Shown here in pieces: positions 1 through 64,000 of a DNA stretch of 64,000 nucleotides. Positions within the stretch are counted from its first letter, which is position 1, and each line of letters opens with the position of its first letter. The DNA comes from Anaerolineae bacterium (GTDB lineage Bacteria > Chloroflexota > Anaerolineae > Aggregatilineales > Phototrophicaceae), in assembly GCA_022843385.1 (NCBI GenBank), contig JALHNT010000014.1, positions 62,001 to 126,000 of the forward strand. The letters are read 5' to 3'. Below the pieces are notes generated by a model. That model saw only the letters and a program-made list of their open reading frames with translations, did not search any database and was not told the origin of the DNA. The position numbers and the translations under genes are program-made.

Positions 1-174
1 AAGCTCATGATAGAAGGTAAGGAGGCTGGCACACTGACCAGCAGTGTCCAATCGCCACTCGGTGAGTGCTTCGGAATTGGCTTCGTCAAGATAGTCTACG
101 CAGAGGTTGGGACGACGTTTCAGGTTCAGAACAGCGCCGCCCATGCCCGCATCACGCAGTTGGCCGGGGTGCAA
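1..174 (-). CDS. Partial hypothetical protein, N-terminal 58 codons
   Basis: On the minus strand a frame is open from a stop codon at 181-183 to the left edge of the window. The first possible start is TTG at 174-172, with an AAGGGTGG-like purine run just before it; an in-frame ATG follows ten codons later. The peptide (LHPGQLRDAGMGGAVLN...) has coding-like composition and lies 26 bases downstream of the septum-initiator-like gene, so it is probably the next gene of that operon. I do not recognise the family from 58 residues, and the rare TTG start makes the exact beginning uncertain. Confidence 0.4.
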   Translation of the reverse strand, partial: MHPGQLRDAGMGGAVLNLKRRPNLCVDYLDEANSEALTEWRLDTAGQCASLLTFYHEL

Positions 175-200
175 CCACCCTTACTGACCGGAGAGCCATC

Positions 201-641
201 CTAGAAGGCTGGGGGAGCCGTATCGAAGAACAATGCCCACCAGAGTTCCCAGGTTGCGGGTTGGAGCGGAAGGGTCTCCACCTGGGCCGGTGCGACAGCT
301 TCGGGTGTGGCTTCAGCTTCCTGTCCTGACCCCACTGGCACCACCAGCACTTCACCGGGCTTGACAAGCTTCCCCTCATCGCGCGCCCAGTCTTCCACAT
401 AAGTGTCACTCTGAACGTAATTCTTCTCGCGCAGGAGCTGCGCCTGCTCAGTTGATAAAGCACTAATCTGATCACTGACCTGTCCATGCAGTTGTTGCAG
501 GGGTTGCCCGGTCGAGACCAGGCTGGTGAAGTTCAGCCCCAACACTAAACCAATCGCCAAAACAGCGGCGAACATGATTTGCAACCCGGATAGTTGACCA
601 GTTCGTTTTCGTTCGGGGCGTTTGGAAGTCGATTGAGTCAT
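201..641 (-). CDS. Septum formation initiator-like protein (FtsB/DivIC/FtsL type)
   Basis: This small 146-residue bitopic protein has a basic N-terminal tail (SKRPERKRTGQLSG), one membrane segment at about residues 21-43, then a short coiled-coil-like stretch (residues about 48-75, QQLHGQVSDQISALSTEQAQ) and a 'YVEDWARDEGKLVKPGEV' segment. That last pattern is the usual end of the DivIC/FtsB family, where the protein helps hold the FtsL/FtsQ division subcomplex together at mid-cell. Residues beyond about 105 form a Pro/Ala/Glu-rich tail ending in a hydrophobic stretch (WELWWALFFDTAPPAF), which is unusual for the family. It lies downstream of tRNA-Leu on the same strand and upstream of the partial gene at the window edge. 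The family call rests on layout and motif, as these proteins diverge strongly in sequence. Confidence 0.75.
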   Translation of the reverse strand: MTQSTSKRPERKRTGQLSGLQIMFAAVLAIGLVLGLNFTSLVSTGQPLQQLHGQVSDQISALSTEQAQLLREKNYVQSDTYVEDWARDEGKLVKPGEVLVVPVGSGQEAEATPEAVAPAQVETLPLQPATWELWWALFFDTAPPAF

Positions 642-692
642 GACGAGTTCCTGGTTACTGCTACCATCATGATACTCAGGTTAGCAGAAAAG

Positions 693-717
693 AAAAACCC
701 GGCATAACCGGGTTTTT
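693..717 (-). terminator. Rho-independent terminator of tRNA-Leu
   Basis: A CCCGG/CCGGG stem with a CATAA loop is flanked by five A on the left and five T on the right. Read on the minus strand, the hairpin is followed directly by a T run. It begins two bases beyond the tRNA-Leu 3' end, so it ends that transcript before the septum-initiator gene. Confidence 0.85.
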
Positions 718-718
718 G

Positions 719-801
<83 letters not shown>

Positions 802-815
802 TTGAAGTAGGGATA

Positions 816-843
816 ATCCTATCAAAAGGCGCGACGAAGTCAA
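816..843 (-). promoter_or_regulatory. Sigma-70-type promoter of tRNA-Leu
   Basis: On the minus strand TTGACT (843-838), a 16-base spacer and TAGGAT (821-816) lie 14 bases before the tRNA. The opposing promoter of the gene at 912 starts only 24 bases away, so the two promoters are divergent and back to back. Confidence 0.7.
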
Positions 844-866
844 CACCGAATTTTGGCAAATGACCA

Positions 867-875
867 TGCTATAAT
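867..875 (+). promoter_or_regulatory. Extended -10 promoter for the SH3/beta-lactamase-fold gene
   Basis: TGCTATAAT combines a perfect TATAAT with the upstream TGN extension. No good -35 is present at the right distance, which is normal for extended -10 promoters. The start codon lies 36 bases downstream. Confidence 0.6.
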
Positions 876-911
876 CAGCAGCGCTGTTGAGGGAAATACA
901 GGGTTGATGCG

Positions 912-2636
912 ATGAAACGCTATCGAATGATTGTCCTGTTCTGTCTCCTGTTGCTGGTCATGCTGGGTCGAGTATCCGGTCAGTCCGCCGGTGTGACAGC
1001 CGAGGCGATTGGTCAGGCCAACCTGCGCGCCTGGACGGATGTCAGTTCGGCGCTGCTGGGTCAGATCGTAGCCGGCACACGATACCCCGTTGTTGGGCGA
1101 AGCATCGCCTATCCCTGGCTGCTCCTGGGTGATCCGAATACGCAGCAGCCAATTGGCTGGGTGTTTCGAGATCTGGTGAACGTGACGGGTGACATCAGCC
1201 TTGTCCCCATCACCGAGATCAATCTGAGCAACGGGATACCCGTCATCACCAATCCAGTCGTGCCAACGCTGACGCTGCCGGTGGTGGGCGTCGCGCTGTC
1301 TACGCCTACTCCAGCCGCCACTACAGCCCCTCAAATTGTATCAACCACCACACCCATCCCCCTCACAGGAGTCATTGGTACGGCACAGGGCGAGATCAAT
1401 ATTCGCTATGGGCCAGGGGTGGAGTATCCGCGAATCGGTGTTGCCCGATTCGGTGACCCGTTTCAGATCATCGGTCGCCACACCCAATTCCCCTGGGTTC
1501 AGGTTCAATACAGCGGCGCCCCTAATGGCTCTGGCTGGATTGCGATTGATCTGCTCGCCATTCAAGGCGACATCCAGAGCGTCCCGCCTATCAGCCAGAC
1601 TCGTTTTGATCTACCGACTCTGACGCCAACCCTGCCGGCTGTCCGCCCGGTTGGGTATCTGGCGGCGACTCCCGTCCCGATCAGCGCGGGATTCCAGGCA
1701 TTAGGCGACCAGTTGTGGGGCATGATGTTGGCTGCCCGCTTTGAACCGGAGACCAGCCGGCTGGGCGGATTGTTCATTGCCAATCTGCGATCTGGCGAAG
1801 CGTTGACCTTCGGTAATGACATCGCTTTCAGCGGGATGAGCCTGAATAAGATCGCGATTCTGACGGCGCTGTACAGCACACTTCAAGTCCCGGCGGACGA
1901 CGCGACGGCCATTGAAATCGCCAACATGATGGTATGCAGCGAGAACAGCGCCTCGAACAAACTGCTGGCGCGGTTGGGGAATGGTGACGCGACAGCCGGG
2001 GCGCAGGCTGTCACCGGATTCCTGCAAAGCCTGGGGCTAGGTAATATGTACATGGTCGCTCCTTTCAAGATCAACCCGGATGCCACACCGGTTCCAGTAC
2101 GCGCACCGACCACCAACGCCGATCAGGTGCGGGCCCAGCCCGACATCGCCAATCAGATGACGGTTGATGATATGGGCTGGCTGTTGAACGGGTTGTACCA
2201 GTGCGCCTTCAGCAATAGCGGCCCCCTGCTGACCACCCTGCCGGGTGCCTTCGACCAACGTGAATGCCGGCAAATGATCGATGTCATGAGCGAAAACAAT
2301 CTGGAACAACCGCTGCTGATGAGCGCGGGTGTCCCGGCCAGCATACGGGTGGCGCACAAGCATGGCTGGACGGCGGACACGCATGGCGCAGCCGGAATCG
2401 CCTTCACGCCGGGTGGGGATTATGCCCTGGTGGTGACGCTGCATAATCCGACCTGGCTGGATTTTTCCGAATCCTTCCCACTCATCACCGACATTTCGCG
2501 CACCGTCTATAATTACTTCAATCCGAATGAGCCGCTACAACAGGGGCGCGAGCCGTTCATCGTTCCGGTGCAGGAATGTCAAGTAGCCGGGATGCCGATC
2601 ATCAATGAGCTGACGTCTTACGAGTTCCAGAACTGA
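912..2636 (+). CDS. Secreted SH3-domain protein with class A beta-lactamase-like serine hydrolase domain
   Basis: The 574-residue product begins with a signal peptide (MKRYRMIVLFCLLLLVMLG...). Two bacterial SH3-like modules follow (about residues 28-100 and 150-220, the second with 'INIRYGPGVEYPRIG'), separated by a Thr/Pro-rich linker. Residues about 255-560 form a beta-lactamase/transpeptidase-fold domain with S310-L-N-K313 as the SxxK motif, SEN (in CSENSASN) in place of SDN, and KHG (in HKHGWTADTHG) in place of KTG. The SH3 modules probably anchor it to cell-wall or surface polymers. The altered SDN and KTG motifs suggest a cell-wall-associated serine hydrolase rather than an antibiotic-resistance enzyme; this is inference. 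The gene is monocistronic, with an extended -10 promoter close upstream and a gene-free stretch after it. Confidence 0.85.
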   Translation: MKRYRMIVLFCLLLLVMLGRVSGQSAGVTAEAIGQANLRAWTDVSSALLGQIVAGTRYPVVGRSIAYPWLLLGDPNTQQPIGWVFRDLVNVTGDISLVPITEINLSNGIPVITNPVVPTLTLPVVGVALSTPTPAATTAPQIVSTTTPIPLTGVIGTAQGEINIRYGPGVEYPRIGVARFGDPFQIIGRHTQFPWVQVQYSGAPNGSGWIAIDLLAIQGDIQSVPPISQTRFDLPTLTPTLPAVRPVGYLAATPVPISAGFQALGDQLWGMMLAARFEPETSRLGGLFIANLRSGEALTFGNDIAFSGMSLNKIAILTALYSTLQVPADDATAIEIANMMVCSENSASNKLLARLGNGDATAGAQAVTGFLQSLGLGNMYMVAPFKINPDATPVPVRAPTTNADQVRAQPDIANQMTVDDMGWLLNGLYQCAFSNSGPLLTTLPGAFDQRECRQMIDVMSENNLEQPLLMSAGVPASIRVAHKHGWTADTHGAAGIAFTPGGDYALVVTLHNPTWLDFSESFPLITDISRTVYNYFNPNEPLQQGREPFIVPVQECQVAGMPIINELTSYEFQN

Positions 2637-3461
2637 GCCATTGCCACAATCAGCAGACCCGGTTGCTGCTGGTTGTGCTGTTTGCGGGCTGAACATACTC
2701 GGTTTTGGACGGTGTTTTCTCGTGGATGATGTCGGAATCGCCTGGGAAAGTGGTGTGAAATCCCAGGTTTTTGCGTTCCATTTTGCACTCGGCATATTGC
2801 ACTCTCCACCATAATTCACAAGATTCGTCAGATTCGCATCACTCTATATTTCAATTCGTGAATCATGGTGTGCGTTTTCCCTCAAACGTTGCAACTGCGT
2901 TTTGTGTCGTCGTCGTCGTCGGACAGACAAAGACACAAAAACCAACACAGAGGACACAGAGAGAAGACCGAGCAAATCTGCGTAAGATTCTGCAAATTCT
3001 GCAACTGCAAAAGTCCCTGCTTTGCAGAGTAGCTTTCGGCTTTCAGCATGTTGACTATCGACTGATGACTGATGACTGTCACATGGCGGCGGTCATCCCC
3101 TTTCGGCGGCGGCCAACTCACGGGAGCAGTTGACCGGGGTGGGTCGGTGGCAGAGGCTAACCCCTGGTGATGAGTCACAAATGTCGTCAAAGTCAGAACT
3201 GAATTTTGTGACATATGGCTCTCAGCCATCAGCTTTCAGCCTTCTATCTATCGATTACTGACCATCAAATAACGACTTCTTGCCCTCAGCATACGGCCAT
3301 TTCCGCTGTAACGGGTGAACTTTTGGTAAACTTTTTGGTACGAGTTAAGGTCGGTTTTCACCAACGGTTTTACGGGAAGAGCAGAAATGGAATGGTCAGG
3401 GAGTAGTTAGAGAATGGTTTAAAAGGACAGGAGTTGAGGGAGCAGAAATAGGCGACATCAG
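2637..3461. other. Gene-free stretch with degenerate repeats
   Basis: No convincing coding frame exists here on either strand. The sequence holds a short (GTC)n tract around 2906-2921, imperfect direct repeats (GACTGATGACTGATGACTG near 3058-3078), and two related copies of a CAGCTTTC/TTTCAGC...TATCGA...ACTGA pattern near 3031-3078 and 3229-3263. The base composition is lower in GC than the flanking genes. The closing part (3300-3461) is purine-rich, with AGGAGTTGAGGGAG-like runs. It may be a decayed repeat element or pseudogene debris; nothing specific could be identified. Confidence 0.5.
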
Positions 3462-3496
3462 ATACAAACAGGGGCAACCGGGTCTGGTCACCCCTG
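3462..3496 (-). terminator. Terminator of the sugar ABC transporter operon
   Basis: CAGGGG (3469-3474) pairs with CCCCTG (3491-3496), with an inner ACC/GGT pairing. On the minus strand the hairpin is followed by TTTGTAT. It lies 16 bases beyond the stop of the last permease gene. Confidence 0.65.
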
Positions 3497-3512
3497 CAAC
3501 GATGGGGACGGA

Positions 3513-4496
3513 TCAGCTCTTCACGCCGCCCAGCGTCAGGCCGGAGATCAGATACTTGGACTGCCAGATGAACAGCAGCAGTACCGGTATCGTCACGATG
3601 ACGGAGCCAGCGGCATAACGTGCCCAGTCGGTGTTGAAGGTTCCGATCAGGCTGTTGAGACCCAGTGACCAGGTCCAGCCTTCGGGGTTGAGCAGGATGA
3701 CCTTCGCCACCAGGAATTCAGCCCAGGCAGCCAGGAAATTGAACAGGAAGACAATCGAAAGCGCAGGAGTGGAGAGCGGCAGGATGATGCGCCAGAAGGC
3801 CTCCAGCCGATTACAGCCATCGACCATCGCCGCCTCTTCCAGATCCGGCGGGATGGTGTCGTAGTAGCCTTTCAGAATCCAGATGCTGAATGGCACGGCG
3901 GTTGTGATATAAGCCAGCATCAGACCGGCGATGTTATTGCTCAGACCGAGCTGCGCCACAATGACAAAGATGGGGATAAGCAGCATACCAGCCGGGATCA
4001 TCTGAGTGGTGAGCAGGAAGATCAGCGCCGGACGTCGTCCGGGAAAGCGCCACCGACTGAAGGCATAGGCACCGGTAGCCGACACGACAACGCCAATCGC
4101 TGACACCGTCAGGGTGATGGCGAGGGTGTTCCACAACCACAGCAGGAAATCTTCCTGGGTGAAAATCTCGGTATAGGCGGTCAGCGTTGCGCCGGGGGGA
4201 ATCAAGTCTAAGGAACGGGACAGCAGACCTTCTGTCGGGCGGAGCGAGATGCTGATGAGGCGCAATACCGGATAAACCGAAATCAGCGAATAGAACACGA
4301 GGATAGCATGAAACGGCTTCCAGATCAGCAAGGCTATCCACAGGCCGATGATGGCGTAGCCAACATTCATGCCGTTCAAAATCGTCAGGAGGATGCCGAT
4401 GGCGGCCACTCCCCCGGCGGCGTACTGGCGAATCTGGGGCAGGTTAAGTCCGGCTGTAGCCCCGCCGGGCGGCGCACTGGTGCTTACGGTTGTCAT
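3513..4496 (-). CDS. Carbohydrate ABC transporter permease, MalG-like (CUT1 family)
   Basis: The 327-residue membrane protein belongs to the inner-membrane permease pair of a sugar importer. The conserved cytoplasmic EAA loop is visible as EAAMVDGCNRLEAFWRIILP at about residues 222-241, the site that contacts the ATPase. Several hydrophobic segments surround it, and the end 'SGLTLGGVKS' is typical of MalG relatives. An N-terminal extension of about 60 residues with two extra hydrophobic stretches precedes the standard core. The start overlaps the stop of the MalF-like gene by 4 bases (ATGA). No ATPase gene is in the operon, so a shared MsiK/MalK-type ATPase encoded elsewhere is expected. Confidence 0.9.
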   Translation of the reverse strand: MTTVSTSAPPGGATAGLNLPQIRQYAAGGVAAIGILLTILNGMNVGYAIIGLWIALLIWKPFHAILVFYSLISVYPVLRLISISLRPTEGLLSRSLDLIPPGATLTAYTEIFTQEDFLLWLWNTLAITLTVSAIGVVVSATGAYAFSRWRFPGRRPALIFLLTTQMIPAGMLLIPIFVIVAQLGLSNNIAGLMLAYITTAVPFSIWILKGYYDTIPPDLEEAAMVDGCNRLEAFWRIILPLSTPALSIVFLFNFLAAWAEFLVAKVILLNPEGWTWSLGLNSLIGTFNTDWARYAAGSVIVTIPVLLLFIWQSKYLISGLTLGGVKS

Positions 4497-5611
4497 CGGT
4501 CGTAAATCTCCTTCAGGCCACCGCTCGTGGTAATCCAGATAATCGCAAAGAAGAAGAGGATGATGAAGACAATGATCGAGAAGGCGGCAGCAAAGCCCAA
4601 CTCGTAGGTGGCGGCTGTACCGAAGGCTGCATTATACAGTGCCGTGACGAGGATGTTGGTGCTTTCGCTGGGGCCGCCGCCCGTCATCAGGAAGATCAGA
4701 TCCGCCTTGTTGAACGTCCAGATCACATCGAGCGTAATAGCGGGGATCAGGATGGGTTGCAGCAGCGGCATGGTGATGTTCAGGAAACGCTGCCAGGCAT
4801 TGGCGCCGTCCATCTGGGCCGCTTCATAGTAATCGAGCGAAATGCTTTGCAGACCGCCGAGGAGCATGACCATGTAGAAGGGTACGCCGAGCCAGATGTT
4901 GACAAAGATGACCGCCACAAAGGCCAGCGTCGGGTCATCGAGCCAGCTCACTGGCTGCCCCCCCAACGCCTGGACGATCTCGTTAACAAAGCCATACTGC
5001 GCGTGAAACTCCTGTCGCCAGGTGAGCGCGATAATCACGCCCGGCAGCGCCCAGGGGATGACAATCATGGCGCGATAAATGTTTTTGAACCGTATTTTCT
5101 GGTTCATGATGAGCGCCAGGGTCAAACCAATGGAGAAGTGAAAAATCACATTCACAATCGTCCAGATGGCGGTGCGCCCCAGCAGGACAGGAAAGGTTGA
5201 GTCAGCCGTACTGAGCAAACGCCCCCACCCTTGAATTTCGCCTTCACGATTGACGCGAAAGAAAACATTGGTGAAATTCTTCTGGGCATAATCCAACCCG
5301 TAGAGATGATCGAGGCGACACTCACCACTGAGCGCTGGCGCATAACAATTGAGCGTGTTGCGGCGCAGATCAGAAAAGGCCAACAAGACATTGTAAACCA
5401 GCGGGTAGAGCAGGAACAACACGATGGCAACTGCTGCCGGTGCCAGCAGCGTGTATGGCAGCGCATGTCGTGTTTTGACAATGCGATTCAAAAACTGAAA
5501 CAGACCAAATTGCATCGCCAGCGAGAGGACCACCACCAGGATCAGTACCGGTATGATTAATCCGAGGGTAGTGCCGACTGACTGGAGGGACAAACCACTG
5601 AATTCTTCCAT
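4493..5611 (-). CDS. Carbohydrate ABC transporter permease, MalF-like (CUT1 family)
   Basis: This 372-residue polytopic permease is the partner of the MalG-like protein. It shows N-terminal membrane segments, a periplasmic loop with two cysteines (NCYAPALSGEC), and the EAA motif EAAQMDGANAWQRFLNITMP followed by an 'IPAITLDVIWTFNKADLIF' segment characteristic of MalF/UgpA relatives. It forms the translocation pore for the sugar delivered by the binding protein upstream. It lies 84 bases downstream of the binding-protein stop, with a strong hairpin in the gap, and overlaps the next permease gene by 4 bases. Confidence 0.92.
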   Translation of the reverse strand: MEEFSGLSLQSVGTTLGLIIPVLILVVVLSLAMQFGLFQFLNRIVKTRHALPYTLLAPAAVAIVLFLLYPLVYNVLLAFSDLRRNTLNCYAPALSGECRLDHLYGLDYAQKNFTNVFFRVNREGEIQGWGRLLSTADSTFPVLLGRTAIWTIVNVIFHFSIGLTLALIMNQKIRFKNIYRAMIVIPWALPGVIIALTWRQEFHAQYGFVNEIVQALGGQPVSWLDDPTLAFVAVIFVNIWLGVPFYMVMLLGGLQSISLDYYEAAQMDGANAWQRFLNITMPLLQPILIPAITLDVIWTFNKADLIFLMTGGGPSESTNILVTALYNAAFGTAATYELGFAAAFSIIVFIILFFFAIIWITTSGGLKEIYDR

Positions 5612-5625
5612 AGCAAAAGCCCCCT

Positions 5626-5660
5626 AAAAAATGAGGGTGGGCATTTAACGCCACACCCTC
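5626..5660 (-). terminator. Intercistronic hairpin with T run between binding-protein and permease genes
   Basis: GAGGGTG plus GGC on one arm (5633-5642) pairs with GCC and CACCCTC (5650-5660, one bulged base). On the minus strand it is followed by six T. Its position between the binding-protein gene and the permeases fits partial termination or 3'-end protection, the usual way binding protein is made in excess over permeases. Confidence 0.7.
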
Positions 5661-5695
5661 GTCATTTTCAGATTAAACGAACCCGATCGATTGAC

Positions 5696-6943
5696 TTACT
5701 CGAGGCTGGCGAGGCAGTCATCGGCAGCGATCTGGGCTTCCGCAGCGGCATCGGCCGGGGTCATGCTGTTGCTCATGACGGCTTCCAGGTTCGGGCGGAC
5801 GCTGTCCCACATGCAGCGCAGGCTAGCGTCGGCCGGCATACCCATACCACTCTGGAGAGCGGCGTTGCTCATCGCCAGGATGGGATCGGTTTCGGCGCTA
5901 ACTTCAACCGAAGCCACAGCGGGCAGACGGCTGGTGCCGAGCGCGTAAGCGGTAACGGCAGCGCTGTCGGTCGAGAGCCAGGTCACGAAGGATGTGACGG
6001 CTTCCAGCTTTTCGCCTTCAACACCGACCGAGACGCTGATGAACTTGCCAGCGGTGAAGGGCATGGGGCGGCTGCCATTCGGCAGCTCCGGCCAGGGAGC
6101 CAGACCCAGGTTTTCTTCACCCAGCGCCGGGGACACTTCGGTGTTCAGATATTCGCCAATGGCCCAGTCGCCGTTGAGGATCATAGCGACGCTGCCCTCT
6201 TTGAACAGGCTGTCGGCGCAGGCATAGTCACATTCTTCGGGCAGGACGCCATTGGTGAACTTAAGGTCCTGAACGAACTGATAGGCGTTGACCCAGGCTT
6301 CGCTGTCGAGAACCATGTTGCCATCGGCATCATAGGTACCGCCACCGAAACCATGAACGAAGGGCAGGAACCAGAAGGGTTCGTTCAGGTTGTAGGCAAA
6401 GCCCTGAACATCGGGGTTGGCTTCGGTCACAGCCTTGGCGGTGGCAATCAGTTCTTCCCAGGTATTCGGAGCGGTCTCGACCAGGCTCTTGTTGTACATC
6501 AGCATCAGGTGGTTGCCAGCATTGACCGGGATACCAAAGGTCTCGCCGCCGAGCTGGGCTGCGCCGAGGTTGATGGTGTAGGGGGTGACATCAAAAATGC
6601 CGTCCAGCGGCTGGATGACACCGGCATCAACGAACACGCCGATGGCGTCGTTGGGGCCGAGGATCATGTCGGGCAGACCCGAACCGGCCAGACCAGCGGC
6701 CAGAACATCGTTACGCAGAGTCTCGGTTTCCTTCTGCACGATCTCAAGGGTGGAACCGGGAGCAACCGTGTCTGCCCAGACCTGGAACTGTTCGGCCAGG
6801 AACACATCATTATTTTCGCCATCCTGACTCCAGATGACCAGATTGACTGGCTCCATCTGATCCTGCGCCAGCGCGAAGCCGAAGCTCCCAAAGGCGGTCA
6901 AGGCGACCAGCAAGAAAACAAGCAACTTACCGTACTTCATCAT
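5696..6943 (-). CDS. Extracellular sugar-binding protein of ABC transporter (MalE-like)
   Basis: The product is a family 1 solute-binding protein of about 415 residues. The signal peptide (KYGKLLVFLLVALTAFG... ending FALAQDQ) is followed by 'VNLVIWSQDGENNDVFLAEQFQ', the typical first strand of the fold, and motifs such as FKEGSVAMILNGDWAIGEY and a 'TAGKFISVSVGVEGEKLEA' segment. I chose the ATG at 6943 (an adjacent ATG is at 6940) because AGGAAAGGA lies just upstream; an upstream in-frame ATG at 6985 would add 14 residues ahead of the signal peptide. The protein captures an oligosaccharide or maltose-type sugar outside the membrane and hands it to the two permeases downstream. The substrate cannot be told from sequence. 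Confidence 0.93.
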   Translation of the reverse strand: MMKYGKLLVFLLVALTAFGSFGFALAQDQMEPVNLVIWSQDGENNDVFLAEQFQVWADTVAPGSTLEIVQKETETLRNDVLAAGLAGSGLPDMILGPNDAIGVFVDAGVIQPLDGIFDVTPYTINLGAAQLGGETFGIPVNAGNHLMLMYNKSLVETAPNTWEELIATAKAVTEANPDVQGFAYNLNEPFWFLPFVHGFGGGTYDADGNMVLDSEAWVNAYQFVQDLKFTNGVLPEECDYACADSLFKEGSVAMILNGDWAIGEYLNTEVSPALGEENLGLAPWPELPNGSRPMPFTAGKFISVSVGVEGEKLEAVTSFVTWLSTDSAAVTAYALGTSRLPAVASVEVSAETDPILAMSNAALQSGMGMPADASLRCMWDSVRPNLEAVMSNSMTPADAAAEAQIAADDCLASLE

Positions 6944-7022
6944 CAAATTCCTTTCCTCACGGAAACTAACAATAGGAACCAGCATACATGGTAATTTTGA
7001 GCGCTGATTCTCATCTCAGCTT

Positions 7023-7052
7023 AATATAGCGTTGTGGCAAAGGAAATTGCAA
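7023..7052 (-). promoter_or_regulatory. Candidate promoter of the sugar ABC transporter operon
   Basis: On the minus strand TTGCAA (7052-7047), an 18-base spacer and TATATT (7028-7023) precede the binding-protein start by about 80 bases. A second possibility is CATAAT (7094-7089, extended by TTG), which would place the palindrome at 7102-7113 over its -35 region. Confidence 0.5.
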
Positions 7053-7101
7053 GGCGCGTGAGAAGACTTTAATGTTTGCGAGGCTGACATTATGCAAGCC
7101 T

Positions 7102-7113
7102 TGAAACGTTTCA
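7102..7113. promoter_or_regulatory. LacI-family operator, copy 1
   Basis: TGAAACGTTTCA is a perfect 12-base palindrome with the central CG typical of LacI/GalR-family operators. It lies upstream of the sugar ABC transporter operon. No LacI-type regulator gene is in the window. Confidence 0.65.
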
Positions 7114-7129
7114 CACGTGCGGGGCAAAG

Positions 7130-7143
7130 TGTAAACGTTTTCA
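7130..7143. promoter_or_regulatory. LacI-family operator, copy 2
   Basis: TGTAAACGTTTTCA shares the AAACGTTT core with copy 1. The centres of the two sites are 29 bases apart, close to three helical turns, so two repressor dimers could sit on the same face of the DNA. Confidence 0.6.
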
Positions 7144-7162
7144 GAATGTTACATATTATAAT

Positions 7163-7738
7163 TTATTGAATTGTATCGAATTGAGAACCATGCTTCAGAG
7201 GAGGTAGCCAGTTGTCATGTATCTGAGCCAGGTTGAGCGCCTCAGCCCAGTCGGTCACGTAATCGAGCAGCGAACGGGTAAGCTGAACATCACCTTGCAA
7301 GCCTTCGGCGATGACCAGTGACGCTTTGACTACCTTGCATAGGGCGGCAACATCGCGGGATGGCAGCTTTCGATGATGCTGGCGCAGGTAACTGGTCAAG
7401 TGGTCAATGCGCAACAAATGGTACTCGGCTAAACGCTGGGGAGGCGCAATCTGGCTGAGGTCGATGTTGTAGCTCTCCATCACCGTATGCAGGGTATGCT
7501 TGCGAACATCGAACTGGGATTGACGGAGGGCCATCAGACGCTGGTGCAAATCCTCGGCAAAGTCGTAGAGAAGGTCAATGCGTGCCGGATGATTGTCGAT
7601 CTGCTGATGAACGAACTGGACGTAGGTCTGGGCGTTACCCTCGGCCAGACAACGCTCGAAGAGGTCCAGTGCCTGGTTCCGCAGAGCCACTTCTTCGGGA
7701 TTCTCCAGATATTCCGATGGCGCAAAGTCTTCGGTCAT
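7163..7738 (-). CDS. Hypothetical protein, alpha-helical, coupled to DUF971 gene
   Basis: I do not recognise this 191-residue product. It is mostly helical, rich in His, Gln, Leu and acidic residues (e.g. EYLENPEEVALRNQALDLF, LLRIDHLTSYLRQHHRK), and has no signal peptide or membrane segment, so it is probably cytoplasmic. I took the ATG at 7738 as start because it forms an ATGA overlap with the stop of the DUF971 gene, implying translational coupling; an upstream in-frame start (7783) would overlap that gene by 49 bases. The coupling suggests the two proteins act together. Confidence 0.7.
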   Translation of the reverse strand: MTEDFAPSEYLENPEEVALRNQALDLFERCLAEGNAQTYVQFVHQQIDNHPARIDLLYDFAEDLHQRLMALRQSQFDVRKHTLHTVMESYNIDLSQIAPPQRLAEYHLLRIDHLTSYLRQHHRKLPSRDVAALCKVVKASLVIAEGLQGDVQLTRSLLDYVTDWAEALNLAQIHDNWLPPLKHGSQFDTIQ

Positions 7739-8070
7739 TCGCTTTTTTCCTGTGTGGGACACAAGTGCCACAGGTAGTCCCACGTATAGATGCCGGTATG
7801 ATGTCCATCATCCCAATTGGGTTGCAAGGCATAGTTGCCGATGCGTTCAATGGATTGGATGGCATAGGAGCGCTTGGGCTTTAGGACGAGAATGTTCTCT
7901 GGGTCAAACTGCTTTCCCATAAACTGATGCCCGCCGCGGCACTCAACGCAAGGACAGGCTTCGCGCAGTTGCGACAACGGATACTGGCACACCTGCTCAC
8001 CATTCCAGGTGATTTCCAGGTAGCCCTGCTGCTTGTTTAGGGTGATGGCGGTTGGTCGTGGCGAATTCAT
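7735..8070 (-). CDS. DUF971 family protein (GBBH-like N-terminal domain)
   Basis: This 111-residue protein is a stand-alone copy of the domain found at the N-terminus of gamma-butyrobetaine hydroxylase. Visible landmarks are the first strands 'LEITWNGEQVCQYPLSQLR', the cysteine-bearing segment ACPCVECRGGHQ (metal-binding type) and the closing 'GNYALQPNWDDGHHTGIYTW' motif. Stand-alone DUF971 proteins are linked in other bacteria to Fe-S cluster and Mrp/ApbC-type proteins; the role here is inferred only. It is the first gene of a two-gene minus-strand operon. Confidence 0.88.
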   Translation of the reverse strand: MNSPRPTAITLNKQQGYLEITWNGEQVCQYPLSQLREACPCVECRGGHQFMGKQFDPENILVLKPKRSYAIQSIERIGNYALQPNWDDGHHTGIYTWDYLWHLCPTQEKSE

Positions 8071-8176
8071 GCTGCGCCTTTTCAGTCAATTCATGCGTAT
8101 AATGCGGAAACCAATCATGCCATGTCCCTCATGACCAGTCTAGCATGAGATTCGTCGAATGCCCCATTAAGCTGTC

Positions 8177-8204
8177 TTGCGAGGCGCAACTCGTCTGCTA
8201 CAAT
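8177..8204 (+). promoter_or_regulatory. Sigma-70-type promoter of the lipoprotein gene
   Basis: TTGCGA (8177-8182), a 16-base spacer and TACAAT (8199-8204) precede the start codon by about 50 bases. A GGAG ribosome-binding site lies six bases before the ATG. This probably drives the 8256-12354 gene group. Confidence 0.6.
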
Positions 8205-8255
8205 CGTAAATGAGTGGGGGCAGAACGAATTGGAATATCGAGTATGGAGTAATGT

Positions 8256-8927
8256 ATGAGTTATCGAATCCTGTTGATCGCGGCTGTCCTGCTCCTTGCC
8301 ACAGCCTGCCAGGGAGAACAACCGACTGTCATCGTGATGGTCGTCACCTCAGAACCCGTTGTGGTCACGGCGACGCCGGAAACCACCAGCGCCAGCATCA
8401 ATACCGTAACATCCAACCCCGCCACCACCACGCCAACCTCACAATCAGCCACCAATACGGTTGCGGTCTCCCCCTCCCCTGACCCGCGCCCAACCGATAC
8501 CTTCGGTCAGATTCAGGTGGCGGAGCAGGTATTTGAACGGGGGCGCATGTTCTGGATTCAACCGGTCGAACAAATCTGGGTGCTGATTGATAATGGCAGC
8601 GGCAGTGGCCCCTGGATGGTTTTCCCGGACAACTTCGCCGATGGCGAGATGGAATCCGACCCCAGCATTGTGCCACCCGCCGGGCAATTTCAACCGACGC
8701 GCGGGTTCGGCAAGTTGTGGCGCGAAAACCAGGAAGTGCGCAATCCGCTGGGATTCGGTCTGACGCCGGAATTTGGTTATGTCAGCAGCTATGAGTACCA
8801 TCCGGGCGGTCAGGTCAATGCCCAGGGACAATGGCAGTCGGCACCAGGCTACCATATCCTCTATAGTCTGTATAACGAGAAATTCCAGTTCAACGAGATC
8901 GACGGAACCTGGCAAAAATTGCAATAG
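8256..8927 (+). CDS. Putative lipoprotein of unknown function
   Basis: The 223-residue product has a short hydrophobic signal peptide ending LLLATAC, a lipobox-like site with Cys18, so it is probably lipid-anchored outside the membrane. Residues about 25-85 are a Thr/Ala/Pro/Val-rich low-complexity linker. The remaining globular part (VAEQVFERGRMFWIQPVEQIWVL...) carries repeated aromatic/glycine patterns of the kind seen in uncharacterised Chloroflexota surface proteins. I do not assign a function. Nine bases separate it from the glycosidase gene, so the two are probably cotranscribed. Confidence 0.75.
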   Translation: MSYRILLIAAVLLLATACQGEQPTVIVMVVTSEPVVVTATPETTSASINTVTSNPATTTPTSQSATNTVAVSPSPDPRPTDTFGQIQVAEQVFERGRMFWIQPVEQIWVLIDNGSGSGPWMVFPDNFADGEMESDPSIVPPAGQFQPTRGFGKLWRENQEVRNPLGFGLTPEFGYVSSYEYHPGGQVNAQGQWQSAPGYHILYSLYNEKFQFNEIDGTWQKLQ

Positions 8928-8936
8928 GAAGCAGCC

Positions 8937-11327
8937 ATGAAAACCCTGCGCCGCTGGCAGCTCGACTCAACCCGCCCTATCTGTCTGACGCTGGCGGCTG
9001 ATGCCCGCCTGAGCCAGACCGATTATCATGACGATCAGGTATGGGAATTGTCGCTCGGCAGCGGCGAGTCGCCAGGGCTGCAATTGCAGACGCGCTACGG
9101 TGGGCGCGCCGGGTTAGCGGCATTGGTGCCGATGTGGAACCACGATGGACGAGCGATCTATCAGGCGCAGGCTTATGCCCATCCGCCCTATGTGACCGGT
9201 CTCGCGCCGGGTTATCTCCGCGTGCAAGCCACGCTGACGCCGCAGCTCGCCCTGCTGGCCGAATACTGGGCCATCGACAGTCACACGGTTGGCATTCAGT
9301 TTACACTGGCGAACGCTCATGTGCAGCCGACAAAGGTGCAGCTTGACCTGATCGCCTTCATCGGCAGCAGCGGTAAAGAACAGAAGCTACACCTCATTGG
9401 GTTGGAGACCGGTAAGCCGGCGCTGGGGCTGGGGAAAATTGGCAACCTGATGCCGACGATTGTGCTGGAAGGCGCGACAGCGGACGGCAGCAGCCCCAAA
9501 CTGAGCCGAGCATTCACTATTCCGGGGCGCAAAAAAATCACGCTCCGCCTCGTCCATGCCGGTCTGACCAGCGAGGCCCTGTCGTTGCAACGAGCGCATG
9601 AGGCGTTGAAACTGGATTGGGCAAACGGATTGAAGCAGATGGAGGCGGCAGCGCAGGCCATCCCTTCCATCGAGACCGGCGACGAAGACCTGGACGCGAC
9701 CATCGCCTTCGCTTACCGTGAACTGGCGCATTCCTATATGAAACCCACCGCCAGCCTGCCCTATCCGTCGGTGACGCTGACGCGGGGTTCGGCGCACGGC
9801 TATCACAATGCGGCTGACAAAGCCTGGAGCGGGCAATCGGCAAGCTGGGCTTACCTGGAAGGGTTGGCGATGGCCGCAGTCGATCCGGCGCTGGCACAGG
9901 GACTCATCCGCAATTATCTGGCGGTGCAGCAACCGGATGGGTGGATTGATGCCAAGCCCGGTCTGAGCGGACAGAAGCAGGGTGATCTGTGTATGCCGAT
10001 TCTGGCGCGCCTGGCATGGGGCATCTTTCAGTACAGCGACGATGCCGCCTTTGTGAAAGACGTGTTTCCCGGCCTGTTGAAATTCTTCGAGCGCTGGCTG
10101 AAACCCGATCTGGATCGGGATGGCGATGGCGTGCCGGAATGGCAGTCGGAAGCACAAACCGGCTCGGTCTTCACGCCGACCTTCGCCACCTGGCAAGCCT
10201 GGGGCGGCGGCGCGAATATCCGACTGGTCGAGTCGCCAGACTTGCTGGCCTACCTGATTTCAGAAGCGCGTTCGCTGAAAGAGATGGCCTATTTCCTGCG
10301 CGACACGGCACAGGAACAGCGGATCGAGTCGATCTATCAACGGCTGGTATCCAGCCTGGAAAGCCTGTGGGATGCCCAGTCCCAGCGCTATCGTTATCGC
10401 GATCGCGACTCTCATCAGACCACCGCCAGCGTGACGGTGGTTTCGGATGCGCGGGCCGGCGAGCCACTGCTATTGGCGGAGAAGTTATCCCCGCCGAACC
10501 GTCTGATCGTCCGCGTTTCGGGTGGGGTGAATCTGCTGCCGCGCATGACGCTGACACTCGATGGCCTGGATGCTGCCGGACAGTCCCTGCATGAGACCGT
10601 CGCTGGCGATGCTTTCGTCTGGGCTGGCGGGCGCGGCGTTTACACCAGCGAACACCTCTACGCGCAGATTGATCGGGTGCAGTTCGAGGGATTGAGCCGG
10701 GTCTATCGGGTTGATATTCAGACGATGGACACGACACGGCTGGACATCAATCATCTGCTGCCGTTGTGGTCAACCGGACTGACAGCCGCGCGCGCCGAGA
10801 CTCTGATTGGCCTGCTGAACCATCCCGATCATTTCTGGCGCAGCAGCGGCGTGAGCGTGAACTCGGCACAGGATTCCCACTTTGACCCGGCTAATGCCGA
10901 GGGCAGCGGCGGGGTATGGCCGTTCTGGCTGACGCTGATGGGCGAAGCGCTGATCGAAGCCGGACACATGAAGCAGGCGGCGGATTTACTCAAGCGGCTG
11001 CTGCGGGTCCAGACCGAAGTACTGAAAGCCGACAAACACTTCAGCGAGTTCTATCATGCTGATCAGCCAAAGGGGTTGGGTGAACCCGGCCATGCTGCCG
11101 GGATCGTGCCGCTGCACCTGATGCTGCGGGTGTGGGGTGTGCGCATCATCTCTCCCAGGCGGGTCTGGACAGGCAGCGCCTTTGACTGGGATCAACCAGT
11201 GACAATTTCCCGTCATGGTGTGACGGTGCAGCGCAGTCAGCAGCACACCAAAATCCAGTTTCCTTCGGGTCATCAAACCCAGATCGTCAATGGGGACTGG
11301 CAAGAGGTGATCGATGCAGGTTCGTGA
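8937..11327 (+). CDS. Six-hairpin glycosidase-like protein (amylo-alpha-1,6-glucosidase/GH15-GH63 clan type)
   Basis: The 796-residue protein has no signal peptide. Residues 1-250 are beta-rich, and a long helical region of the (alpha/alpha)6-barrel type follows: 'YLEGLAMAAVDPALAQGLIRNYLAVQQPDGWIDAKPG', 'FFERWLKPDLDRDGDGVPEWQ' and 'GGVWPFWLTLMGEALIEAGH' are typical of glycogen-debranching/glucoamylase-type barrels, where an acid follows the substrate-binding loops. A beta-rich insertion (residues about 495-600) interrupts the barrel, and the C-terminus is again beta-like. The exact family and substrate cannot be fixed here; an intracellular glycoside hydrolase acting on imported oligosaccharides is a reasonable inference. 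Its last 14 bases overlap the next gene, a histidine kinase. Confidence 0.75.
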   Translation: MKTLRRWQLDSTRPICLTLAADARLSQTDYHDDQVWELSLGSGESPGLQLQTRYGGRAGLAALVPMWNHDGRAIYQAQAYAHPPYVTGLAPGYLRVQATLTPQLALLAEYWAIDSHTVGIQFTLANAHVQPTKVQLDLIAFIGSSGKEQKLHLIGLETGKPALGLGKIGNLMPTIVLEGATADGSSPKLSRAFTIPGRKKITLRLVHAGLTSEALSLQRAHEALKLDWANGLKQMEAAAQAIPSIETGDEDLDATIAFAYRELAHSYMKPTASLPYPSVTLTRGSAHGYHNAADKAWSGQSASWAYLEGLAMAAVDPALAQGLIRNYLAVQQPDGWIDAKPGLSGQKQGDLCMPILARLAWGIFQYSDDAAFVKDVFPGLLKFFERWLKPDLDRDGDGVPEWQSEAQTGSVFTPTFATWQAWGGGANIRLVESPDLLAYLISEARSLKEMAYFLRDTAQEQRIESIYQRLVSSLESLWDAQSQRYRYRDRDSHQTTASVTVVSDARAGEPLLLAEKLSPPNRLIVRVSGGVNLLPRMTLTLDGLDAAGQSLHETVAGDAFVWAGGRGVYTSEHLYAQIDRVQFEGLSRVYRVDIQTMDTTRLDINHLLPLWSTGLTAARAETLIGLLNHPDHFWRSSGVSVNSAQDSHFDPANAEGSGGVWPFWLTLMGEALIEAGHMKQAADLLKRLLRVQTEVLKADKHFSEFYHADQPKGLGEPGHAAGIVPLHLMLRVWGVRIISPRRVWTGSAFDWDQPVTISRHGVTVQRSQQHTKIQFPSGHQTQIVNGDWQEVIDAGS

Positions 11328-12354
11328 ATCCCATGCCACTTCAGTCATCGACTTTGTGCTGCGCTCCAGCGCCGATGGCGTCCTGTTGACTGACCCCCAT
11401 GGCGGGTTGGAGCAGATCAACCCGGCGGCAGCATCCATGCTGGGGATCACCGTCGATCAAGCACTCGGTCGGAAGCCAACGCAGGTCTTCCCACAAAATC
11501 CAGCGCTGTTGAACCTCTTCAGTCGCGATGGCGACCAAACGCTGGATGTCCGGCTGCCTAAGCGCCGGCTGGCCGTCGGCATCGCGGCCACGCTGCACGA
11601 TGGGCGGCGGGTGGTACTGTTGCAGGATGTGACCGAGAAGGTCGAACTGGAGTCACGGCGGGAGGCGCTGGTCACCGCTGTGGCCCATGACCTGCGTAAC
11701 CCGATCTCAGCCATCAGCGGTTTCGCTGAACTGGTGGAAAAGTTTGGTGAATTGAATGCCCAGCAGCAAAAATTCATCACCCGCATCAAACAGACGGCGA
11801 CCAAAGTCTACGATGTGGCCGGCTCACTGGTCGATCTGGCCTGGATTGAAGCCGGGATGCCGCTGGAGCATCGCCCGATTCAGATGGATACGCTGATCGA
11901 CCGAGCCGTGACCCGACTGACCGATATGGCGAAACAGAAGCAGATCACCATCGCCATTTCGGTACAGAAGCCGCTGCCGCCGGTGATGGGCGACCCTCAG
12001 CGCATAGAGATGGTCATCTACAATCTGATTCACAATGCCGTCCAGTATGCTTACCCGGAACAGACGATCGCGGTGCATTCGTGGGGCGATACCCATGAGG
12101 TGTATTTCAGCGTGGCGGATCGGGGCATCGGCGTTTCGGATGACGAAATTGAACTGATTTTTGACCGCCTCTATCGTTCACGGGATGAGCGCGTCCGCGA
12201 CCTGCCCGGTGGCGGATTGGGGTTAACTGCGGCGCGCACGATCATCGCCCGGCACGGCGGCGATATCTGGGCATCGAGCAACCTGAATGTCGGCAGCACC
12301 TTCACGTTCGTCCTGCCCGTCATCGGTACTCAACCGATTGTCAGCAAGCGATAA
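11314..12354 (+). CDS. Soluble PAS-domain sensor histidine kinase
   Basis: This 346-residue kinase lacks membrane segments. An N-terminal PAS domain (residues about 8-110, 'FVLRSSADGVLLTDPHGGLEQ') is followed by a HisKA domain with the phosphoacceptor H-box VAHDLRNPISAISGF (about residue 126) and an HATPase domain with N-box 'VIYNLIHNAVQYAYP', G1 DRGIGVSDDEIELIFDRLYR and G2 GGGLGLTAA. A GAGGTG ribosome-binding site precedes the ATG inside the glycosidase gene, a 14-base overlap. No response regulator is adjacent, so its partner is an orphan elsewhere, or one of the regulators at 26659 or 32252. Confidence 0.93.
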   Translation: MQVRESHATSVIDFVLRSSADGVLLTDPHGGLEQINPAAASMLGITVDQALGRKPTQVFPQNPALLNLFSRDGDQTLDVRLPKRRLAVGIAATLHDGRRVVLLQDVTEKVELESRREALVTAVAHDLRNPISAISGFAELVEKFGELNAQQQKFITRIKQTATKVYDVAGSLVDLAWIEAGMPLEHRPIQMDTLIDRAVTRLTDMAKQKQITIAISVQKPLPPVMGDPQRIEMVIYNLIHNAVQYAYPEQTIAVHSWGDTHEVYFSVADRGIGVSDDEIELIFDRLYRSRDERVRDLPGGGLGLTAARTIIARHGGDIWASSNLNVGSTFTFVLPVIGTQPIVSKR

Positions 12355-12358
12355 CCGG

Positions 12359-13276
12359 ATGCAAAAGATCAAGATCACCCTGCCGGCTTCACTGACCAAC
12401 CTCGGCCCTGGACTGAACAGCCTGGGATTAGCGGTGGCCTTGTACACGACGATTGAGGTCAGTCAGCGCAGCGACGATCAACTGCTGGTCGATACCGAAG
12501 GCGAAGGTGCCGGTCGTTATGGCACCGGACTGCGGCATCCAGTGGCGCTGGCGCTGATGCGGATGTTTCAGCGGCAGGAACGGGCGCTGCTGGGTCTGAC
12601 GATCAAGATCGCCAATCATATCCCACCCGGCAGCGGGCTGGGCGCGGAGGCGGCCTTCTGGGTGGCTGGCGTGATCGCAGCGAACAATCTGATGGGGACG
12701 GGCTACTCGCGCACCCAACTGCTGGAAATCGCGGCGCAGATCAGCGGACTACCAAGCCAGGCCGTGACCGCCATGATGGGTGGGCTGACGGCCAGCTTTC
12801 TGAGCGGCGATCATCTCATCTATCGCACACTGGATCTAACGCGTTCGATGCAGCTCATCATCGCGCTGCCCGAACTCGCCAGCTATGAAACCGATATTGC
12901 CAAAGCCAGACCCGACCGCGTGCTGCTCACCGATGCCTTGTTCAACCTCAGCCGCACCCCCCTGCTCCTCGAAGCGCTGCGCCAGGGCGACCTGAAACTG
13001 GTGGGGCAAGTGCTGGAGGATCGGCTGTTCACGCCGTATCTCAAACCTCGCATCGCCGGTTATGACACGGCTGCCGAGATCGCCCGACGGGCCGGCGCGG
13101 TAGCGGTGAGCCTGGCTGGCGATGGGCCGGCGCTGGTAGCCTTCGCCGAGAGCAATCACAAGATGATCGCCGAAGCAATTGAGCTGGCCTTTGAGAATGC
13201 CGGCATCAAGACACGTACCTGGATTGTGCCGGTGGATACCCAGGGCGTGGTCATCAGCGTGGTCGGCAGTTCGTAA
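12359..13276 (+). CDS. thrB: Homoserine kinase-like GHMP kinase
   Basis: The 305-residue protein starts 4 bases after the kinase stop. GHMP motif 1 is visible at the N-terminus (LPASLTNLGPGLNSLGLAV, matching the PASxxNxGPGxDxxG homoserine-kinase signature with N for D) and the ATP-binding motif 2 as PPGSGLGAEAAFWVAG (about residues 92-107). 'AAQISGLPSQAVTAMMGGL' fits the HP/DN-V-P-A-x-xGG region of ThrB. The enzyme would phosphorylate homoserine in threonine synthesis. The N-for-D change, and the lack of other threonine genes nearby, leave open another small-molecule GHMP kinase. Length matches ThrB. Confidence 0.75.
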   Translation: MQKIKITLPASLTNLGPGLNSLGLAVALYTTIEVSQRSDDQLLVDTEGEGAGRYGTGLRHPVALALMRMFQRQERALLGLTIKIANHIPPGSGLGAEAAFWVAGVIAANNLMGTGYSRTQLLEIAAQISGLPSQAVTAMMGGLTASFLSGDHLIYRTLDLTRSMQLIIALPELASYETDIAKARPDRVLLTDALFNLSRTPLLLEALRQGDLKLVGQVLEDRLFTPYLKPRIAGYDTAAEIARRAGAVAVSLAGDGPALVAFAESNHKMIAEAIELAFENAGIKTRTWIVPVDTQGVVISVVGSS

Positions 13277-13353
13277 CCCCTCTAACGCCGATCTAATGCG
13301 GCGGGCGTATGCTTTTGTGCGTTTCATCACAATAATCCCGAAAGAAATCCTCC

Positions 13354-15156
13354 ATGTTTGGACGCCGCACCATGAACCGCGCTGCCAGAGCCAGCGATCA
13401 AGCCGAAGTCCCGGATGTTCCGATGGATTGGCGGCGGCTCGTCCGCTACCTCAGCCCCTACAAGTTGCGGATGGTCATCGCCATCGTTGCCCTCATCAGC
13501 AGCGCGGCGCTCAGTCTGGTCTTTCCTGGCGTCATCAGTCAGGTGGTCGACTCCGTCTTGCAGCAGCGCAACACCGACCTGCTCAACCAGATCACGCTGG
13601 GACTGCTGGCCGTGTTCTTCGTCCGATCGCTGACCTCGCTGATCGAAAACTACAATCTGAACTGGATTGGCGAGAACATTGTGGTCGATTTACGGCGACA
13701 ACTCTATGCCCATCTGCAAACGCTGTCGCTGGGATTCTTCGCGTCACGGCGGGTGGGTGAACTGGTGTCGCGCCTCTCTAGCGATGTGACGGTGATGCGC
13801 TCGGCGCTAACCAGCAACGTCAATGTGTTGATTCAGCAAACGCTCGTCATGATCGGCGCGATCATCGTCATGCTGACGCTGAACTGGCAGTTATCGCTGT
13901 TCATCCTGGCGCTCGCCCCGCTGATCGTCGGTTTGGGAGCAGCCTTCGGCATCTTCCTGCGCCGCACCAGCACCGAGATTCAGGATGAGCTGGCCGCTGC
14001 AACCGTCGTGACCGAAGAAGTGCTGCAAAACATCCGTGAGGTCAAAAGCTTCGTCCGAGAACCGTATGAGATCAACCGCTTCAATGAGGCGGTGAACAAA
14101 GCGCTAAGGGCGGCGGTGCGACTGCTGCGGATTCGCTCGCTGTTCGGGCCGCTGATCGCCTTTCTGGGCTTCGGCAGTCTGGCGGCGATCCTGTGGTTTG
14201 GCGGGCGCGAGGTGATCGCCGGGCGCTTATCCGGCGGCCAGCTCATCGGCTTCCTGATCTATGGCATCACCGTCGCCGGGGCGCTGGGCTCGCTGGTGGG
14301 GCTCTATACTTCATTCCAGGAAGCGCTAGGGGCAACCAAGCGCGTCTTCCAGATACTCGATACCCAACCGGATGTGACCGATGCGCCGACAGCAGCGACG
14401 CTGGGACGGGCTGAGGGACGGATCACCTTTGATCGGGTCCGTTTCAGCTACGACGAACGACAGGAAGTGCTGCACGAGATTCAGTTGGATATTGCGCCGG
14501 GCGAGATTGTGGCGCTGGTCGGCCCCAGCGGCGCCGGCAAAAGCACGATCTTCAACCTGATCCCCCGTTTCTATGACCCCAGCAGCGGACAGGTACAGGT
14601 TGATGGGCAGGATGTACGCGGCATGACCCAGGCCAGCCTGCGCGACCAAATCGGCATTGTGCCACAGGAGACGCTGTTGTTCGGCGGGACGATCCGCGAG
14701 AACATTCGTTACGGGCGGCTGAATGCGACCGAAGGCGAAATCATGGAAGCCGCCAAAGCGGCTAACGCCCATGACTTCATCATGGAACTACCTGACAAAT
14801 ACGACACCATCGTTGGCGAGCGCGGCATTCGCTTGAGCGGTGGGCAGCGCCAGCGGGTCGCCATCGCCCGCGCTATCCTGAAAGACCCGCGCATCCTGCT
14901 GCTGGATGAAGCCACCTCTAGCCTGGACAGCGAGAGCGAGCATCTGGTGCAGGAGGCATTGGCGCGGCTGATGCAGAACCGCACAACGGTCATCATCGCC
15001 CACCGGCTGAGTACCATCAAGGTCGCACATCGCATCGCGGTGCTGGATAAAGGGCAGTTGGTGGAGCTTGGCACCCATGATGAACTGATGACCAGGGATG
15101 GGTTGTATGCCAAACTGTACACGATGCAATTCCGAGAGGATCTGGTATTGACTTGA
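13354..15156 (+). CDS. ABC exporter, fused transmembrane and ATPase domains
   Basis: The 600-residue half-transporter is of the MsbA/LmrA type. Six membrane helices occupy about residues 35-330. The ATPase domain follows with Walker A GPSGAGKST (about residue 390), Q-loop, signature LSGGQRQRVAIARAI, Walker B ILLLDEATSSLD and the H-loop IIAHRLSTI. It probably works as a homodimer, exporting a lipid, peptide or drug; the substrate is unknown. The start codon has only a weak ribosome-binding site, and ATG at 13372 is an alternative. The stop overlaps the TTG start of the next gene by 4 bases. Confidence 0.95.
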   Translation: MFGRRTMNRAARASDQAEVPDVPMDWRRLVRYLSPYKLRMVIAIVALISSAALSLVFPGVISQVVDSVLQQRNTDLLNQITLGLLAVFFVRSLTSLIENYNLNWIGENIVVDLRRQLYAHLQTLSLGFFASRRVGELVSRLSSDVTVMRSALTSNVNVLIQQTLVMIGAIIVMLTLNWQLSLFILALAPLIVGLGAAFGIFLRRTSTEIQDELAAATVVTEEVLQNIREVKSFVREPYEINRFNEAVNKALRAAVRLLRIRSLFGPLIAFLGFGSLAAILWFGGREVIAGRLSGGQLIGFLIYGITVAGALGSLVGLYTSFQEALGATKRVFQILDTQPDVTDAPTAATLGRAEGRITFDRVRFSYDERQEVLHEIQLDIAPGEIVALVGPSGAGKSTIFNLIPRFYDPSSGQVQVDGQDVRGMTQASLRDQIGIVPQETLLFGGTIRENIRYGRLNATEGEIMEAAKAANAHDFIMELPDKYDTIVGERGIRLSGGQRQRVAIARAILKDPRILLLDEATSSLDSESEHLVQEALARLMQNRTTVIIAHRLSTIKVAHRIAVLDKGQLVELGTHDELMTRDGLYAKLYTMQFREDLVLT

Positions 15157-16052
15157 CGAACACATCGAAAGCCTTAACGCGATTGGCGCTTCGGCTACTG
15201 CTTTTGATCCTGCTGGTGGTTGGCGCTTACCTGTTCTGGTACACCCACCGTCCGCTGCCGAACCCGACCGAGGCTCTCTTATTCACTGGCGTTACCTATG
15301 TCCGCCAGATTCGCCCCGGCCCGATCATCGTCCATGTGGTGCGGATTGATCTGGATACGCCGGGGCTGCGCTTTTTCACCACGCCCTACACGCCCACCGA
15401 TGGTCATAACTTCGCCGCTAAAACCGTCTCACAATTCCTGGATGAGTTTGATCTGCAACTGGCGATCAACGGCGACTTCTTCGAACCCTGGCGTGACAAT
15501 GGAATCTTCGATTATTTTCCCAATGTTGGTGACGGAGTTGACGTCCGAGGGCTGGCGATTTCCGATGGGCAAGTCGTCAGCCAGGGCTATGCGCCGCCCG
15601 AACATACCGCCGTCGTGACGATCACCAGCGACAATCGCGTGTCGTTCAATCAACCGTCTGATGCCACTCACACTGCTATAGCCGGCAACATGATGCTGTT
15701 GCAAGAGGGCGAAGCGCTGCCTATCGATACCCTCAATGATTATCTTGCACAACCCCACCCCCGCACCGTCATCGCGCTGGATGAGTCCGGTCGCACCCTG
15801 CTGCTGATCGTGGTGGATGGCCGCCAGTCGAATTACAGCGAGGGCGCGACGATCCCGGAACTCAATCAGATCATACTGGAATACAGCGGATACACCGCGC
15901 TCAATCTGGATGGCGGCGGCTCGTCCACGCTGGTCAGCGAAAATGCGGCGGGAAACCCGGTCATCCTGAACTCGCCCATTCACAATCGCATCCCCGGACG
16001 GGAACGCCCAATAGCCAATCATCTGGGGGTGTATGTGGACAGAACCCGTTAG
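15153..16052 (+). CDS. Membrane-anchored phosphodiester glycosidase-domain protein (NAGPA type)
   Basis: The 299-residue product has an N-terminal membrane anchor (residues about 8-27) and an extracellular NAGPA-type domain. Its hallmarks are 'DLQLAINGDFFEPW' (residues about 102-115), 'RTVIALDESGRTLLLIVVDGRQ' and 'TALNLDGGGSSTLV' (about residues 248-261), the catalytic-site region of the family that cleaves GlcNAc-1-phosphodiesters and is often found in exopolysaccharide or cell-wall loci. The start is TTG inside the TTGA overlap with the ABC exporter stop, so the two are translationally coupled and may act on the same polymer; this is inferred. Confidence 0.88.
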   Translation: MTNTSKALTRLALRLLLLILLVVGAYLFWYTHRPLPNPTEALLFTGVTYVRQIRPGPIIVHVVRIDLDTPGLRFFTTPYTPTDGHNFAAKTVSQFLDEFDLQLAINGDFFEPWRDNGIFDYFPNVGDGVDVRGLAISDGQVVSQGYAPPEHTAVVTITSDNRVSFNQPSDATHTAIAGNMMLLQEGEALPIDTLNDYLAQPHPRTVIALDESGRTLLLIVVDGRQSNYSEGATIPELNQIILEYSGYTALNLDGGGSSTLVSENAAGNPVILNSPIHNRIPGRERPIANHLGVYVDRTR

Positions 16053-16075
16053 CGGCTCTGCCCACATACAACGCA

Positions 16076-18316
16076 CTACCACCACTCGTCAATGACTTCA
16101 GAACGTTTCCTTTTCGTCACCAGTTTGTTCGTTCGGGTTCGCAGTAGCAAACCCAATGTCAGTCCGCCCCCGATCAGTCCTAACAGCACCGGTACGCTGA
16201 CGGCCAGCCGCTGGCTGCTACCCGGCAGCAGCGAGGACTGAGTTGGCGGCGGAAGCGCCGTCGGCGATTGATCTAGCGTGAGAGGGAACGTGGCAGTCAG
16301 GGTGGGCTGAAACACATCCTGGTTGAGTTCGGCCACCACCCCGCCCCGATTGGCGACCGGCGTCCGCAGCGCAGTGAACTCATCACGGATCAGCCGCATG
16401 ACCAGCTCATCCAACTGCTCGACGGTGTAATCCCCCTGCTGACCGGCGGCGATGTCCTCCGGTGTGCCGACGTTCAGTTCAGGCCGCGACGGGTCGGCAT
16501 CAACCGGAGCATTCGGCTGCTGATAGGTCAGGAAGATGAAATGCCCTTGCGTGTACTGGGCGATCTGGCGCAGGATGAACTCGCCATCCTGGGTCAGGCC
16601 GCTGGAAGCAATCGGATGAATTTTGATGCCCTGCCGCGCTGCAATCGCCATGCTGACACTGTAGCTGGTGTCATTGGCATAATCCAGATGCGGTGCGGCA
16701 TCCGCCACCAGAAAGATCAGCTTGACCGTATTCTCGCTGCGCCAGCTCATCTGATTGACCGTCACCCAAAGCGCTTCGTTCAGGGACTCCGGCGTATCCC
16801 CACCGCCATCCGCCTGGACAGCATTCAGCCGTACCTGAAAATCAGCGACGCTGGTGACGAAGTCGTACTGCTGCACCACATAGGCATCGCCGCGATCGCG
16901 GTAATGCACCAGCCCATAGCGCACATCCAAACCCAGGCGGTCAATTTCGCTGGAAATCGCCAACAGGTTATTCTGTAATTGGGCAATCTCGTCGCCCATA
17001 CTGCCGGTCGCGTCCAGCAGGAACACCACATCCAGCCGGGGCGGTTCCGGCACAGGCACGGCATAAGGCAGTTGCACCGTCCAGAGCGAGCCGCGCCGAG
17101 GATCGAGGATGAATTCAAATGACTCTTGGCGGTGCGTGACCACCATGCGGTAAGGCTGTTCCTGCCCATCGGGGAAGAACAGCACCTCGCCCGTCGCAGT
17201 GGTTTCGCCTGCATCAACCAGACTCCCTCCCAGAAAACGCTCGACTCGCGCCCCCAGCACCGGCAAGCCTTCGCTGCTGACCACCTGAATGATCTGGCGA
17301 CGGCTGACATCGACATCATGAACGGTGCCAGGAAACTGGGCCAGATAATTGCGGCGGTACTGTAGATAGCGATCCCAGTTGGCGTTATCGTCAATTTCGC
17401 CGGCACTCAAGGGAATGACATCGATGGGCGTGGGCGTCAGTTGCAGGGGTGGCATGGTCGCGCCCATCGGCACCTGCGTGGAGGAGAACGGCGTCGCCGT
17501 CAGCGCGATGATGGGCGGGATATTCAGCGCCACCGCCGTCCCGGTGAGGGATACATCGCCAAAGATGGTTGTCCCAAAAGGTTCGGGAGTCATCAGGACG
17601 ACTGACGTTGCCACTGTATCATGCACCGGACTCGTGGGTCGTGGCGCGGTGGTCGTCGCCGGCGCGGTCATGGAGGGCAGTGGCGTACCGGTTGGGGTGG
17701 TCGTTACGGTCACTGTTGGCGTAACCGTACTGACTTGAGTTATCCCGCCAATGCCAGGGGTACTCGATGGGGTGATGGTTGTCGTACCCGTCGGCGATGG
17801 GGTAGCGGTGCCGGCGAGGTGGAGGCTGGTCTGCTGGGCAGCCAACGTGGTCAGCGCCAATTCGTCCGGGGTTGGCGTACCTTCGATCATCGCCACAGCC
17901 GAGCCACCCACAGTTGCCACGCCACTGATCGCGGTGACTCCGACAACGGCTGCCGGTGGTACGTTGATATCTCTTACCAGGTTGGAAAAGATGTTTCCGA
18001 CTGACGGACTCAGAAGCGCCATCACCCCTGCCGCGACGAAAACGAGCGCGGCAACTGCGCCCAACCCAACCAGCCAGCCGGATGTCCGACCCGTCGGCGC
18101 TTTTCGGGGTGAGCTTAACAGCGTCGTCCGCAGGCGCTCCTGCTCGGCACGAACTTCGGCGGATGAATAATGGGCGCGTTCGACCAGTTGCCCGATGGCG
18201 AGGTACTGGCGCAGCCGCTCGGCATGGTCGGGATAATCGCGCAGGCAGCTTTCGAGCGCCTCGCCGGCATGGAGGCGGTCAATGCAGTCGTTGAAGGCAT
18301 CCTGAAAATCAACCAT
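16076..18316 (-). CDS. Two-membrane-segment VWA protein, probable anti-sigma regulator of the adjacent ECF sigma factor
   Basis: The 746-residue product begins with a cytosolic helical segment (residues 1-75, with LESCLRDYPDHAERLRQYL) of the kind seen N-terminally in Chloroflexota proteins encoded next to ECF sigma factors. A membrane helix (about 80-105) and a long Thr/Pro/Val-rich linker follow. A von Willebrand A domain (about 425-620) has MIDAS residues DATGS (D-x-T-x-S), a conserved T in GGGDTPESLNEAL and D in VADAAPHLDY. The C-terminus has a second membrane helix and a basic tail. I chose the ATG at 18316 because GGAGG lies six bases upstream and it overlaps the sigma-factor stop (18309), coupling the two. 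An anti-sigma or signal-transducing role is inference from this pairing. Confidence 0.8.
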   Translation of the reverse strand: MVDFQDAFNDCIDRLHAGEALESCLRDYPDHAERLRQYLAIGQLVERAHYSSAEVRAEQERLRTTLLSSPRKAPTGRTSGWLVGLGAVAALVFVAAGVMALLSPSVGNIFSNLVRDINVPPAAVVGVTAISGVATVGGSAVAMIEGTPTPDELALTTLAAQQTSLHLAGTATPSPTGTTTITPSSTPGIGGITQVSTVTPTVTVTTTPTGTPLPSMTAPATTTAPRPTSPVHDTVATSVVLMTPEPFGTTIFGDVSLTGTAVALNIPPIIALTATPFSSTQVPMGATMPPLQLTPTPIDVIPLSAGEIDDNANWDRYLQYRRNYLAQFPGTVHDVDVSRRQIIQVVSSEGLPVLGARVERFLGGSLVDAGETTATGEVLFFPDGQEQPYRMVVTHRQESFEFILDPRRGSLWTVQLPYAVPVPEPPRLDVVFLLDATGSMGDEIAQLQNNLLAISSEIDRLGLDVRYGLVHYRDRGDAYVVQQYDFVTSVADFQVRLNAVQADGGGDTPESLNEALWVTVNQMSWRSENTVKLIFLVADAAPHLDYANDTSYSVSMAIAARQGIKIHPIASSGLTQDGEFILRQIAQYTQGHFIFLTYQQPNAPVDADPSRPELNVGTPEDIAAGQQGDYTVEQLDELVMRLIRDEFTALRTPVANRGGVVAELNQDVFQPTLTATFPLTLDQSPTALPPPTQSSLLPGSSQRLAVSVPVLLGLIGGGLTLGLLLRTRTNKLVTKRKRSEVIDEWW

Positions 18317-18884
18317 GACGCGCCTCCGGCTCAATTAGAATCGAGCGCAGCGTTTCCACCGCGCGGAATTGTAGCGACTTGATGGCGCTGGTGGTCTTGC
18401 CCATGACATCAGCCGTCTCTTGCAGACTGAGATGCTGACCAAAACGCAGCAGCAGCACCTCCTGATGATCGCGCGCCAGCATCCGCAGGGCGTGGCGCAC
18501 CCGTTCGATTGGCACAGCATCCCCGAACAGGATACTGGGGTCGGTCTCGTGTGTACTCGGCATCCATTCCTCCACTTCTTCCAATGGCAGCGGTCGCGCC
18601 TGACCATAGCTACGGTAGGCGGCGTGGCGGGCGACAGTGAACAGCCAGCCGCGCAGGTTCTCACGCGGGGCGCTCCGCTTGCCCAGGCTTTCGATCAGGG
18701 TCACAAACACCTCGCTCACGATGTCCTGCGCCAGCGATTTATCCCCCACCTTCAAGCGCGCGAATTGATACAGCGGGGCAAAATAGCGCTCATAGACCTG
18801 GGCGACAGCGCTCTGATCACGGCGTTGCAGGCGCAGCAGCAGAGCGTCGTCCTCCGTCGGGTCGGGCAAGACCATCCAGATCAT
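18309..18884 (-). CDS. ECF-type RNA polymerase sigma factor
   Basis: This 191-residue sigma-70-family protein has region 2 at about residues 25-95 ('DKSLAQDIVSEVFVTLIESL', then 'LRGWLFTVARHAAYRSY') and region 4 at about 130-185 ('DHQEVLLLRFGQHLSLQETA' plus the HTH 'VMGKTTSAIKSLQFRAVETL'), with no region 3, typical of ECF factors. AGGAGG lies five bases before the ATG. It is coupled to the VWA protein downstream, which probably holds it at the membrane until a signal arrives. The regulon is unknown. Confidence 0.95.
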   Translation of the reverse strand: MIWMVLPDPTEDDALLLRLQRRDQSAVAQVYERYFAPLYQFARLKVGDKSLAQDIVSEVFVTLIESLGKRSAPRENLRGWLFTVARHAAYRSYGQARPLPLEEVEEWMPSTHETDPSILFGDAVPIERVRHALRMLARDHQEVLLLRFGQHLSLQETADVMGKTTSAIKSLQFRAVETLRSILIEPEARHG

Positions 18885-19028
18885 AGGGGCCTCCTATCGC
18901 GAGTCTCTATGACTCATGAGCCGGCAGCGAGCAAAAGGTTGCGGTCAGTTTTCCTGGACTGGAATGGACGGGAGCAACAATGATAAGATGACTTTCTCAA
19001 TCACCGCGCGACAAAGGTTAACCCGTTC

Positions 19029-20339
19029 ATGACTGCTCGTCACGATTCGTTTGAGGCGTTTCGTCATCGTGATTTCCGCCTGTTATTCACCAGCCGTTTC
19101 GCCGCCACGCTGGGCGAGATCATGGTCAACGTCGCCATCGGCTGGTATCTGTATGAACGCACTGGCGATGCCTTCGCGCTCGGTCTGGTCGGTCTGGCGC
19201 AGTTCATCCCGGTCATCATGCTGGCGCTCATCACCGGGCAGGCGGCGGATCGCTACAATCGCAAGTGGATTGTGCTGGGAACGCAGCTTGGTCTGGGTCT
19301 GTTCTCGCTGGGGTTGGCGTGGCTGGCCGCGACCGATGGGTCGATTGCGCTGATGTACGGCTGTATCTTCGGCATCGGCGTGATGCAGGCTTTCCACAAC
19401 CCGGCCAGCTCCAGTCTGTTCGCCCAAACCATCCCGAAAGCAGCCTATGCCAATGCAGCCACCTGGAGCAGCAGTTCGTGGCAGTTGGCGTCGGTGCTGG
19501 GACCAGCCCTGGGCGGACTGCTGATCGCGCTGTTCAGCGACGCAACGCCGGTATTTGTCCTCAATGGCGTCACCAGTCTGATCTTCGTGGCGCTGGTGAC
19601 CTTCATCCGTTATATCCCGCACACGCCGGCTGAGAAAAAGGAAGCCATCACCTGGGGGACGCTGCTGGCCGGCTTCCACTTCATCCGTTCGCAGCCGGTG
19701 ATGCTGGGGGCGATCACGCTCGATCTGTTCGCCGTGTTGTTTGGTGGCGCGACGGCGCTGCTGCCGGTATACGCTAAAGATATTCTGCTGGTCGGGCCGG
19801 AGGGATTGGGCTGGCTGCGGGCTGCGCCGTCGATTGGTGCGCTGGGCATGGCGATCTTCCTGGCCTCTCGTCCCCCTTTCCGCAATGCCGGGAGAACGCT
19901 GCTGCTGGCGGTGGCGGGGTTTGGCGTGGCGACCATCGTGTTCGGCTTCTCGACCAACTTCCTGCTGTCATTGGCGATGTTGGCAGCGCTGGGCGCTTTG
20001 GATAATATCAGCGTTGTGATCCGCAGCACACTTTTCCTGACGCTGACGCCGGATGACATGCGCGGGCGCGTCTCCGCCGTCAACAGCGTGTTCATCGGAG
20101 CCTCGAATGAGCTGGGTGCCTTCCAGTCGGGAGCGGCGGCCTGGTTCGGCGGGCAATTCCTCGCCGGCGTCGGCGGGACGATCTTCGCCGTCGTCAGCGG
20201 AGGGATTGGCACGCTTATTGTGGTCTACGCGGTCGCCCGCACCTGGCCGCAGTTGGGGGCGCTGAAACGCCTGAGTGAGCCAGTTGAAGCCGTGAAGGGG
20301 ATTGAACCTGATGCAACCCAACCCGCCAGCGGTGATTGA
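19029..20339 (+). CDS. MFS transporter, drug/siderophore-exporter type
   Basis: The 436-residue protein has about 12 hydrophobic segments. The N-terminal 'AFRHRDFRLLFTSRFAATLGE' and the loop 2-3 motif GQAADRYNRKWI fit the EntS/MFS_3 subfamily of exporters, which also shows the 'FHNPASSSLFAQTIP' segment. Its function is export of a small amphipathic compound, unspecified. The following gene starts inside its 3' end (29-base overlap), and four genes run on without gaps. Confidence 0.9.
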   Translation: MTARHDSFEAFRHRDFRLLFTSRFAATLGEIMVNVAIGWYLYERTGDAFALGLVGLAQFIPVIMLALITGQAADRYNRKWIVLGTQLGLGLFSLGLAWLAATDGSIALMYGCIFGIGVMQAFHNPASSSLFAQTIPKAAYANAATWSSSSWQLASVLGPALGGLLIALFSDATPVFVLNGVTSLIFVALVTFIRYIPHTPAEKKEAITWGTLLAGFHFIRSQPVMLGAITLDLFAVLFGGATALLPVYAKDILLVGPEGLGWLRAAPSIGALGMAIFLASRPPFRNAGRTLLLAVAGFGVATIVFGFSTNFLLSLAMLAALGALDNISVVIRSTLFLTLTPDDMRGRVSAVNSVFIGASNELGAFQSGAAAWFGGQFLAGVGGTIFAVVSGGIGTLIVVYAVARTWPQLGALKRLSEPVEAVKGIEPDATQPASGD

Positions 20340-20859
20340 CAAGACTCTGACGCCGCGCATCGTCAACATCGTCGGGACGGTGTTGAGCCTCGTCATCCTG
20401 CTCGTTCCGCTGTTCATCCATCAGGGCATCTGGGGCAGCAACCCGATCAACCTGTTGGGGACGCTGGAATCGCTGCTGATCGGGTTCGTCATTTTTGCCA
20501 TCGGCATCGTGATCCACGAAGGCATTCACGGCATCGGCTATCGCCTGGGTGGCGCGGGCTCGTCTGATATTCACTTCGGCTTTCAGTGGAAAGCGCTAAT
20601 GCCCTATGCGCACTGTAAAGTCCCACTGCAAGCGCGTCGTTATGCGCTGGCGGTGGCGCTGCCCGGTCTCATCCTGGGGGTCATCCCCTGCCTCATTGGT
20701 TGGGTGACCGGGTCAGCCGTCATCACCCTGTTCGGAGCCGTGATGCTGGCCGGAGCCGTCGGCGATATGCTGATCCTCGGCCTGTTGACGACGGTGAAGG
20801 GCGCTGCGCGGGTGCAGGATCATCCGAGCAAGCCAGGTTTTCAGGTGATTGATTTATGA
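20311..20859 (+). CDS. DUF3267 zincin-like membrane protein
   Basis: This 182-residue integral membrane protein has four to five hydrophobic segments and the zinc-binding-type motif HEGIH (in IGIVIHEGIHGIGYRLGG, about residues 65-82), the hallmark of DUF3267, an uncharacterised family thought to be membrane zinc peptidases. I chose the ATG at 20311 over the in-frame TTG at 20302 because AAGGGG lies at a better distance. It overlaps the MFS gene upstream and shares TATGA with the epimerase gene downstream. Substrate and true activity are unknown. Confidence 0.8.
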   Translation: MQPNPPAVIDKTLTPRIVNIVGTVLSLVILLVPLFIHQGIWGSNPINLLGTLESLLIGFVIFAIGIVIHEGIHGIGYRLGGAGSSDIHFGFQWKALMPYAHCKVPLQARRYALAVALPGLILGVIPCLIGWVTGSAVITLFGAVMLAGAVGDMLILGLLTTVKGAARVQDHPSKPGFQVIDL

Positions 20860-21848
20860 CCCTACACAACACAACAGTATTGGTGACCGGCGCGGGCGGC
20901 TTCCTCGGTGGGGCGCTGGCGCGGCGGCTGGCAGCCGATGGGGCGCGGGTCAAGGCGTTGGCGCGGCGTCCTGAGAAAGCCACGTATGTCCAGAACATCG
21001 AGCAAATCGAGATCGTCGCCGGTGATATCACCGATGCCGAGCGCATGAAAACCGTCTGCGCTGGCTGTGATTATGTCTTTCATGTGGCGGTGTCGTTCGG
21101 CAGTTGGGATGAGCAGCGCGCCGTCAACATCAAGGGAACGCGCCATGTGGCCGAGGCTGCCGCTTTGGCCGGCGTCCGACGACTGGTGCATGTCAGCAGC
21201 GTGGCAACCTACGGCTATGGCATCGAAGGACTGATCCATGAAGATCGTCTACTGACTCCGACGGCAGGTGAACCGTATGGCACCACCAAAGCGGCGGGCG
21301 AGGCAGCGCTGAGAGCAGCGGCGCAAGCGCAAAATCTTTCGATCAGCATCATCCGTCCTGGCATGATCTTCGGGCCGCGCTCCGGTCAGTGGACGCATAC
21401 CATGATTAAGCTGGCGAAGGTCTGGCCGTTCATCTGGCCGGGCGACGGCAGCGGCAGCGCCTTCCCGATTTATGTCGATGATGTGGTCGATCTGATGATG
21501 GTGCAGGCGACGCATCCAGCGGCGGATGGAGAAGCCTTCAACTGCGTCATTGACGCCGATGTGACCTGGCGCGAATTCCTGGGGGCATACAAATCACTGA
21601 CCCAAAACACCTCGTGGATCGCCATCCCGCCCGGACTGGTCGCAGGAGTGCTGGGCGTAGTTGCGGCGTTGGCACCGAAAGAGTCACTGCTCAAAGTAGG
21701 GCCGGACGCCATCCGATCGCTCTACCGGCAGGCGCGCTTTGATATGACCAAGGCACGGACGCTGCTCAACTGGTCACCACAGGTCCGTTTGGAGGAAGGT
21801 GTGCAGCGTTCGATCCCCTGGCTGCGGGAAAAAGGGTTGCTCAAGTGA
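20856..21848 (+). CDS. NAD(P)-dependent epimerase/dehydratase (extended SDR)
   Basis: The 330-residue extended short-chain dehydrogenase has the Rossmann motif VTGAGGFLGGALA at residues 9-21, acidic/catalytic 'VHVSSVATYGYG' and active-site Y-x3-K as EPYGTTKAAGEAA (Tyr about 144, Lys about 148), plus an ExSDR C-terminal domain. Such proteins act on nucleotide sugars or on steroid/flavonoid-like substrates; the 'HVAVSFGSWDEQRAVNIKGT' region resembles the 3-beta-HSD/DFR-like group. It overlaps its neighbours on both sides, suggesting a shared pathway. Confidence 0.88.
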   Translation: MTLHNTTVLVTGAGGFLGGALARRLAADGARVKALARRPEKATYVQNIEQIEIVAGDITDAERMKTVCAGCDYVFHVAVSFGSWDEQRAVNIKGTRHVAEAAALAGVRRLVHVSSVATYGYGIEGLIHEDRLLTPTAGEPYGTTKAAGEAALRAAAQAQNLSISIIRPGMIFGPRSGQWTHTMIKLAKVWPFIWPGDGSGSAFPIYVDDVVDLMMVQATHPAADGEAFNCVIDADVTWREFLGAYKSLTQNTSWIAIPPGLVAGVLGVVAALAPKESLLKVGPDAIRSLYRQARFDMTKARTLLNWSPQVRLEEGVQRSIPWLREKGLLK

Positions 21849-22696
21849 GTGATCTGCTGGCTGTGGTCGGCCTGGGCGCACTGCTGGCCGGAGTCGCGGC
21901 AATAGGATGGTGGCTGCTGGTCGCCAGCGAAGGGGTGTACCTGGGGCGGCGGGTCGTCGTCTGGTTATACGATCGATTCGCTCAGAAGTATGACGGGGTG
22001 AAGGGTTACATCCGCGAATACGAGCAGATGTATCTGGCTGATCCGATCATGAAAGCCATCGCACCACAGCCTGATCCTCTGGTGCTGGATGTAGCGACCG
22101 GCACCGGGCGGCTGCCGCTGGCGCTCAATCAGCACCGCGCGTTTGAGGGTTTCGTGATCGGTGTTGACTTGAGCCGAGAGATGCTGCGCTATGCCAGCCG
22201 CAACATCCACCCCTATGATGAACGGGCGGCCTTCATCTGGTGTCCGGCGGAGCAGCTCCCCTTCCCGGATGATTGCTTCGATGTCGTCACCTGTCTGGAA
22301 GCGCTGGAATTCATGACCCAACCGGAGGCAGTACTGCGCGAACTGGCGCGGGTGCTGCGCCCCGGTGGTGTGCTGCTCATCACCCAGCGGATCAATACCC
22401 GGATGATGCCGGGCAAGACCTGGAGCAGCGGGCAAATCCTCGAATTGTTTGAGCACAGCGGCATCGTCGATGGGCAAGCGCAAATCTGGCAGGTGGATTA
22501 TCGCAAAGTGTGGGGGACGAAGGCCGGCGACTCGCTGCCAACCGGGGCGCTGACATTGGAAGATGTGCTGTGCTGCCCGCGCTGCCCGGATAGCCCGATG
22601 CGGCGTGATGGGGATCAATGGCGCTGTGAACAGTGCCAGGGGGTGGCAGTCACCGGCAAGGATGGCATCATCGAACTGTTTCCGCTGTACCGCTAG
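21845..22696 (+). CDS. Membrane-anchored class I methyltransferase with C-terminal zinc ribbon
   Basis: The 283-residue product has an N-terminal membrane helix (residues about 5-28). A SAM-binding methyltransferase domain follows, with motif I VLDVATGTGRLPLAL (about 80-94), 'GVDLSREML' and 'LARVLRPGGVLLITQR'. A Trm112-like ribbon with four cysteines (CCPRC...CEQCQG, about 238-266) closes the protein. The start is GTG inside a GTGA overlap with the epimerase stop. The stop overlaps the stop of the convergent gene by two bases. Together with the exporter, zincin-like protein and epimerase, it looks like modification and export of a lipid-like product; that is inference. Confidence 0.85.
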   Translation: MSDLLAVVGLGALLAGVAAIGWWLLVASEGVYLGRRVVVWLYDRFAQKYDGVKGYIREYEQMYLADPIMKAIAPQPDPLVLDVATGTGRLPLALNQHRAFEGFVIGVDLSREMLRYASRNIHPYDERAAFIWCPAEQLPFPDDCFDVVTCLEALEFMTQPEAVLRELARVLRPGGVLLITQRINTRMMPGKTWSSGQILELFEHSGIVDGQAQIWQVDYRKVWGTKAGDSLPTGALTLEDVLCCPRCPDSPMRRDGDQWRCEQCQGVAVTGKDGIIELFPLYR

Positions 22697-23631
22697 ACCG
22701 CTTCTGCTGCGACCTCATCTTCGATACCGCATTCACGCAAGCGCTGGTAGTAGCGATGCAACACCGGATGACCGCGATCATTGAAGTGGCCCTTGACCTG
22801 CGTCGGGTCGAGCCGGGCGGCAGAGTGAGGCGTGTTGAGATCAGCGGCGAAGCGCTTCAGCTTGCGCCGGTATTCCCAGGATTCCAGCCAATCGCCCAGC
22901 CGTCCGTTGAGGACCCACTCCACCACTGTCTTGACCCTGCCCCAAACCGGAGACAACTGCTCATCCACCTCATCGTAGAAGGGGTGTACCGCGTTGGGCA
23001 TCTGCGCCGCGACCCAGGCATTTTCGTCACGAAAGCGCCGATACAACGCGCGTCCGTAAACCGGCACCAGTTGGACGACCTCATGTGCCATGAAGATGTC
23101 ATACCGCGATTGAGCCAGTGCGGTCTCGGCAATAACGAAGTTGGGACAAATTTCCCAGCCGCGCAGCCGTCCCCAGCGCACCAGCAGCACAGCAAAGCCC
23201 CGCGCCAGCCACACCCGTCCTGGTGCGGTGACCACCATGTAATCCAGGTCGTCATCATCAGCAGCGGCATTCCGCACCGCCAATGAACCGGTCAAGCCAA
23301 CCATCCGCACATAGGGCAGTTGCGCTAACCAGCGGCCACACTCGCGCGCCGGCGACCACAGGCGGGCCGATGAGGCTTCACGCTGGGCCCGAATGGCGAT
23401 CAGTTCATGGCGTCCGCGCACGATGAAGTATCCTTCATGGCATTCCAGGTAGCACGAGAGCAAGCTGGATTTCAGCAGCGCGGTCTGAACCGCAGGTAGA
23501 GGATAAGGCTGGTCGGCAATGAGGAAGTGATGAATTTCCTCCAGACGCATGGGAAAATTGAACAGATCAGCGTACAGCACGGTGCGCAGGATGGCCGCAT
23601 CTACTGAGTTCATCGACATCGCCCCATTCAT
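22693..23631 (-). CDS. Nucleotidyltransferase-fold protein of unknown function
   Basis: The 312-residue product has an N-terminal winged-helix-like part ('ILRTVLYADLFNFPMRLEEI'). A nucleotidyltransferase signature follows: 'VGLTGSLAVRNA' and then DDDDLDYMVV (about residues 108-131), matching the hG[GS]...DxD pattern of the Pol-beta-type superfamily. Later segments ('YDIFMAHEVVQLVPVYGR') resemble uncharacterised NTase proteins of Chloroflexota. Three in-frame ATGs (23631, 23619, 23613) are possible; GGGG eight bases before 23613 favours the last. It could modify a small molecule, a tRNA or a protein; no evidence decides. Confidence 0.7.
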   Translation of the reverse strand: MNGAMSMNSVDAAILRTVLYADLFNFPMRLEEIHHFLIADQPYPLPAVQTALLKSSLLSCYLECHEGYFIVRGRHELIAIRAQREASSARLWSPARECGRWLAQLPYVRMVGLTGSLAVRNAAADDDDLDYMVVTAPGRVWLARGFAVLLVRWGRLRGWEICPNFVIAETALAQSRYDIFMAHEVVQLVPVYGRALYRRFRDENAWVAAQMPNAVHPFYDEVDEQLSPVWGRVKTVVEWVLNGRLGDWLESWEYRRKLKRFAADLNTPHSAARLDPTQVKGHFNDRGHPVLHRYYQRLRECGIEDEVAAEAV

Positions 23632-23675
23632 TTGCGTCTCATTACGATGCAGAACACGCTATTGGATTGCTGGCG

Positions 23676-25184
23676 TCACCAGCTAAAAACCCATGTGTCA
23701 CGAAATTGACAGGATGTGCGAATCGGGTCGAAGTTGACGACGGCGTTGCCCACTGTTCCAGCAACAGGTTCCAGCGCAACAGCGCCAACATACGCGCCAT
23801 CGACATAGTAGAGCGCCTGTCCCTGGCGAACGACCACCAGCAGATTACGGCGCGACTCCAGCGGCGGCTCAAGTTCGTCAAAGATGCCGGGGGAAAATTC
23901 TTCCCCTGTACGGGTCGATACCCCGACTCCGCCCTGCTGATCGGCATAGGCCAGGGCATAGCGTGTGTCATCCTGTGCCTGGAAGATGAGGCCACAGCCG
24001 GTCATGGCTGATTCAGTAGCCGTCCAAGTGAGCGTCGAAGCCAGGGCAAACTCGCCAAAAGTCGCGCCACGTCCCAGCATAACCCGTTCAACACCCGGCC
24101 GAGACGATTCGACGAAGCTCTCCGAGACCGTGAGCGATACCACCGCTTCACCAGGAGCGAGCCCACGTCGCTGAAGTTCGCGGCCCATGTTGTTGGGGCT
24201 GCTGAGAATCAACTGCTGTGGGATGACCCGACGGCCTTCGATCAGCGCCGGCGTGGTCACGCGCAACTGCTGGAACACGGCGGTCACTTCGCTGCCAATA
24301 GCCGAAGGGGTGGCGATTGATAGGCCAAAACGACCAGGTGCGGTCAATTGATCGTCAAAGAGATGCCCGATCTGGCTCTGATTGTAGAAGAAATCGTAGC
24401 CATCTTCGCTCACCAGCAGGCTGAGGTCAAACTCAGATGCACCCGGTACAATCGCTGGATGAGATGTCCAGTCGCGAATGATACGTTCCTCGCCATTCTG
24501 TTGGGCTATAAAGCGCCATAGACCGCCGTCATCCAGTTCAAAGCGATAGGCCGTTCGACTGTCCTGCTGACGGGTTGTGAGACCAACCACCCAGCCATCC
24601 GTTCCTTCAACTTGCACCCGCACCTGAGCAAAGGCATCGGAGAAAGCTGCGCCATCCGCGCGATAAGCCGTCGCGCTGCGATCCGGCCCAGCCAATGATA
24701 GAGTAAGGCCCTCGTCTGCTTGATCAATCGTCAGTTCATCACGGCTGCCGCGCCAGTTTCCGTCAAGACTGATGCCATCAGCCAGCGTACTGTAGCCGTT
24801 CAGCCAGAGCAGTTGATATTCGCCGGCGCTGCTGCCATAGCCCGATACGGTCAGGGTGTACTGGTCGGTACGGAGCAACGTCACTGCTTCCAGCAAGGCA
24901 TCCGTTCGCTGTGGATATTGGGCATCGTCGTTGCTGATGATGACTTCGCCGCTACTGTTGCTGATGCTGATTGATGGGTCGAGATCACCCTGGGTCGCTT
25001 GGGCAATGAAGGACACGGGCTGGGTATCCGTCACACGAAAAGTGTAGGTGTGCTGCTCCCCCGCTGCCAATTGAGCCACGACAGGCGTATAGGGTTCGAG
25101 CGCAGATTGTGCCTGTGCCAGCGACGGGCCGAGCCACAGCACCATCGTCAACAACAGCAGTGTGGAGCGAGCTATTCGGCCCAC
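23676..25184 (-). CDS. Secreted beta-rich protein with pre-peptidase-type domain
   Basis: The 502-residue product starts with GTG inside the end of the upstream gene (13-base overlap), carries a signal peptide ending SLAQAQS, and then a domain of the pre-peptidase C-terminal type (residues about 32-130, 'GEQHTYTFRVTDTQPVSFIA' ... 'DQYTLTVSGYGSSAGEYQLLW'). Two concanavalin/LamG-like jelly-roll repeats follow: residues about 145-320 ('SDAFAQVRVQVEGTDGWVVG') and about 350-500 ('FGEFALASTLTWTATESAMT'). It is likely exported and binds polymers or proteins at the surface. No catalytic motif is apparent. Confidence 0.75.
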   Translation of the reverse strand: MGRIARSTLLLLTMVLWLGPSLAQAQSALEPYTPVVAQLAAGEQHTYTFRVTDTQPVSFIAQATQGDLDPSISISNSSGEVIISNDDAQYPQRTDALLEAVTLLRTDQYTLTVSGYGSSAGEYQLLWLNGYSTLADGISLDGNWRGSRDELTIDQADEGLTLSLAGPDRSATAYRADGAAFSDAFAQVRVQVEGTDGWVVGLTTRQQDSRTAYRFELDDGGLWRFIAQQNGEERIIRDWTSHPAIVPGASEFDLSLLVSEDGYDFFYNQSQIGHLFDDQLTAPGRFGLSIATPSAIGSEVTAVFQQLRVTTPALIEGRRVIPQQLILSSPNNMGRELQRRGLAPGEAVVSLTVSESFVESSRPGVERVMLGRGATFGEFALASTLTWTATESAMTGCGLIFQAQDDTRYALAYADQQGGVGVSTRTGEEFSPGIFDELEPPLESRRNLLVVVRQGQALYYVDGAYVGAVALEPVAGTVGNAVVNFDPIRTSCQFRDTWVFSW

Positions 25185-25825
25185 AGGGGGAATTGTCCGT
25201 TCAGCTTGGTGATGAATTGTTCGAAGTCGGTGACCAGCATTTCAGCGCCATCATGCCAGCGATGTTCTTCCGCCAGCCGCAGCCGGCGCTGTTCACCGGC
25301 TAATCGCAGCGAGTCGTTCCTGGCGGTGTCCGATTTCTTATCGTTCGATAGTTCGGCAAACTTCACGAGCTGATTAAGCTGACCGAATTGTTCAGGCGAA
25401 GCAAAGGTGTATACCGCCAGGTAGCTATCGTCCTGTTCCAGCGCGCATGCGACCACGTACCACCCTTTGGGCATCCGACCCCGTTTGGGAATCTTGAAGC
25501 ACCAGCGCAGGATGCTGGCAGCCTGGTCGCCCTGGATTTGAACCTGGGGACGTCCCTGTTTGGTGATGCGTGCGCCCTGGGCATCCATATGCACCAGACG
25601 GCCACTGGGCCAGCGCTGCTTGAGGATAGGTTCCACCAGACGCCCGGCCAAAGCCGCCACCGCAAAGCCGATGATGCCAGCGATGATGTTCAGCCCGGCG
25701 CTGGGAATGAGTTGATTGACAATTGAAAAGGTGACCAGGCCGACGACTAGGAAGACTGTCAGGATGCCCCAGCGAATCCCAACGTGTTCGCGGTCAACCG
25801 GAATAGTGAGTGTTTCAGCGATCAT
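25172..25825 (-). CDS. Hypothetical membrane protein
   Basis: The 217-residue product has two membrane helices (about residues 18-38 and 42-60), followed by a cytosolic-looking domain of about 150 residues with 'GRMPKGWYVVACALEQDDSYLAVY' and a charged helical region (EEHRWHDGAEMLVTDFEQF). No family recognised. It overlaps the methyltransferase gene upstream by 4 bases and the secreted-protein gene downstream by 13, so the three form one operon. Confidence 0.75.
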   Translation of the reverse strand: MIAETLTIPVDREHVGIRWGILTVFLVVGLVTFSIVNQLIPSAGLNIIAGIIGFAVAALAGRLVEPILKQRWPSGRLVHMDAQGARITKQGRPQVQIQGDQAASILRWCFKIPKRGRMPKGWYVVACALEQDDSYLAVYTFASPEQFGQLNQLVKFAELSNDKKSDTARNDSLRLAGEQRRLRLAEEHRWHDGAEMLVTDFEQFITKLNGQFPLWAE

Positions 25826-26580
25826 GCAGATGGTTTCTCTGTGATGAATACCACGCGGCTGGCGCGTGAGTTCACGGGATCATATGGTTCAAGATTGGCG
25901 GTGGTGATGGCTTTCACCGTAAGACCACTGCGCTGCACCAGGGTAGCAACGGCCTGAACCGGAAACGAACGCAGCAGATGTTTAGCATCGAGCCGTTCCC
26001 AGGAGTTGATCCGTTTGCGAAATACCGTGTAGTTGGCTGTGTGAAGCTGGCGCTCGTAATCATAATCATGGGTCACAAAACCAACGACCGATTGAGCAGG
26101 ATCCGCCAACATCTGAGGCGCGGCCGAGCCTTCTTCGGTCAAGCCTTGCAGCGTAGTCAGATCAAACAGGAACAATTTACCGGGTTCGAGGATACGCGAC
26201 ACACTGGCGAACACCATCTCGATATCGCGCAGGCTGTTCAGGTCATTGATGACATTCAGGGCCAACATCAGATCTGCCGTGGCGACCTGGTTTCCGAGTT
26301 CGCGTATATCACTCAGCACCCATTTGACGCTGGAATGCTCCAACTTGCGCCGCGCGATGTCAAGCATTTCCGTGGATTGATCAACGCCAGTGATGGTATA
26401 GCGAAACTGCGAGAGGTATTCGAGGCTGGCGCCAGTGCCACATCCCAGTACCACCACAAAACGCCCCAGCCAGTCGTTGCGTTGAATATAATCAATCAGC
26501 CGTGCCACAAGCTGGCGGCTTGAGTCGCCCATATTCAGGTCATCATAGACTGAGGCGAGGACGGCGTAATCTCCGGGCAT
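25822..26580 (-). CDS. SAM-dependent methyltransferase (class I)
   Basis: The 252-residue protein begins 'MPGDYAVLASVYDDLNMGDS', a common start in small-molecule methyltransferases. It carries motif I FVVVLGCGTGASLEYLSQF (about 41-59), 'GVDQSTEMLDIARRKL' and 'ADLMLALNVINDLNSLRDIE', and a C-terminal beta-rich part. The substrate is unknown. AGGA lies eight bases before the ATG. It is the first gene of a three-gene overlapping minus-strand operon. Confidence 0.88.
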   Translation of the reverse strand: MPGDYAVLASVYDDLNMGDSSRQLVARLIDYIQRNDWLGRFVVVLGCGTGASLEYLSQFRYTITGVDQSTEMLDIARRKLEHSSVKWVLSDIRELGNQVATADLMLALNVINDLNSLRDIEMVFASVSRILEPGKLFLFDLTTLQGLTEEGSAAPQMLADPAQSVVGFVTHDYDYERQLHTANYTVFRKRINSWERLDAKHLLRSFPVQAVATLVQRSGLTVKAITTANLEPYDPVNSRASRVVFITEKPSA

Positions 26581-26658
26581 GACACTTTTCCTAGCCGACG
26601 TTGATGATTGATTTCCGGGCGCTAGGTTAGCATAAAGACCTTTGATTGGCGAATCGGG

Positions 26659-27354
26659 CTACAGAGGCATCCGGTAGCCCTGCCCTGGCACCGTCACTAT
26701 ATAAGTCGGGTGGCGCGGATTGCCCTCGATCTTCTGACGCAAACGGGAGATGTTGACGCGCAGCACAGAATAGTCACCAGCATAGGTGTCGTTCCATACT
26801 CCACGCAACAGATCGTCATGGGTAACAATCTGTCCGGCATGTCGCATCAAGGTGACGAGCAGGCCGTATTCAATCGGCGTCAGATGCAGACGCTCTCCCC
26901 GTATGAAAGCCTGCCGCCGAGGAATATCCAGTTCGAGCTGGCGGACAACCAGCTTGGTCTCCGGCGCCGGTGTCCAGTTGATGCGTCGCAGCAATGCCTT
27001 GACGCGGGCAACCAGTTCTTCGGGCGAGAAAGGTTTGGAGAGATAATCATCCGCTCCGGCTTCAAGCGCCGTGACCTTATCACGCTCACGAGTGAATCCA
27101 CTGACGACAATCATGGGCGTAAAGGAACGCTCGCGCACCTGCTTCAACACATCCAGGCCGTTGATGTCAGGAAGGTTGATGTCCAGCAGTACCAGGTCAG
27201 GGTTGGTCACCGCAATGTGTTGCAGCGCTGCTTCGCCTCGATCAACCGCAACAGCATTGTAGCCGGCCTCGTGCAGCAGGGTGCAGACCACTTCCGCTGT
27301 GTCTTCGTCGTCTTCAACAATTAGTATCTGGTGTGGGTCTTGAACCATGACCAT
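26659..27354 (-). CDS. OmpR-family response regulator
   Basis: The 231-residue regulator has a receiver domain (ILIVEDDEDTAEVVCTLL, phosphoacceptor Asp in VLLDINLPDINGLDVL, Thr/Ser switch in MIVVSGFTRERD, Lys in YLSKPFSPEEL) and a winged-helix DNA-binding domain ('LHLTPIEYGLLVTLMRHAGQ' ... 'VLRVNISRLRQKIEGNPRHP', 'GQGYRMPL'). It resembles KdpE-type regulators. No cognate kinase is adjacent; candidates in the window are the kinases at 11314 and 38145. An alternative start is ATG at 27348. Confidence 0.94.
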   Translation of the reverse strand: MVMVQDPHQILIVEDDEDTAEVVCTLLHEAGYNAVAVDRGEAALQHIAVTNPDLVLLDINLPDINGLDVLKQVRERSFTPMIVVSGFTRERDKVTALEAGADDYLSKPFSPEELVARVKALLRRINWTPAPETKLVVRQLELDIPRRQAFIRGERLHLTPIEYGLLVTLMRHAGQIVTHDDLLRGVWNDTYAGDYSVLRVNISRLRQKIEGNPRHPTYIVTVPGQGYRMPL

Positions 27355-27490
27355 AGCACTGATCCACCTGTAATGATTCTGATACGCATTTCAAACGAGA
27401 ATGTAACATTCTGCTATCATCATAGCGGAAAGCAGCGTTTCGCGCAACAAGAATGTTATGCTGATTCGTTGAGATAATGAAATGTGGCAA

Positions 27491-27518
27491 ACAAAAACGC
27501 ATACAGTTTGTATGCGTT
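27491..27518 (-). terminator. Rho-independent terminator of tRNA-Val
   Basis: A nine-base perfect stem AACGCATAC/GTATGCGTT (27496-27504 with 27510-27518) has an AGTTT loop. On the minus strand it is followed by TTTTTGT. It lies nine bases beyond the tRNA-Val 3' end. Confidence 0.9.
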
Positions 27519-27526
27519 GATGGTTA

Positions 27527-27599
27527 TGGGCCGTACAGGACTCGAACCTGTAACCCCTTCGGTGTAAACGAAGTGCTCTGCCAATTGAGCTAACCGCCC
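27527..27599 (-). tRNA. tRNA-Val (anticodon TAC) with an acceptor-stem mismatch
   Basis: Minus-strand reading gives D-arm GCTC/GAGC, anticodon stem CTTCG/CGAAG with loop TTTACAC (anticodon TAC, reads GTA and others), T-arm ACAGG/CCTGT with loop TTCGAGT, and discriminator A. The acceptor strands are GGGCGGT and ACGGCCC. Six of seven pairs form, but position 5:68 is G opposite G. CCA is not encoded. It has its own promoter and terminator. Confidence 0.95.
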
Positions 27600-27608
27600 G
27601 ATACCGTT

Positions 27609-27637
27609 ACTGTACAACAAGCGGGGGTGTTTTTCAA
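27609..27637 (-). promoter_or_regulatory. Sigma-70-type promoter of tRNA-Val
   Basis: On the minus strand TTGAAA (27637-27632), a 17-base spacer and TACAGT (27614-27609) end nine bases before the tRNA. The -35 and spacer lie inside a GGGGG...CCCCC inverted repeat (27623-27643) that may end the dCTP deaminase transcript. Confidence 0.75.
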
Positions 27638-27655
27638 TCCCCCTGCCCATTTTTC

Positions 27656-29347
27656 TCACAGGCGTGGTGGTGTGACGCCGGTTTGTTTCTGATATTTGCC
27701 CTTCTTATCCGCATACGAGATTTCGCACTCCGAATCGCCTTCGAAGAACAAGACTTGCGCCAGTCCTTCATTTGCATAAACTTTCGCAGGCAGTGGCGTC
27801 GTGTTGCTGATTTCAAGCGTGACATACCCTTCCCATTCCGGCTCAAAGGGCGTTACGTTCACGATGAGACCACAATTTCGAACGAACACCCCTGCATCGA
27901 GAGCAAAGTTACCGGCCTCAGGTACTGTCAGGCAGTAAACATCATGATCGCCAGGTACTTCGCGAATGGATGCCACCTTATGGTTATTGGGCTGCTCTTT
28001 CATTCCTTTGAAGGCACGCACGACTTCAGGAAAGCGACGGAACACAGCGCGGTCGCAATTCAGCAATCGAGCCGCACCGCGAATTGAGCCTGTTTCGTCC
28101 AGCGCCGCACGTACAACTTCAGCCGTAATTTCTTCTCTCAGGCGAATATTGCGGGCAATGCTTTGTTGTTGGCTGCGCCTTGTTCCATCATCGCGATCCC
28201 AGGCGGCTCTTGATCGCTCACCGATGATTGCGCGATTTTCAGGATCAGCAAAATGCGCCTGCATTTGCTCGCTCTTGAGTTGACGGCGTTCCTCAGTCCA
28301 ACTCAGGATTCGTTGTTGGATAACTTCCTCTCGAATAGTGGCGTAGCGGTCATCATGCCAGAAAGCTTTCGCACGATCACTTTGAGCCTGTGAGTAGCGC
28401 TCGACCCATTCAGGATTTTGAGCCAGACGTTCCAATGCTTCACGAATGGATTGGCTGTGTTCATCCGGGTCGAATTCTGCTCCATAAGTTTCCTGATTGT
28501 GCAACCGGATATGCTCACTGGCGTTCATCCGGGTCAAATTAGTCGGATTGTTATTTCGACGATCAAAATCCATATGATGTCGGTGCGTTCCAGGAACATC
28601 GGCATAAATGCCGTGTCTCAGATTCCACTCATCGGCCAGACGATGTGTGGGGTGGAGTTGTCCATTGACGGGTTGGTAGACGGTTTCATATCCTCGCGCA
28701 AGCTGACGATACAATGGCATCAAGGACTGCCCAGGGCGCATCTCGTGAGCCGGAAGCAGTTGACCATCGCGGGTTACGAATTCGTGATCAGGTGTGCAAT
28801 GAATAATCGAGTCGTTATCCAACGTCACTTCCAGCAGCGCATCCCGTCCAATCCAGCGCGGTTGTTCCAGTAAGGTCACGATGATGCGTCCAAATTGACC
28901 GATGCTGTAGCCCCAGAACAATTCACCCTGCTGGCTCCGTTCAGCCATTTCTTCAAGCGAAGCTGACTGACCGTTGACCAGCGCAACTCGTGTATCCCCA
29001 CGAAAGCATCTTGCATACGTGCTTTTACCAACACATACCGTCAGAACACTGCGCGGGATGCGAAAGTATTCCATCGAACGCGCCAGGGCGAATGAGTTGG
29101 GCGGGATGATGCAGACATCACCCTGGTAATCGACAAACGAACTGGGCGAGAAGTTCTTCGGGTCCACCACTGCCGAGAAAACGTTGGTGAAAATCTTGAA
29201 TTCATCGGCCACCCGCAGATCGTAGCCATAGCTGGAAACGCCGTAGCTGATGACGCCTTCGCGCACCTGCTTCTCGACAAATGGCTCGATCATGCCGTGT
29301 TCCAGCGCCATCCGGCGAATCCAGTGATCCGGTTTCAACCCCATCAT
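27656..29347 (-). CDS. dcd: dCTP deaminase interrupted by an in-frame intein
   Basis: The 563-residue precursor contains a complete dCTP deaminase (deaminates dCTP to dUTP for dTMP synthesis) split by an intein. Residues 1-113 are the N-extein ('[14 protein letters not shown]', '[16 protein letters not shown]', then VGKSTYAR) and residues 492-563 the C-extein ([20 protein letters not shown], catalytic-type Glu about 512). Spliced length is 185 residues, normal for Dcd. The junction follows Arg113 of KSTYAR, equivalent to the Ser/Arg pair that contacts substrate in the family, so the unspliced protein should be inactive. The start is ATG 29347 or 29344, after GGAGGGG. It lies 27 bases downstream of argS on the same strand. 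Confidence 0.95.
27875..29008 (-). mobile_element. Intein with HNH homing-endonuclease-like domain in dcd
   Basis: The insert is 378 residues (114-491 of the precursor). Splicing block A is [13 protein letters not shown]; block B has TPDH (185-188, in [13 protein letters not shown]); blocks F and G are [12 protein letters not shown] and GVFVRN followed by Cys492. The last intein residue is Asn491, but the penultimate residue is Arg rather than the usual His. Residues about 250-284 hold an HNH nuclease core (His257-His258, Asn265/266, Asn270, His279, His283). Residues about 300-400 show NUMOD3-like Trp/Arg repeats, and about 405-448 a helix-turn-helix of the NUMOD type ([20 protein letters not shown]). 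GC is lower than in the exteins by eye. Family assignments of the small DNA-binding modules are less certain than the intein call. Confidence 0.93.
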
Positions 29348-29374
29348 CCCCTCCAGTCTTGCGAATACAATCCG

Positions 29375-31129
29375 CTACATGCGTTCCGGCGCGGTCATCC
29401 CCATCAGCGACAGAACCCGTTTGAATACCACCTGGGCGGCCCGGTAGAAGCGCAGCCGCGCTTGCTGCACATTCGGAGTAAGGTCGGTGTGCAGGGCGCG
29501 CACCTCATCGTAAATGGGATGGAACACGCCCGCCAGTTCATGTGCATAGAAGGCTATCCGATGCGGCTCCAGTTCGGTAGCCGCCGTCTGGATAACATCT
29601 CCCAGTTCGAGCGCCTTCCGCATGAAGCGCAGTTCAGACTCGCCCAACAGGTTCACATCCGCTCCTGTGTCGGTCACGCCGCGCAGTTCAGCTTCGCGGA
29701 AGATTCCAGCGCAGCGGACATGGGCATTCTGGATGTAGTAAACCGGATTGTCGTTGCTCTGTTTGACCGCCAGATCGAGATCGAAGTTGAGATGCGAATC
29801 GGCGCTGCGGGCCAGCAGGATGTAGCGCACCACATCCGGGCTGGTCTGGTCAATCAGATCATCGAGCGTATCGATGTTCCCAGCGCGAGTACTCATTTTG
29901 AGCTCCTGACCACCTCTGATCATCTTGACTAACTGAATGATGATCACCTTAATCCTCGAGACGTCCAATTCCAGTGCTTCGATTCCGTACTGCACCACCT
30001 TGTATTGTGTCCCATGATCTGCACCGAGGATGTTCACCAACAAGTCAAAGCCACGTCCCAGCTTATTGACATGATAGGCAATATCGGGAAGTGTATAGGT
30101 TGGATTTCCATCACTCTTGACCAGGACACGATCTTTGTCATCCCCAAAGGGAGCGCTGCGAAACCACGTTGCCACCCCCTTACCAGTATATTCGTCTGGT
30201 TCGCCAGACTTAACTGACCCAGCGTTTTCGGACTCAGTGGATCGGTAGACATGCCCCTTGGCTTCGAGTCCCTTCAATGTCTCCCAGACTGCGCCAGACT
30301 CATACAGGCTATTCTCATTAAAGAAGATGTCATGACGAATATTAACTCGTGCGAGCGTTGCCTTGATGACATCAAACATGCGCTTCTCGGCATACTCCTT
30401 AAACGGCTTCCAATCAGCATCAACTAACGCTGCTCCGTGTTCTGCTGCGAGGTCACGACCAAATACCTTAAGATAATCGCCATGATAAAAGGTTTTGTCT
30501 TCAGCACCAGGAATTTCTACCGGCTTCCCCAACGCTTGCAGATAGCGCAGGCGCAGGCTGTTGCCCAGGTTAACCATCTGTACGCCAGCATTGTTGAAGT
30601 AATACTCGCGCTCAACCTGATAACCCGCCGCTTGCAGGAGGCGGGCAATCGTGTCGCCAACCATCGCCCCTCGGCTGCGCCCAACGTGGAGTGGGCCGGT
30701 GGGATTGGCGCTGACGAACTCGACCTGCGCCCGCTTGCCCGCGCCGATGTCTAGCTGAAACAGTGCTTCACCCTCGTTGATGACCGCCTCAACCTGCTGC
30801 TTAAGCCAGGATTCGCTCAGGCGAAAGTTGATGAACCCTGGGCGAGCCGCTTCCGCCTGACCCACGAAATCGGCCGCGGGCAGATGCCGAACCAGCGTTT
30901 GGGCGATGTCGAACGGGTTCAGTTTTGCCGTCTTGCTCTCCGGCAGGGCCGCAATCTGCATGGCAACCGGGCAGTAATAATCGCCCTGTTCGGCCTTCTT
31001 GGGCGGGCGGATTTCGATGGGGAGCGGCGCGAAGGCGGGGAGTTCTCCGGCTGTTTGAGCGGACTGGACAGCCTGTTCAACCAGATGGGCGTGGAGCTGA
31101 GACAGCGGTTTCAAGATAAGTGACCTCAT
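29375..31129 (-). CDS. argS: Arginyl-tRNA synthetase
   Basis: The 584-residue class I synthetase charges tRNA-Arg. The N-terminal additive domain occupies about residues 1-110. The HIGH motif appears as HVGR in SANPTGPLHVGRSRGAMVG (about 140-160), the KMSK motif as KMSTRAGN (about 409-416), and the DALR anticodon-binding domain ends the protein (RLRFYRAAQVVFKRVLSLMG). Length is normal for a compact ArgS. The ribosome-binding site is weak. The middle of the gene (about 29880-30540) is visibly poorer in GC than both ends. It heads a two-gene operon with dcd. Confidence 0.97.
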   Translation of the reverse strand: MRSLILKPLSQLHAHLVEQAVQSAQTAGELPAFAPLPIEIRPPKKAEQGDYYCPVAMQIAALPESKTAKLNPFDIAQTLVRHLPAADFVGQAEAARPGFINFRLSESWLKQQVEAVINEGEALFQLDIGAGKRAQVEFVSANPTGPLHVGRSRGAMVGDTIARLLQAAGYQVEREYYFNNAGVQMVNLGNSLRLRYLQALGKPVEIPGAEDKTFYHGDYLKVFGRDLAAEHGAALVDADWKPFKEYAEKRMFDVIKATLARVNIRHDIFFNENSLYESGAVWETLKGLEAKGHVYRSTESENAGSVKSGEPDEYTGKGVATWFRSAPFGDDKDRVLVKSDGNPTYTLPDIAYHVNKLGRGFDLLVNILGADHGTQYKVVQYGIEALELDVSRIKVIIIQLVKMIRGGQELKMSTRAGNIDTLDDLIDQTSPDVVRYILLARSADSHLNFDLDLAVKQSNDNPVYYIQNAHVRCAGIFREAELRGVTDTGADVNLLGESELRFMRKALELGDVIQTAATELEPHRIAFYAHELAGVFHPIYDEVRALHTDLTPNVQQARLRFYRAAQVVFKRVLSLMGMTAPERM

Positions 31130-31141
31130 CGCGGTAAACGA

Positions 31142-31172
31142 AGGGGCGGGTCGTTTGATAGAACCCGCCCCT
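31142..31172 (-). terminator. Hairpin downstream of the methyltransferase operon
   Basis: A perfect ten-base stem AGGGGCGGGT/ACCCGCCCCT (31142-31151 with 31163-31172) with an 11-base loop lies between argS and the 31225 gene. On the minus strand it is followed by TCGTTT, a weak T tract, so it probably ends the upstream transcript before argS. Confidence 0.6.
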
Positions 31173-31224
31173 CATCACAATCGTGCCGCGATTGTAGCAA
31201 ATTCAGACAGGGATGCAAGGCAGC

Positions 31225-31512
31225 CTAGCGCGTGATAAGCCAGGGGTTGATCCCAGATTGCGGCGGGCGATCATCCGACTCATCCTCTACAGGAGCCAGG
31301 GCTGACCACAGCGCATCGGCTTTTTCTGGATAGGTCTCCAGCCACTCGACGGGCTTCATCAGCCGCGATTTGTGGACAACCGCAATGAAGTGACGAAGCT
31401 CATCCGTCATAATCGATTTCTCACGAAGACAGCGATCCAGCGAACGCATCAACCGAATCCCGGACGGAGTCAACTGATGCTGCTTCACCCACTGATGCTC
31501 AGGTTGCAGCAT
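31225..31512 (-). CDS. Small hypothetical protein coupled to a methyltransferase gene
   Basis: The 95-residue product is charged and helical ('IRLMRSLDRCLREKSIMTDELRHFIAVVHKS' region), ends in a Pro-rich tail (ESDDRPPQSGINPW) and has no membrane segment. I do not recognise it. It starts 14 bases inside the methyltransferase gene, so it is translated with it. The reading frame is supported by context more than by similarity. Confidence 0.6.
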   Translation of the reverse strand: MLQPEHQWVKQHQLTPSGIRLMRSLDRCLREKSIMTDELRHFIAVVHKSRLMKPVEWLETYPEKADALWSALAPVEDESDDRPPQSGINPWLITR

Positions 31513-32143
31513 GGTTCACCTTCCGCGCCCAGACGACATACAGCGGATTGGCGTAGGTCGGATAGCCATTGGCGGGGTCAGTCTGCATGGCGCTCAGTTC
31601 CGTCCATTCGCCGGATTGCTCGAAGTAGCGCCCGACGAGTGCGATGTGTTCCGAGTCGTTGGTCGAAAGCCAGACCGCAACAGCCTTGGAGGGGAAGCAG
31701 CGATTGGAGAAAGACACCACAAACGTCCCGCCCGGCTTGAGCACCCGATAGACCTCGCTGAAGACGCGCAACGGTTCGGTGAGATATTGAACCGACACAG
31801 CGCAAGTCACCGCATCGAAGGATTGATCCTCATAAGGCAGCACAGGCTGTTGGTTAAGGTTGTGGACGATAAACTTGTCAAGCTGTGGATTATCAGCCAT
31901 CTCATCAGCGTTCATCCCCAGGCCGACCACACGCGCCGGCTTGAGCGCCAGCGGATAATGAGATCGCCAACTGCTCATCAGATCGAGATAAATCCCGCCA
32001 GTCGGCAGCAAATCCTGATACACGCTAGTCAACGCCGCCAGCGCGTCATCATCAATGTGAACCACTTTACGTGGAAAACTGTAGAAGAGACGGTCATCAG
32101 AAGCGTCCTGTCGCTGAAAAAAGTGAGTTGGGAACACCGTCAC
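31499..32143 (-). CDS. SAM-dependent methyltransferase-like protein
   Basis: The 214-residue protein fits a methyltransferase type 11 domain: 'GGIYLDLMSSWRSHYPLALK' stands where motif I belongs (DLMSSWRSH instead of a glycine-rich loop, a known variant in a group of bacterial and plant proteins), followed by 'VVGLGMNADEMADNP', 'FDAVTCAVSVQYLTEPLRVF' and 'VYRVLKPGGTFVVSFSNRCF'. The substrate is unknown. It overlaps the small gene downstream by 14 bases. Confidence 0.8.
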   Translation of the reverse strand: MTVFPTHFFQRQDASDDRLFYSFPRKVVHIDDDALAALTSVYQDLLPTGGIYLDLMSSWRSHYPLALKPARVVGLGMNADEMADNPQLDKFIVHNLNQQPVLPYEDQSFDAVTCAVSVQYLTEPLRVFSEVYRVLKPGGTFVVSFSNRCFPSKAVAVWLSTNDSEHIALVGRYFEQSGEWTELSAMQTDPANGYPTYANPLYVVWARKVNHAAT

Positions 32144-32251
32144 ACCTGAAGTTGAGTTAAACGCTGCCCAACTCTAAATGACTAAGATGAGATGGTGAAG
32201 AGAAATAACTCGTGAAATGCTGAAAGACTGATGACGACCACCCCTTTATGG

Positions 32252-32704
32252 CTACCCCTGGCTCTGCGGTGGTGTATCCAGTGCTGTGGTCGACTTCTCT
32301 GCAAGCAACCGGTTAATGATGGCAGCCAGTTCATCATACTTCGGCGGTTTGACGAAATATTGCAGGAAGCCATACTGCTTACATTCAGCCAGGTCTTCTG
32401 GCTCATCAGAAGTCGTGAAGATGACACGGGGAATTCGATTGACTTCCGCGTGCTGGGACAAAGTCTTCAACAGTTCGGCGCCAGTGATACGCGGCAGATT
32501 CAAATCCAGCACCATCAGAAGGATGGCTGGCAGAGGTTCAGCCGCAAATTCCTCACGTCGCAGCAGGAAATCCAGACCACGCTTGCCATCTTCCATCTGA
32601 ATCAGCGGCAAGTGAATGCCCTGTCGCTCCAACGACTTCTGCAGAATGCGAAAATGGCCGGGATTGTCTTCGATGACCAGAATACTGGGTTGCGTCTGAG
32701 TCAT
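32252..32704 (-). CDS. Stand-alone receiver-domain response regulator (Rcp1-like)
   Basis: The 150-residue product is a single receiver domain with the acidic pair in ILVIEDNPGHFRIL, the phosphoacceptor Asp in LLMVLDLNLPRITGAELL, Thr-Ser in VIFTTSDEPEDLAE and Lys in YFVKPPKYDEL. The 'DNPGHFRILQKSLERQG' and long loop before the Asp resemble Rcp1-type regulators paired with phytochrome or His kinases. It has no output domain. It overlaps the kinase gene upstream by 4 bases (ATGA), so the two form a signalling pair. Confidence 0.93.
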   Translation of the reverse strand: MTQTQPSILVIEDNPGHFRILQKSLERQGIHLPLIQMEDGKRGLDFLLRREEFAAEPLPAILLMVLDLNLPRITGAELLKTLSQHAEVNRIPRVIFTTSDEPEDLAECKQYGFLQYFVKPPKYDELAAIINRLLAEKSTTALDTPPQSQG

Positions 32705-34131
32705 GATGTACCCTCCTGACTATGTTTCGGTATGCTGAAGCTGAAGGTTGATCCCTGCCCCAACACCGAGTCGAACCAGATGCGTCCGCCCTGGCGTTGA
32801 ACAATGGTCTGAACATAGGGCAGTCCGACGCCCTCACCCTTCACGTCTTCGGCATTGCGTGCACGACGGAATAACTGAAAGACTTTTCGGAAATCTTCCT
32901 GAGCAATGCCGCGACCGTTATCCTGAATATGCACAATCACCTCTTCGGCGTTGTCTTCGGCCCGCACCGTAATCTGACCGGGGCGATGGTCATCCAGATA
33001 CTTGATGGCATTATCGAGCAGGTTGCTCAACACCTGACGCAGCAGCAAGCGGTCTGCCGGGACGATGGGCATGGGCAATACAGTGAGCGCTGCCCCCCGC
33101 TGATGCAACTGGTGGCTGAAGGTATTGCCTATCTCCTGGGTCAAGGCGCTCAGATCAATCGGCTCGATTTGTATTTCGTGCTTGCCGATTCGCGCCAGCT
33201 TCAGCACTTCGTCAATGAGTATTTCCATGCGCTGCGCTGAAGTTTCTAGATATTCCAACGCTTCGGGTAAATCATGTTGAGTGGCCTTTTCCGCCTGCCG
33301 GAGCGACGTTCCCTCCAGTTGGGGTATGCCAGCCGTAATCGCCGGTTGGAGATCGTCAATAGCGATCCGCGCTTCTTCGACGAACCCGGTGATATTGACC
33401 AGCGGGGCGCGCAGGTCATGAGCAACAATGTAGGCAAAATCACGGATTTCGCGGTTGGCGCTTTCCAGCTCGGCATTCTTGCGCTGAAGATTGCGTGACA
33501 ACTGGCGCAGTTCTTCGAGCTGAGGCTGGAAGAGATAGCGATCCTGAATATATCGCACGACCACCATAACGAAGGCGATGGCGATGGGAAAGCTAATCGC
33601 AACCCCGATGATATCATCGGTCAGATAATCTGGTCGAAGCCAGTAAAGAAACAACACGCCGATGGCACTGAAAGCAGAGACGGCTACAAGCCAACGCGCT
33701 GTCAGCAGCAGACTCCCCAGGATGATGGGCAGCGCAAGCCATTGCAGCGAAGCCAAAGGGGAGAACGTCACATCGGCGGGCAGGACGGCGACCTGCCCCA
33801 ATACCGAGAGCGCTGTCGTGGCAACAGCAACGGCTCCGCCAACGAAGTAATAGCGAAGCCGGCTGAGAATATAAGCACCGGCTAATCCGACACAGGTCAG
33901 GGCAATAGGAACCCATAACGGCAGGAAGTTGGCGCGGAAGGGAACGAATACCAGCTCGAAGGCGAACAATACCAGCAAACCGATAGTCACCGCGGAGACC
34001 AGGCGAGACTGACGCTGTTCGTTTGCAGCGACGATGCTGGGATGCGGGTCGGTGAGTCTGGCCCAGAGCAGGGTGCGCCACTTAACTGGATCAGAGCTGG
34101 GCAGGTTCAGGGTTTGTGGAATGGATGCCAT
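32701..34131 (-). CDS. Membrane sensor histidine kinase
   Basis: The 476-residue kinase begins with a six- to seven-helix membrane region (about residues 40-200, 'LLVLFAFELVFVPFRANFLP' onward) that has no extracellular sensor domain, resembling 7TM-type sensors. A coiled coil follows ('LEELRQLSRNLQRKNAELES'), then the H-box IVAHDLRAPLVNITGF, N-box VLSNLLDNAIKYLDDH, and G boxes DNGRGIAQEDFRKVFQLF and GEGVGLPYV. The start is ATG 34131 (AGG at a good distance); an upstream in-frame start would add 25 residues with no ribosome-binding site. It phosphorylates the receiver protein encoded by the next gene. A TATACT element lies about 33 bases before the start. Confidence 0.93.
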   Translation of the reverse strand: MASIPQTLNLPSSDPVKWRTLLWARLTDPHPSIVAANEQRQSRLVSAVTIGLLVLFAFELVFVPFRANFLPLWVPIALTCVGLAGAYILSRLRYYFVGGAVAVATTALSVLGQVAVLPADVTFSPLASLQWLALPIILGSLLLTARWLVAVSAFSAIGVLFLYWLRPDYLTDDIIGVAISFPIAIAFVMVVVRYIQDRYLFQPQLEELRQLSRNLQRKNAELESANREIRDFAYIVAHDLRAPLVNITGFVEEARIAIDDLQPAITAGIPQLEGTSLRQAEKATQHDLPEALEYLETSAQRMEILIDEVLKLARIGKHEIQIEPIDLSALTQEIGNTFSHQLHQRGAALTVLPMPIVPADRLLLRQVLSNLLDNAIKYLDDHRPGQITVRAEDNAEEVIVHIQDNGRGIAQEDFRKVFQLFRRARNAEDVKGEGVGLPYVQTIVQRQGGRIWFDSVLGQGSTFSFSIPKHSQEGTS

Positions 34132-34295
34132 AAGATGCCTGTGATTTGCTGTCGTATAACTCCAGTATACGTACCATTCGACCTGGCATAGATTAAGAAC
34201 AAGCACAGGAAACCATGATAGGACTAATGAGCCTGAAGGGTTTGCAAATCCAAACTTTTGCCTGTTCTTGCCTGTTTATCAGGTCAAAGACAGCA

Positions 34296-36932
34296 TCACG
34301 AGTTCATCATGCGTTTAAGCTCGTACAGTTTGGTCAGGGCTTCAAGCGGGCTGAGGTTATCCACTTCCAGCTTCTTGAGGGCATCCAGCGCCGGATGTGC
34401 ATCGGGCGGGGCGAACAACCGCATCTGACCGGCCTCTTCGACTTTGCGCTGACGAGTCGTGGCTGGCACAGGGGGTGGAGCCGCCGGCAGCTTGAAGTCA
34501 CTCCCCTGGGCTTCGAGATGTCGCAAGAGTTCACGGGCGCGTTCAACCACCGGGCGCGGCATCCCGGCCAGTTGTGCCACATGGACGCCGTAGCTGCGGT
34601 CTGCCCCACCGGGAACGACGCGGTGGAGGAAGACAATCTGTTCACCATCTTCGCTGACCGCCACATTGTAGTTGCGGGTGCGCGGCAAGATGTTGGGCAA
34701 TTCGGTCAGTTCGTGGTAATGGGTGGCGAAGAGGGTGCGGCAGTTGAGGCGTGGATTGTTGTGAATGTACTCGATCACGGCGCGGGCAATCGCCAGCCCA
34801 TCGTAGGTTGAGGTGCCGCGCCCGACCTCATCGAGGATGAGCAAACTGCGCCGGCTGCTGCCGGAGAGGAGGCGAGCGGTTTCGACCATCTCGACCATGA
34901 AGGTGCTTTGTCCAGCATGGATTTCGTCCTGCGCGCCGATCCGGGCGAAGATACGATCCACCAGTCCGATTGTGGCCTCATCTGCCGGGACGAAGCTGCC
35001 GATCTGCGCCATCAGGGTGATGATCGCTACCTGCCGGATATAGGTCGATTTGCCCGACATATTGGGGCCGGTGATGATCTGGATGCGCGTCATGCTGTCG
35101 AAGTGTGTATCGTTAGGGATATAGCGAATGCCATCCAGCAGCGATTTCTCGACCACCGGATGCCGGCCATCCTTGACGATGAGCAAGTCATCTTCGGTCA
35201 GAGTCGGTCGTGTGTAGGCTTCGCGCACGGCGACATCGGCTAGCGACAGAAACACATCAAGATGAGCCAGGGCGCGGGCGGTTTGCAGCAGCCGGTTGGC
35301 GTTCTGTGCCAATTGCTGGCAGAGCGTGTCAAATAAGGCGCGTTCGACCTTGAGGATTTCTTCTTCTGCGTTCAGCACCAGCGTTTCGTATTCTTTCAGT
35401 TCAGGCGTGATATACCGTTCGGCGTTGACCAGCGTTTGCTTGCGGATGTAATCCGCCGGGACGCGCTCGGTGTTGGCATTGCTGACTTCGATGTAGTAGC
35501 CGAAAACCTTGTTAAAGCCGACCTTGACGCTGGCGATGCCGGTGCGCCGCCGTTCCACCGCCTCCAGATTAGCGATCCACTCGCGGGCATCGCGCGTCGA
35601 CTCCAGGATGTCATCCAGTTCTCTGGCATAACCGGGGCGAATGACGCCGATGGTGTTGAGCGTGGCAGGCGGGTCATCGGTCAGCGCAGTGCCGATCAGC
35701 TCCGACAGATCGTTGCAGGGATGGAGAGTCTTGAGCAGGGCATTCAGCGCCGGGATCGGTTCGATGAGCTGCTGAATCTGCGGAATGGTATCCAGGCTGC
35801 CTTTCAGCCCCACCAAGTCACGCGGGCCAGCCCGTTGAATCAGCAGGCGGTTGGTCAGCCGCTCGATGTCGGCAATCGGTTTGAGCGCGGCATGGAGTTC
35901 GGCGCGCAACACTTCGCTCTTCACCAAGGCCTCGACCGCATCCAACCGGGCATTGAGACGGCTCAGATCGAGCAGCGGTTGGCTGATCCAGGTACGCAGC
36001 AGCCGCGCCCCCATCGCCGTCATGGTACGATCCAAAATGCCCAGCAGGCTGCCATCCACTTTGCGGCTGCGGATGGTTTCAGCCAATTCAAGATTGCGCC
36101 GGGTGAAGGGGTCCAGGACCATGAAGGTAGCAGTGGAATAGGCGCGGAGTGAAGTCAACTGGCTCAGGCTGCCACGCTGGGTATCGCGGACGTATTGCAG
36201 CATCCCGCCAGCCGCGCAGACCGCCGCCGGCATCTCACCCAGACCAAAACCATCCAGCGTCCGCGTCTGAAAGTGCTGCATCAAGGCGGTGCGGGCCGAG
36301 TCCAGTTCAAAGCGCCAATCCTGTACCGAGGTCAAATGAATGCCTTCCGGCAAGGACGCACCGCGCTCGACCCACTCCGCCGGCATCAACACCTCGCGTG
36401 GGGTCAACCGAGCCAGTTCTTCCAGCACCAGCACCGCAACCGACTCGCCCTCCAGTTGGGTTGCGGCGAATTCTCCTGTAGTAATATCTACATAAGCGAT
36501 GCCGGCGCGGCTCCACTCGCCCGTCTCAACATCGCCCAGCGGGACAATGCTCATCAGGTAGTTGGCACGATCTTCGCTCAGGAGTTCTGGCTCGATGATC
36601 GTCCCCGGCGTGATGACCCGTGTCACTTCCCGATCAACAATGCCGCGTCCGTCCGGTTCGCTGGTCTGTTCACAGACGGCGACGTGGTAACCCTTCTCGA
36701 TCAGGCGCGCGATGTAGCTATCCACCGCATGATAGGGAACGCCGGCCATCGGCACACGCTCCTCCTTGCTCACTGGGCGCCCCGTCAACACAATATCGAG
36801 TTCGCGGGCGACGACTTCGGCATCTTCGTCAAAGGTCTCGTAAAAGTCGCCTAAGCGGAAAAATAAGATACAATCGGGATACTGGCTCTTGATGTCAAGA
36901 TACTGCTGGCGTAGGGGAGTCACTCGCGCCAT
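34296..36932 (-). CDS. mutS: DNA mismatch repair protein MutS
   Basis: The 878-residue ATPase recognises mismatches. N-terminal 'MARVTPLRQQYLDIKSQYPD' and FYE motif 'FFRLGDFYETFDEDAEVVAR' (mismatch-contacting Phe) are present; the clamp and lever domains follow; Walker A is GPNMSGKSTYIRQ (about residue 620), then 'STFMVEMVETARLLSGSSRR' and Walker B 'LLILDEVGRGTSTYDGLAIA'. An N-terminal extension upstream of ATG 36932 is possible in frame but lacks a ribosome-binding site and similarity. No mutL is adjacent. It is divergent from the ROK gene. Confidence 0.97.
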   Translation of the reverse strand: MARVTPLRQQYLDIKSQYPDCILFFRLGDFYETFDEDAEVVARELDIVLTGRPVSKEERVPMAGVPYHAVDSYIARLIEKGYHVAVCEQTSEPDGRGIVDREVTRVITPGTIIEPELLSEDRANYLMSIVPLGDVETGEWSRAGIAYVDITTGEFAATQLEGESVAVLVLEELARLTPREVLMPAEWVERGASLPEGIHLTSVQDWRFELDSARTALMQHFQTRTLDGFGLGEMPAAVCAAGGMLQYVRDTQRGSLSQLTSLRAYSTATFMVLDPFTRRNLELAETIRSRKVDGSLLGILDRTMTAMGARLLRTWISQPLLDLSRLNARLDAVEALVKSEVLRAELHAALKPIADIERLTNRLLIQRAGPRDLVGLKGSLDTIPQIQQLIEPIPALNALLKTLHPCNDLSELIGTALTDDPPATLNTIGVIRPGYARELDDILESTRDAREWIANLEAVERRRTGIASVKVGFNKVFGYYIEVSNANTERVPADYIRKQTLVNAERYITPELKEYETLVLNAEEEILKVERALFDTLCQQLAQNANRLLQTARALAHLDVFLSLADVAVREAYTRPTLTEDDLLIVKDGRHPVVEKSLLDGIRYIPNDTHFDSMTRIQIITGPNMSGKSTYIRQVAIITLMAQIGSFVPADEATIGLVDRIFARIGAQDEIHAGQSTFMVEMVETARLLSGSSRRSLLILDEVGRGTSTYDGLAIARAVIEYIHNNPRLNCRTLFATHYHELTELPNILPRTRNYNVAVSEDGEQIVFLHRVVPGGADRSYGVHVAQLAGMPRPVVERARELLRHLEAQGSDFKLPAAPPPVPATTRQRKVEEAGQMRLFAPPDAHPALDALKKLEVDNLSPLEALTKLYELKRMMNS

Positions 36933-37029
36933 GACGGATCGCTCACTGTCTTGATAGATATACCGACGAGATAGAGTGGTAATTCTAGCGAAGTCGGAAC
37001 AGACGTTCAACGATAAAAGGATAATCTCC

Positions 37030-38013
37030 ATGCATGAAGCCATCATTGCCGTCGATCTGGGCGGGACGCGGGTGCGCGCGGCGCGCTTGAATCAATCGCT
37101 CGACATTCAGATGCGTCAGGAAATGTTGACCGAAGATGAACGCGGACTGGACGCCACGCTGGGACGCATTCAGGAGATGATCCGCGCGGTGTGGCCGACC
37201 GATGGGACGCCTGTCGCCGGGATTGGCATCTCTGCTCCCGGCCCGCTGAACCCGATGACCGGCGTGGTGGTCGCGCCGCCTAACCTGAAGGGGTGGCACA
37301 ATGTCCCCCTTGCCAGCATCCTGCGCGATGCCTTCGGGGTGCCGGTTTACGTTGGCAATGATGCCAACGTCGCCGGATTAGCCGAGACGGCGCTGGGCGC
37401 GGCGCGCGGCTGCCGTCATGTCATCTTCATCACCGTCAGCACCGGCATCGGCAGCGGCATGATCGTCGATGGCAAGATGCTGCTGGGCAAAGTTGGATTG
37501 GGGGCGGAAGCCGGACACATCATCATGATCGCTGGCGACCAGGTTAGCTCGCTGGAGAAAGAAGCGGCGGGGCCATCGTTGGCCCGTAAAGCGCGGGCGC
37601 GCATCGAAGCCGGTGAAGAGTCACTCATCACATCGCTGCTTAACGGCGACCTAAAGCAGATCAGCGGCGCAACCGTCGGACGGGCGGCACAGGAAGGCGA
37701 CCGGCTGGCGCTGGACATCGTGCGCGAAGGTGGACGGATGGTCGGGCTGGGAATCGTCAGTCTGCTGCATCTGTTCAATCCGGAAATTATTGTGATGGGC
37801 GGCGGCGTCAGCAATCTGGGCGAGCTGCTGTTTGCTCCGATGCGCGAGGCAATTCAGCGTTACTGTATTGATGCGTCGTACTGGCAGGATCTGCGGATTG
37901 AACGGGCGGAATTGGGCGAGAACGTCAGCATCATTGGTGCCGGTGCCCTGGTCATCACCCAGGGCGGGGTTGCCGATGTGTCGCATATCGCGGCACGGCT
38001 GAACGCGACGTAG
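37030..38013 (+). CDS. ROK-family sugar kinase lacking the zinc-binding cysteines
   Basis: The 327-residue protein has phosphate motif AVDLGGTRVRAARLN (residues about 7-21), 'GIGISAPGPLNPMTGVVVAPPNL' and catalytic-site 'VGNDANVAGLAETALG', followed by 'STGIGSGMIVDG' and 'EAGHIIM', which mark ROK glucokinases. The CxCGxxGC zinc motif that normally follows EAGH is absent: GDQVSSLEKEAAGPSLARKA runs straight to the 'LExxASG' segment without cysteines. AAAGGA lies eight bases before the chosen ATG. It probably phosphorylates glucose or an N-acetyl sugar; the missing zinc site makes substrate uncertain. Confidence 0.88.
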   Translation: MHEAIIAVDLGGTRVRAARLNQSLDIQMRQEMLTEDERGLDATLGRIQEMIRAVWPTDGTPVAGIGISAPGPLNPMTGVVVAPPNLKGWHNVPLASILRDAFGVPVYVGNDANVAGLAETALGAARGCRHVIFITVSTGIGSGMIVDGKMLLGKVGLGAEAGHIIMIAGDQVSSLEKEAAGPSLARKARARIEAGEESLITSLLNGDLKQISGATVGRAAQEGDRLALDIVREGGRMVGLGIVSLLHLFNPEIIVMGGGVSNLGELLFAPMREAIQRYCIDASYWQDLRIERAELGENVSIIGAGALVITQGGVADVSHIAARLNAT

Positions 38014-38122
38014 TTGATAGTTCTCGACTACCAGTAACCATACCCAACAGCTAAATCATCGCCTGCGACCCTATTCGTCAGAAATTTCATAGAAATGGCG
38101 CGGGGCGCTTCAATTCACGGCG

Positions 38123-38144
38123 GGCTTCATGTTACAATGAAGCC
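38123..38144 (+). promoter_or_regulatory. Perfect inverted repeat overlapping the -10 and abutting the kinase start codon
   Basis: GGCTTCAT (38123-38130) and ATGAAGCC (38137-38144) flank GTTACA. TACAAT at 38133-38138 is a good -10 element, and only six bases separate it from the ATG at 38145, so the transcript may be leaderless. The repeat could be an operator for a regulator, or an RNA hairpin if transcription starts further upstream. Confidence 0.55.
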
Positions 38145-39713
38145 ATGTTAATGCTACCCGATTTCCGTGTCCGCCAGCGCGATTTTCTACTTGAAATCTC
38201 CCGCGCCATGACCGCGCAGCTTGATCTGGGCGAGGTACTGCGCCTTGTCCTGAATGCATCGATGGTCATGCTGGCCGGGCAAGTTGGGCTGGTGGCGCTG
38301 CGCGATGCTGAAGATGGCTACAGCATCCGTGCCACGCTGGGGGTTGAGTCAGATCGACTGGATGATCTGAACGTCCGGCTGGCCGAACTGGTGAGCAGCA
38401 CCGGTTGGGGCTTTGATCGCGAGTTCCTGAACACCAAGCTCAACCAGATGGCTGTTTCACTGGATCGCACCCTGCGGCAGTCGTTATTCCTGCCGCTGGT
38501 GATCGGTGAAGAACCGGTCGGGTTGCTCATCATCTTCCGTTCGTACTGGATACAGGCGACGGATAACGATGTGCAGATTCTACAAAGCTTTGCCGACCAG
38601 GCCGCCATCGCCGTTCATAATGCCCAGCTCTACGCCCGCATCAATCAAGAGCGCAAGCAACTGGTCGCCATCTTGGAATACAGCGCGGATGGCGTGATGA
38701 TCCTGGATCGGCAGCTTCGCATTTTGGGCTTCAACCGGGCGCTGGAACGGATGACGGGTTGGACGATGCAGGAAGCGCTGGGGCAGGATCAGGATGCAGT
38801 CATCACCTGGAAGAAACTGGAGAAAAGCGATCTGCATCAGGCGATGGCTGAAGGCTGGCCTTTCCGCACGCCCAAGGACGCCCCCACCGAGACTCTCTAT
38901 GTGGAGGGCGACCTGTTGCGGCGCGATGGCATGACCCTGAGCATCGGCATCACCTATGCCGCGCTTCTGGCCGATGATGGCACGCTGACGACCATCATCG
39001 CCAATGTCCGCGACATCACCCATTTCCGCCGCGCCCAGGAGATGCAAAATGTGTTCATCTCGACGGTGTCGCATGAACTCAAGACACCCGTCGCCCTCAT
39101 CAAGGGCTATGCCGGGACGCTGCGGCGCGAAGACGCCACCTGGGACCCGGCAGTTATCCGCGACGGATTGACCGTCATCGAAGAAGAGTCAGATCGCTTG
39201 ACGGCGCTGATCGAGAACCTGCTGGCGGCCAGCAAACTGCGAGCCGAACGGATGCGGCTGGATGTGAGCGATTTCCAGATGGATCGGTTGGCGGCAGATG
39301 TGGTCGAGCGTTTTAAGACACAGACCACCAAGCACCAATTCATCCTCCAATTCCCGAAGGGTTTTCCCATCATTCAGGGCGATGAGGTCAGGCTGCGCCA
39401 GGTGCTGGATAATCTGGTCGGTAATGCCATTAAGTATTCGCCAGGAGGCGGCACAATCACCGTCGGCGGCGAAGTCGATGAACGCCATGCCACTGTGTTC
39501 GTGCGCGACAAGGGCATCGGCATCCCGGAAGATGAGCAGGAACACGTTTTTGACCGCTTCTACCGGGTAGATAGCGCAATCAGTAAAAAGACCAAAGGTA
39601 CAGGATTGGGGCTGTATCTGGCGAAAGCCATTGTCGAGGCGCACGGCGGCAGCATCCACGTCAAGAGCAAGCCCGGCGCTGGTTCAACTTTCTATTTCAC
39701 CATCCCCCTCTAG
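38145..39713 (+). CDS. GAF/PAS sensor histidine kinase
   Basis: The 522-residue soluble kinase has a GAF domain (about residues 18-165), a PAS domain (about 172-295, 'LEYSADGVMILDRQLRILGF'), H-box VSHELKTPVALIKGYAGTLR (about 306-325), N-box VLDNLVGNAIKYSPGGG, G1 DKGIGIPEDEQEHVFDRFYR and G2 KGTGLGLYLAKAIVEAHGG. No membrane segments are visible. The start codon touches the inverted repeat and no ribosome-binding site is evident. The partner regulator is not adjacent. Confidence 0.94.
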   Translation: MLMLPDFRVRQRDFLLEISRAMTAQLDLGEVLRLVLNASMVMLAGQVGLVALRDAEDGYSIRATLGVESDRLDDLNVRLAELVSSTGWGFDREFLNTKLNQMAVSLDRTLRQSLFLPLVIGEEPVGLLIIFRSYWIQATDNDVQILQSFADQAAIAVHNAQLYARINQERKQLVAILEYSADGVMILDRQLRILGFNRALERMTGWTMQEALGQDQDAVITWKKLEKSDLHQAMAEGWPFRTPKDAPTETLYVEGDLLRRDGMTLSIGITYAALLADDGTLTTIIANVRDITHFRRAQEMQNVFISTVSHELKTPVALIKGYAGTLRREDATWDPAVIRDGLTVIEEESDRLTALIENLLAASKLRAERMRLDVSDFQMDRLAADVVERFKTQTTKHQFILQFPKGFPIIQGDEVRLRQVLDNLVGNAIKYSPGGGTITVGGEVDERHATVFVRDKGIGIPEDEQEHVFDRFYRVDSAISKKTKGTGLGLYLAKAIVEAHGGSIHVKSKPGAGSTFYFTIPL

Positions 39714-39728
39714 ACAGCAGGAACATTC

Positions 39729-41087
39729 ATGCCACGAGCGACTCAGACAACGATCCAATGCATCAACTGCCGGACGCCCTTCCGCGCCACCATCAATGCC
39801 CTCATCGACCCGGCCCAGAACCCACAGGCCAAAATCGCACTGCTGGCGGGTGGAGCCAATACCTTCCCCTGCACCAATTGCGGCACACCCAACACCGTGC
39901 TGACCCCCCTGCTCTATCACGATGCCAGCAAGGAACTGCTGGTCAGTTTTGTGCCGATGGAACTAGGGTTGAGCAAGGATGCCCAGGAAAAAGCCATTGG
40001 CGACCTGATGCGTGACCTGACCACCAATCTGCCGCAGGGCGCGTTCAAAGCCTACATGCTGCAACCGCGCTCGGCGCTGACGATGCAGGGATTGATTGAG
40101 CAGGTTTTGCAGGCCGATGGCGTGACGCCAGAGATGATGCAGGCACAGCGTGAGCGAGTACGGCTGGTCGAGATGTTCATCCAGTCGCCGCCGGAGGTAC
40201 TGCCGAGCCTGGTGCAGCAGCATGACGCCCAGATCGATGCCCAGTTCATGCAGACCATGACGCTCATCATCCAGCAATTGGCCTCGGAAGGTCGGGAAGC
40301 GCTGGCCGATCAGGTGGTCGATGTTCAGAACACCATCCTCGAACTGTCAAGCTTCGGTCAAACACTGATGGAACGCGCCCAGGCGCAGGAAACCACCATC
40401 GCCTCCGTCGCCGAGGACATCAACGCCTTGGGCCAGAATGCCCAGCGCAGCGACTTCATCCAACTGGCTGTGCGCTATGCCGATGACCCGGAACGACTGC
40501 AAGCGCTGGTCGGGCTGATCCGCCCGGCATTTGATTACACCTTCTTTCAGGAATTCACCACCGCGATCAGTCAGGCACCAGCCAGCGAACGCGACAGGAT
40601 TCAAGGCGTGCGTGAGGCGCTGCTGGAACTCACGGCACAGGTCGATCAACAGGCCCAGATGGCGCTGCAAGAAGCAGCCAATCTGCTGCGACTGCTGCTC
40701 AGTTCGCCCAATCCGGATGAATTGATTGCGGCCAATCTGCCGATGATCGATTACACCTTCCTGCAAGTGCTGTCGGCCAACATCCAGGAGGCCACACGCC
40801 GGGGCGACGTGAGCGCCAGCGGGCGACTGAAAGACCTGTACAACCGGGTCGTGGCGGCGTTGCAGGCCAGTATGCCGCCCGAACTGCGCTTCATCAACGA
40901 GGTGCTGAATGCACCCACCGATGCTGAAGCTCTGGAGATGGTCAACCAACGGGCTGTGGAATTTGGCTCCGGCCTGCTGGATGCGCTGGACTCGGTCGAG
41001 CAGCAGTTGGCGGGACAACCCAACCCCGCCATCATGGAGCGGTTTGAAGCCGTGCGCCGTCTGGCAGTCCAGACTCTCAGCGGCTAA
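39729..41087 (+). CDS. CpXC-domain protein
   Basis: The 452-residue cytosolic protein starts with a CpXC domain (residues about 1-130): paired motifs CINCRTPF (about 11-18) and CTNCGTPN (about 47-54) form a probable zinc ribbon in an uncharacterised family. The rest is long, helical and rich in Gln, Ala and Leu ('LLRLLLSSPNPDELIAANLP'), with heptad-like stretches (residues about 210-300), suggesting coiled coils. Function unknown. It follows the histidine kinase by 15 bases, so they are probably cotranscribed. Confidence 0.8.
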   Translation: MPRATQTTIQCINCRTPFRATINALIDPAQNPQAKIALLAGGANTFPCTNCGTPNTVLTPLLYHDASKELLVSFVPMELGLSKDAQEKAIGDLMRDLTTNLPQGAFKAYMLQPRSALTMQGLIEQVLQADGVTPEMMQAQRERVRLVEMFIQSPPEVLPSLVQQHDAQIDAQFMQTMTLIIQQLASEGREALADQVVDVQNTILELSSFGQTLMERAQAQETTIASVAEDINALGQNAQRSDFIQLAVRYADDPERLQALVGLIRPAFDYTFFQEFTTAISQAPASERDRIQGVREALLELTAQVDQQAQMALQEAANLLRLLLSSPNPDELIAANLPMIDYTFLQVLSANIQEATRRGDVSASGRLKDLYNRVVAALQASMPPELRFINEVLNAPTDAEALEMVNQRAVEFGSGLLDALDSVEQQLAGQPNPAIMERFEAVRRLAVQTLSG

Positions 41088-41101
41088 TCATCGCCACAAC
41101 A

Positions 41102-41130
41102 GACAGGGCTGTGCTGGATGCAGCCCTGTC
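41102..41130 (+). terminator. Hairpin downstream of the CpXC gene
   Basis: GACAGGGCTG (41102-41111) pairs perfectly with CAGCCCTGTC (41121-41130) around a nine-base loop, 14 bases after the stop. No T tract follows, so it may stabilise the 3' end rather than terminate. Confidence 0.5.
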
Positions 41131-41299
41131 GATTACCCGACGATTGCCCTACGCGCGGGCTGAACACCAGTCTATTCCCCATATCCATCTGTTGCAGCGT
41201 ATTCTCATTTGGTAAAATCCAGCGACTTGAAGTACAGTTGCCTGCGCTTATCGAAATGAGCCAGGTCATGATCTGTTGGATTTGTTGAGAGGTAATGGA

Positions 41300-42715
41300 A
41301 TGCAACGCAAAAATCGTGTCGTCTGGGGATTTACCACATTGGCAGCCTTAGCCCTGTTCGCGCTGGCTATCGCTTTTCCCGCTGCGTCGCCAGTGATGGC
41401 GCAGACCGAGCCAACGCCGACACCCAATGATCCGCTGTGGCTGGCCTTTGTAGCCGTGCGCGACGCCATACAGGAAGAGAAATCGGTTGATCTCTTTCTC
41501 GTACGCGCCTGGGATTGGGAACAGACCGAATGGACAGACGGCATCGATAGCTGCAAGACGCTGGAAGATCCGCTGTCAGCACGTCAATTGTACTGGGGCT
41601 GGACATTCACCATTACGTCGCTGAATGGCGCAACCTACCAGGGACGCATCAGCTTCAATCGAGAAATCGTGGTGGTCTGCGACCAGGTGGTGACAGCCGC
41701 CGCCCCCACCGCAGTTCCAGGCGCAACAGCCAATCCCAACCTGCCACCCCCGGTAGCCGGTTCGGCGGCAGGCGGCGCTTTCGAACTGGGTGGTCACGCC
41801 CTGGAACTGAATGCCGGCACGGTCAAGGCGATGAAAGACTCCGGCATGACCTGGGTCAAGAAGCAAGTTCGCTTCAATGTCGGCGAAGACCCGGCAGCCA
41901 AAGTTAGCGGCATCATCAACAGCGCCAAATCCAATGGCTTCAAGATGCTGATCGGGCTGGTGGGCAACAAGGATCAGATGGGCGATTACAACGCCTATAT
42001 CAACAGCTATGCTTCATTCGCGGCAGGCGTGGCGCGCGCTGGCGCGGATGCGATTGAGGTATGGAACGAGCCGAACATTGACCGCGAATGGCCGGCGGGT
42101 CAGATCAATGGCGGCACGTACACGCGGATGCTGGCAGCAGCATTCAACGCCATCAAGCAAGCCAATGCCAACACCATCGTCGTCAGCGGCGCACCCGCCC
42201 CGACGGGCTTCTTCGGTGCAGCGGGCTGTACAGCGCAGGGTTGCAACGACGATGTGTTCATGCAGCAGATGGCTCAGGCGGGCGCGGCGCAGTACATGGA
42301 TTGCATCGGCCTGCACTATAACGAAGGCATCATCGCCCCCACCGCGGCCACCGGCGATCCGCGCGGCACCTACCCCAGCTACTATTTCGGTTCGATGTTG
42401 GCGCGTGGTTACAACCCATTCGGCGGCAAGCAGGTATGCTGGACTGAGCTGGGCTATCTGTCGCCAGAGGGCTTCAGTTCACCGCTGCCGGCCAGCTTCG
42501 CCTGGGCTCAGAATACGACAGTGGCACAGCAGGCTTCATGGCTGGCGGATGCTGCCCGCCTTTCGGCCCAGAGCGGTCGCGTCCGTCTGATGATTGTGTG
42601 GAATGTGGACTTCCCCTTCTACACTGCGACAGACCCGATGGGTGGCTACGGCATGATCCGTCCGGGTGGCGGCTGCCCGGCCTGTGCCTCGCTCGGCACG
42701 GTGATGCGGCGGTAA
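41300..42715 (+). CDS. Secreted glycoside hydrolase-like protein (TIM-barrel clan)
   Basis: The 471-residue product has a signal peptide ending ASPVMAQT, an N-terminal small domain with two cysteines (about residues 45-135), a Pro/Ala linker and then a barrel domain. Its catalytic signatures are IEVWNEPNIDREWP (NEP acid/base) and VCWTELGYLSPEG (nucleophile Glu), the pattern of GH5/GH39-type clan A glycosidases. GAGG lies seven bases before ATG 41300; the in-frame ATG at 41276 is less likely. It probably degrades an extracellular polysaccharide, or acts as a non-catalytic relative. A similar gene is at 45720. Confidence 0.82.
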   Translation: MQRKNRVVWGFTTLAALALFALAIAFPAASPVMAQTEPTPTPNDPLWLAFVAVRDAIQEEKSVDLFLVRAWDWEQTEWTDGIDSCKTLEDPLSARQLYWGWTFTITSLNGATYQGRISFNREIVVVCDQVVTAAAPTAVPGATANPNLPPPVAGSAAGGAFELGGHALELNAGTVKAMKDSGMTWVKKQVRFNVGEDPAAKVSGIINSAKSNGFKMLIGLVGNKDQMGDYNAYINSYASFAAGVARAGADAIEVWNEPNIDREWPAGQINGGTYTRMLAAAFNAIKQANANTIVVSGAPAPTGFFGAAGCTAQGCNDDVFMQQMAQAGAAQYMDCIGLHYNEGIIAPTAATGDPRGTYPSYYFGSMLARGYNPFGGKQVCWTELGYLSPEGFSSPLPASFAWAQNTTVAQQASWLADAARLSAQSGRVRLMIVWNVDFPFYTATDPMGGYGMIRPGGGCPACASLGTVMRR

Positions 42716-42735
42716 GTTGTAGCGATAATCTGAAG

Positions 42736-42768
42736 AAAAACGGGACGCCCACGCGGTGTCCCGTTTTT
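42736..42768. terminator. Bidirectional terminator between convergent genes
   Basis: AAAAACGGGAC (42736-42746) pairs perfectly with GTCCCGTTTTT (42758-42768), an 11-base stem with T runs on both strands. It ends the glycosidase gene on the plus strand and the AI-2E gene, whose stop is at 42772, on the minus strand. Confidence 0.92.
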
Positions 42769-42771
42769 GAT

Positions 42772-43842
42772 TCACTTGCCTCTCTTGCCCGCTTTAGCTG
42801 GGGCTGGCGCAGCACCGCCTTCGCTGATGAGAGCGACTACGCCTTTGGCATCGGCGTCATCGTCGAGCAGCATGATCTTGAGGAACAACGTCAGCGGCAC
42901 CGCCAGCAGCGCCCCAGCCGCACCCAGTACCCACGTCCAGAAGATGAGCGAGAGGAAGATGAACAGGGTAGAGATTCCCAGTTCCTCGCCCATAAATTTG
43001 GGGGCGACAAAATTCTCGATGATGTTATTGATGACGCTGTAGATGATGATGAGGAAGATCGCCATCGCCGGGCCTTTTTCCAGCAGCGTCACCGCGACCG
43101 GCGGGATCAACCCCAGCACGAACCCGACATTCGGAATGTAGTTGGTGATGACCGCCAGCACCCCCCACTGCACCGCGAAATCGACGCCAATTAGCAGCAT
43201 GGCAATGGTTTGAATGACGGCGATGATGATGCCGAACACCGTCCGCAGGATCATGTAGCGCTGCACGGCATAGACAAAGGCACCGGCTTTGGCGAGCCAC
43301 TGGCTGTCTTTGGGCAATACCGCCTGCAGCCGTCCCGGAATGTTTGGAGCATCAACCAGCATGTAAAACAGGATGAGAAAGATGAGCAGGACATTGCCCA
43401 ACGAATCGAGGATGCCGCGCAGAATGCTGCTGGCGAGGGGAATGAGCGATTGCAGGTCGAAGGTCTCGATAGCCGTGACCGTTTGTTCGGAGAGACCGAG
43501 CCGGTCTAATTCCGCCCAGGTGCTGGTCTCAAGGCGTTGAAGTTGCTGTTGATAATCGGGCAGTTTGCGGATGACTTGGTTAGTCGAGACGGCGATGAAG
43601 CCGACTAACAACACACCAATACCCAGGATCATCACCAGTACCAGCGTCAGTGATAGGCCGGGCGACAGTCCCCGTGCCCGCAGCCGGGTCTGGAGTGGCG
43701 CGACCAGCATGGCGATCAGCGCAGCCAGGAACACGGCATTCAGGGTTTCGGCGAAGGCACGAATGCCGGCGATCACGATCACGATTGCAGCACCAACTAA
43801 CAGCAGGCGGGGAATGCGGGAGAAACCGGCGGCTGATAGCAT
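42772..43842 (-). CDS. AI-2E-family integral membrane transporter
   Basis: The 356-residue protein has about eight hydrophobic segments and the family core 'LQSLIPLASSILRGILDSLGNVLLIFLILFYML' region, 'GVLAVITNYIPNVGFVLGLIPPVAV' and 'IFLSLIFWTWVLGAAGALLAVPLTLFLKI'. AI-2E-family proteins (PF01594) include AI-2 exporters and many of unknown substrate. Its tail has several Gly/Ala/Lys residues. It is the last gene of the five-gene minus-strand group starting with recJ, and shares a terminator with the convergent glycosidase gene. Confidence 0.9.
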   Translation of the reverse strand: MLSAAGFSRIPRLLLVGAAIVIVIAGIRAFAETLNAVFLAALIAMLVAPLQTRLRARGLSPGLSLTLVLVMILGIGVLLVGFIAVSTNQVIRKLPDYQQQLQRLETSTWAELDRLGLSEQTVTAIETFDLQSLIPLASSILRGILDSLGNVLLIFLILFYMLVDAPNIPGRLQAVLPKDSQWLAKAGAFVYAVQRYMILRTVFGIIIAVIQTIAMLLIGVDFAVQWGVLAVITNYIPNVGFVLGLIPPVAVTLLEKGPAMAIFLIIIYSVINNIIENFVAPKFMGEELGISTLFIFLSLIFWTWVLGAAGALLAVPLTLFLKIMLLDDDADAKGVVALISEGGAAPAPAKAGKRGK

Positions 43843-43907
43843 GAACTTTAGCTCCGTGTTGGGGCGACAGAGGATAACGCGTCGCCTACAGTGATTGTAT
43901 CACCGGA

Positions 43908-44642
43908 TCAGAGTCGCTGCTGAACCATTAGGTGAGCATTGTGGGCGCGCTGAACATCGAGACTCAGCGGTCGGCTGCCAGTCAGAATCACACGACCGAT
44001 GAGAGGCTGGTGGGATGCATAAAGATCAAGATTAACCTGACCGATCTGCAGCCGGGCACCCGATGGCCCGTGTGGCTGGGGCATGACGCCGGTCATCTGT
44101 TGATAGCGTTGGCGCAGAGTCGATAAATCGGTCGAATGCAGTTCAAGCGCCTGAATGCCGGTCACGCCATTGGGTTGGCTTGTGAGCGATGGATCATCGG
44201 GCACGCGGAGCACGCGCGGCGTGATGTCCTGAATGAAGAAAGGTGTCATGCTATCGGACAGAGTGGCGCTCTGCCAGCTCAGAGTCTCGCCATCTGGACG
44301 CTGACGGCCGTTGGGAGGCTGAAGCGCAACCGGCAGACCGCGTTGCGTCATGGCCGTCACATCGGCAGCCAGATCATCAGAAAGCAGGGCGAAGGATATG
44401 ATGCCCTCACCCTGCGCGAAAAAGCTGAGGAAGCCACCCGTCTCCGAAGATTGGAGCGCATTCGGGTAAGTCGGCGCGAGCAGTTCGAGATAGGTGCCGT
44501 CCTGAAACACAATCAGGGCATTATGTGTCTGACCGCCAGCGTGGACGCCACCGAAAAAGGCATTGAAGCCCAGGGCGCGATAATCCGCGATGGCCTGTTC
44601 CAGATCAAAAACCGCGATCACCAGATGATCGAGACGCAGCAT
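43908..44642 (-). CDS. Glyoxalase-like (VOC superfamily) protein
   Basis: The 244-residue protein starts 'MLRLDHLVIAVFDLEQAIAD' with the metal-coordinating His of VOC proteins, then 'VHAGGQTHNALIVFQDGTYL' and 'ELLAPTYP', a glyoxalase-like domain 3 pattern. A second, weaker half ('VTGIQALELHSTDLSTLRQR') follows. Members bind divalent metals and act on small keto or hydroxy acids, or bind drugs; the substrate here is unknown. It lies 27 bases downstream of the DUF1385 gene. Confidence 0.82.
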   Translation of the reverse strand: MLRLDHLVIAVFDLEQAIADYRALGFNAFFGGVHAGGQTHNALIVFQDGTYLELLAPTYPNALQSSETGGFLSFFAQGEGIISFALLSDDLAADVTAMTQRGLPVALQPPNGRQRPDGETLSWQSATLSDSMTPFFIQDITPRVLRVPDDPSLTSQPNGVTGIQALELHSTDLSTLRQRYQQMTGVMPQPHGPSGARLQIGQVNLDLYASHQPLIGRVILTGSRPLSLDVQRAHNAHLMVQQRL

Positions 44643-44669
44643 CCGTAACTCCCTCCGGGCATAAACCGA

Positions 44670-45704
44670 TCAGGTCTTGGCTTCTTTGGCAGCCGCCGCC
44701 AGCGTGGGCGAGACCGCTTCTGGACGCGGCTCCGGGATGGCGATGTCCTCACGCTTGAGCATCCCTTCAGAGGCCAGCACATGCTTGAAGGCCACAATTG
44801 CCACTTCAATCATGTGCAGATCGGGCTGGCGTGTCGTCAAATGTTGCAGCGCCAGATTGGGCTTAACAATGATTTTGATGATCGGGTTATTGATATTGCG
44901 GGCGGTGAAGCGCAGCAGTTCGTAGGCGATGCCAGCGATGACCGGGATGAAGATCACCCGCGAGAGAATCAGCAGCGGCAAAGATGGACGCCCGATCAGG
45001 GAAAAGACGAATATGCTGACGAAGACCACCGTCAGCAGGAAAGCCGTGCCGCAGCGGGGATGCTCGATGGGATATTTAGCGACGATTTCCGGCGTCAGTT
45101 CAGCGCCGGCTTCGTAGGCGTTGATGGTCTTGTGTTCCGCGCCGTGATAGCCAAACAGCCGCTTGACATCCGGGATGCGGCCAATGGCCCAGATGTAGAC
45201 AATCAGGATGCCCAACTGGATCACATTTTCGATGAGGTTGACCAGAGTAGCGTTCCAGCCAATCGGGGCGGTGCCATCCGGTGTCAATCCCAGGACATTG
45301 CCAATACCCGTCGCGGCAGCCGTCGGCAGCAGGAAGAAGATGCCGACGCCAATCGCCAGCGAGACCGCAATCGTCGCCCACCCCACCGGCCCGTTGAAGT
45401 TGACATCCTCATCTTCACCGATGGCGACATCCGCTGCCCACATCAGCGCCCGCGTCCCCAGCCCCAGCGCATCCCACAATCCAACCACACCACGCACAAA
45501 GGGCGTCCGGGCGATGCGACCGCGGTAGAGGGTGGCGTTCAGCGGTTGTTCGTGAACGACAATCTGGCCTTTTGGGTCGCGCACGGCAATGGCCGCGGTG
45601 TGCGCCCCGCGCATCATCACACCTTCAATGACCGCCTGCCCACCATAAGAGAACTTAATTTCACCCTGCGCGTTCACGCCCGGATGTTGACCGTTTTGTG
45701 ACAT
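44670..45704 (-). CDS. DUF1385 family membrane protein
   Basis: The 344-residue protein has the signature 'YGGQAVIEGVMMRGAHTAAIAV' (about residues 20-41), 'TPFVRGVVGLWDALGLG', membrane segments at about 90-115 and 140-165, and 'FGYHGAEHKTINAYEAGAEL' (about 185-204) with 'HPRCGTAFLLTVV', all typical of DUF1385. The function is unknown. It starts 15 bases after the upstream glycosidase-like gene stop, with AGAGGATAGGG before the ATG. Confidence 0.93.
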   Translation of the reverse strand: MSQNGQHPGVNAQGEIKFSYGGQAVIEGVMMRGAHTAAIAVRDPKGQIVVHEQPLNATLYRGRIARTPFVRGVVGLWDALGLGTRALMWAADVAIGEDEDVNFNGPVGWATIAVSLAIGVGIFFLLPTAAATGIGNVLGLTPDGTAPIGWNATLVNLIENVIQLGILIVYIWAIGRIPDVKRLFGYHGAEHKTINAYEAGAELTPEIVAKYPIEHPRCGTAFLLTVVFVSIFVFSLIGRPSLPLLILSRVIFIPVIAGIAYELLRFTARNINNPIIKIIVKPNLALQHLTTRQPDLHMIEVAIVAFKHVLASEGMLKREDIAIPEPRPEAVSPTLAAAAKEAKT

Positions 45705-45719
45705 CCCTATCCTCTTCTG

Positions 45720-47135
45720 CTACTGAAATTGGAGTTCGAGCAGGCCATTGGCCGTCAATTCATACACGGTTCCGCCACCCGGCTGGGTCAACAGGCGCAC
45801 CGTCCCACCGACCGCGCAGCCATCCACCCGGTTGCAGCGGGCAGCATCGAGCGCCAGCGTGACCGCCCCACCTTCTGGATTCCGACTGGTCTCATGTCCA
45901 TACTGGTCATGCAGCACGACCGGAACGCCCGCCGCCGTGATTCTGATCTGGGTGTAGACATCGCGGCGCGTCCAGGTGACGAAGGTCTCCATGCCGTCCT
46001 GATGTTGCAGGCGCACCACGACGACGCGCTCGGTCTGGGCAAGCTGGGCGCGGATGACGTCACTGAACCGATCAATCACCATCGCCCAGGCATCATAAGC
46101 CGGACGACGTGAGCCATCTGCCCGCAGCAGGCCAAAGGCCTCCCCACCCGGTGGCAGATTCCAGTCATAGAATTTGTAAGCGGCCACTCGTTCTGCGCCA
46201 CCCGCCAGACTGAGCGCGGCAGACTGCACCAGAAAAGCCGCCTGCTGTTCCAGATTGAGCTGATACTGCGGACGCACCACCGGCCACAACGGATCATCCG
46301 TGGGGGCAGCGTTAGTCTCGTTAACCCAGATGCGTTTATCGGTCAGGCCATACTGATCGAGCAACTGGCGGGTCTGGCGGACAATATCATAGACCGTTTC
46401 GGTACGGAAATAAATATGCAGGCTGGCGATGTCGAAATAGTAATCGTTCGCTGCCGCTTCGGGATCAGCCGTGATGCGCTCCAGCAGCCGATCCAGATAC
46501 AGGCGTCGTCCGGCATTGATGTCATGCCAGTAGGTCATGCCAGCCAGCAGGATTTCGGCTTCCGGGTTGCCCTGTCGCAGCGCCAGATAGGCCACCTTGA
46601 GCATCTGATAGTAGTCGTCGAGCGAGCCATCGAAGACAAAGCCATAGGTGCCGCGTTCGATGTCCGGTTCATTCCAGATGATGAACCGGCGGACACCGCG
46701 CGGAGCATAATATTCCGCCGCCTTGCGGACAAAGCTCGCCCACAGATTATTGGGATCATCGACAGCCAGATACAGGCCGCGCGGCAGACCGGCGTTGGGG
46801 ATGCCGTCGGTGGCCCAGGCCGGGGTGTGCTTGAAGATGGCGACGACTTCGCGGTTGCAGGCGCGGGCGGATTCCAACCAGCGGTCATCGACATTTAGCG
46901 TATTCCAATCATCCTGGCCGGTGGGCTGGTGCTGCGCCCAGTCAAAGATGATCCGCTCCCAGCCCGCACCCAGTTCACAGACCTGCTCCGGCAGCCAGAA
47001 GCCTTCGACCACGCCGAAGATGCTGGGAGAGTCCGATTGGGCGCGCACAGACAGGGGACTCAGGAGGACGATCAGGCACAGCAAGAGACAGGCCAGCATC
47101 CCTGTGCGTGCGTATCGGAACGAGACACACGGCAT
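45720..47135 (-). CDS. Secreted glycoside hydrolase-like protein (clan A type)
   Basis: The 471-residue product has a signal peptide ending PLSVRAQS and a barrel with 'RRFIIWNEPDIERG' (NEP acid/base; about residues 155-168) and 'DKRIWVNETNAAPTDD' (nucleophile Glu), plus a C-terminal beta domain after about residue 370. The layout matches GH39/GH5-type proteins and parallels the gene at 41300, but N-terminal regions differ. The first ATG is 47135; a short hydrophobic signal follows. Its start overlaps the recJ stop by one base. Confidence 0.82.
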   Translation of the reverse strand: MPCVSFRYARTGMLACLLLCLIVLLSPLSVRAQSDSPSIFGVVEGFWLPEQVCELGAGWERIIFDWAQHQPTGQDDWNTLNVDDRWLESARACNREVVAIFKHTPAWATDGIPNAGLPRGLYLAVDDPNNLWASFVRKAAEYYAPRGVRRFIIWNEPDIERGTYGFVFDGSLDDYYQMLKVAYLALRQGNPEAEILLAGMTYWHDINAGRRLYLDRLLERITADPEAAANDYYFDIASLHIYFRTETVYDIVRQTRQLLDQYGLTDKRIWVNETNAAPTDDPLWPVVRPQYQLNLEQQAAFLVQSAALSLAGGAERVAAYKFYDWNLPPGGEAFGLLRADGSRRPAYDAWAMVIDRFSDVIRAQLAQTERVVVVRLQHQDGMETFVTWTRRDVYTQIRITAAGVPVVLHDQYGHETSRNPEGGAVTLALDAARCNRVDGCAVGGTVRLLTQPGGGTVYELTANGLLELQFQ

Positions 47136-48877
47136 CAGTCAATCGCCCCGGCAGGTTGAATATCCTGGAGGTTGAGTTGCAGGCTGCGCCGTCCATTCCA
47201 CTCGTTGATTTCCAGTTGATAAGCCGCATCGATCCGTTCCGGCATATGGTTCAGCCAGTGTCCTAAGCCAAAGCCAATGGCATCCAGGGCTGGTTGTCCG
47301 GCGCGCGCCAGTTTCAACTTGAGGTGCTGCCCTTCCTTGCCTACTGGACGCGATTCGACGACGCGCAGGTTCGATGATTTCAGGATCGGCGCAGGGTTGC
47401 CGTAGCCAGTGGGTTCCAGCCGCGCCAGTTCATCAATCAGGCGCTCCGAGAGATCTTTTACATCGACCTCAGCATCAATCTCCAGCAGCGGGCGCAATTC
47501 CTGACCATCGAGCGTTTCATCCGCCAGGCGCAGCAGCTTCTCTTTCAGCGCCGGGATATTGTGATTCAACACGGTGAAGCCAGCCGCCTGAGCATGTCCG
47601 CCGTGCCGCACCAGCAGATCAGCACATTGGTCGAGGGCGTGAGTGATGTCGAATTGGGGGATGCTGCGGCAGGAGGCGCGGCTTTCGTTCTCGCCCTGCT
47701 CCATAATGACCGTCGGCTTGAAATATTCTTCCGTCAGACGGCCGGCCACCAGCCCGACGATACCCGGCTGGAAATGACCGGAGGCGAAGATCAAGCGTTC
47801 CCGTTCGACCGCCTCAACCAGGCTCTCGCGGACTTGTTCCTGCGCCGAGCGCGTCAATTCCTGGCGCTGGTTGTTGAGCGCCTGTAACTGCTCTGCCAGC
47901 GGATAGGCCGTCTTCTCATCCGGCGCGGCCAGCAGATGATAGGCGATCATGGCGCTTTCCAGCCGTCCAGCGGCATTGATGCGCGGCCCCAGGGCAAAGC
48001 CAATATTCATCGCCGTGACTGTGCCGGGCTTCAACCCCGCCACATCGAGCAACGCCCGCACCCCAGGTCGTTCGGCTTTGTTGAGAACTTCCAGCCCCCG
48101 CCGCACCAGCGCCCGATTCTCGGTGTGATTGAGCGGTGCGAGATCAGCTACAGTGCCGATAGCCACCAGATCGAGCAGAATATCGGAGTCGAACGCTGCC
48201 GAACCACGATTTTGGTTGGCGACCTTTAGCAACCCTACCGCCAGCCGATAGGCCACCCCCACCCCAGCCAGCATCTCTTCGGGGTAAGGACAGTCTTCTT
48301 GCTTGGGGTTGATGACCGCCAGCGCGTTTGGGATTTCTGGCCCAATCGAATGATGATCAGTGACAATGATATCCAGGCCAGCGGCTTTTCCTTCTTCGAT
48401 CTCATCCACTGAACGAATGCCACAATCCACCGTCACAACCAGTTTTACGCCAGCGCGCGCCAGATCATGCAGCGCCTTGTTGTTGACGCCGTACCCTTCA
48501 TCAACCCGATGAGGAATGTAAGGTTTAACCTTCGCGCCGAGTTTGGTGAGGGTCTGCATCAGAAGCGTGGTCGAAGTCACGCCGTCGGCATCGAAGTCGC
48601 CATAGACGATGATTGGTTCCTGGCGCTTGATGGCCTCGCGGATGCGGGAGATGGCGCGGTTCATCCCCTTCATTTTGAAGAGGTAAGCATCATGATCGAC
48701 TTCCGCATTCAGGAATTGCCAGGCGGCGCGGGGATCGGTGAAGCCTCGGTTGTAAAGCACCTGAGCCAGTTCAGGGCTGATGTCATAAGTTTCTCGCATC
48801 CGCAGCAGAAAATCAGCCGGCGCGGGCGCGGCCACGACCCAGCGTTTTGGTAAGGTAGACACACAGGAATCCAGCAT
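47135..48877 (-). CDS. recJ: Single-stranded-DNA-specific exonuclease RecJ
   Basis: The 580-residue DHH-family nuclease has DHH motifs 'VYGDFDADGVTSTTLLMQTL' (about 70-89), 'VTVDCGIRSVDEI' and DHH in 'IIVTDHHSIGPEIPNALAVI'. The DHHA1 domain carries 'CRSIPQFDITHALDQC' and 'GGHAQAAGFTV', and the C-terminal OB-fold ends the protein. RecJ degrades single-stranded DNA 5' to 3' in recombination and repair. It opens the minus-strand gene group and is divergent from fmt, with a promoter at 48902-48930. Confidence 0.96.
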   Translation of the reverse strand: MLDSCVSTLPKRWVVAAPAPADFLLRMRETYDISPELAQVLYNRGFTDPRAAWQFLNAEVDHDAYLFKMKGMNRAISRIREAIKRQEPIIVYGDFDADGVTSTTLLMQTLTKLGAKVKPYIPHRVDEGYGVNNKALHDLARAGVKLVVTVDCGIRSVDEIEEGKAAGLDIIVTDHHSIGPEIPNALAVINPKQEDCPYPEEMLAGVGVAYRLAVGLLKVANQNRGSAAFDSDILLDLVAIGTVADLAPLNHTENRALVRRGLEVLNKAERPGVRALLDVAGLKPGTVTAMNIGFALGPRINAAGRLESAMIAYHLLAAPDEKTAYPLAEQLQALNNQRQELTRSAQEQVRESLVEAVERERLIFASGHFQPGIVGLVAGRLTEEYFKPTVIMEQGENESRASCRSIPQFDITHALDQCADLLVRHGGHAQAAGFTVLNHNIPALKEKLLRLADETLDGQELRPLLEIDAEVDVKDLSERLIDELARLEPTGYGNPAPILKSSNLRVVESRPVGKEGQHLKLKLARAGQPALDAIGFGLGHWLNHMPERIDAAYQLEINEWNGRRSLQLNLQDIQPAGAID

Positions 48878-48901
48878 TTACAATACGAACACAATAGCGA
48901 T

Positions 48902-48930
48902 AGTGTAGCATGTTGCCCCCTGGCATACAA
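48902..48930 (-). promoter_or_regulatory. Sigma-70-type promoter of recJ
   Basis: On the minus strand TTGTAT (48930-48925), a 17-base spacer and TACACT (48907-48902, extended by TGC) lie about 25 bases upstream of the recJ start. The fmt start lies 17 bases to the other side. Confidence 0.6.
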
Positions 48931-48946
48931 CCAACGCGGAGAGTAC

Positions 48947-49873
48947 ATGGCAAAGATTGTCTTTATGGGAACGCCGGAGTTCGCTGTGCAAACGCTGGAA
49001 GGGCTGATCGCGCAGCATGAAGTCATCGGCGTGGTGACGCAACCGGATCGGCCCGCAGGTCGCAAGCAGCAGATTCAGATGTCGCCGATCAAGCAGGTGG
49101 CGCTAAAGGCTGGTATCCCCGTGCTGCAACCGGAAAAGATTCGCCGTCCTGAAGCAGTGGCTGAACTGAAGCAGTGGCAACCGGATGTGTATGTGGTGGC
49201 AGCGTTCGGACAAATCCTGCCGCAGAGCGTGCTGGATATTCCGCCGTATGGGTCGATCAATGTTCATGCCTCGCTGCTGCCCCGCTGGCGTGGTGCGGCT
49301 CCAATTCAGGCCGCCATTCGTGCTGGCGATGCCGAAAGCGGTGTGACGATCATGAAGATGGATGCCGGGCTGGATACCGGACCGATGCTGTCGCGGCGGG
49401 CGCTTCCGCTGGCGGCCGATGAAACCGGCGCGTCGCTGCATGATCGGCTGGCAGCGCTGGGAGCAGAGCTGCTGCTGGAGACGCTGCCGTGTTATCTGAA
49501 CGGGGAGCTATCGCCGGTGCCACAACCGGAAGATGGCGTGACATTCGCGCCGCAGATCAAGAAAGAAGAAGGGATTCTGGATTGGGGGCAGGAAGCGCTG
49601 ATGCTGGAGCGACTGATCCGCGCCTTCACCCCCTGGCCAGGGACGTCGACAACCTGGCAGGAGCAGCCGTTGAAGATCATCAGCGCCTCGATCAGCGACG
49701 GTCAGGCCGAGCCAGGGCAAATCGTCCGAATGCGTGACGGAATCGGGGTTGGGACGGGCAAGGATGTGCTACGGCTGGGGGTCGTGCAACTGGCCGGGCG
49801 CAAGGCGATGCCGATTGACGAATTCATCAAAGGGCAGCCGGATTTCATCGGAGCGCAGCTCGGCCTGGAGTGA
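48947..49873 (+). CDS. fmt: Methionyl-tRNA formyltransferase
   Basis: The 308-residue enzyme formylates initiator Met-tRNA. The start 'MAKIVFMGTPEFAVQTLEGL', catalytic 'SINVHASLLPRWRGAAPIQ' (Asn and His of the active site) and 'MKMDAGLDTGPMLSRR' (active-site Asp) are intact. The C-terminal tRNA-binding domain is 'TFAPQIKKEEGILDWGQEAL' onward. GGAGAG lies before the ATG. No def gene is adjacent. Confidence 0.97.
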   Translation: MAKIVFMGTPEFAVQTLEGLIAQHEVIGVVTQPDRPAGRKQQIQMSPIKQVALKAGIPVLQPEKIRRPEAVAELKQWQPDVYVVAAFGQILPQSVLDIPPYGSINVHASLLPRWRGAAPIQAAIRAGDAESGVTIMKMDAGLDTGPMLSRRALPLAADETGASLHDRLAALGAELLLETLPCYLNGELSPVPQPEDGVTFAPQIKKEEGILDWGQEALMLERLIRAFTPWPGTSTTWQEQPLKIISASISDGQAEPGQIVRMRDGIGVGTGKDVLRLGVVQLAGRKAMPIDEFIKGQPDFIGAQLGLE

Positions 49874-49882
49874 TCACCGGCT

Positions 49883-51004
49883 TCATGCAGGTGATGGAGG
49901 CGATGTCGGTTCCAGGGCGACGCTCTTAGGCTCAGTCAGGCTCACCGGTGCCAGCGCCACTGGCGGGCGGTTAGCAAGGGACATATCGTTCTCATTGACG
50001 AAACGTAAGCCAGGAATCAAATCGGCAGCGGCCTTGATTTCCTTTTCGCAATCAAGCAAAAGATAGCGAGCAGAACGACGAGGGAACGCATGCGTATGGC
50101 TCGCCAGGCGTAACTGCTGCCGCCCCACCTCAGCATAGCCATCCTTGACGCTGACATGCCCGGCCACCAGGACGCGCAGTTCGTGGGGGCTAAGGGCGGA
50201 AAAGCTCTCGAGGAAGGTCTTCAGGGAGCGCAGATAGACACCTTCACCGACTTCGAGTTCATTTTGTGAAAACAGAGTATTCCACATCAGGTCAAAATCG
50301 GTATTTTGCCCACTGAGGAAGAGGACCCGCAGCAAGTGGTTGTAACGCGGGTCATCAACGCCGCTGACGGCGAGGTAGTGTTTCACCTGTTCGTCGTAAG
50401 ATGAGCCGAGGAAGTGGGCGTAACCACGCTGCAAGCTGCCAACATCATATTTCTTCAGTTCAGCATCAGCCGTCTGAATGAGCTGCAAATGATCGATGTT
50501 CAAGAGTCGTTCGGCCTGCTTGGCTGAATGAATATCGCCAGCCGCGCCGGCATGTGTCAGCAGAACGCCACCTTTTGTTCGAGCGAAAAAAGGTAGCTCG
50601 GACAGAAAGTCGATGACATCCTTGCGCTTGTACGAGGATTTATACCGCTGATCGAGACGGGTGAGCGCAGCCTCAAAGCGCGGCGTGTATTCGATTGATC
50701 CCTTTGCGAGAGTCAGACCGTAGATATGCGGCAGTTCGTGATTACCAAGCAGCATAATCATCCGGTCTTTGCCCACTTCAGATTGCAAAGCCATGACATC
50801 CAGCAGCATTTCCAGGCTAGAGTCGGTCTCTTCCGTGCCTTCACTGTGGATCAGGTCGCCACACACCACCAGATAATCCACCACTCCCTTGGCCCGTTCC
50901 GTCAAGAACAGATCGCGCAGCCGCCGGTAGGCATCCCACGCGCCATGCAAGTCGGTCACTACCATCGCCAGGCCAGTGTTCAGGTCGTGGATTTTCGCTG
51001 CCAT
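49883..51004 (-). CDS. Calcineurin-like metallophosphoesterase (PPP-type)
   Basis: The 373-residue cytosolic protein shows the full dimetal motif set: DLH in AMVVTDLHGAWDAYRRL, GDL in VCGDLIHSEG, GNHE in MLLGNHELPHIYG, H in VLLTHAGAAGDIH, and GH in VLVAGHVSVKDGYAEV. This is the signature of Ser/Thr protein phosphatase-like enzymes (PPP/ApaH type). Residues about 110-265 form an insertion of helices between the motifs, longer than usual. The substrate (protein, dinucleotide polyphosphate or other) is not determined. Confidence 0.88.
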   Translation of the reverse strand: MAAKIHDLNTGLAMVVTDLHGAWDAYRRLRDLFLTERAKGVVDYLVVCGDLIHSEGTEETDSSLEMLLDVMALQSEVGKDRMIMLLGNHELPHIYGLTLAKGSIEYTPRFEAALTRLDQRYKSSYKRKDVIDFLSELPFFARTKGGVLLTHAGAAGDIHSAKQAERLLNIDHLQLIQTADAELKKYDVGSLQRGYAHFLGSSYDEQVKHYLAVSGVDDPRYNHLLRVLFLSGQNTDFDLMWNTLFSQNELEVGEGVYLRSLKTFLESFSALSPHELRVLVAGHVSVKDGYAEVGRQQLRLASHTHAFPRRSARYLLLDCEKEIKAAADLIPGLRFVNENDMSLANRPPVALAPVSLTEPKSVALEPTSPPSPA

Positions 51005-51027
51005 CTGATCTTTGCGCTTTCAATAAC

Positions 51028-51059
51028 AATAGGGGCGACATGGATGATGTGCCCCTATT
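51028..51059. terminator. Strong hairpin between mdh and the metallophosphoesterase gene
   Basis: A nine-base perfect stem AATAGGGGC/GCCCCTATT (51028-51036 with 51051-51059) holds a further ACAT/ATGT pairing in its loop. On the minus strand it follows the mdh stop by 32 bases and is trailed by GTTATTG, so it is probably a terminator of mdh. Confidence 0.65.
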
Positions 51060-51091
51060 TGTCTGTCAGGTGATCGCTATACCATTGAATG

Positions 51092-52036
51092 TCAGTAGCC
51101 TAAAATGCCCACAACATCCTGAACAGCTTTGGCACTGATTCCCAGCATACCCTTTTCTTCGTCGTTCAGATCCATCTCGATAACCTTTTCGACGCCTGTA
51201 GCGCCGAGGACGGCTGGCACACCGATATAGAGATCATTATAGCCGTATTCGCCCTTGAGTAGAACGGCTGACGGAATCACACGCTTCTGATCGCGGATGA
51301 TGGCTTCGACCATTTCCGCCGAACCAGCAGCCGGGGCATACCAGGCGCTGACGCCGATCAGGCTGACGATTTCACCACCGCCATTGCGGGTGCGCTGGAT
51401 GATGGCCTGGAGCTTGTCTTCAGCCATCAGCTCGCGCACCGGGATGCCGGCCACCGAGGTGTGACGCGGCAGCGGCACCATGGTGTCGCCGTGACCACCG
51501 AGGACGATGCCATGCACATCCTTGACGCTGACACCCAATTCCTGGGCGATGAAGGTCTTATAGCGGGCAGTATCAAGCGCGCCGGCCTGACCGATGACGC
51601 GATTGGAGGGGAAACCGCTCTCTTGTAGCGCCACGTGGCACATCGCATCCAGCGGGTTTGAGACGATGATGAGGATCGAATTCGGGGAATACTTGACGAC
51701 CTGACGAGTGACGTCGCCGACGATCTTCTGATTGGTTTTCACCAGTTCATCGCGGCTGGGGAACTTACCGGTGACTGGGTCCTTCTTACGCGGGACACCA
51801 GCCGTGATGACCACAACATCCGAGTCCGCCGTCGCTTCATAGCTGTTGGCACCAGTGATCTTGACATCGAACTTATAGACCGGGCTGGCCTCCAGCAGAT
51901 CGAGCGCCTTGCCCTGCGGCAGCCCCTCAACCACATCTACCAGTACCACATCGGCCAGTTCGCGGCTGGCAATCCAGTGCGCGGTGGTCGCGCCCACGTT
52001 ACCCGCACCCACAACCGTAACTTTACTACGAGCCAT
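51092..52036 (-). CDS. mdh: Malate dehydrogenase
   Basis: The 314-residue enzyme interconverts malate and oxaloacetate with NAD. It has Rossmann motif VTVVGAGNVGATTAHWI, the specificity Arg in 'VVVITAGVPRK', and active-site His in 'GIVLGGHGDTMVPLPR'. It belongs to the LDH-like MDH group. The mobile loop after PRK is longer than usual (KDPVTGKFPSRDEL, about residues 84-97). The start is ATG 52036 after GGAG; an upstream in-frame ATG lacks a ribosome-binding site. Next to PEP carboxykinase it links the oxaloacetate node with gluconeogenesis. Confidence 0.95.
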   Translation of the reverse strand: MARSKVTVVGAGNVGATTAHWIASRELADVVLVDVVEGLPQGKALDLLEASPVYKFDVKITGANSYEATADSDVVVITAGVPRKKDPVTGKFPSRDELVKTNQKIVGDVTRQVVKYSPNSILIIVSNPLDAMCHVALQESGFPSNRVIGQAGALDTARYKTFIAQELGVSVKDVHGIVLGGHGDTMVPLPRHTSVAGIPVRELMAEDKLQAIIQRTRNGGGEIVSLIGVSAWYAPAAGSAEMVEAIIRDQKRVIPSAVLLKGEYGYNDLYIGVPAVLGATGVEKVIEMDLNDEEKGMLGISAKAVQDVVGILGY

Positions 52037-52076
52037 GATTGTCTCCATACATGCTAGGGGTTGATAAAACGGCGAG

Positions 52077-52085
52077 ATTATATCA
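52077..52085 (-). promoter_or_regulatory. Extended -10 promoter of mdh
   Basis: Minus-strand TGATATAAT (52085-52077) is a perfect extended -10, about 40 bases before the mdh start. No clear -35 is seen upstream. The hairpin of the pckG end lies just upstream of it. Confidence 0.6.
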
Positions 52086-52090
52086 CGAAT

Positions 52091-52116
52091 CGGGGCGGCC
52101 TGTTGTGGTCGCCCCG
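52091..52116 (-). terminator. Hairpin after pckG
   Basis: CGGGGCG (52091-52097) pairs with CGCCCCG (52110-52116), extended by GCC/GGT. On the minus strand it starts about 37 bases after the pckG stop, with no T tract. It lies just upstream of the mdh promoter. Confidence 0.5.
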
Positions 52117-52152
52117 ACAGCATTCATCAGCTAAACCTACCGAATACGACAC

Positions 52153-53988
<1,836 letters not shown>

Positions 53989-54147
53989 CGTGAATTCCTC
54001 CAATGTTATTCCGTCGAGTGCGGGTAGTGAATTGCCTCGAATGCTGGTTCATCTCTCGTTTTTACGAGATGCTGTCGCATCAGTTCAATTCACATCCATT
54101 CTAACCAACCGCCGATGGCAAGACACTAACAAAGGAGAGGTCTTACT

Positions 54148-54163
54148 TGTGACAAATGTCACA
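54148..54163. promoter_or_regulatory. CRP/FNR-family binding site upstream of pckG
   Basis: TGTGA-CAAATG-TCACA matches the CRP consensus half sites with the 6-base spacer exactly. It straddles the stop of the phosphoglycerate-mutase-like gene and the pckG upstream region. A TAGAAT -10 element (54103-54098 on the minus strand) would put the site centre about 64 bases before the transcript start, near the class I activation position. No CRP gene is in the window. Confidence 0.65.
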
Positions 54164-54767
54164 AATGGTCAATTCTGGCGATACTGGTGAGGTGCCATTG
54201 GTCTTCAGCGCCCTCGACTATGGTCACTGAGGTGTTCTCGATATGGATGTTGCTCAGTTCGGCATTCCCGTCGAACAGCTTGAGCAGCAGCATCTTGATC
54301 GCCCCACCGTGCGAGACGATGATTATCGCGCCGTCGTGGTCACGGGCAGTGATATCCAGCCAGGCGGTGTACAGGCGTTCCTGCAAAGCGCGGCGCGACT
54401 CGCCCTGCGGCACCACATAATCCCAGTAATTCTCGCGGAACTGATGCCACTCGTCGGGGTACTGCTCGATGATTTCGTCGTCCGTCAGCCCCTGAAAGAT
54501 GCCGAGGCGAAACTCACGCCAGCGCTGATCGCTCTGAGGTTGAACGCCAACGGCTGCACCGATAGCCTCGGCGGTTTGTAGAGCGCGTGCCAGATCGCTG
54601 CTGTAGATGGCGCTGATGGCACTCCCCCGCAAATGCTGGGCCAACGCCTGTGCCTGTGCCTGCCCTTCGGCATTGAGCGGAATTTGTAGCGTTCCCTGCC
54701 AGCGCCCGGCGATATTCCAATCGGTCTGCCCATGCCGCACTAGTAAAATGCGCTTAAGTTGGGGCAT
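54159..54767 (-). CDS. Histidine phosphatase (phosphoglycerate mutase-like)
   Basis: The 202-residue protein has the RHG motif LLVRHGQTDWNIAGRWQG (about 8-25) with catalytic His, 'IYSSDLARALQTAEAI', the acid 'EFRLGIFQGLTDDE' and second His in 'IIIVSHGGAIKMLL'. It could be a cofactor-dependent phosphoglycerate mutase, an alpha-ribazole phosphatase or a broad phosphatase; the short length and GTDWN start fit the CobC/GpmB group. AAAGGTGAG precedes the ATG. The stop overlaps the CRP-type site of pckG. Confidence 0.9.
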   Translation of the reverse strand: MPQLKRILLVRHGQTDWNIAGRWQGTLQIPLNAEGQAQAQALAQHLRGSAISAIYSSDLARALQTAEAIGAAVGVQPQSDQRWREFRLGIFQGLTDDEIIEQYPDEWHQFRENYWDYVVPQGESRRALQERLYTAWLDITARDHDGAIIIVSHGGAIKMLLLKLFDGNAELSNIHIENTSVTIVEGAEDQWHLTSIARIDHL

Positions 54768-54803
54768 TCTGTCTCACCTTTGTGAATGACTTCTCAATGA
54801 TGC

Positions 54804-54832
54804 TTGACGCGCCTGTATTCTAGCGGCAAAAT
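54804..54832 (+). promoter_or_regulatory. Sigma-70-type promoter of the small membrane protein operon
   Basis: TTGACG (54804-54809), a 17-base spacer and CAAAAT (54827-54832) lie about 45 bases before the start at 54878. It probably drives the three overlapping genes through era. Confidence 0.55.
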
Positions 54833-54877
54833 TAAAAGATACATTGATAAACCCAATCCGCAAGGAGTGTCGTCCAG

Positions 54878-55213
54878 ATGAAAGTTTCGCAGAAGATCAG
54901 CCACAATCACAATCCGCTGGTCCTCGTCATGTCCATGGTGGCTGGCCTGGGCGTCATCCTCATCATGACTGCGCTGGCCGTTGGCGTCATTCAAGGCAGC
55001 GCTGCCGACAGTACAGCCATCGGTCTGTTGTTCGTGGGCGGGTTGGCCTTGTTCCTGGTCGGGGCGGCTTTCTGGTACGGCCTGACCCAGCCGCAGCGTC
55101 ATTTTGATGACATCAGTGTGCCGCTGGATGATGGGCATCATGGTCATAGTGAACCCCACGATGAACAGGCCATCGTTCCGGCGGGCGAATCCAAACCCGT
55201 CGCCCACCACTGA
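54878..55213 (+). CDS. Small two-helix membrane protein with a His-rich tail
   Basis: The 111-residue product has membrane helices at about residues 15-37 and 46-67. The C-terminal 40 residues are acidic and His-rich (DDGHHGHSEPHDEQ, ending VAHH), a composition that suits metal binding. AAGGAG lies ten bases before the ATG. The family is unknown. It is separated from the next gene by two bases. Confidence 0.7.
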   Translation: MKVSQKISHNHNPLVLVMSMVAGLGVILIMTALAVGVIQGSAADSTAIGLLFVGGLALFLVGAAFWYGLTQPQRHFDDISVPLDDGHHGHSEPHDEQAIVPAGESKPVAHH

Positions 55214-55215
55214 GG

Positions 55216-55710
55216 ATGACCGTCATCCCGGAACAGCAACCTATCGGTGACAGCATCAGCGGTACTGTCATTCAAGTCGCTGAGGCACAGCTCTTGTCCC
55301 TTCTGGCTGACGCGGCTGACCAGACATCGTACATCGTCCGATACGGGCTGCGTTACCAGGGCAAGCTGCACCTCGGCATCGTGCCGGGGTTGCTGGTGCT
55401 GGATTATGGCGACATCCTGACCGGCGAGGAAGCCTGGGAGTTCGTCCTCAAACACAGCAATCTGTATCCCCGCGCCGAAATCATGGGCTACCGCAACGAC
55501 GGGACAGAGGACATGGCGCTGGTTCGGACGATCGATATGGCGGTTCCGCCGCTGGTGCTGCTCTACGCTGACGAGACCGCTACCCGGCCAGTTGCGACGG
55601 TCACCGCTCTGATCGCCGGGCCGACCACCCCACTGCCCGAACGCATCGGGCGTTACCTTGCGCGTTACGATACTCTGGCCGGCTGGCAGGCGGCACAACA
55701 CCATGACTGA
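55216..55710 (+). CDS. Hypothetical protein upstream of era
   Basis: The 164-residue cytosolic-looking product is beta-rich with few charged clusters ('LRYQGKLHLGIVPGLLVLDY', 'RTIDMAVPPLVLLYADETAT'). No motif is recognised. It starts two bases after the His-rich membrane protein gene, and the era start lies within its last codons (8-base overlap), so it is translated in step with era. Confidence 0.65.
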   Translation: MTVIPEQQPIGDSISGTVIQVAEAQLLSLLADAADQTSYIVRYGLRYQGKLHLGIVPGLLVLDYGDILTGEEAWEFVLKHSNLYPRAEIMGYRNDGTEDMALVRTIDMAVPPLVLLYADETATRPVATVTALIAGPTTPLPERIGRYLARYDTLAGWQAAQHHD

Positions 55711-56647
55711 ACTTGATACCGTATTCCAGGACCAGCTCCCACCCGATCATCGTTCCGGCGTCATCGCCGTCATCGGCCGACCAAATGTGGGCAAATCGAC
55801 CCTGGTCAATTCCATCCTGGGGCAAAAAATCGCCATCGTCAGCCCCAAGCCACAGACTACGCGCCGTCAGCAGCTCGGCATCTATACCGAAGCCGAAGCA
55901 CAAATCCTGTTCACTGACACGCCAGGGATGCACCACCCCCATCATAAGCTGGGCGAATACATGGTCAGCGTGGCTCAGGATTCGCTGCGCGATGCCGATG
56001 TCGTTCTATGGGTAGTGGATGTTTCGGTTGAACCCCAGCGTGACGACCTGAACATCGCTGACCTGCTGAAACCCCTGGTGGGTCGGACGCCTATTGTGCT
56101 GGCGCTCAACAAGGCTGACCTGCTGAAACCCGATCAGATCGAAGGGCAGGTGAAGCACTACACGGCGCTGATCGAGTCGACAGCCGCTCTGCTCCTGAGC
56201 GCCACCGAAGGGCGAGGGGTCACCGAACTATTGACCGATCTCAAGGGACGACTGCCGCTCGGCCCGCGCTATTATCCGGTGGATCAGGTGAGCGAAGTCA
56301 ATATGCGCTTCATCGCAGCGGAAGTCGTCCGCGAGAAGATCATCCTCAACACCGAGCAGGAAGTCCCGTATTCAGTGGCCGTCGAAGTCACCGAATACAA
56401 GGAACGCTCGGAGGCGATGACCTACATCGGTGCCACGATTTATGTCGAGCGCGATACCCAGAAGGGCATCATCATCGGCAAGAATGGCGCACTGCTGAAG
56501 AAGATCGGCACGGAAGCGCGCGAGGAACTGGCGGGCGTGGTTGAGACCGGGGTCTACCTCGATCTACACGTCAAGGTGCTGAAGAACTGGCGCATGGATG
56601 AAGAGCTGATGCGGCGCTTGGGTTATCGACTGCCCAAAGCGGATTAA
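55703..56647 (+). CDS. era: GTPase Era
   Basis: The 314-residue GTPase assists 16S rRNA maturation and 30S assembly. G1 is GRPNVGKSTL, G2 in 'PQTTRRQQLGIYTE', G3 TDTPGMHHPHHK, G4 LNKADLL, G5 in 'STAALLLSATEGRG'. The KH domain contains 'IYVERDTQKGIIIGKNGALL' (about residues 248-267). The start is ATG 55703; overlap with the upstream gene is 8 bases. The stop shares bases with the convergent ribF stop. Confidence 0.97.
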   Translation: MTELDTVFQDQLPPDHRSGVIAVIGRPNVGKSTLVNSILGQKIAIVSPKPQTTRRQQLGIYTEAEAQILFTDTPGMHHPHHKLGEYMVSVAQDSLRDADVVLWVVDVSVEPQRDDLNIADLLKPLVGRTPIVLALNKADLLKPDQIEGQVKHYTALIESTAALLLSATEGRGVTELLTDLKGRLPLGPRYYPVDQVSEVNMRFIAAEVVREKIILNTEQEVPYSVAVEVTEYKERSEAMTYIGATIYVERDTQKGIIIGKNGALLKKIGTEAREELAGVVETGVYLDLHVKVLKNWRMDEELMRRLGYRLPKAD

Positions 56648-57573
56648 GCCTCAAGCGACTGAAGATAGGTTCGTCCGGTCTGCACATCTCGCCCGATCTG
56701 ATCGATCAGCGCTTGCAGGCTGTCGAAGCGGGCTTCCGGGCGCAGGCGCTTTTCGAAGAAAACCTCAAGCTGCTGACCATAAATGTCCCGGTCAAAATCC
56801 AACAGATACGGCTCAACCGTCACCTGCTGACCGTCGAAGTGTGGGCTGACCCCGACGTTGGTCATCGCCATGAAGCGCTCATCGCCAAGCTGTGCCCAAC
56901 CGGCGTAAACCCCATTGGCCGGCAGCACCTGTTCGTCCCACACCGCCGTGTTGGCAGTGGGATAACCGATGGTGCGCCCCCGTTTGAGGCCGTGCACCAC
57001 TTCGCCTTTGACCGAGTACGCCCGTCCGAGCAGGGCTTTGGCGGTTTCCATATCGCCGGACTGGAGCGCGTCGCGGATCGCGGTGCTGCTGATCGTACCG
57101 GCTTGAGCCGTGATACGATCAATTTCGTGGACAACAAAATCCTGGCGCTGCCCGGCTGCTTTCAGGAAAGTGACATTGCCCTCGCGCTGATACCCCATCG
57201 CAAAATCAGAACCCACCCAGAGCGAACGCATCCGCAGGTCGCGTCGCAATTGGGCGACATACGCCTCGGCGCGAACCTGGCGCAATGCGTGGTCGAACGT
57301 CTGTGTGACCACACAATCGACACCCAGCGCCGCCAGCAGTTCCGCCTTCTTTGTCGCAGTGGTCAGGTAATAACGCCCACTGAGGCCGCGCAGCACCACA
57401 TCCGGATGAGGAAAGAAGGTCAACACCACCGCCAGCCATCCCTGGGTATGGGCTTCACGCACCAAGTGCTGAATGAGATACTGGTGACCTTTGTGCACCC
57501 CATCGAAGACACCAATGGTGACAATCGAGGGTTGTTGTAGTTGTGCATCGGCCAGGGTGTAGACGTGTTTCAT
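56644..57573 (-). CDS. ribF: Bifunctional riboflavin kinase/FAD synthetase
   Basis: The 309-residue protein makes FMN then FAD. The N-terminal nucleotidyltransferase part has HxGH-like 'IGVFDGVHKGHQYLIQHLV' and 'SLWVGSDFAMGYQREGNVTF'; the C-terminal kinase has 'RGRTIGYPTANTAVWDEQV' and 'ERFMAMTNVGVSPHFDG'. The start is ATG 57573, with a weak ribosome-binding site; a longer in-frame extension upstream runs into truB. It is the last gene of the nusA operon. Confidence 0.96.
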   Translation of the reverse strand: MKHVYTLADAQLQQPSIVTIGVFDGVHKGHQYLIQHLVREAHTQGWLAVVLTFFPHPDVVLRGLSGRYYLTTATKKAELLAALGVDCVVTQTFDHALRQVRAEAYVAQLRRDLRMRSLWVGSDFAMGYQREGNVTFLKAAGQRQDFVVHEIDRITAQAGTISSTAIRDALQSGDMETAKALLGRAYSVKGEVVHGLKRGRTIGYPTANTAVWDEQVLPANGVYAGWAQLGDERFMAMTNVGVSPHFDGQQVTVEPYLLDFDRDIYGQQLEVFFEKRLRPEARFDSLQALIDQIGRDVQTGRTYLQSLEA

Positions 57574-57607
57574 GGATGCTGATGATGTTCCTGAGTCGGG
57601 ATAGCGC

Positions 57608-58480
57608 TCAAGAGAATACCTTATGCGGCTTCCATAATCCACCGCGAGCCTCGACCACCGCCACCAGTTGGTTAGCCGCATCATAGGCCAGCGCCAGCGT
57701 ACCATCCACAGCCGATGCATCGGGCAGCATTTTCCCCTGTCGCAGGAAGTGTGCCTGGGACTCATCGACCACGAACGAAGGCCAGTCGGCTAAGGCGGTT
57801 TGAGCAGCGATCAGATGACGCGGCCAGTCAGTATCCACCACGAGTGCATCCAGCGCAACGGCGGTATCCAACATGAAACCGCCACTCCCCAATCGAACCA
57901 ATCCGCTCAGGTGTGCGCCGACGCCGAGGCACTGCCCGATGTCAAAAGCCAGGCTGCGGATATAGGTGCCGGGGCTGCACACCACCCGCAGGGTCATGTG
58001 CGGCGGTGCCCAGCGTTCCAGTTCCAGCTCAGAGATGACAACCTCACGCGCGTCCAGTTCCAGCGTTTCTCCGGCGCGGGCGATGTCATACAGCTTGCGA
58101 CCCTCGTGTTTGATGGCGCTGTAGAGAGGCGGAATCTGCTGGATGGTTCCCTGAAAGCGCTGGAGCAATGCCGCGACATCTGCTTGTTGAAGATGACTCA
58201 CGTCCGACTGGGCTGTGACAGTCCCTTCCGCGTCATAGGTGTCGGTGGTCACGCCGAGACAGACTTCTGCCCGGTAGACCTTCGTTTGATGCATCACATA
58301 CTCGCTCAGACGGGTAGCGCCGCCGATACAGACGATGAGAACACCGGTCGCCAGGGGATCGAGTGTCCCGGCGTGACCGACTTTCTTCAGGCGGAAGGTG
58401 CGCCGGATCTTCGCCACCACATCGTGGCTGGTCATCCCCGGAGACTTGTTCAGGTTGAGGAAGCCGAATGGTTCAGTCAT
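57608..58480 (-). CDS. truB: tRNA pseudouridine synthase B
   Basis: The 290-residue enzyme forms pseudouridine 55 in tRNA T-loops. It shows 'GFLNLNKSPGMTSHDVVAKI', catalytic Asp in 'VGHAGTLDPLATGVLIVCIG', 'LPRFQG'-equivalent 'LLQRFQGTIQQIPPLYSAIK' and 'VCSPGTYIRSLAFDIGQCLG'. The stop lies 34 bases before ribF, and its start 6 bases after the nrnA stop. Confidence 0.97.
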   Translation of the reverse strand: MTEPFGFLNLNKSPGMTSHDVVAKIRRTFRLKKVGHAGTLDPLATGVLIVCIGGATRLSEYVMHQTKVYRAEVCLGVTTDTYDAEGTVTAQSDVSHLQQADVAALLQRFQGTIQQIPPLYSAIKHEGRKLYDIARAGETLELDAREVVISELELERWAPPHMTLRVVCSPGTYIRSLAFDIGQCLGVGAHLSGLVRLGSGGFMLDTAVALDALVVDTDWPRHLIAAQTALADWPSFVVDESQAHFLRQGKMLPDASAVDGTLALAYDAANQLVAVVEARGGLWKPHKVFS

Positions 58481-58486
58481 GAGTCG

Positions 58487-59470
58487 TCAGGGAGTGGATG
58501 GCGCTGTAATCAACACCCGAAGCAGAGGCAGAACGCGCTGCTGCACTTCTGCCAGACTGCCGCTGACGGTCACGCCGGACGCCTGCCGGTGACCGCCGCC
58601 ACCCAGGCCAAAGGCGACTGAGCCGACATCGTAGCCATTCTTGCTGCGAAAACTGATCTCTACTTTATTGTCCGGCTGCTCCTTGAAGACAGCGGAGATG
58701 CGGGCTTCTTCGATTGACACGAGCAGACTGACCAGACCGCCATCGGTCATATCATCCAGGCCGACCTTGTTCAGGCTCTCCAGCGTGATCGTTGCCCACA
58801 CCAATCCACGATCAAATTCGATGGAGGGGAACGAGAGCTTCCACAACTCAAGGTGGCTCAGAGGCTTGCTGCCCAGCGTCCGGTCGATGATCTCATACAG
58901 CGATGCGCCGTGCAGCATCAGGTCTTGCGTCACCGCCATGGTGCGAGGTGTGACATTGTTGGTACGGAAGGCAATCGTATCGGTCACCATGCCGGTCAAC
59001 AGTGCGGTCGCCACTGGCAGACTGAAGGGATGACCCATTTCGATCAGCCAGTCGTAGACGATCTCGCAGGCGGAAACGGCCTCCGGCACGACCAGATGAA
59101 CCGTGCCGAAGCGGGTGTTGGTGGGGTGGTGATCGAGGTTAACCACCAGCGGGCTGTGGGCGCGTCCATAGGCACCGACTTCGCCAGTGCGCTCTTCATC
59201 GCTGGCGTCTACCGACACCATCACATCCCAGTCACCCTGCCCCAAGTGCGCCAGGATCGTATCGCTGCCTGACAGGTATTTCAAAAAGGCCGGAGTGCCA
59301 CCATCCACCGCCGCATCCACCGTCTTTCCCTGCTCACGCAGCGCCAACGTGAGACCCAACAGCGACCCGATGGCATCGCCATCCGGCTTGACATGAGTGA
59401 CGACCATGATGCGATTGGACTGACGAACGGCTTCAGTAGCCGCGGCCCAATCAACTGGGTTACTCGTCAT
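58487..59470 (-). CDS. nrnA: DHH-family phosphoesterase (NrnA-type oligoribonuclease/pAp phosphatase)
   Basis: The 327-residue protein has 'VTHVKPDGDAIGSLLGLTLA' (metal site), 'VSVDASDEERTGEV', DHH in 'VVNLDHHPTNTRFG' and DHHA1 'VAFGLGGGGHRQASGVTVSG'. NrnA degrades nanoRNA and dephosphorylates pAp. It is the usual neighbour of rbfA/truB. The start is ATG 59470, 11 bases inside rbfA; TTG at 59479 is an alternative. Confidence 0.95.
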   Translation of the reverse strand: MTSNPVDWAAATEAVRQSNRIMVVTHVKPDGDAIGSLLGLTLALREQGKTVDAAVDGGTPAFLKYLSGSDTILAHLGQGDWDVMVSVDASDEERTGEVGAYGRAHSPLVVNLDHHPTNTRFGTVHLVVPEAVSACEIVYDWLIEMGHPFSLPVATALLTGMVTDTIAFRTNNVTPRTMAVTQDLMLHGASLYEIIDRTLGSKPLSHLELWKLSFPSIEFDRGLVWATITLESLNKVGLDDMTDGGLVSLLVSIEEARISAVFKEQPDNKVEISFRSKNGYDVGSVAFGLGGGGHRQASGVTVSGSLAEVQQRVLPLLRVLITAPSTP

Positions 59471-59849
59471 CGGCCTCAACGCCCTTGACTTTGGTTTCCA
59501 CGGCTGATGCTGGAATGTGGAGATCGGAGATCAGGCGATGGATACGCTCGCCCCGCTCCAGCGTTTTATCCCAGTGAAAAATCAATTCCGGCGCATTACG
59601 CAGCCGCACGCGCTTGGCGACTTCACGCCGCAAGAAGCCTTTCGCCCGTTCCAAACCCGTCAAGACGGCTTTCTCACGGCTTTCGTCACCGAGCGCGTTG
59701 ATATAGACACTGGCGAACATCAATTCCGGGTCGAGCTTGACCTCGGTGACCGTGATATTCTTCAAGCGCGGGTCGGCCACTTCGCGCAGCAGCAGCTCAC
59801 TGAGAATGGATTGTATGCGTTCGGACATGCGATCCTGAATGATCGTCAT
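59460..59849 (-). CDS. rbfA: Ribosome-binding factor A
   Basis: The 129-residue KH-like protein assists 16S 5'-end maturation. 'RMSERIQSILSELLLREVAD', 'ITVTEVKLDPELMFASVYIN' and 'KRVRLRNAPELIFHWDKTLE' are family landmarks. AAGGAGG lies six bases before the ATG. A hairpin separates it from infB downstream. Confidence 0.96.
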   Translation of the reverse strand: MTIIQDRMSERIQSILSELLLREVADPRLKNITVTEVKLDPELMFASVYINALGDESREKAVLTGLERAKGFLRREVAKRVRLRNAPELIFHWDKTLERGERIHRLISDLHIPASAVETKVKGVEADDE

Positions 59850-59872
59850 GGATAGCCTCCTTCATTCGGCTT

Positions 59873-59892
59873 ATCCCCGTTCAGACGGGGAT
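59873..59892 (-). other. Hairpin between infB and rbfA
   Basis: ATCCCCGT (59873-59880) and ACGGGGAT (59885-59892) form a perfect eight-base stem with a four-base TCAG loop, just after the infB stop and just before the rbfA ribosome-binding site. No T tract follows on the minus strand; likely a processing or stabilising hairpin. Confidence 0.6.
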
Positions 59893-59899
59893 TATGCGA

Positions 59900-61696
59900 T
59901 CAATTCACCCGTTCGCTGACGTAGAATTCGATCAGATCTCCCAGACGGAATTCATCGAAATTATTCAAGCCGATGCCACATTCAAATCCCGAGCGAACTT
60001 CGCGCACATCATCTTTTTCGCGCTTGAGCGAACTGACGCTTAAGCCCTCGGCCATTACCTTGCCCCCACGCTTGACACGCGCCCGCGCGTTACGGCGGAT
60101 TTCGCCATCGCGCACATAGGAGCCAGCGACCACGCCGACCTTGAGCTTGAACAACTGCCGCACTTCCGCCGTGCCGATGGTACGGTCGGCATAGACTGGC
60201 TCCAGCATACCCTTCAGCGCCAGTTCAATGTCTTCGAACAGCTTGTAGATGATGTCGTACTGGCGAATCTCGACGCCGAGCGAGTCGGCCAGACGGCGAG
60301 CCGCATTGTCAATGGTGACCGTGAAACCGATGACAATTGCACCGGATGCACCAGCCAGGTTGACATCATTTTCGCTGATGTTCCCCACGCCCTCGGCAAG
60401 GATGCGAACGCGAATGCCCTCTTCATTGTCATCGCCGATGCGCTTTAAGCCATCAACGACGGGTTGCAGCGAACCCTGGACATCCACCTTGACGATCAGA
60501 GTCAGTTCTTTGGCTTTACCCGCCTCGAATTGAGCAAACACATCCTCGAGTGAGAAGGCTCGTTCAGGCCGTACCAGTTGCGCCTGAGCCGTCGTCCGGC
60601 GCTCACCGACCAACTGGCGCGCCAGCTTGTCATTTTTGACCGCTTCGAACGAATCGCCGGCGGCTGGGGGTTCGTTCAGCCCCAACAGGCGTACTGGCAC
60701 CGATGGACCAGCCGACTCAAGCTTCTTGCCGTTCTCATCGAACATGGCCTTGACGCGCCCAAACGAGCGCCCAGCCACGACGATGTCACCCCGATGCAAC
60801 GTGCCATTTTGAACCAGTACGGTTACCAGCGTCCCCTGATGCGGATCGACCTTTGACTCCAGCACGACGCCGCTCGGGTCGGCTTCAGGATTGGCAACAA
60901 TTTCGCGCTCTTCCGCCGTCATCACAATTGCTTCCAGCAGATCATCAATCCCAGCTTTTTGCTGCGCCGAAACTGGCACAACCAGCGTGTCACCACCCCA
61001 CTCGTCGGGGGTCAGGCCGATATCAGAAAGCTCTTTCTTCACTTGCTCGACATTGGCATTGCGCTTATCGACTTTGGTGATCGCCACCACAATCGGCACA
61101 TTCGCCGCACGAGCGTGACTGAGTGCTTCTTTGGTGGTTTGCATCACGCCGTCGTCAGCCGCCACTACCAGGATGGCGACATCGGCACCCTGTGCTCCGC
61201 GCGCCCGCATAGCGGTGAAGGCTTCGTGACCAGGGGTATCGAGGAAGGTGAGCGGTTGCCCATTGTGCGTCACGCGGTAAGCGCCGATATGCTGGGTGAT
61301 GCCACCGGCTTCACCGGCTGCCACCTGTGACTTACGGATGGTGTCAAGGAGAGTTGTCTTGCCGTGATCAACATGACCGAGGATGGTCACCACTGCCGGG
61401 CGGCGCTGCAACTTGTCCGGACGCTCGGCTTCATAGACCTTGCGCCAGACCTGAGCATCAACGGCCTTCTTTTTTTCCTCTTCAACAGCAATGGTGGTGG
61501 CGGACTGGGCTTCGTAACCCATATCCTCGACCACAATCGCCGCCGTATCGAAGTCAATCTGCTGATTGATCGACGCCATGATCCCGCTGGCGATGAGTTT
61601 CTTCATCACCTCAATCGGGCTGGCACCAATCAATTCGGCCAACTGACGAACGGTTATGAAATCGGGTAACAGGACTGCTTGTTTTTCCTGCGCCAT
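59900..61696 (-). CDS. infB: Translation initiation factor IF-2 (short form)
   Basis: The 598-residue GTPase brings fMet-tRNA to the 30S subunit. It lacks the long N-terminal extension of many IF-2s. The N2 domain is 'FITVRQLAELIGASPIEVMK'; G1 TILGHVDHGKTTLLDTI; G3 LDTPGHEAFTAM; G4 appears as AITKVDK (Thr for the usual Asn); G5 VPVSAQQKAGIDDL. Domains C1 and C2 follow (GFECGIGLNNFDEFRLGDL). GGAGG lies six bases before ATG 61696; an in-frame ATG at 61723 lies upstream of the ribosome-binding site. Confidence 0.97.
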   Translation of the reverse strand: MAQEKQAVLLPDFITVRQLAELIGASPIEVMKKLIASGIMASINQQIDFDTAAIVVEDMGYEAQSATTIAVEEEKKKAVDAQVWRKVYEAERPDKLQRRPAVVTILGHVDHGKTTLLDTIRKSQVAAGEAGGITQHIGAYRVTHNGQPLTFLDTPGHEAFTAMRARGAQGADVAILVVAADDGVMQTTKEALSHARAANVPIVVAITKVDKRNANVEQVKKELSDIGLTPDEWGGDTLVVPVSAQQKAGIDDLLEAIVMTAEEREIVANPEADPSGVVLESKVDPHQGTLVTVLVQNGTLHRGDIVVAGRSFGRVKAMFDENGKKLESAGPSVPVRLLGLNEPPAAGDSFEAVKNDKLARQLVGERRTTAQAQLVRPERAFSLEDVFAQFEAGKAKELTLIVKVDVQGSLQPVVDGLKRIGDDNEEGIRVRILAEGVGNISENDVNLAGASGAIVIGFTVTIDNAARRLADSLGVEIRQYDIIYKLFEDIELALKGMLEPVYADRTIGTAEVRQLFKLKVGVVAGSYVRDGEIRRNARARVKRGGKVMAEGLSVSSLKREKDDVREVRSGFECGIGLNNFDEFRLGDLIEFYVSERVN

Positions 61697-61806
61697 ATAT
61701 GTCCTCCACAATCGGATGAACAACAGGCCAGGAAAAGGGGATTCCGTTTCTTAGCCCGCTGTGCTTGACTTGCTACTCACGAAGCCGTCATCACGACCAA
61801 TGGTCA

Positions 61807-62084
61807 TCATGATTGCGGTTTCGCCTGCGATAGTTTTTCGCGGTCTTCCATACTGAGCGTCATACGCAACGCCTGATTTAGAATGTCACCATGAATGGCG
61901 CGTTCCCAACAGCTCACGTCATCACACAAGTACGCGCCACGTCCATTCATCTTGCCACTGGGGTCGATCACAACTCCAGCTTCAGATCTGACCAATCGGA
62001 TCAACTGGCGTTTACCAGCTTTTTCCCGGCAAACCACACATGTCCGCACTGGCACATGCTTGATTTTGGGCTGTGAAGCGGCAC

Positions 62085-62088
<4 letters not shown>
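61807..62088 (-). CDS. YlxR-family RNA-binding protein
   Basis: The 93-residue protein has the family motif 'RTCVVCREKAGKRQLIRLVR' and 'GRGAYLCDDVSCWERAI' with conserved cysteines. YlxR proteins (DUF448) lie between nusA and infB in many bacteria and bind RNA or RNase P. Its ATG overlaps the nusA stop by 4 bases. The usual YlxQ/L7Ae gene between ylxR and infB is missing; the 110-base gap has no coding signal. Confidence 0.93.
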
Positions 62089-63965
<1,877 letters not shown>

Positions 63966-64000
63966 AACATTCCCTGATCTAAACGCCCATACTTGGGCTG

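Follow-up and report, generated by a model that had tools for sequence, protein, structure and literature searches.

The DNA analysed here, referred to as the window, is a stretch of 64,000 nucleotides from a Chloroflexota genome (G000, 7.85 Mb, assembly 95.7% complete) whose closest relatives are titled Chloroflexi, Anaerolineae or Aggregatilineales; the comparison set comprised 61 genomes. The region of interest is the spacer that separates a gene at 7163-7783 from a three-gene MalE/F/G-like ABC operon (6943-3513), all of these genes being on the minus strand. All NCBIfam matches of the operon lie below their cut-offs. The features of the region are the following:

3513..4496, minus strand: malG-like permease (Pfam BPD_transp_1; top NCBIfam match MalG, under its cut-off)
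4493..5611, minus strand: malF-like permease (Pfam BPD_transp_1; top NCBIfam match MalF, under its cut-off)
5696..6943, minus strand: malE-like sugar-binding protein of an ABC transporter (Pfam SBP_bac_8/SBP_bac_1; top NCBIfam match MalE, under its cut-off)
7023..7052, minus strand: candidate promoter P1, TTGCAA-18-TATATT, the sole site over the tool threshold in 6800-7400 and the best score (12.8) in a relaxed scan
7102..7113, no strand: site 1, TGAAACGTTTCA, a perfect 12-bp palindrome with a CG centre, predicted LacI-family operator
7130..7143, no strand: site 2, TGTAAACGTTTTCA, 14 bp with one mismatched pair, LacI-like, a weaker candidate operator
7155..7160, minus strand: candidate promoter P2, a perfect -10 hexamer TATAAT with a poor -35, proposed from the sequence only in an AT-rich stretch
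7163..7783, minus strand: family-less upstream gene, ending 19 bp before site 2

Profile searches of the 7163-7783 gene against Pfam and NCBIfam returned zero family matches; a homologue (42%) in G009 (L272) lies upstream of malE, with one gene in between. Near the malEFG-like operon, on the opposite strand, the window also carries a large MGH1-like glycosidase (8937-11327, Pfam PF22422).

An earlier note on this DNA had described two LacI-type palindromes, 29 bp apart, with a common core. Both palindromes are present, one perfect and the other with a single broken pair, and their centre-to-centre distance is indeed 29 bp. The core, AAACGTTT, is found in both sites, but the likeness ends there: the TG/CA arms are offset by one base relative to the CG centre, and the two sites therefore share no motif beyond the core. 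AAACGTTT occurs only twice in the window, once in each palindrome, against an expectation of 0.42 by dinucleotide shuffling; at least two occurrences anywhere in the window were seen in 9 of 100 shuffles. The even, CG-centred palindrome given as the mark of LacI operators in PMC4052901 is perfect over 12 bp in site 1 and has one pair broken in site 2. The same paper places more than 75% of LacI-family operators 30-140 bp before the start codon, a distance that is typical, not defining; both sites lie outside it, with ~164 bp between the centre of site 1 and the malE start adopted in this analysis, and site 2 29 bp farther upstream.

A check of the motif's frequency, suggested together with the palindromes, gave a divided result. 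Exact TGAAACGTTTCA is at control level in G000 (one occurrence, and one in the reversed control), and TGTAAACGTTTTCA with up to two mismatches is not enriched there (18 forward and 13 reverse, versus 17 and 10 in the control). Above control are TGAAACGTTTCA with one mismatch (21 versus 7 in G000) and pairs of AAACGTTT with a gap of 5-35 bp (two in G000 versus none in the reversed control; 41 versus 7 over the 61 genomes, summed forward columns). Exact TGAAACGTTTCA across the 61 genomes amounts to 36 versus 9 in the controls (summed counts). The second AAACGTTT pair of G000, at C36:340-364, lies 46 bp before a GH65 gene, after which come genes for a sugar-binding protein and two permeases; both pairs of this genome thus precede sugar ABC operons. 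The context was examined for 31 of the 36 exact 12-mers (30 loci): 17 of these, the window included, are upstream of LacI, SBP/ABC, amylase or phosphorylase genes, and several of the remainder fall at ATG AAA CGT TTC start codons or within genes. In the 11 orthologous malE upstream regions of relatives, TGAAACGTTTCA is found in none and the site pair is absent from all.

The earlier note had also called for a LacI regulator of matching specificity. Among the 22 LacI-type genes found in G000, one such candidate emerged, purely by comparison: the C30 LacI (G000:C30:42560-43582), whose recognition helix, SIATVSYVLN, is that of relatives with TGAAACGTTTCA 13 bp before a LacI gene, and which is the sole LacI of SIATVSY(V/A)LN type in the genome. 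The relatives concerned are G048, G053 and G058, in which the exact 12-mer precedes a C30-type LacI gene near GH65 phosphorylase genes; the helix is SIATVSYVLN in the first two and SIATVSYALN in G058. At GH65 operons this group of regulators is accompanied by TTAAACGTTTAA. At the same locus in G053 and G058, TTAAACGTTTAA stands before the SBP gene, and one regulator type therefore appears to use both forms. In G043, G049 and G054, where TGAAACGTTTCA lies 34-56 bp ahead of SBP-permease genes, it goes with a related helix, SVTTVSYVLN. A link between helix and site is supported by the LacI genes of L308, L309 and L310, which are C30-type relatives (44-45% identical) with a different recognition helix, SYQTVSKVLR: in all three the upstream palindrome is AGGCGAACGTTCGCCT, at 38-43 bp.

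Two other kinds of regulator were considered and rejected. LacI genes with the helix SVTTASYALN, SITTASYALN or SVTAASYALN accompany the same 12-mer in five relatives, and GTGAAACGTTTCA is found between a GH94-type gene and such a divergent LacI gene at L239, L240, L241, L244 and L248. The GH94 assignment is by Pfam for one of these five loci; for the other four, as for the gene name at L251, it is presumed from the sequence. The SVTTASYALN type was rejected as the binder of site 1, its helix not being among the 22 LacI found in G000. The C24 LacI (SVTTVSNVVR) has no palindrome within 450 bp upstream.

G000 has one GH65 operon with ABC genes (GH65 by Pfam), on contig C36. The C30 LacI gene is linked neither to this operon nor to the malEFG-like operon and has no such palindrome upstream; its orthologues in the same genus likewise lack a site directly upstream of their own gene. 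In several genomes of that genus the orthologous LacI gene lies within or near the GH65 operon. Among 29 GH65 loci of relatives, 18 have a TTAANCGNTTA palindrome upstream, and the remaining 11 have a LacI gene whose end lies 27-99 bp ahead of GH65. A LacI gene sits beside GH65 in 14 relatives (before it in 12, after it in 2), and its best match in G000 is the C30 LacI in every one of the 14, at 41-68% identity. Across the 61 genomes, 35 have both a C30 orthologue and GH65, 22 have neither, three have GH65 only and one has the LacI only (Fisher 2e-12, kinship not corrected for); this table hinges on E-value cut-offs of 1e-150 and 1e-75, and G023 is scored in it as being without a C30-type LacI though one precedes its GH65. 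A hand count found 27 genomes among the 35 in which a single contig carries the two genes within ~10 kb of each other.

The sites were scored with a combined 16-bp matrix that excludes G000 itself: its training set is 26 sites of relatives, 19 of them GH65 sites and 7 of the TGAAACGTTTCA form. Site 1 ranks first of 63,985 window positions, with 16.8 bits against 9.8 for the next position, a rank that is partly by construction, the identical 12-mer being present in those 7 training sites; site 2 scores -1.6 bits (rank 50). With a matrix of the 19 GH65 sites only, site 1 scores 5.3 bits and ranks second in the window behind a position at 5.7, which is under the 99th percentile (5.8) of best scores in 350-bp windows of G000; site 2 is outside the top 15 of the window. 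Over 524 kb of G000, a sample enriched in near-matches by selection and including a small overlap, the combined matrix gives 24.6 and 19.7 to the two C36 sites, and 26 other positions reach at least 10, the best of them 17.0.

The region upstream of malE was scored in the same way in related genomes, whose values are hence not independent (G005 and G006 are near relatives). With the combined matrix, the genomes that have the regulator score 18.0, 16.8 (the window), 16.0, 16.0, 7.9, 7.4, 1.1 and 1.1, and those that lack it 2.8, 1.2, 0.3 and -4.0. Scores of 16-18 bits are thus found in four of eight regulator-bearing genomes (three of seven excluding the window), at shifting positions, and in none of the four lacking the regulator. 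The GH65-only matrix gives 17.7, 12.2, 12.2, 6.0, 5.3 (the window), 4.7, -1.4 and -8.2 with the regulator, and 1.9, -1.1, -3.9 and -5.2 without.

Sequence comparison makes it probable that site 1 functions as an operator; it would be of a known kind, and its likely repressor can be named. The reading we favour, and consider fairly likely, is that site 1 is the operator of the SIATVSYVLN-type LacI repressor C30, which would control both the GH65-ABC operon and the malEFG-like operon; we hold it a little less firmly given that the top matrix rank owes something to the way the matrix was built. The main target of the repressor would be the GH65 disaccharide-phosphorylase and ABC operon (G000:C36), with the malEFG-like operon of the window also under its control. 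When sugar is absent, a C30 dimer on site 1 would lower transcription of the operon, and a maltose-type sugar, or a product thereof, would release it. Site 2 would be an accessory site at most, or the site of another regulator. The earlier note's proposal of a LacI-type operator before the sugar ABC operon is backed by comparison for site 1, and the sugar-relieved repression that it expected is the usual logic of such sites. The type of site, the regulator family, the regulator candidate and the regulon are supported by comparison; we infer that the repressor does bind, that it represses and does not activate, what the inducer would be and which promoter would be affected. Several findings speak against the C30 reading. 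Half of the eight regulator-bearing genomes score just 1.1-7.9 upstream of malE, the exact 12-mer is missing from all 11 orthologous regions, and the C30 gene is unlinked and has no site of its own. The 12-mer is, moreover, shared by the SVTTASYALN, SITTASYALN and SVTAASYALN LacI, none of which is among the 22 found in an assembly that is 95.7% complete.

The TTG-CATAAT promoter that had been proposed to overlap the site is not supported: CATAAT (7094-7089) has no good -35 and is outside the top eight in a relaxed scan of 6944-7260, in which P1 does better. Promoters of the form TTGCNN-17/18-TATNNT are found in 6 of 12 malE upstream regions, the window included; the five relatives (of 11) are G001, G008, G011, G012 and G014, all with a spacer of 17. 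Relative to the start expected of P1, site 1 lies at ~-91 and site 2 at ~-120, and a site ~91 bp upstream would be in an unusual position for simple blocking. Relative to P2, site 2 would lie at ~+11 and site 1 at ~+40, a classical blocking position; the TATAAT of P2 may be a chance occurrence.

An alternative that overlaps the C30 explanation, and that we regard as possible but unlikely, is that two LacI regulators act here, C30 at site 1 and another (such as C77 or C47) at site 2, which would make the operon respond to two sugar signals together. Read in reverse, site 2 is TGAAAACGTTTACA; this agrees with TGAAAGCGCTTACA, found upstream of the LacI gene of C77, save for the pair beside the centre, and is two bases off TGCAAACGTTTGCA before the C47 LacI gene; site 2 also resembles TTGAAAGCGCTTACAA before the C77 gene. 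A few matching bases, however, are weak evidence, and the clusters headed by the LacI genes of C77 and C47 resemble peptide-type ABC systems, not maltose ones; we take these, from their sequence, to be Dpp-like. The two clusters (L090 on C47 and L091 on C77) are similar to each other, and in both a separate palindrome precedes the LacI gene. A specific form of this arrangement, in which mixed operators of the C30 and the C77/C47 type let two sugar signals gate maltose-type uptake, with site 1 acting ~90 bp upstream of the promoter start and not by simple blocking, seems to us rather doubtful.

Similarly improbable is cooperative binding of both palindromes by a single LacI-type repressor, with two dimers on the same helix face over the promoter. 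In its favour, AAACGTTT pairs are enriched in the order, many of them before LacI-SBP-permease operons, and the C36 pair likewise precedes a sugar ABC operon; PMC4052901 describes tandem LacI sites as common and gives peaks in their spacing at 13, 22 and 32 bp. The spacing in the window, which had been described as close to three helical turns and suited to cooperative binding, is in fact 2.76 turns at 10.5 bp per turn. In a survey of 20 of 29 loci of the order, pairs next to LacI genes were found at 17. The spacing is 31-34 bp in 16 of the 17, which agrees with the published 32-bp peak; the 29 bp of the window departs from it, as from the peak at ~22 bp. Site 2 fits the site-1 regulator badly, scoring -1.6 under its matrix, and the pair is missing from all orthologous upstream regions. 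On spacing, matrix score and conservation, a cooperative three-turn pair was ruled out as the leading model. The C36 pair is 17 bp apart, and constant spacing is therefore not a trait of this regulon.

AAACGTTT pairs 31-34 bp apart are found directly before SITTVSRAL/SVTTVSRAL LacI genes at L155, L157, L164, L167, L169, L171, L173, L174, L175, L177 and others; those viewed in wider context head LacI-SBP-permease operons. No LacI of G000 is more than 40% identical to the SITTVSRAL regulators; they were rejected as the binder, and the missing match counts against the cooperative model.

Least probable is that these are functionless chance palindromes in an AT-rich spacer. The lack of conservation at malE of orthologues, the control-level 12-mer in G000 and the unenriched site-2 pattern fit this. 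Against it stand the closeness of the two AAACGTTT copies, which lie within 29 bp upstream of a sugar operon; the excess of the 12-mer over 61 genomes, roughly half of the examined copies being located at LacI or sugar genes; and the rank of site 1 (first or second) under relatives' matrices.

The C30 reading can be set beside known systems. Cra (FruR) of E. coli is a member of the LacI family. According to PMC11157272 and PMC4521459, its operator, as in the fruB proximal site, has the core TGAAACGTTTCA, a 12-bp core identical to site 1. In Chloroflexota the 12-mer instead accompanies local regulators whose neighbours are phosphorylase and sugar-transport genes, and the likeness to Cra meant here is that of the operator core. 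MalR-like maltose regulators, as described in PMC4052901, share the LacI family, the even CG-centred palindrome and the presumed targets, maltose-type transport and a GH65 phosphorylase; of these targets, the MalE/F/G-like operon is below NCBIfam cut-offs and GH65 is assigned by Pfam. The system proposed here differs in that the regulator gene is unlinked to its targets in G000 and the operators are TTAAACGTTTAA and TGAAACGTTTCA, and the comparison implies no orthology to MalR of Firmicutes. Tandem LacI operators ~32 bp apart likewise place two AAACGTTT palindromes in a single intergenic region, but the window pair is 29 bp apart, with a degenerate second site, and is not conserved. A literature search for maltose phosphorylase, the LacI family, beta-phosphoglucomutase and an operator together found nothing.

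The analysis proposes a regulator and a regulon, the malEFG-like and GH65 phosphorylase operons, in mostly uncultured Chloroflexota, and ties recognition-helix types to operators in a form that is directly testable. The general view of LacI control is unchanged, the control element being of an ordinary kind. A further literature search, for LacI-family proteins with two HTH or a duplicated DNA-binding domain, found none. Such an arrangement was observed upstream of GH65 in three relatives: the LacI genes at L265:4334-5515 (G053) and L266:3982-5148 (G058) have two tandem N-terminal LacI-type HTH, with two Pfam LacI stretches each, and that at L267:4366-5532 (G048) is likewise a tandem double, as judged by sequence.

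Follow-up and report, generated by a model that had tools for sequence, protein, structure and literature searches.

What could bind a sigma factor gene to the gene of a large membrane protein carrying a VWA domain, and could one control the other? This question is raised by a gene pair in the window, i.e., the whole stretch of 64,000 nucleotides that was analyzed. As first described, the two genes overlap; the overlap measures 8 nt (ATGGTTGA) and recurs at the same length in most orthologues. The locus is organized as follows, with residues of the membrane protein numbered from the ATG at 18316, which was taken as the best start and gives 746 aa.

18918 to 18945, minus strand: promoter-like element ACCGCAACCTTT-N13-CTC, 33 nt before the sigma ATG, conserved upstream of 10/10 orthologues.
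18309 to 18884, minus strand: ECF sigma factor gene, 191 aa, predicted sigma regions 2 and 4 (Pfam, NCBIfam, best solved relative 6dxo_A).
18309 to 18316, minus strand: overlap of sigma stop and membrane-protein start, 8 nt (sequence).
16076 to 18316, minus strand: membrane protein, 746 aa, probable anti-sigma factor with a VWA outer domain (ORF, Pfam, orthologue alignment).
18092 to 18316, minus strand: N-terminal domain (NTD), residues 1-75, predicted cytoplasmic and probably sigma-binding, four predicted helices (family alignments, model, ECF linkage).
17987 to 18085, minus strand: membrane helix 1, about residues 78-110 (hydropathy).
17417 to 17986, minus strand: low-complexity Thr/Pro/Ala linker, about residues 111-300 (sequence; model pLDDT mostly 20-30).
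17057 to 17329, minus strand: small beta domain, about residues 330-420, carboxypeptidase-regulatory-like (model strands; weak CarboxypepD_reg matches).
16364 to 17047, minus strand: VWA domain, residues 424-651, MIDAS-type motif (Pfam, fold, conservation).
16139 to 16210, minus strand: membrane helix 2, about residues 703-726, then a KRKR tail; genus-specific (hydropathy).

Convergent with the VWA gene lies a phosphodiester glycosidase gene (NAGPA, PF09992, E = 2.2e-30; 15153 to 16052, plus strand), of which none was seen at the orthologous loci. Elsewhere in the window (27656 to 29347, minus strand), and likewise at L036 56-1747, a dCTP deaminase-like ORF has an intein-like interruption, recognized by eye only.

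The 191-aa protein matches Pfam Sigma70_r2 (E = 3.8e-11) and Sigma70_r4 (E = 5.9e-11), both above the cut-off, and having by prediction only regions 2 and 4 in about 190 aa it classifies as an ECF sigma factor. Its closest solved structure is sigma-BldN (6dxo_A, E = 1.4e-17). The top NCBIfam match is the BldN-family model TIGR02952 with 125.5 bits against a curated cut-off of 206, suggesting a protein that is related to the BldN family and is no member of it by this model. Phylogenetically, the VWA-pair sigma factors cluster in one supported group of 13 in the sigma tree (99/97), which also holds three others; two of these go with a different outer part and one is cut by a contig end.

Absence of the pair from relatives had been named beforehand as a possible refutation. 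Among 98 genomes searched within the family, the full pair was recovered from 7 of the genus's 16 other genomes and from one genome each of two further genera (G051 and G062), besides a contig-truncated copy in G056; the pair is thus conserved, with a patchy distribution within the genus. The preliminary description also placed the VWA domain between two membrane helices, which is accurate for the genus and not for G051 (L043) and G062 (L046), where the orthologues end after the VWA domain without a second helix. We therefore regard this helix as specific to the genus, not as part of the system itself. Neighboring genes are common within the genus, not to G051 and G062, and for this reason were not used as a clue to function. 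Downstream of the operon, both of these other genera encode a YfbK-type secreted VWA protein (PF12450, VWA, PF12034; L043 11529-13181 and L046 8192-10000), which is a candidate functional partner there. Directly after the pair, G051 also encodes another membrane VWA protein, which is homologous to the outer domain and devoid of the NTD (L043 8941-10923).

The part of the membrane protein that is tied to the sigma factor is the NTD. This segment had been called helical and typical of sigma-associated proteins, and both statements are borne out: the model has four helices (residues 4-16, 21-27, 29-49, and 52-68; mean pLDDT 81.7), and of 70 distinct NTD proteins (all Chloroflexota loci read), 69 are encoded immediately behind an ECF gene, the lone exception beginning at a contig edge. 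A membrane helix follows the NTD immediately in 68 of the 70. On the contrary, no sigma gene was present within 1.5 kb of any of the 24 close outer-domain homologues that lack the NTD. Linkage to ECF genes thus tracks the NTD (69/70) and not the VWA domain (0/24).

The NTD is widespread, being found in 204 of 396 Anaerolineae genomes and 138 of 222 genera in a class-wide search, and a scan of named genomes located it in Anaerolineae, Dehalococcoidia, and Chloroflexaceae. The window's own genome harbors four further NTD pairs with LysM or other outer parts. Among 39 scanned NTD proteins, the outer domains were DUF5667 (22), LysM (15), DUF5666 (11), SH3 (3), and VWA (3), so that outer parts appear to have been swapped while the NTD stayed constant; our literature search found no paper that names DUF5667. 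Distances between NTDs correlate with those between their sigma factors (r = 0.64 over 69 pairs; permutations at most 0.18), a value that partly reflects shared descent and lies below the 0.82 reported for class I anti-sigma pairs (PMC7406223). Two cysteines of the NTD, C11 and C24 (window 18242-18286), are nearly invariant across the family and are both lost together in L046.

We propose that the locus encodes an autoregulated ECF sigma factor and a membrane-anchored anti-sigma factor with an outer VWA sensor, the sigma factor being released after a change in ligand binding, most likely by proteolysis, and we assign this reading a probability of about 0.72. The membrane protein would have the general layout of an anti-sigma factor, with its gene beside the sigma gene and a predicted cytoplasmic domain followed by a membrane helix, and the R/K-rich segment directly preceding helix 1 suggests that the N-terminus is inside. 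Linkage and conservation show association and not its sign, and they would also be compatible with an NTD that acts as a positive partner by recruiting, stabilizing, or delivering the sigma factor at the membrane, in which case loss of the protein would lower sigma activity; nor does the NTD have proven membership in a known class of inhibitors. However, where an ECF sigma factor is co-transcribed with a protein that consists of a small cytoplasmic domain and a single membrane helix, this partner usually acts as an anti-sigma factor (PMC8103513, PMC7406223), and some NTD relatives score to the NCBI anti-sigma model NF052375, with matches below the cut-off in 6 of 39 NTD proteins and a best match of E = 4.7e-8, across NTD and membrane helix, that is still under the model's cut-off. 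A positive role hence appears improbable to us, and we infer an inhibitory one because such sigma partners usually inhibit.

Autoregulation is suggested by the upstream region. An alignment places the element ACCGNAAC(C/T)TTT-N13/14-CTC before 10 of 10 sigma/VWA operons; the fuller block reads T(C/G)ACCGNAAC(C/T)TTT, followed by CTC after 13-14 nt, and ends 33-54 nt before the sigma start. The copy at 18918-18945 is the sole match in the window, with none in 100 shuffles. Across the 10 genomes, the strict pattern has one perfect match per operon and four elsewhere, for one match of the reversed pattern; a relaxed pattern yielded few sites beyond the operon and no excess over the reversed control. 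This placement, at all ten operons and hardly anywhere else in their genomes, makes it likely that the operon is autoregulated, i.e., transcribed by its own sigma factor through an element that this factor would itself use. Other NTD pairs have variants of the element ahead of their sigma genes that share the -35-like part, such as ACCGTAACTTTTT...GTC before the LysM-type pair L003/L028.

Some of the additional sites may mark regulon members. One precedes the gene of a DUF4349 membrane protein in G062 (L159 1501-2583), whose N-terminal stretch resembles, by eye, that of the local VWA protein; another precedes the gene of a 163-aa membrane protein in G051 (L158 972-1528). Both are candidates. 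In the window's genome, two extra sites are found, about 180 nt upstream of a secreted beta-propeller gene and inside a coding ORF.

VWA proteins are common surface proteins. Together with the near confinement of the element to the sigma operon, this would also fit a locus without any signaling, where the sigma factor merely drives the adjacent gene for a VWA surface protein and the NTD is a cytoplasmic anchor. Such a reading is nonetheless very improbable, given that sigma genes co-occur with the NTD and not with the VWA domain, and that a mere anchor needs neither a conserved cytoplasmic domain nor invariant residues kept across swaps of the outer domain.

The outer region contains a VWA domain with MIDAS-type residues: Pfam PF00092 matches residues 429-595 above the cut-off (E = 2e-10), the fold of residues 424-651 aligns to VWA/I domains with a VIA Z of about 20, and the top Foldseek match is an integrin alpha-v beta-8 chain. 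The motif comprises D435-A-T-G-S-M-G-D-E443, D507-T-P-E510, and D539; of these residues, D435, T437, S439, E510, and D539 do not vary across the homologues compared (10 sigma-linked, 24 standalone). Position 508 is variable, unlike D507 and E510, and the metal-site residue of loop 2 is hence probably E510 and not T508. We take the combination of D-x-T-x-S-M-x-D-E with D-x-P-E in loop 2 to resemble an integrin beta I-like domain. The long Thr/Pro linker of the preliminary description is likewise there, predicted by the model to be disordered at about residues 150-300, and it is long and variable among orthologues. The small beta domain behind it matches Pfam CarboxypepD_reg in orthologues, with E-values of 0.001-0.04 that are below the cut-off.

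The standalone homologues are mostly Anaerolineae VWA lipoproteins; they share the same module of beta domain and VWA and the same metal-site residues, but they possess no NTD and no nearby sigma gene, and 16 of the 24 have a lipobox-like motif. Their neighborhoods revealed no common functional theme. At L131, L132, L133, L135, and L138, the lipoprotein gene lies beside, and divergent from, a response-regulator-like gene, which is followed by a diacylglycerol kinase-like gene (sequence start only).

Within our proposal, the VWA domain might alternatively be a structural or assembly platform and no ligand sensor, envelope stress then being sensed through proteolysis of the linker. The long, variable and presumably disordered linker would suit this variant, as would the second, secreted VWA protein of YfbK type after two orthologous operons. 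The invariance of the metal-site residues in sigma-linked and standalone homologues argues instead for retained metal or ligand binding, and we regard the platform as possible, if on the unlikely side.

In the mechanism favored here, that of an anti-sigma factor with a VWA sensor, the cytoplasmic NTD would hold the sigma factor, and the outer beta domain and VWA, carried on a long flexible linker, would respond to a cue at the cell surface, which the integrin-beta-like site probably binds in a metal-dependent way. Binding of the ligand, or its loss, would then lead to release of the sigma factor, much as the preliminary description suggested for a ligand or metal-dependent adhesion event. The membrane protein would most likely be cleaved first and then undergo site-2-type intramembrane proteolysis, and the freed sigma factor would transcribe its own operon and few other genes. 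NTD-sigma binding, inhibition, topology, ligand, and proteolysis are thus all conditional parts of this scheme. RseA is the second model for release by proteolysis. The first, after which the proposed route is patterned, is RsgI (PMC12203970). M50 (site-2) proteases are encoded in the window's genome and also in 14 of 14 control genomes, and as they are nearly universal their presence says little.

To which class would such an anti-sigma domain belong? The Pfam search gave no convincing family match for the NTD, and fold searches with its model (Foldseek, VIA) gave no meaningful match, with Z at most 2.6. Weak Pfam matches to T2SSF occur in 14 of 28 members (best E = 0.0011); they are below useful significance and lack supporting context, and homology to T2SSF was rejected. 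A profile search of the PDB with the NTD likewise returned chance-like matches alone (GspF, topoisomerase). The NTD profile aligned to class I anti-sigma domains with an hhalign P of 0.0037, against 0.17-0.18 for reversed controls, in a register that sets its C-L-R-x-Y-P-x-Y over the zinc motif H-L-x-x-C-P-x-C. The zinc-binding ASDI motif HxxxCxxC is absent from both NTD family alignments, the matching positions reading C-L-R-x-Y-P-x-Y/H, and an HMM search with the class I profile did not rank NTD proteins above background. According to Casas-Pastor et al., a class I anti-sigma neighbor accompanies 72% of the ECFs in Chloroflexi (PMC7406223), and part of the NTD family may therefore already sit in their set.

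What appears new here is the VWA outer domain and an NTD uncatalogued in Pfam, in a pair that is real and conserved and for which an anti-sigma role and autoregulation are probable. No description of an ECF sigma/VWA system was found in the largely open-access literature searched. As a tentative and rather speculative extension, the NTD would be an unrecognized class of anti-sigma domain, a main ECF partner in Chloroflexota, wired here to an integrin-beta-like surface domain such that attachment or surface binding directly controls transcription. More generally, the data point to a large Chloroflexota family of transmembrane ECF switches whose inner domain is constant and whose outer domains can be exchanged. 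With the VWA member, coupling between integrin-like surface binding and a sigma factor could be tested in bacteria, for which the conserved promoter-like element is a ready read-out.

Three known systems invite comparison, of which RsgI and RsbN are those whose way of working the locus would share. Class I proteins of the RskA, RseA, and RsiW type are often membrane-anchored and encoded beside an ECF gene, and the NTD matches their profile weakly; they differ by the HxxxCxxC motif that the NTD lacks, and the direct class I profile search did not detect it. RsbN, the class III partner of sigma-BldN in Streptomyces, is a membrane-anchored anti-sigma factor (PMC8103513), and the sigma factor described here is nearest to sigma-BldN. 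The NTD, however, has no detectable sequence similarity to RsbN: its profiles gave no RsbN match at E up to 10 in the PDB search, although entry 6DXO was in the library. We know of no VWA domain in RsbN.

The third system is that of RsgI and sigma-I in Clostridium thermocellum, where paralogous membrane anti-sigma factors have a cytoplasmic N-terminus, one membrane helix and outer parts that sense different substrates, and where RsgI is cleaved within the membrane by RseP (PMC12203970). The preliminary description knew of no system of this exact layout; the succession of inner domain, helix, and modular outer domain is in fact known from RsgI, and it is the VWA outer domain that appears undescribed in the literature searched. 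No RsgI family was among the Pfam matches of the membrane protein or its NTD, and the partner here is an ECF and not sigma-I. RsgI pairs sigma-I with polysaccharide-sensing outer domains, whereas the present locus pairs an ECF sigma factor with a VWA domain.
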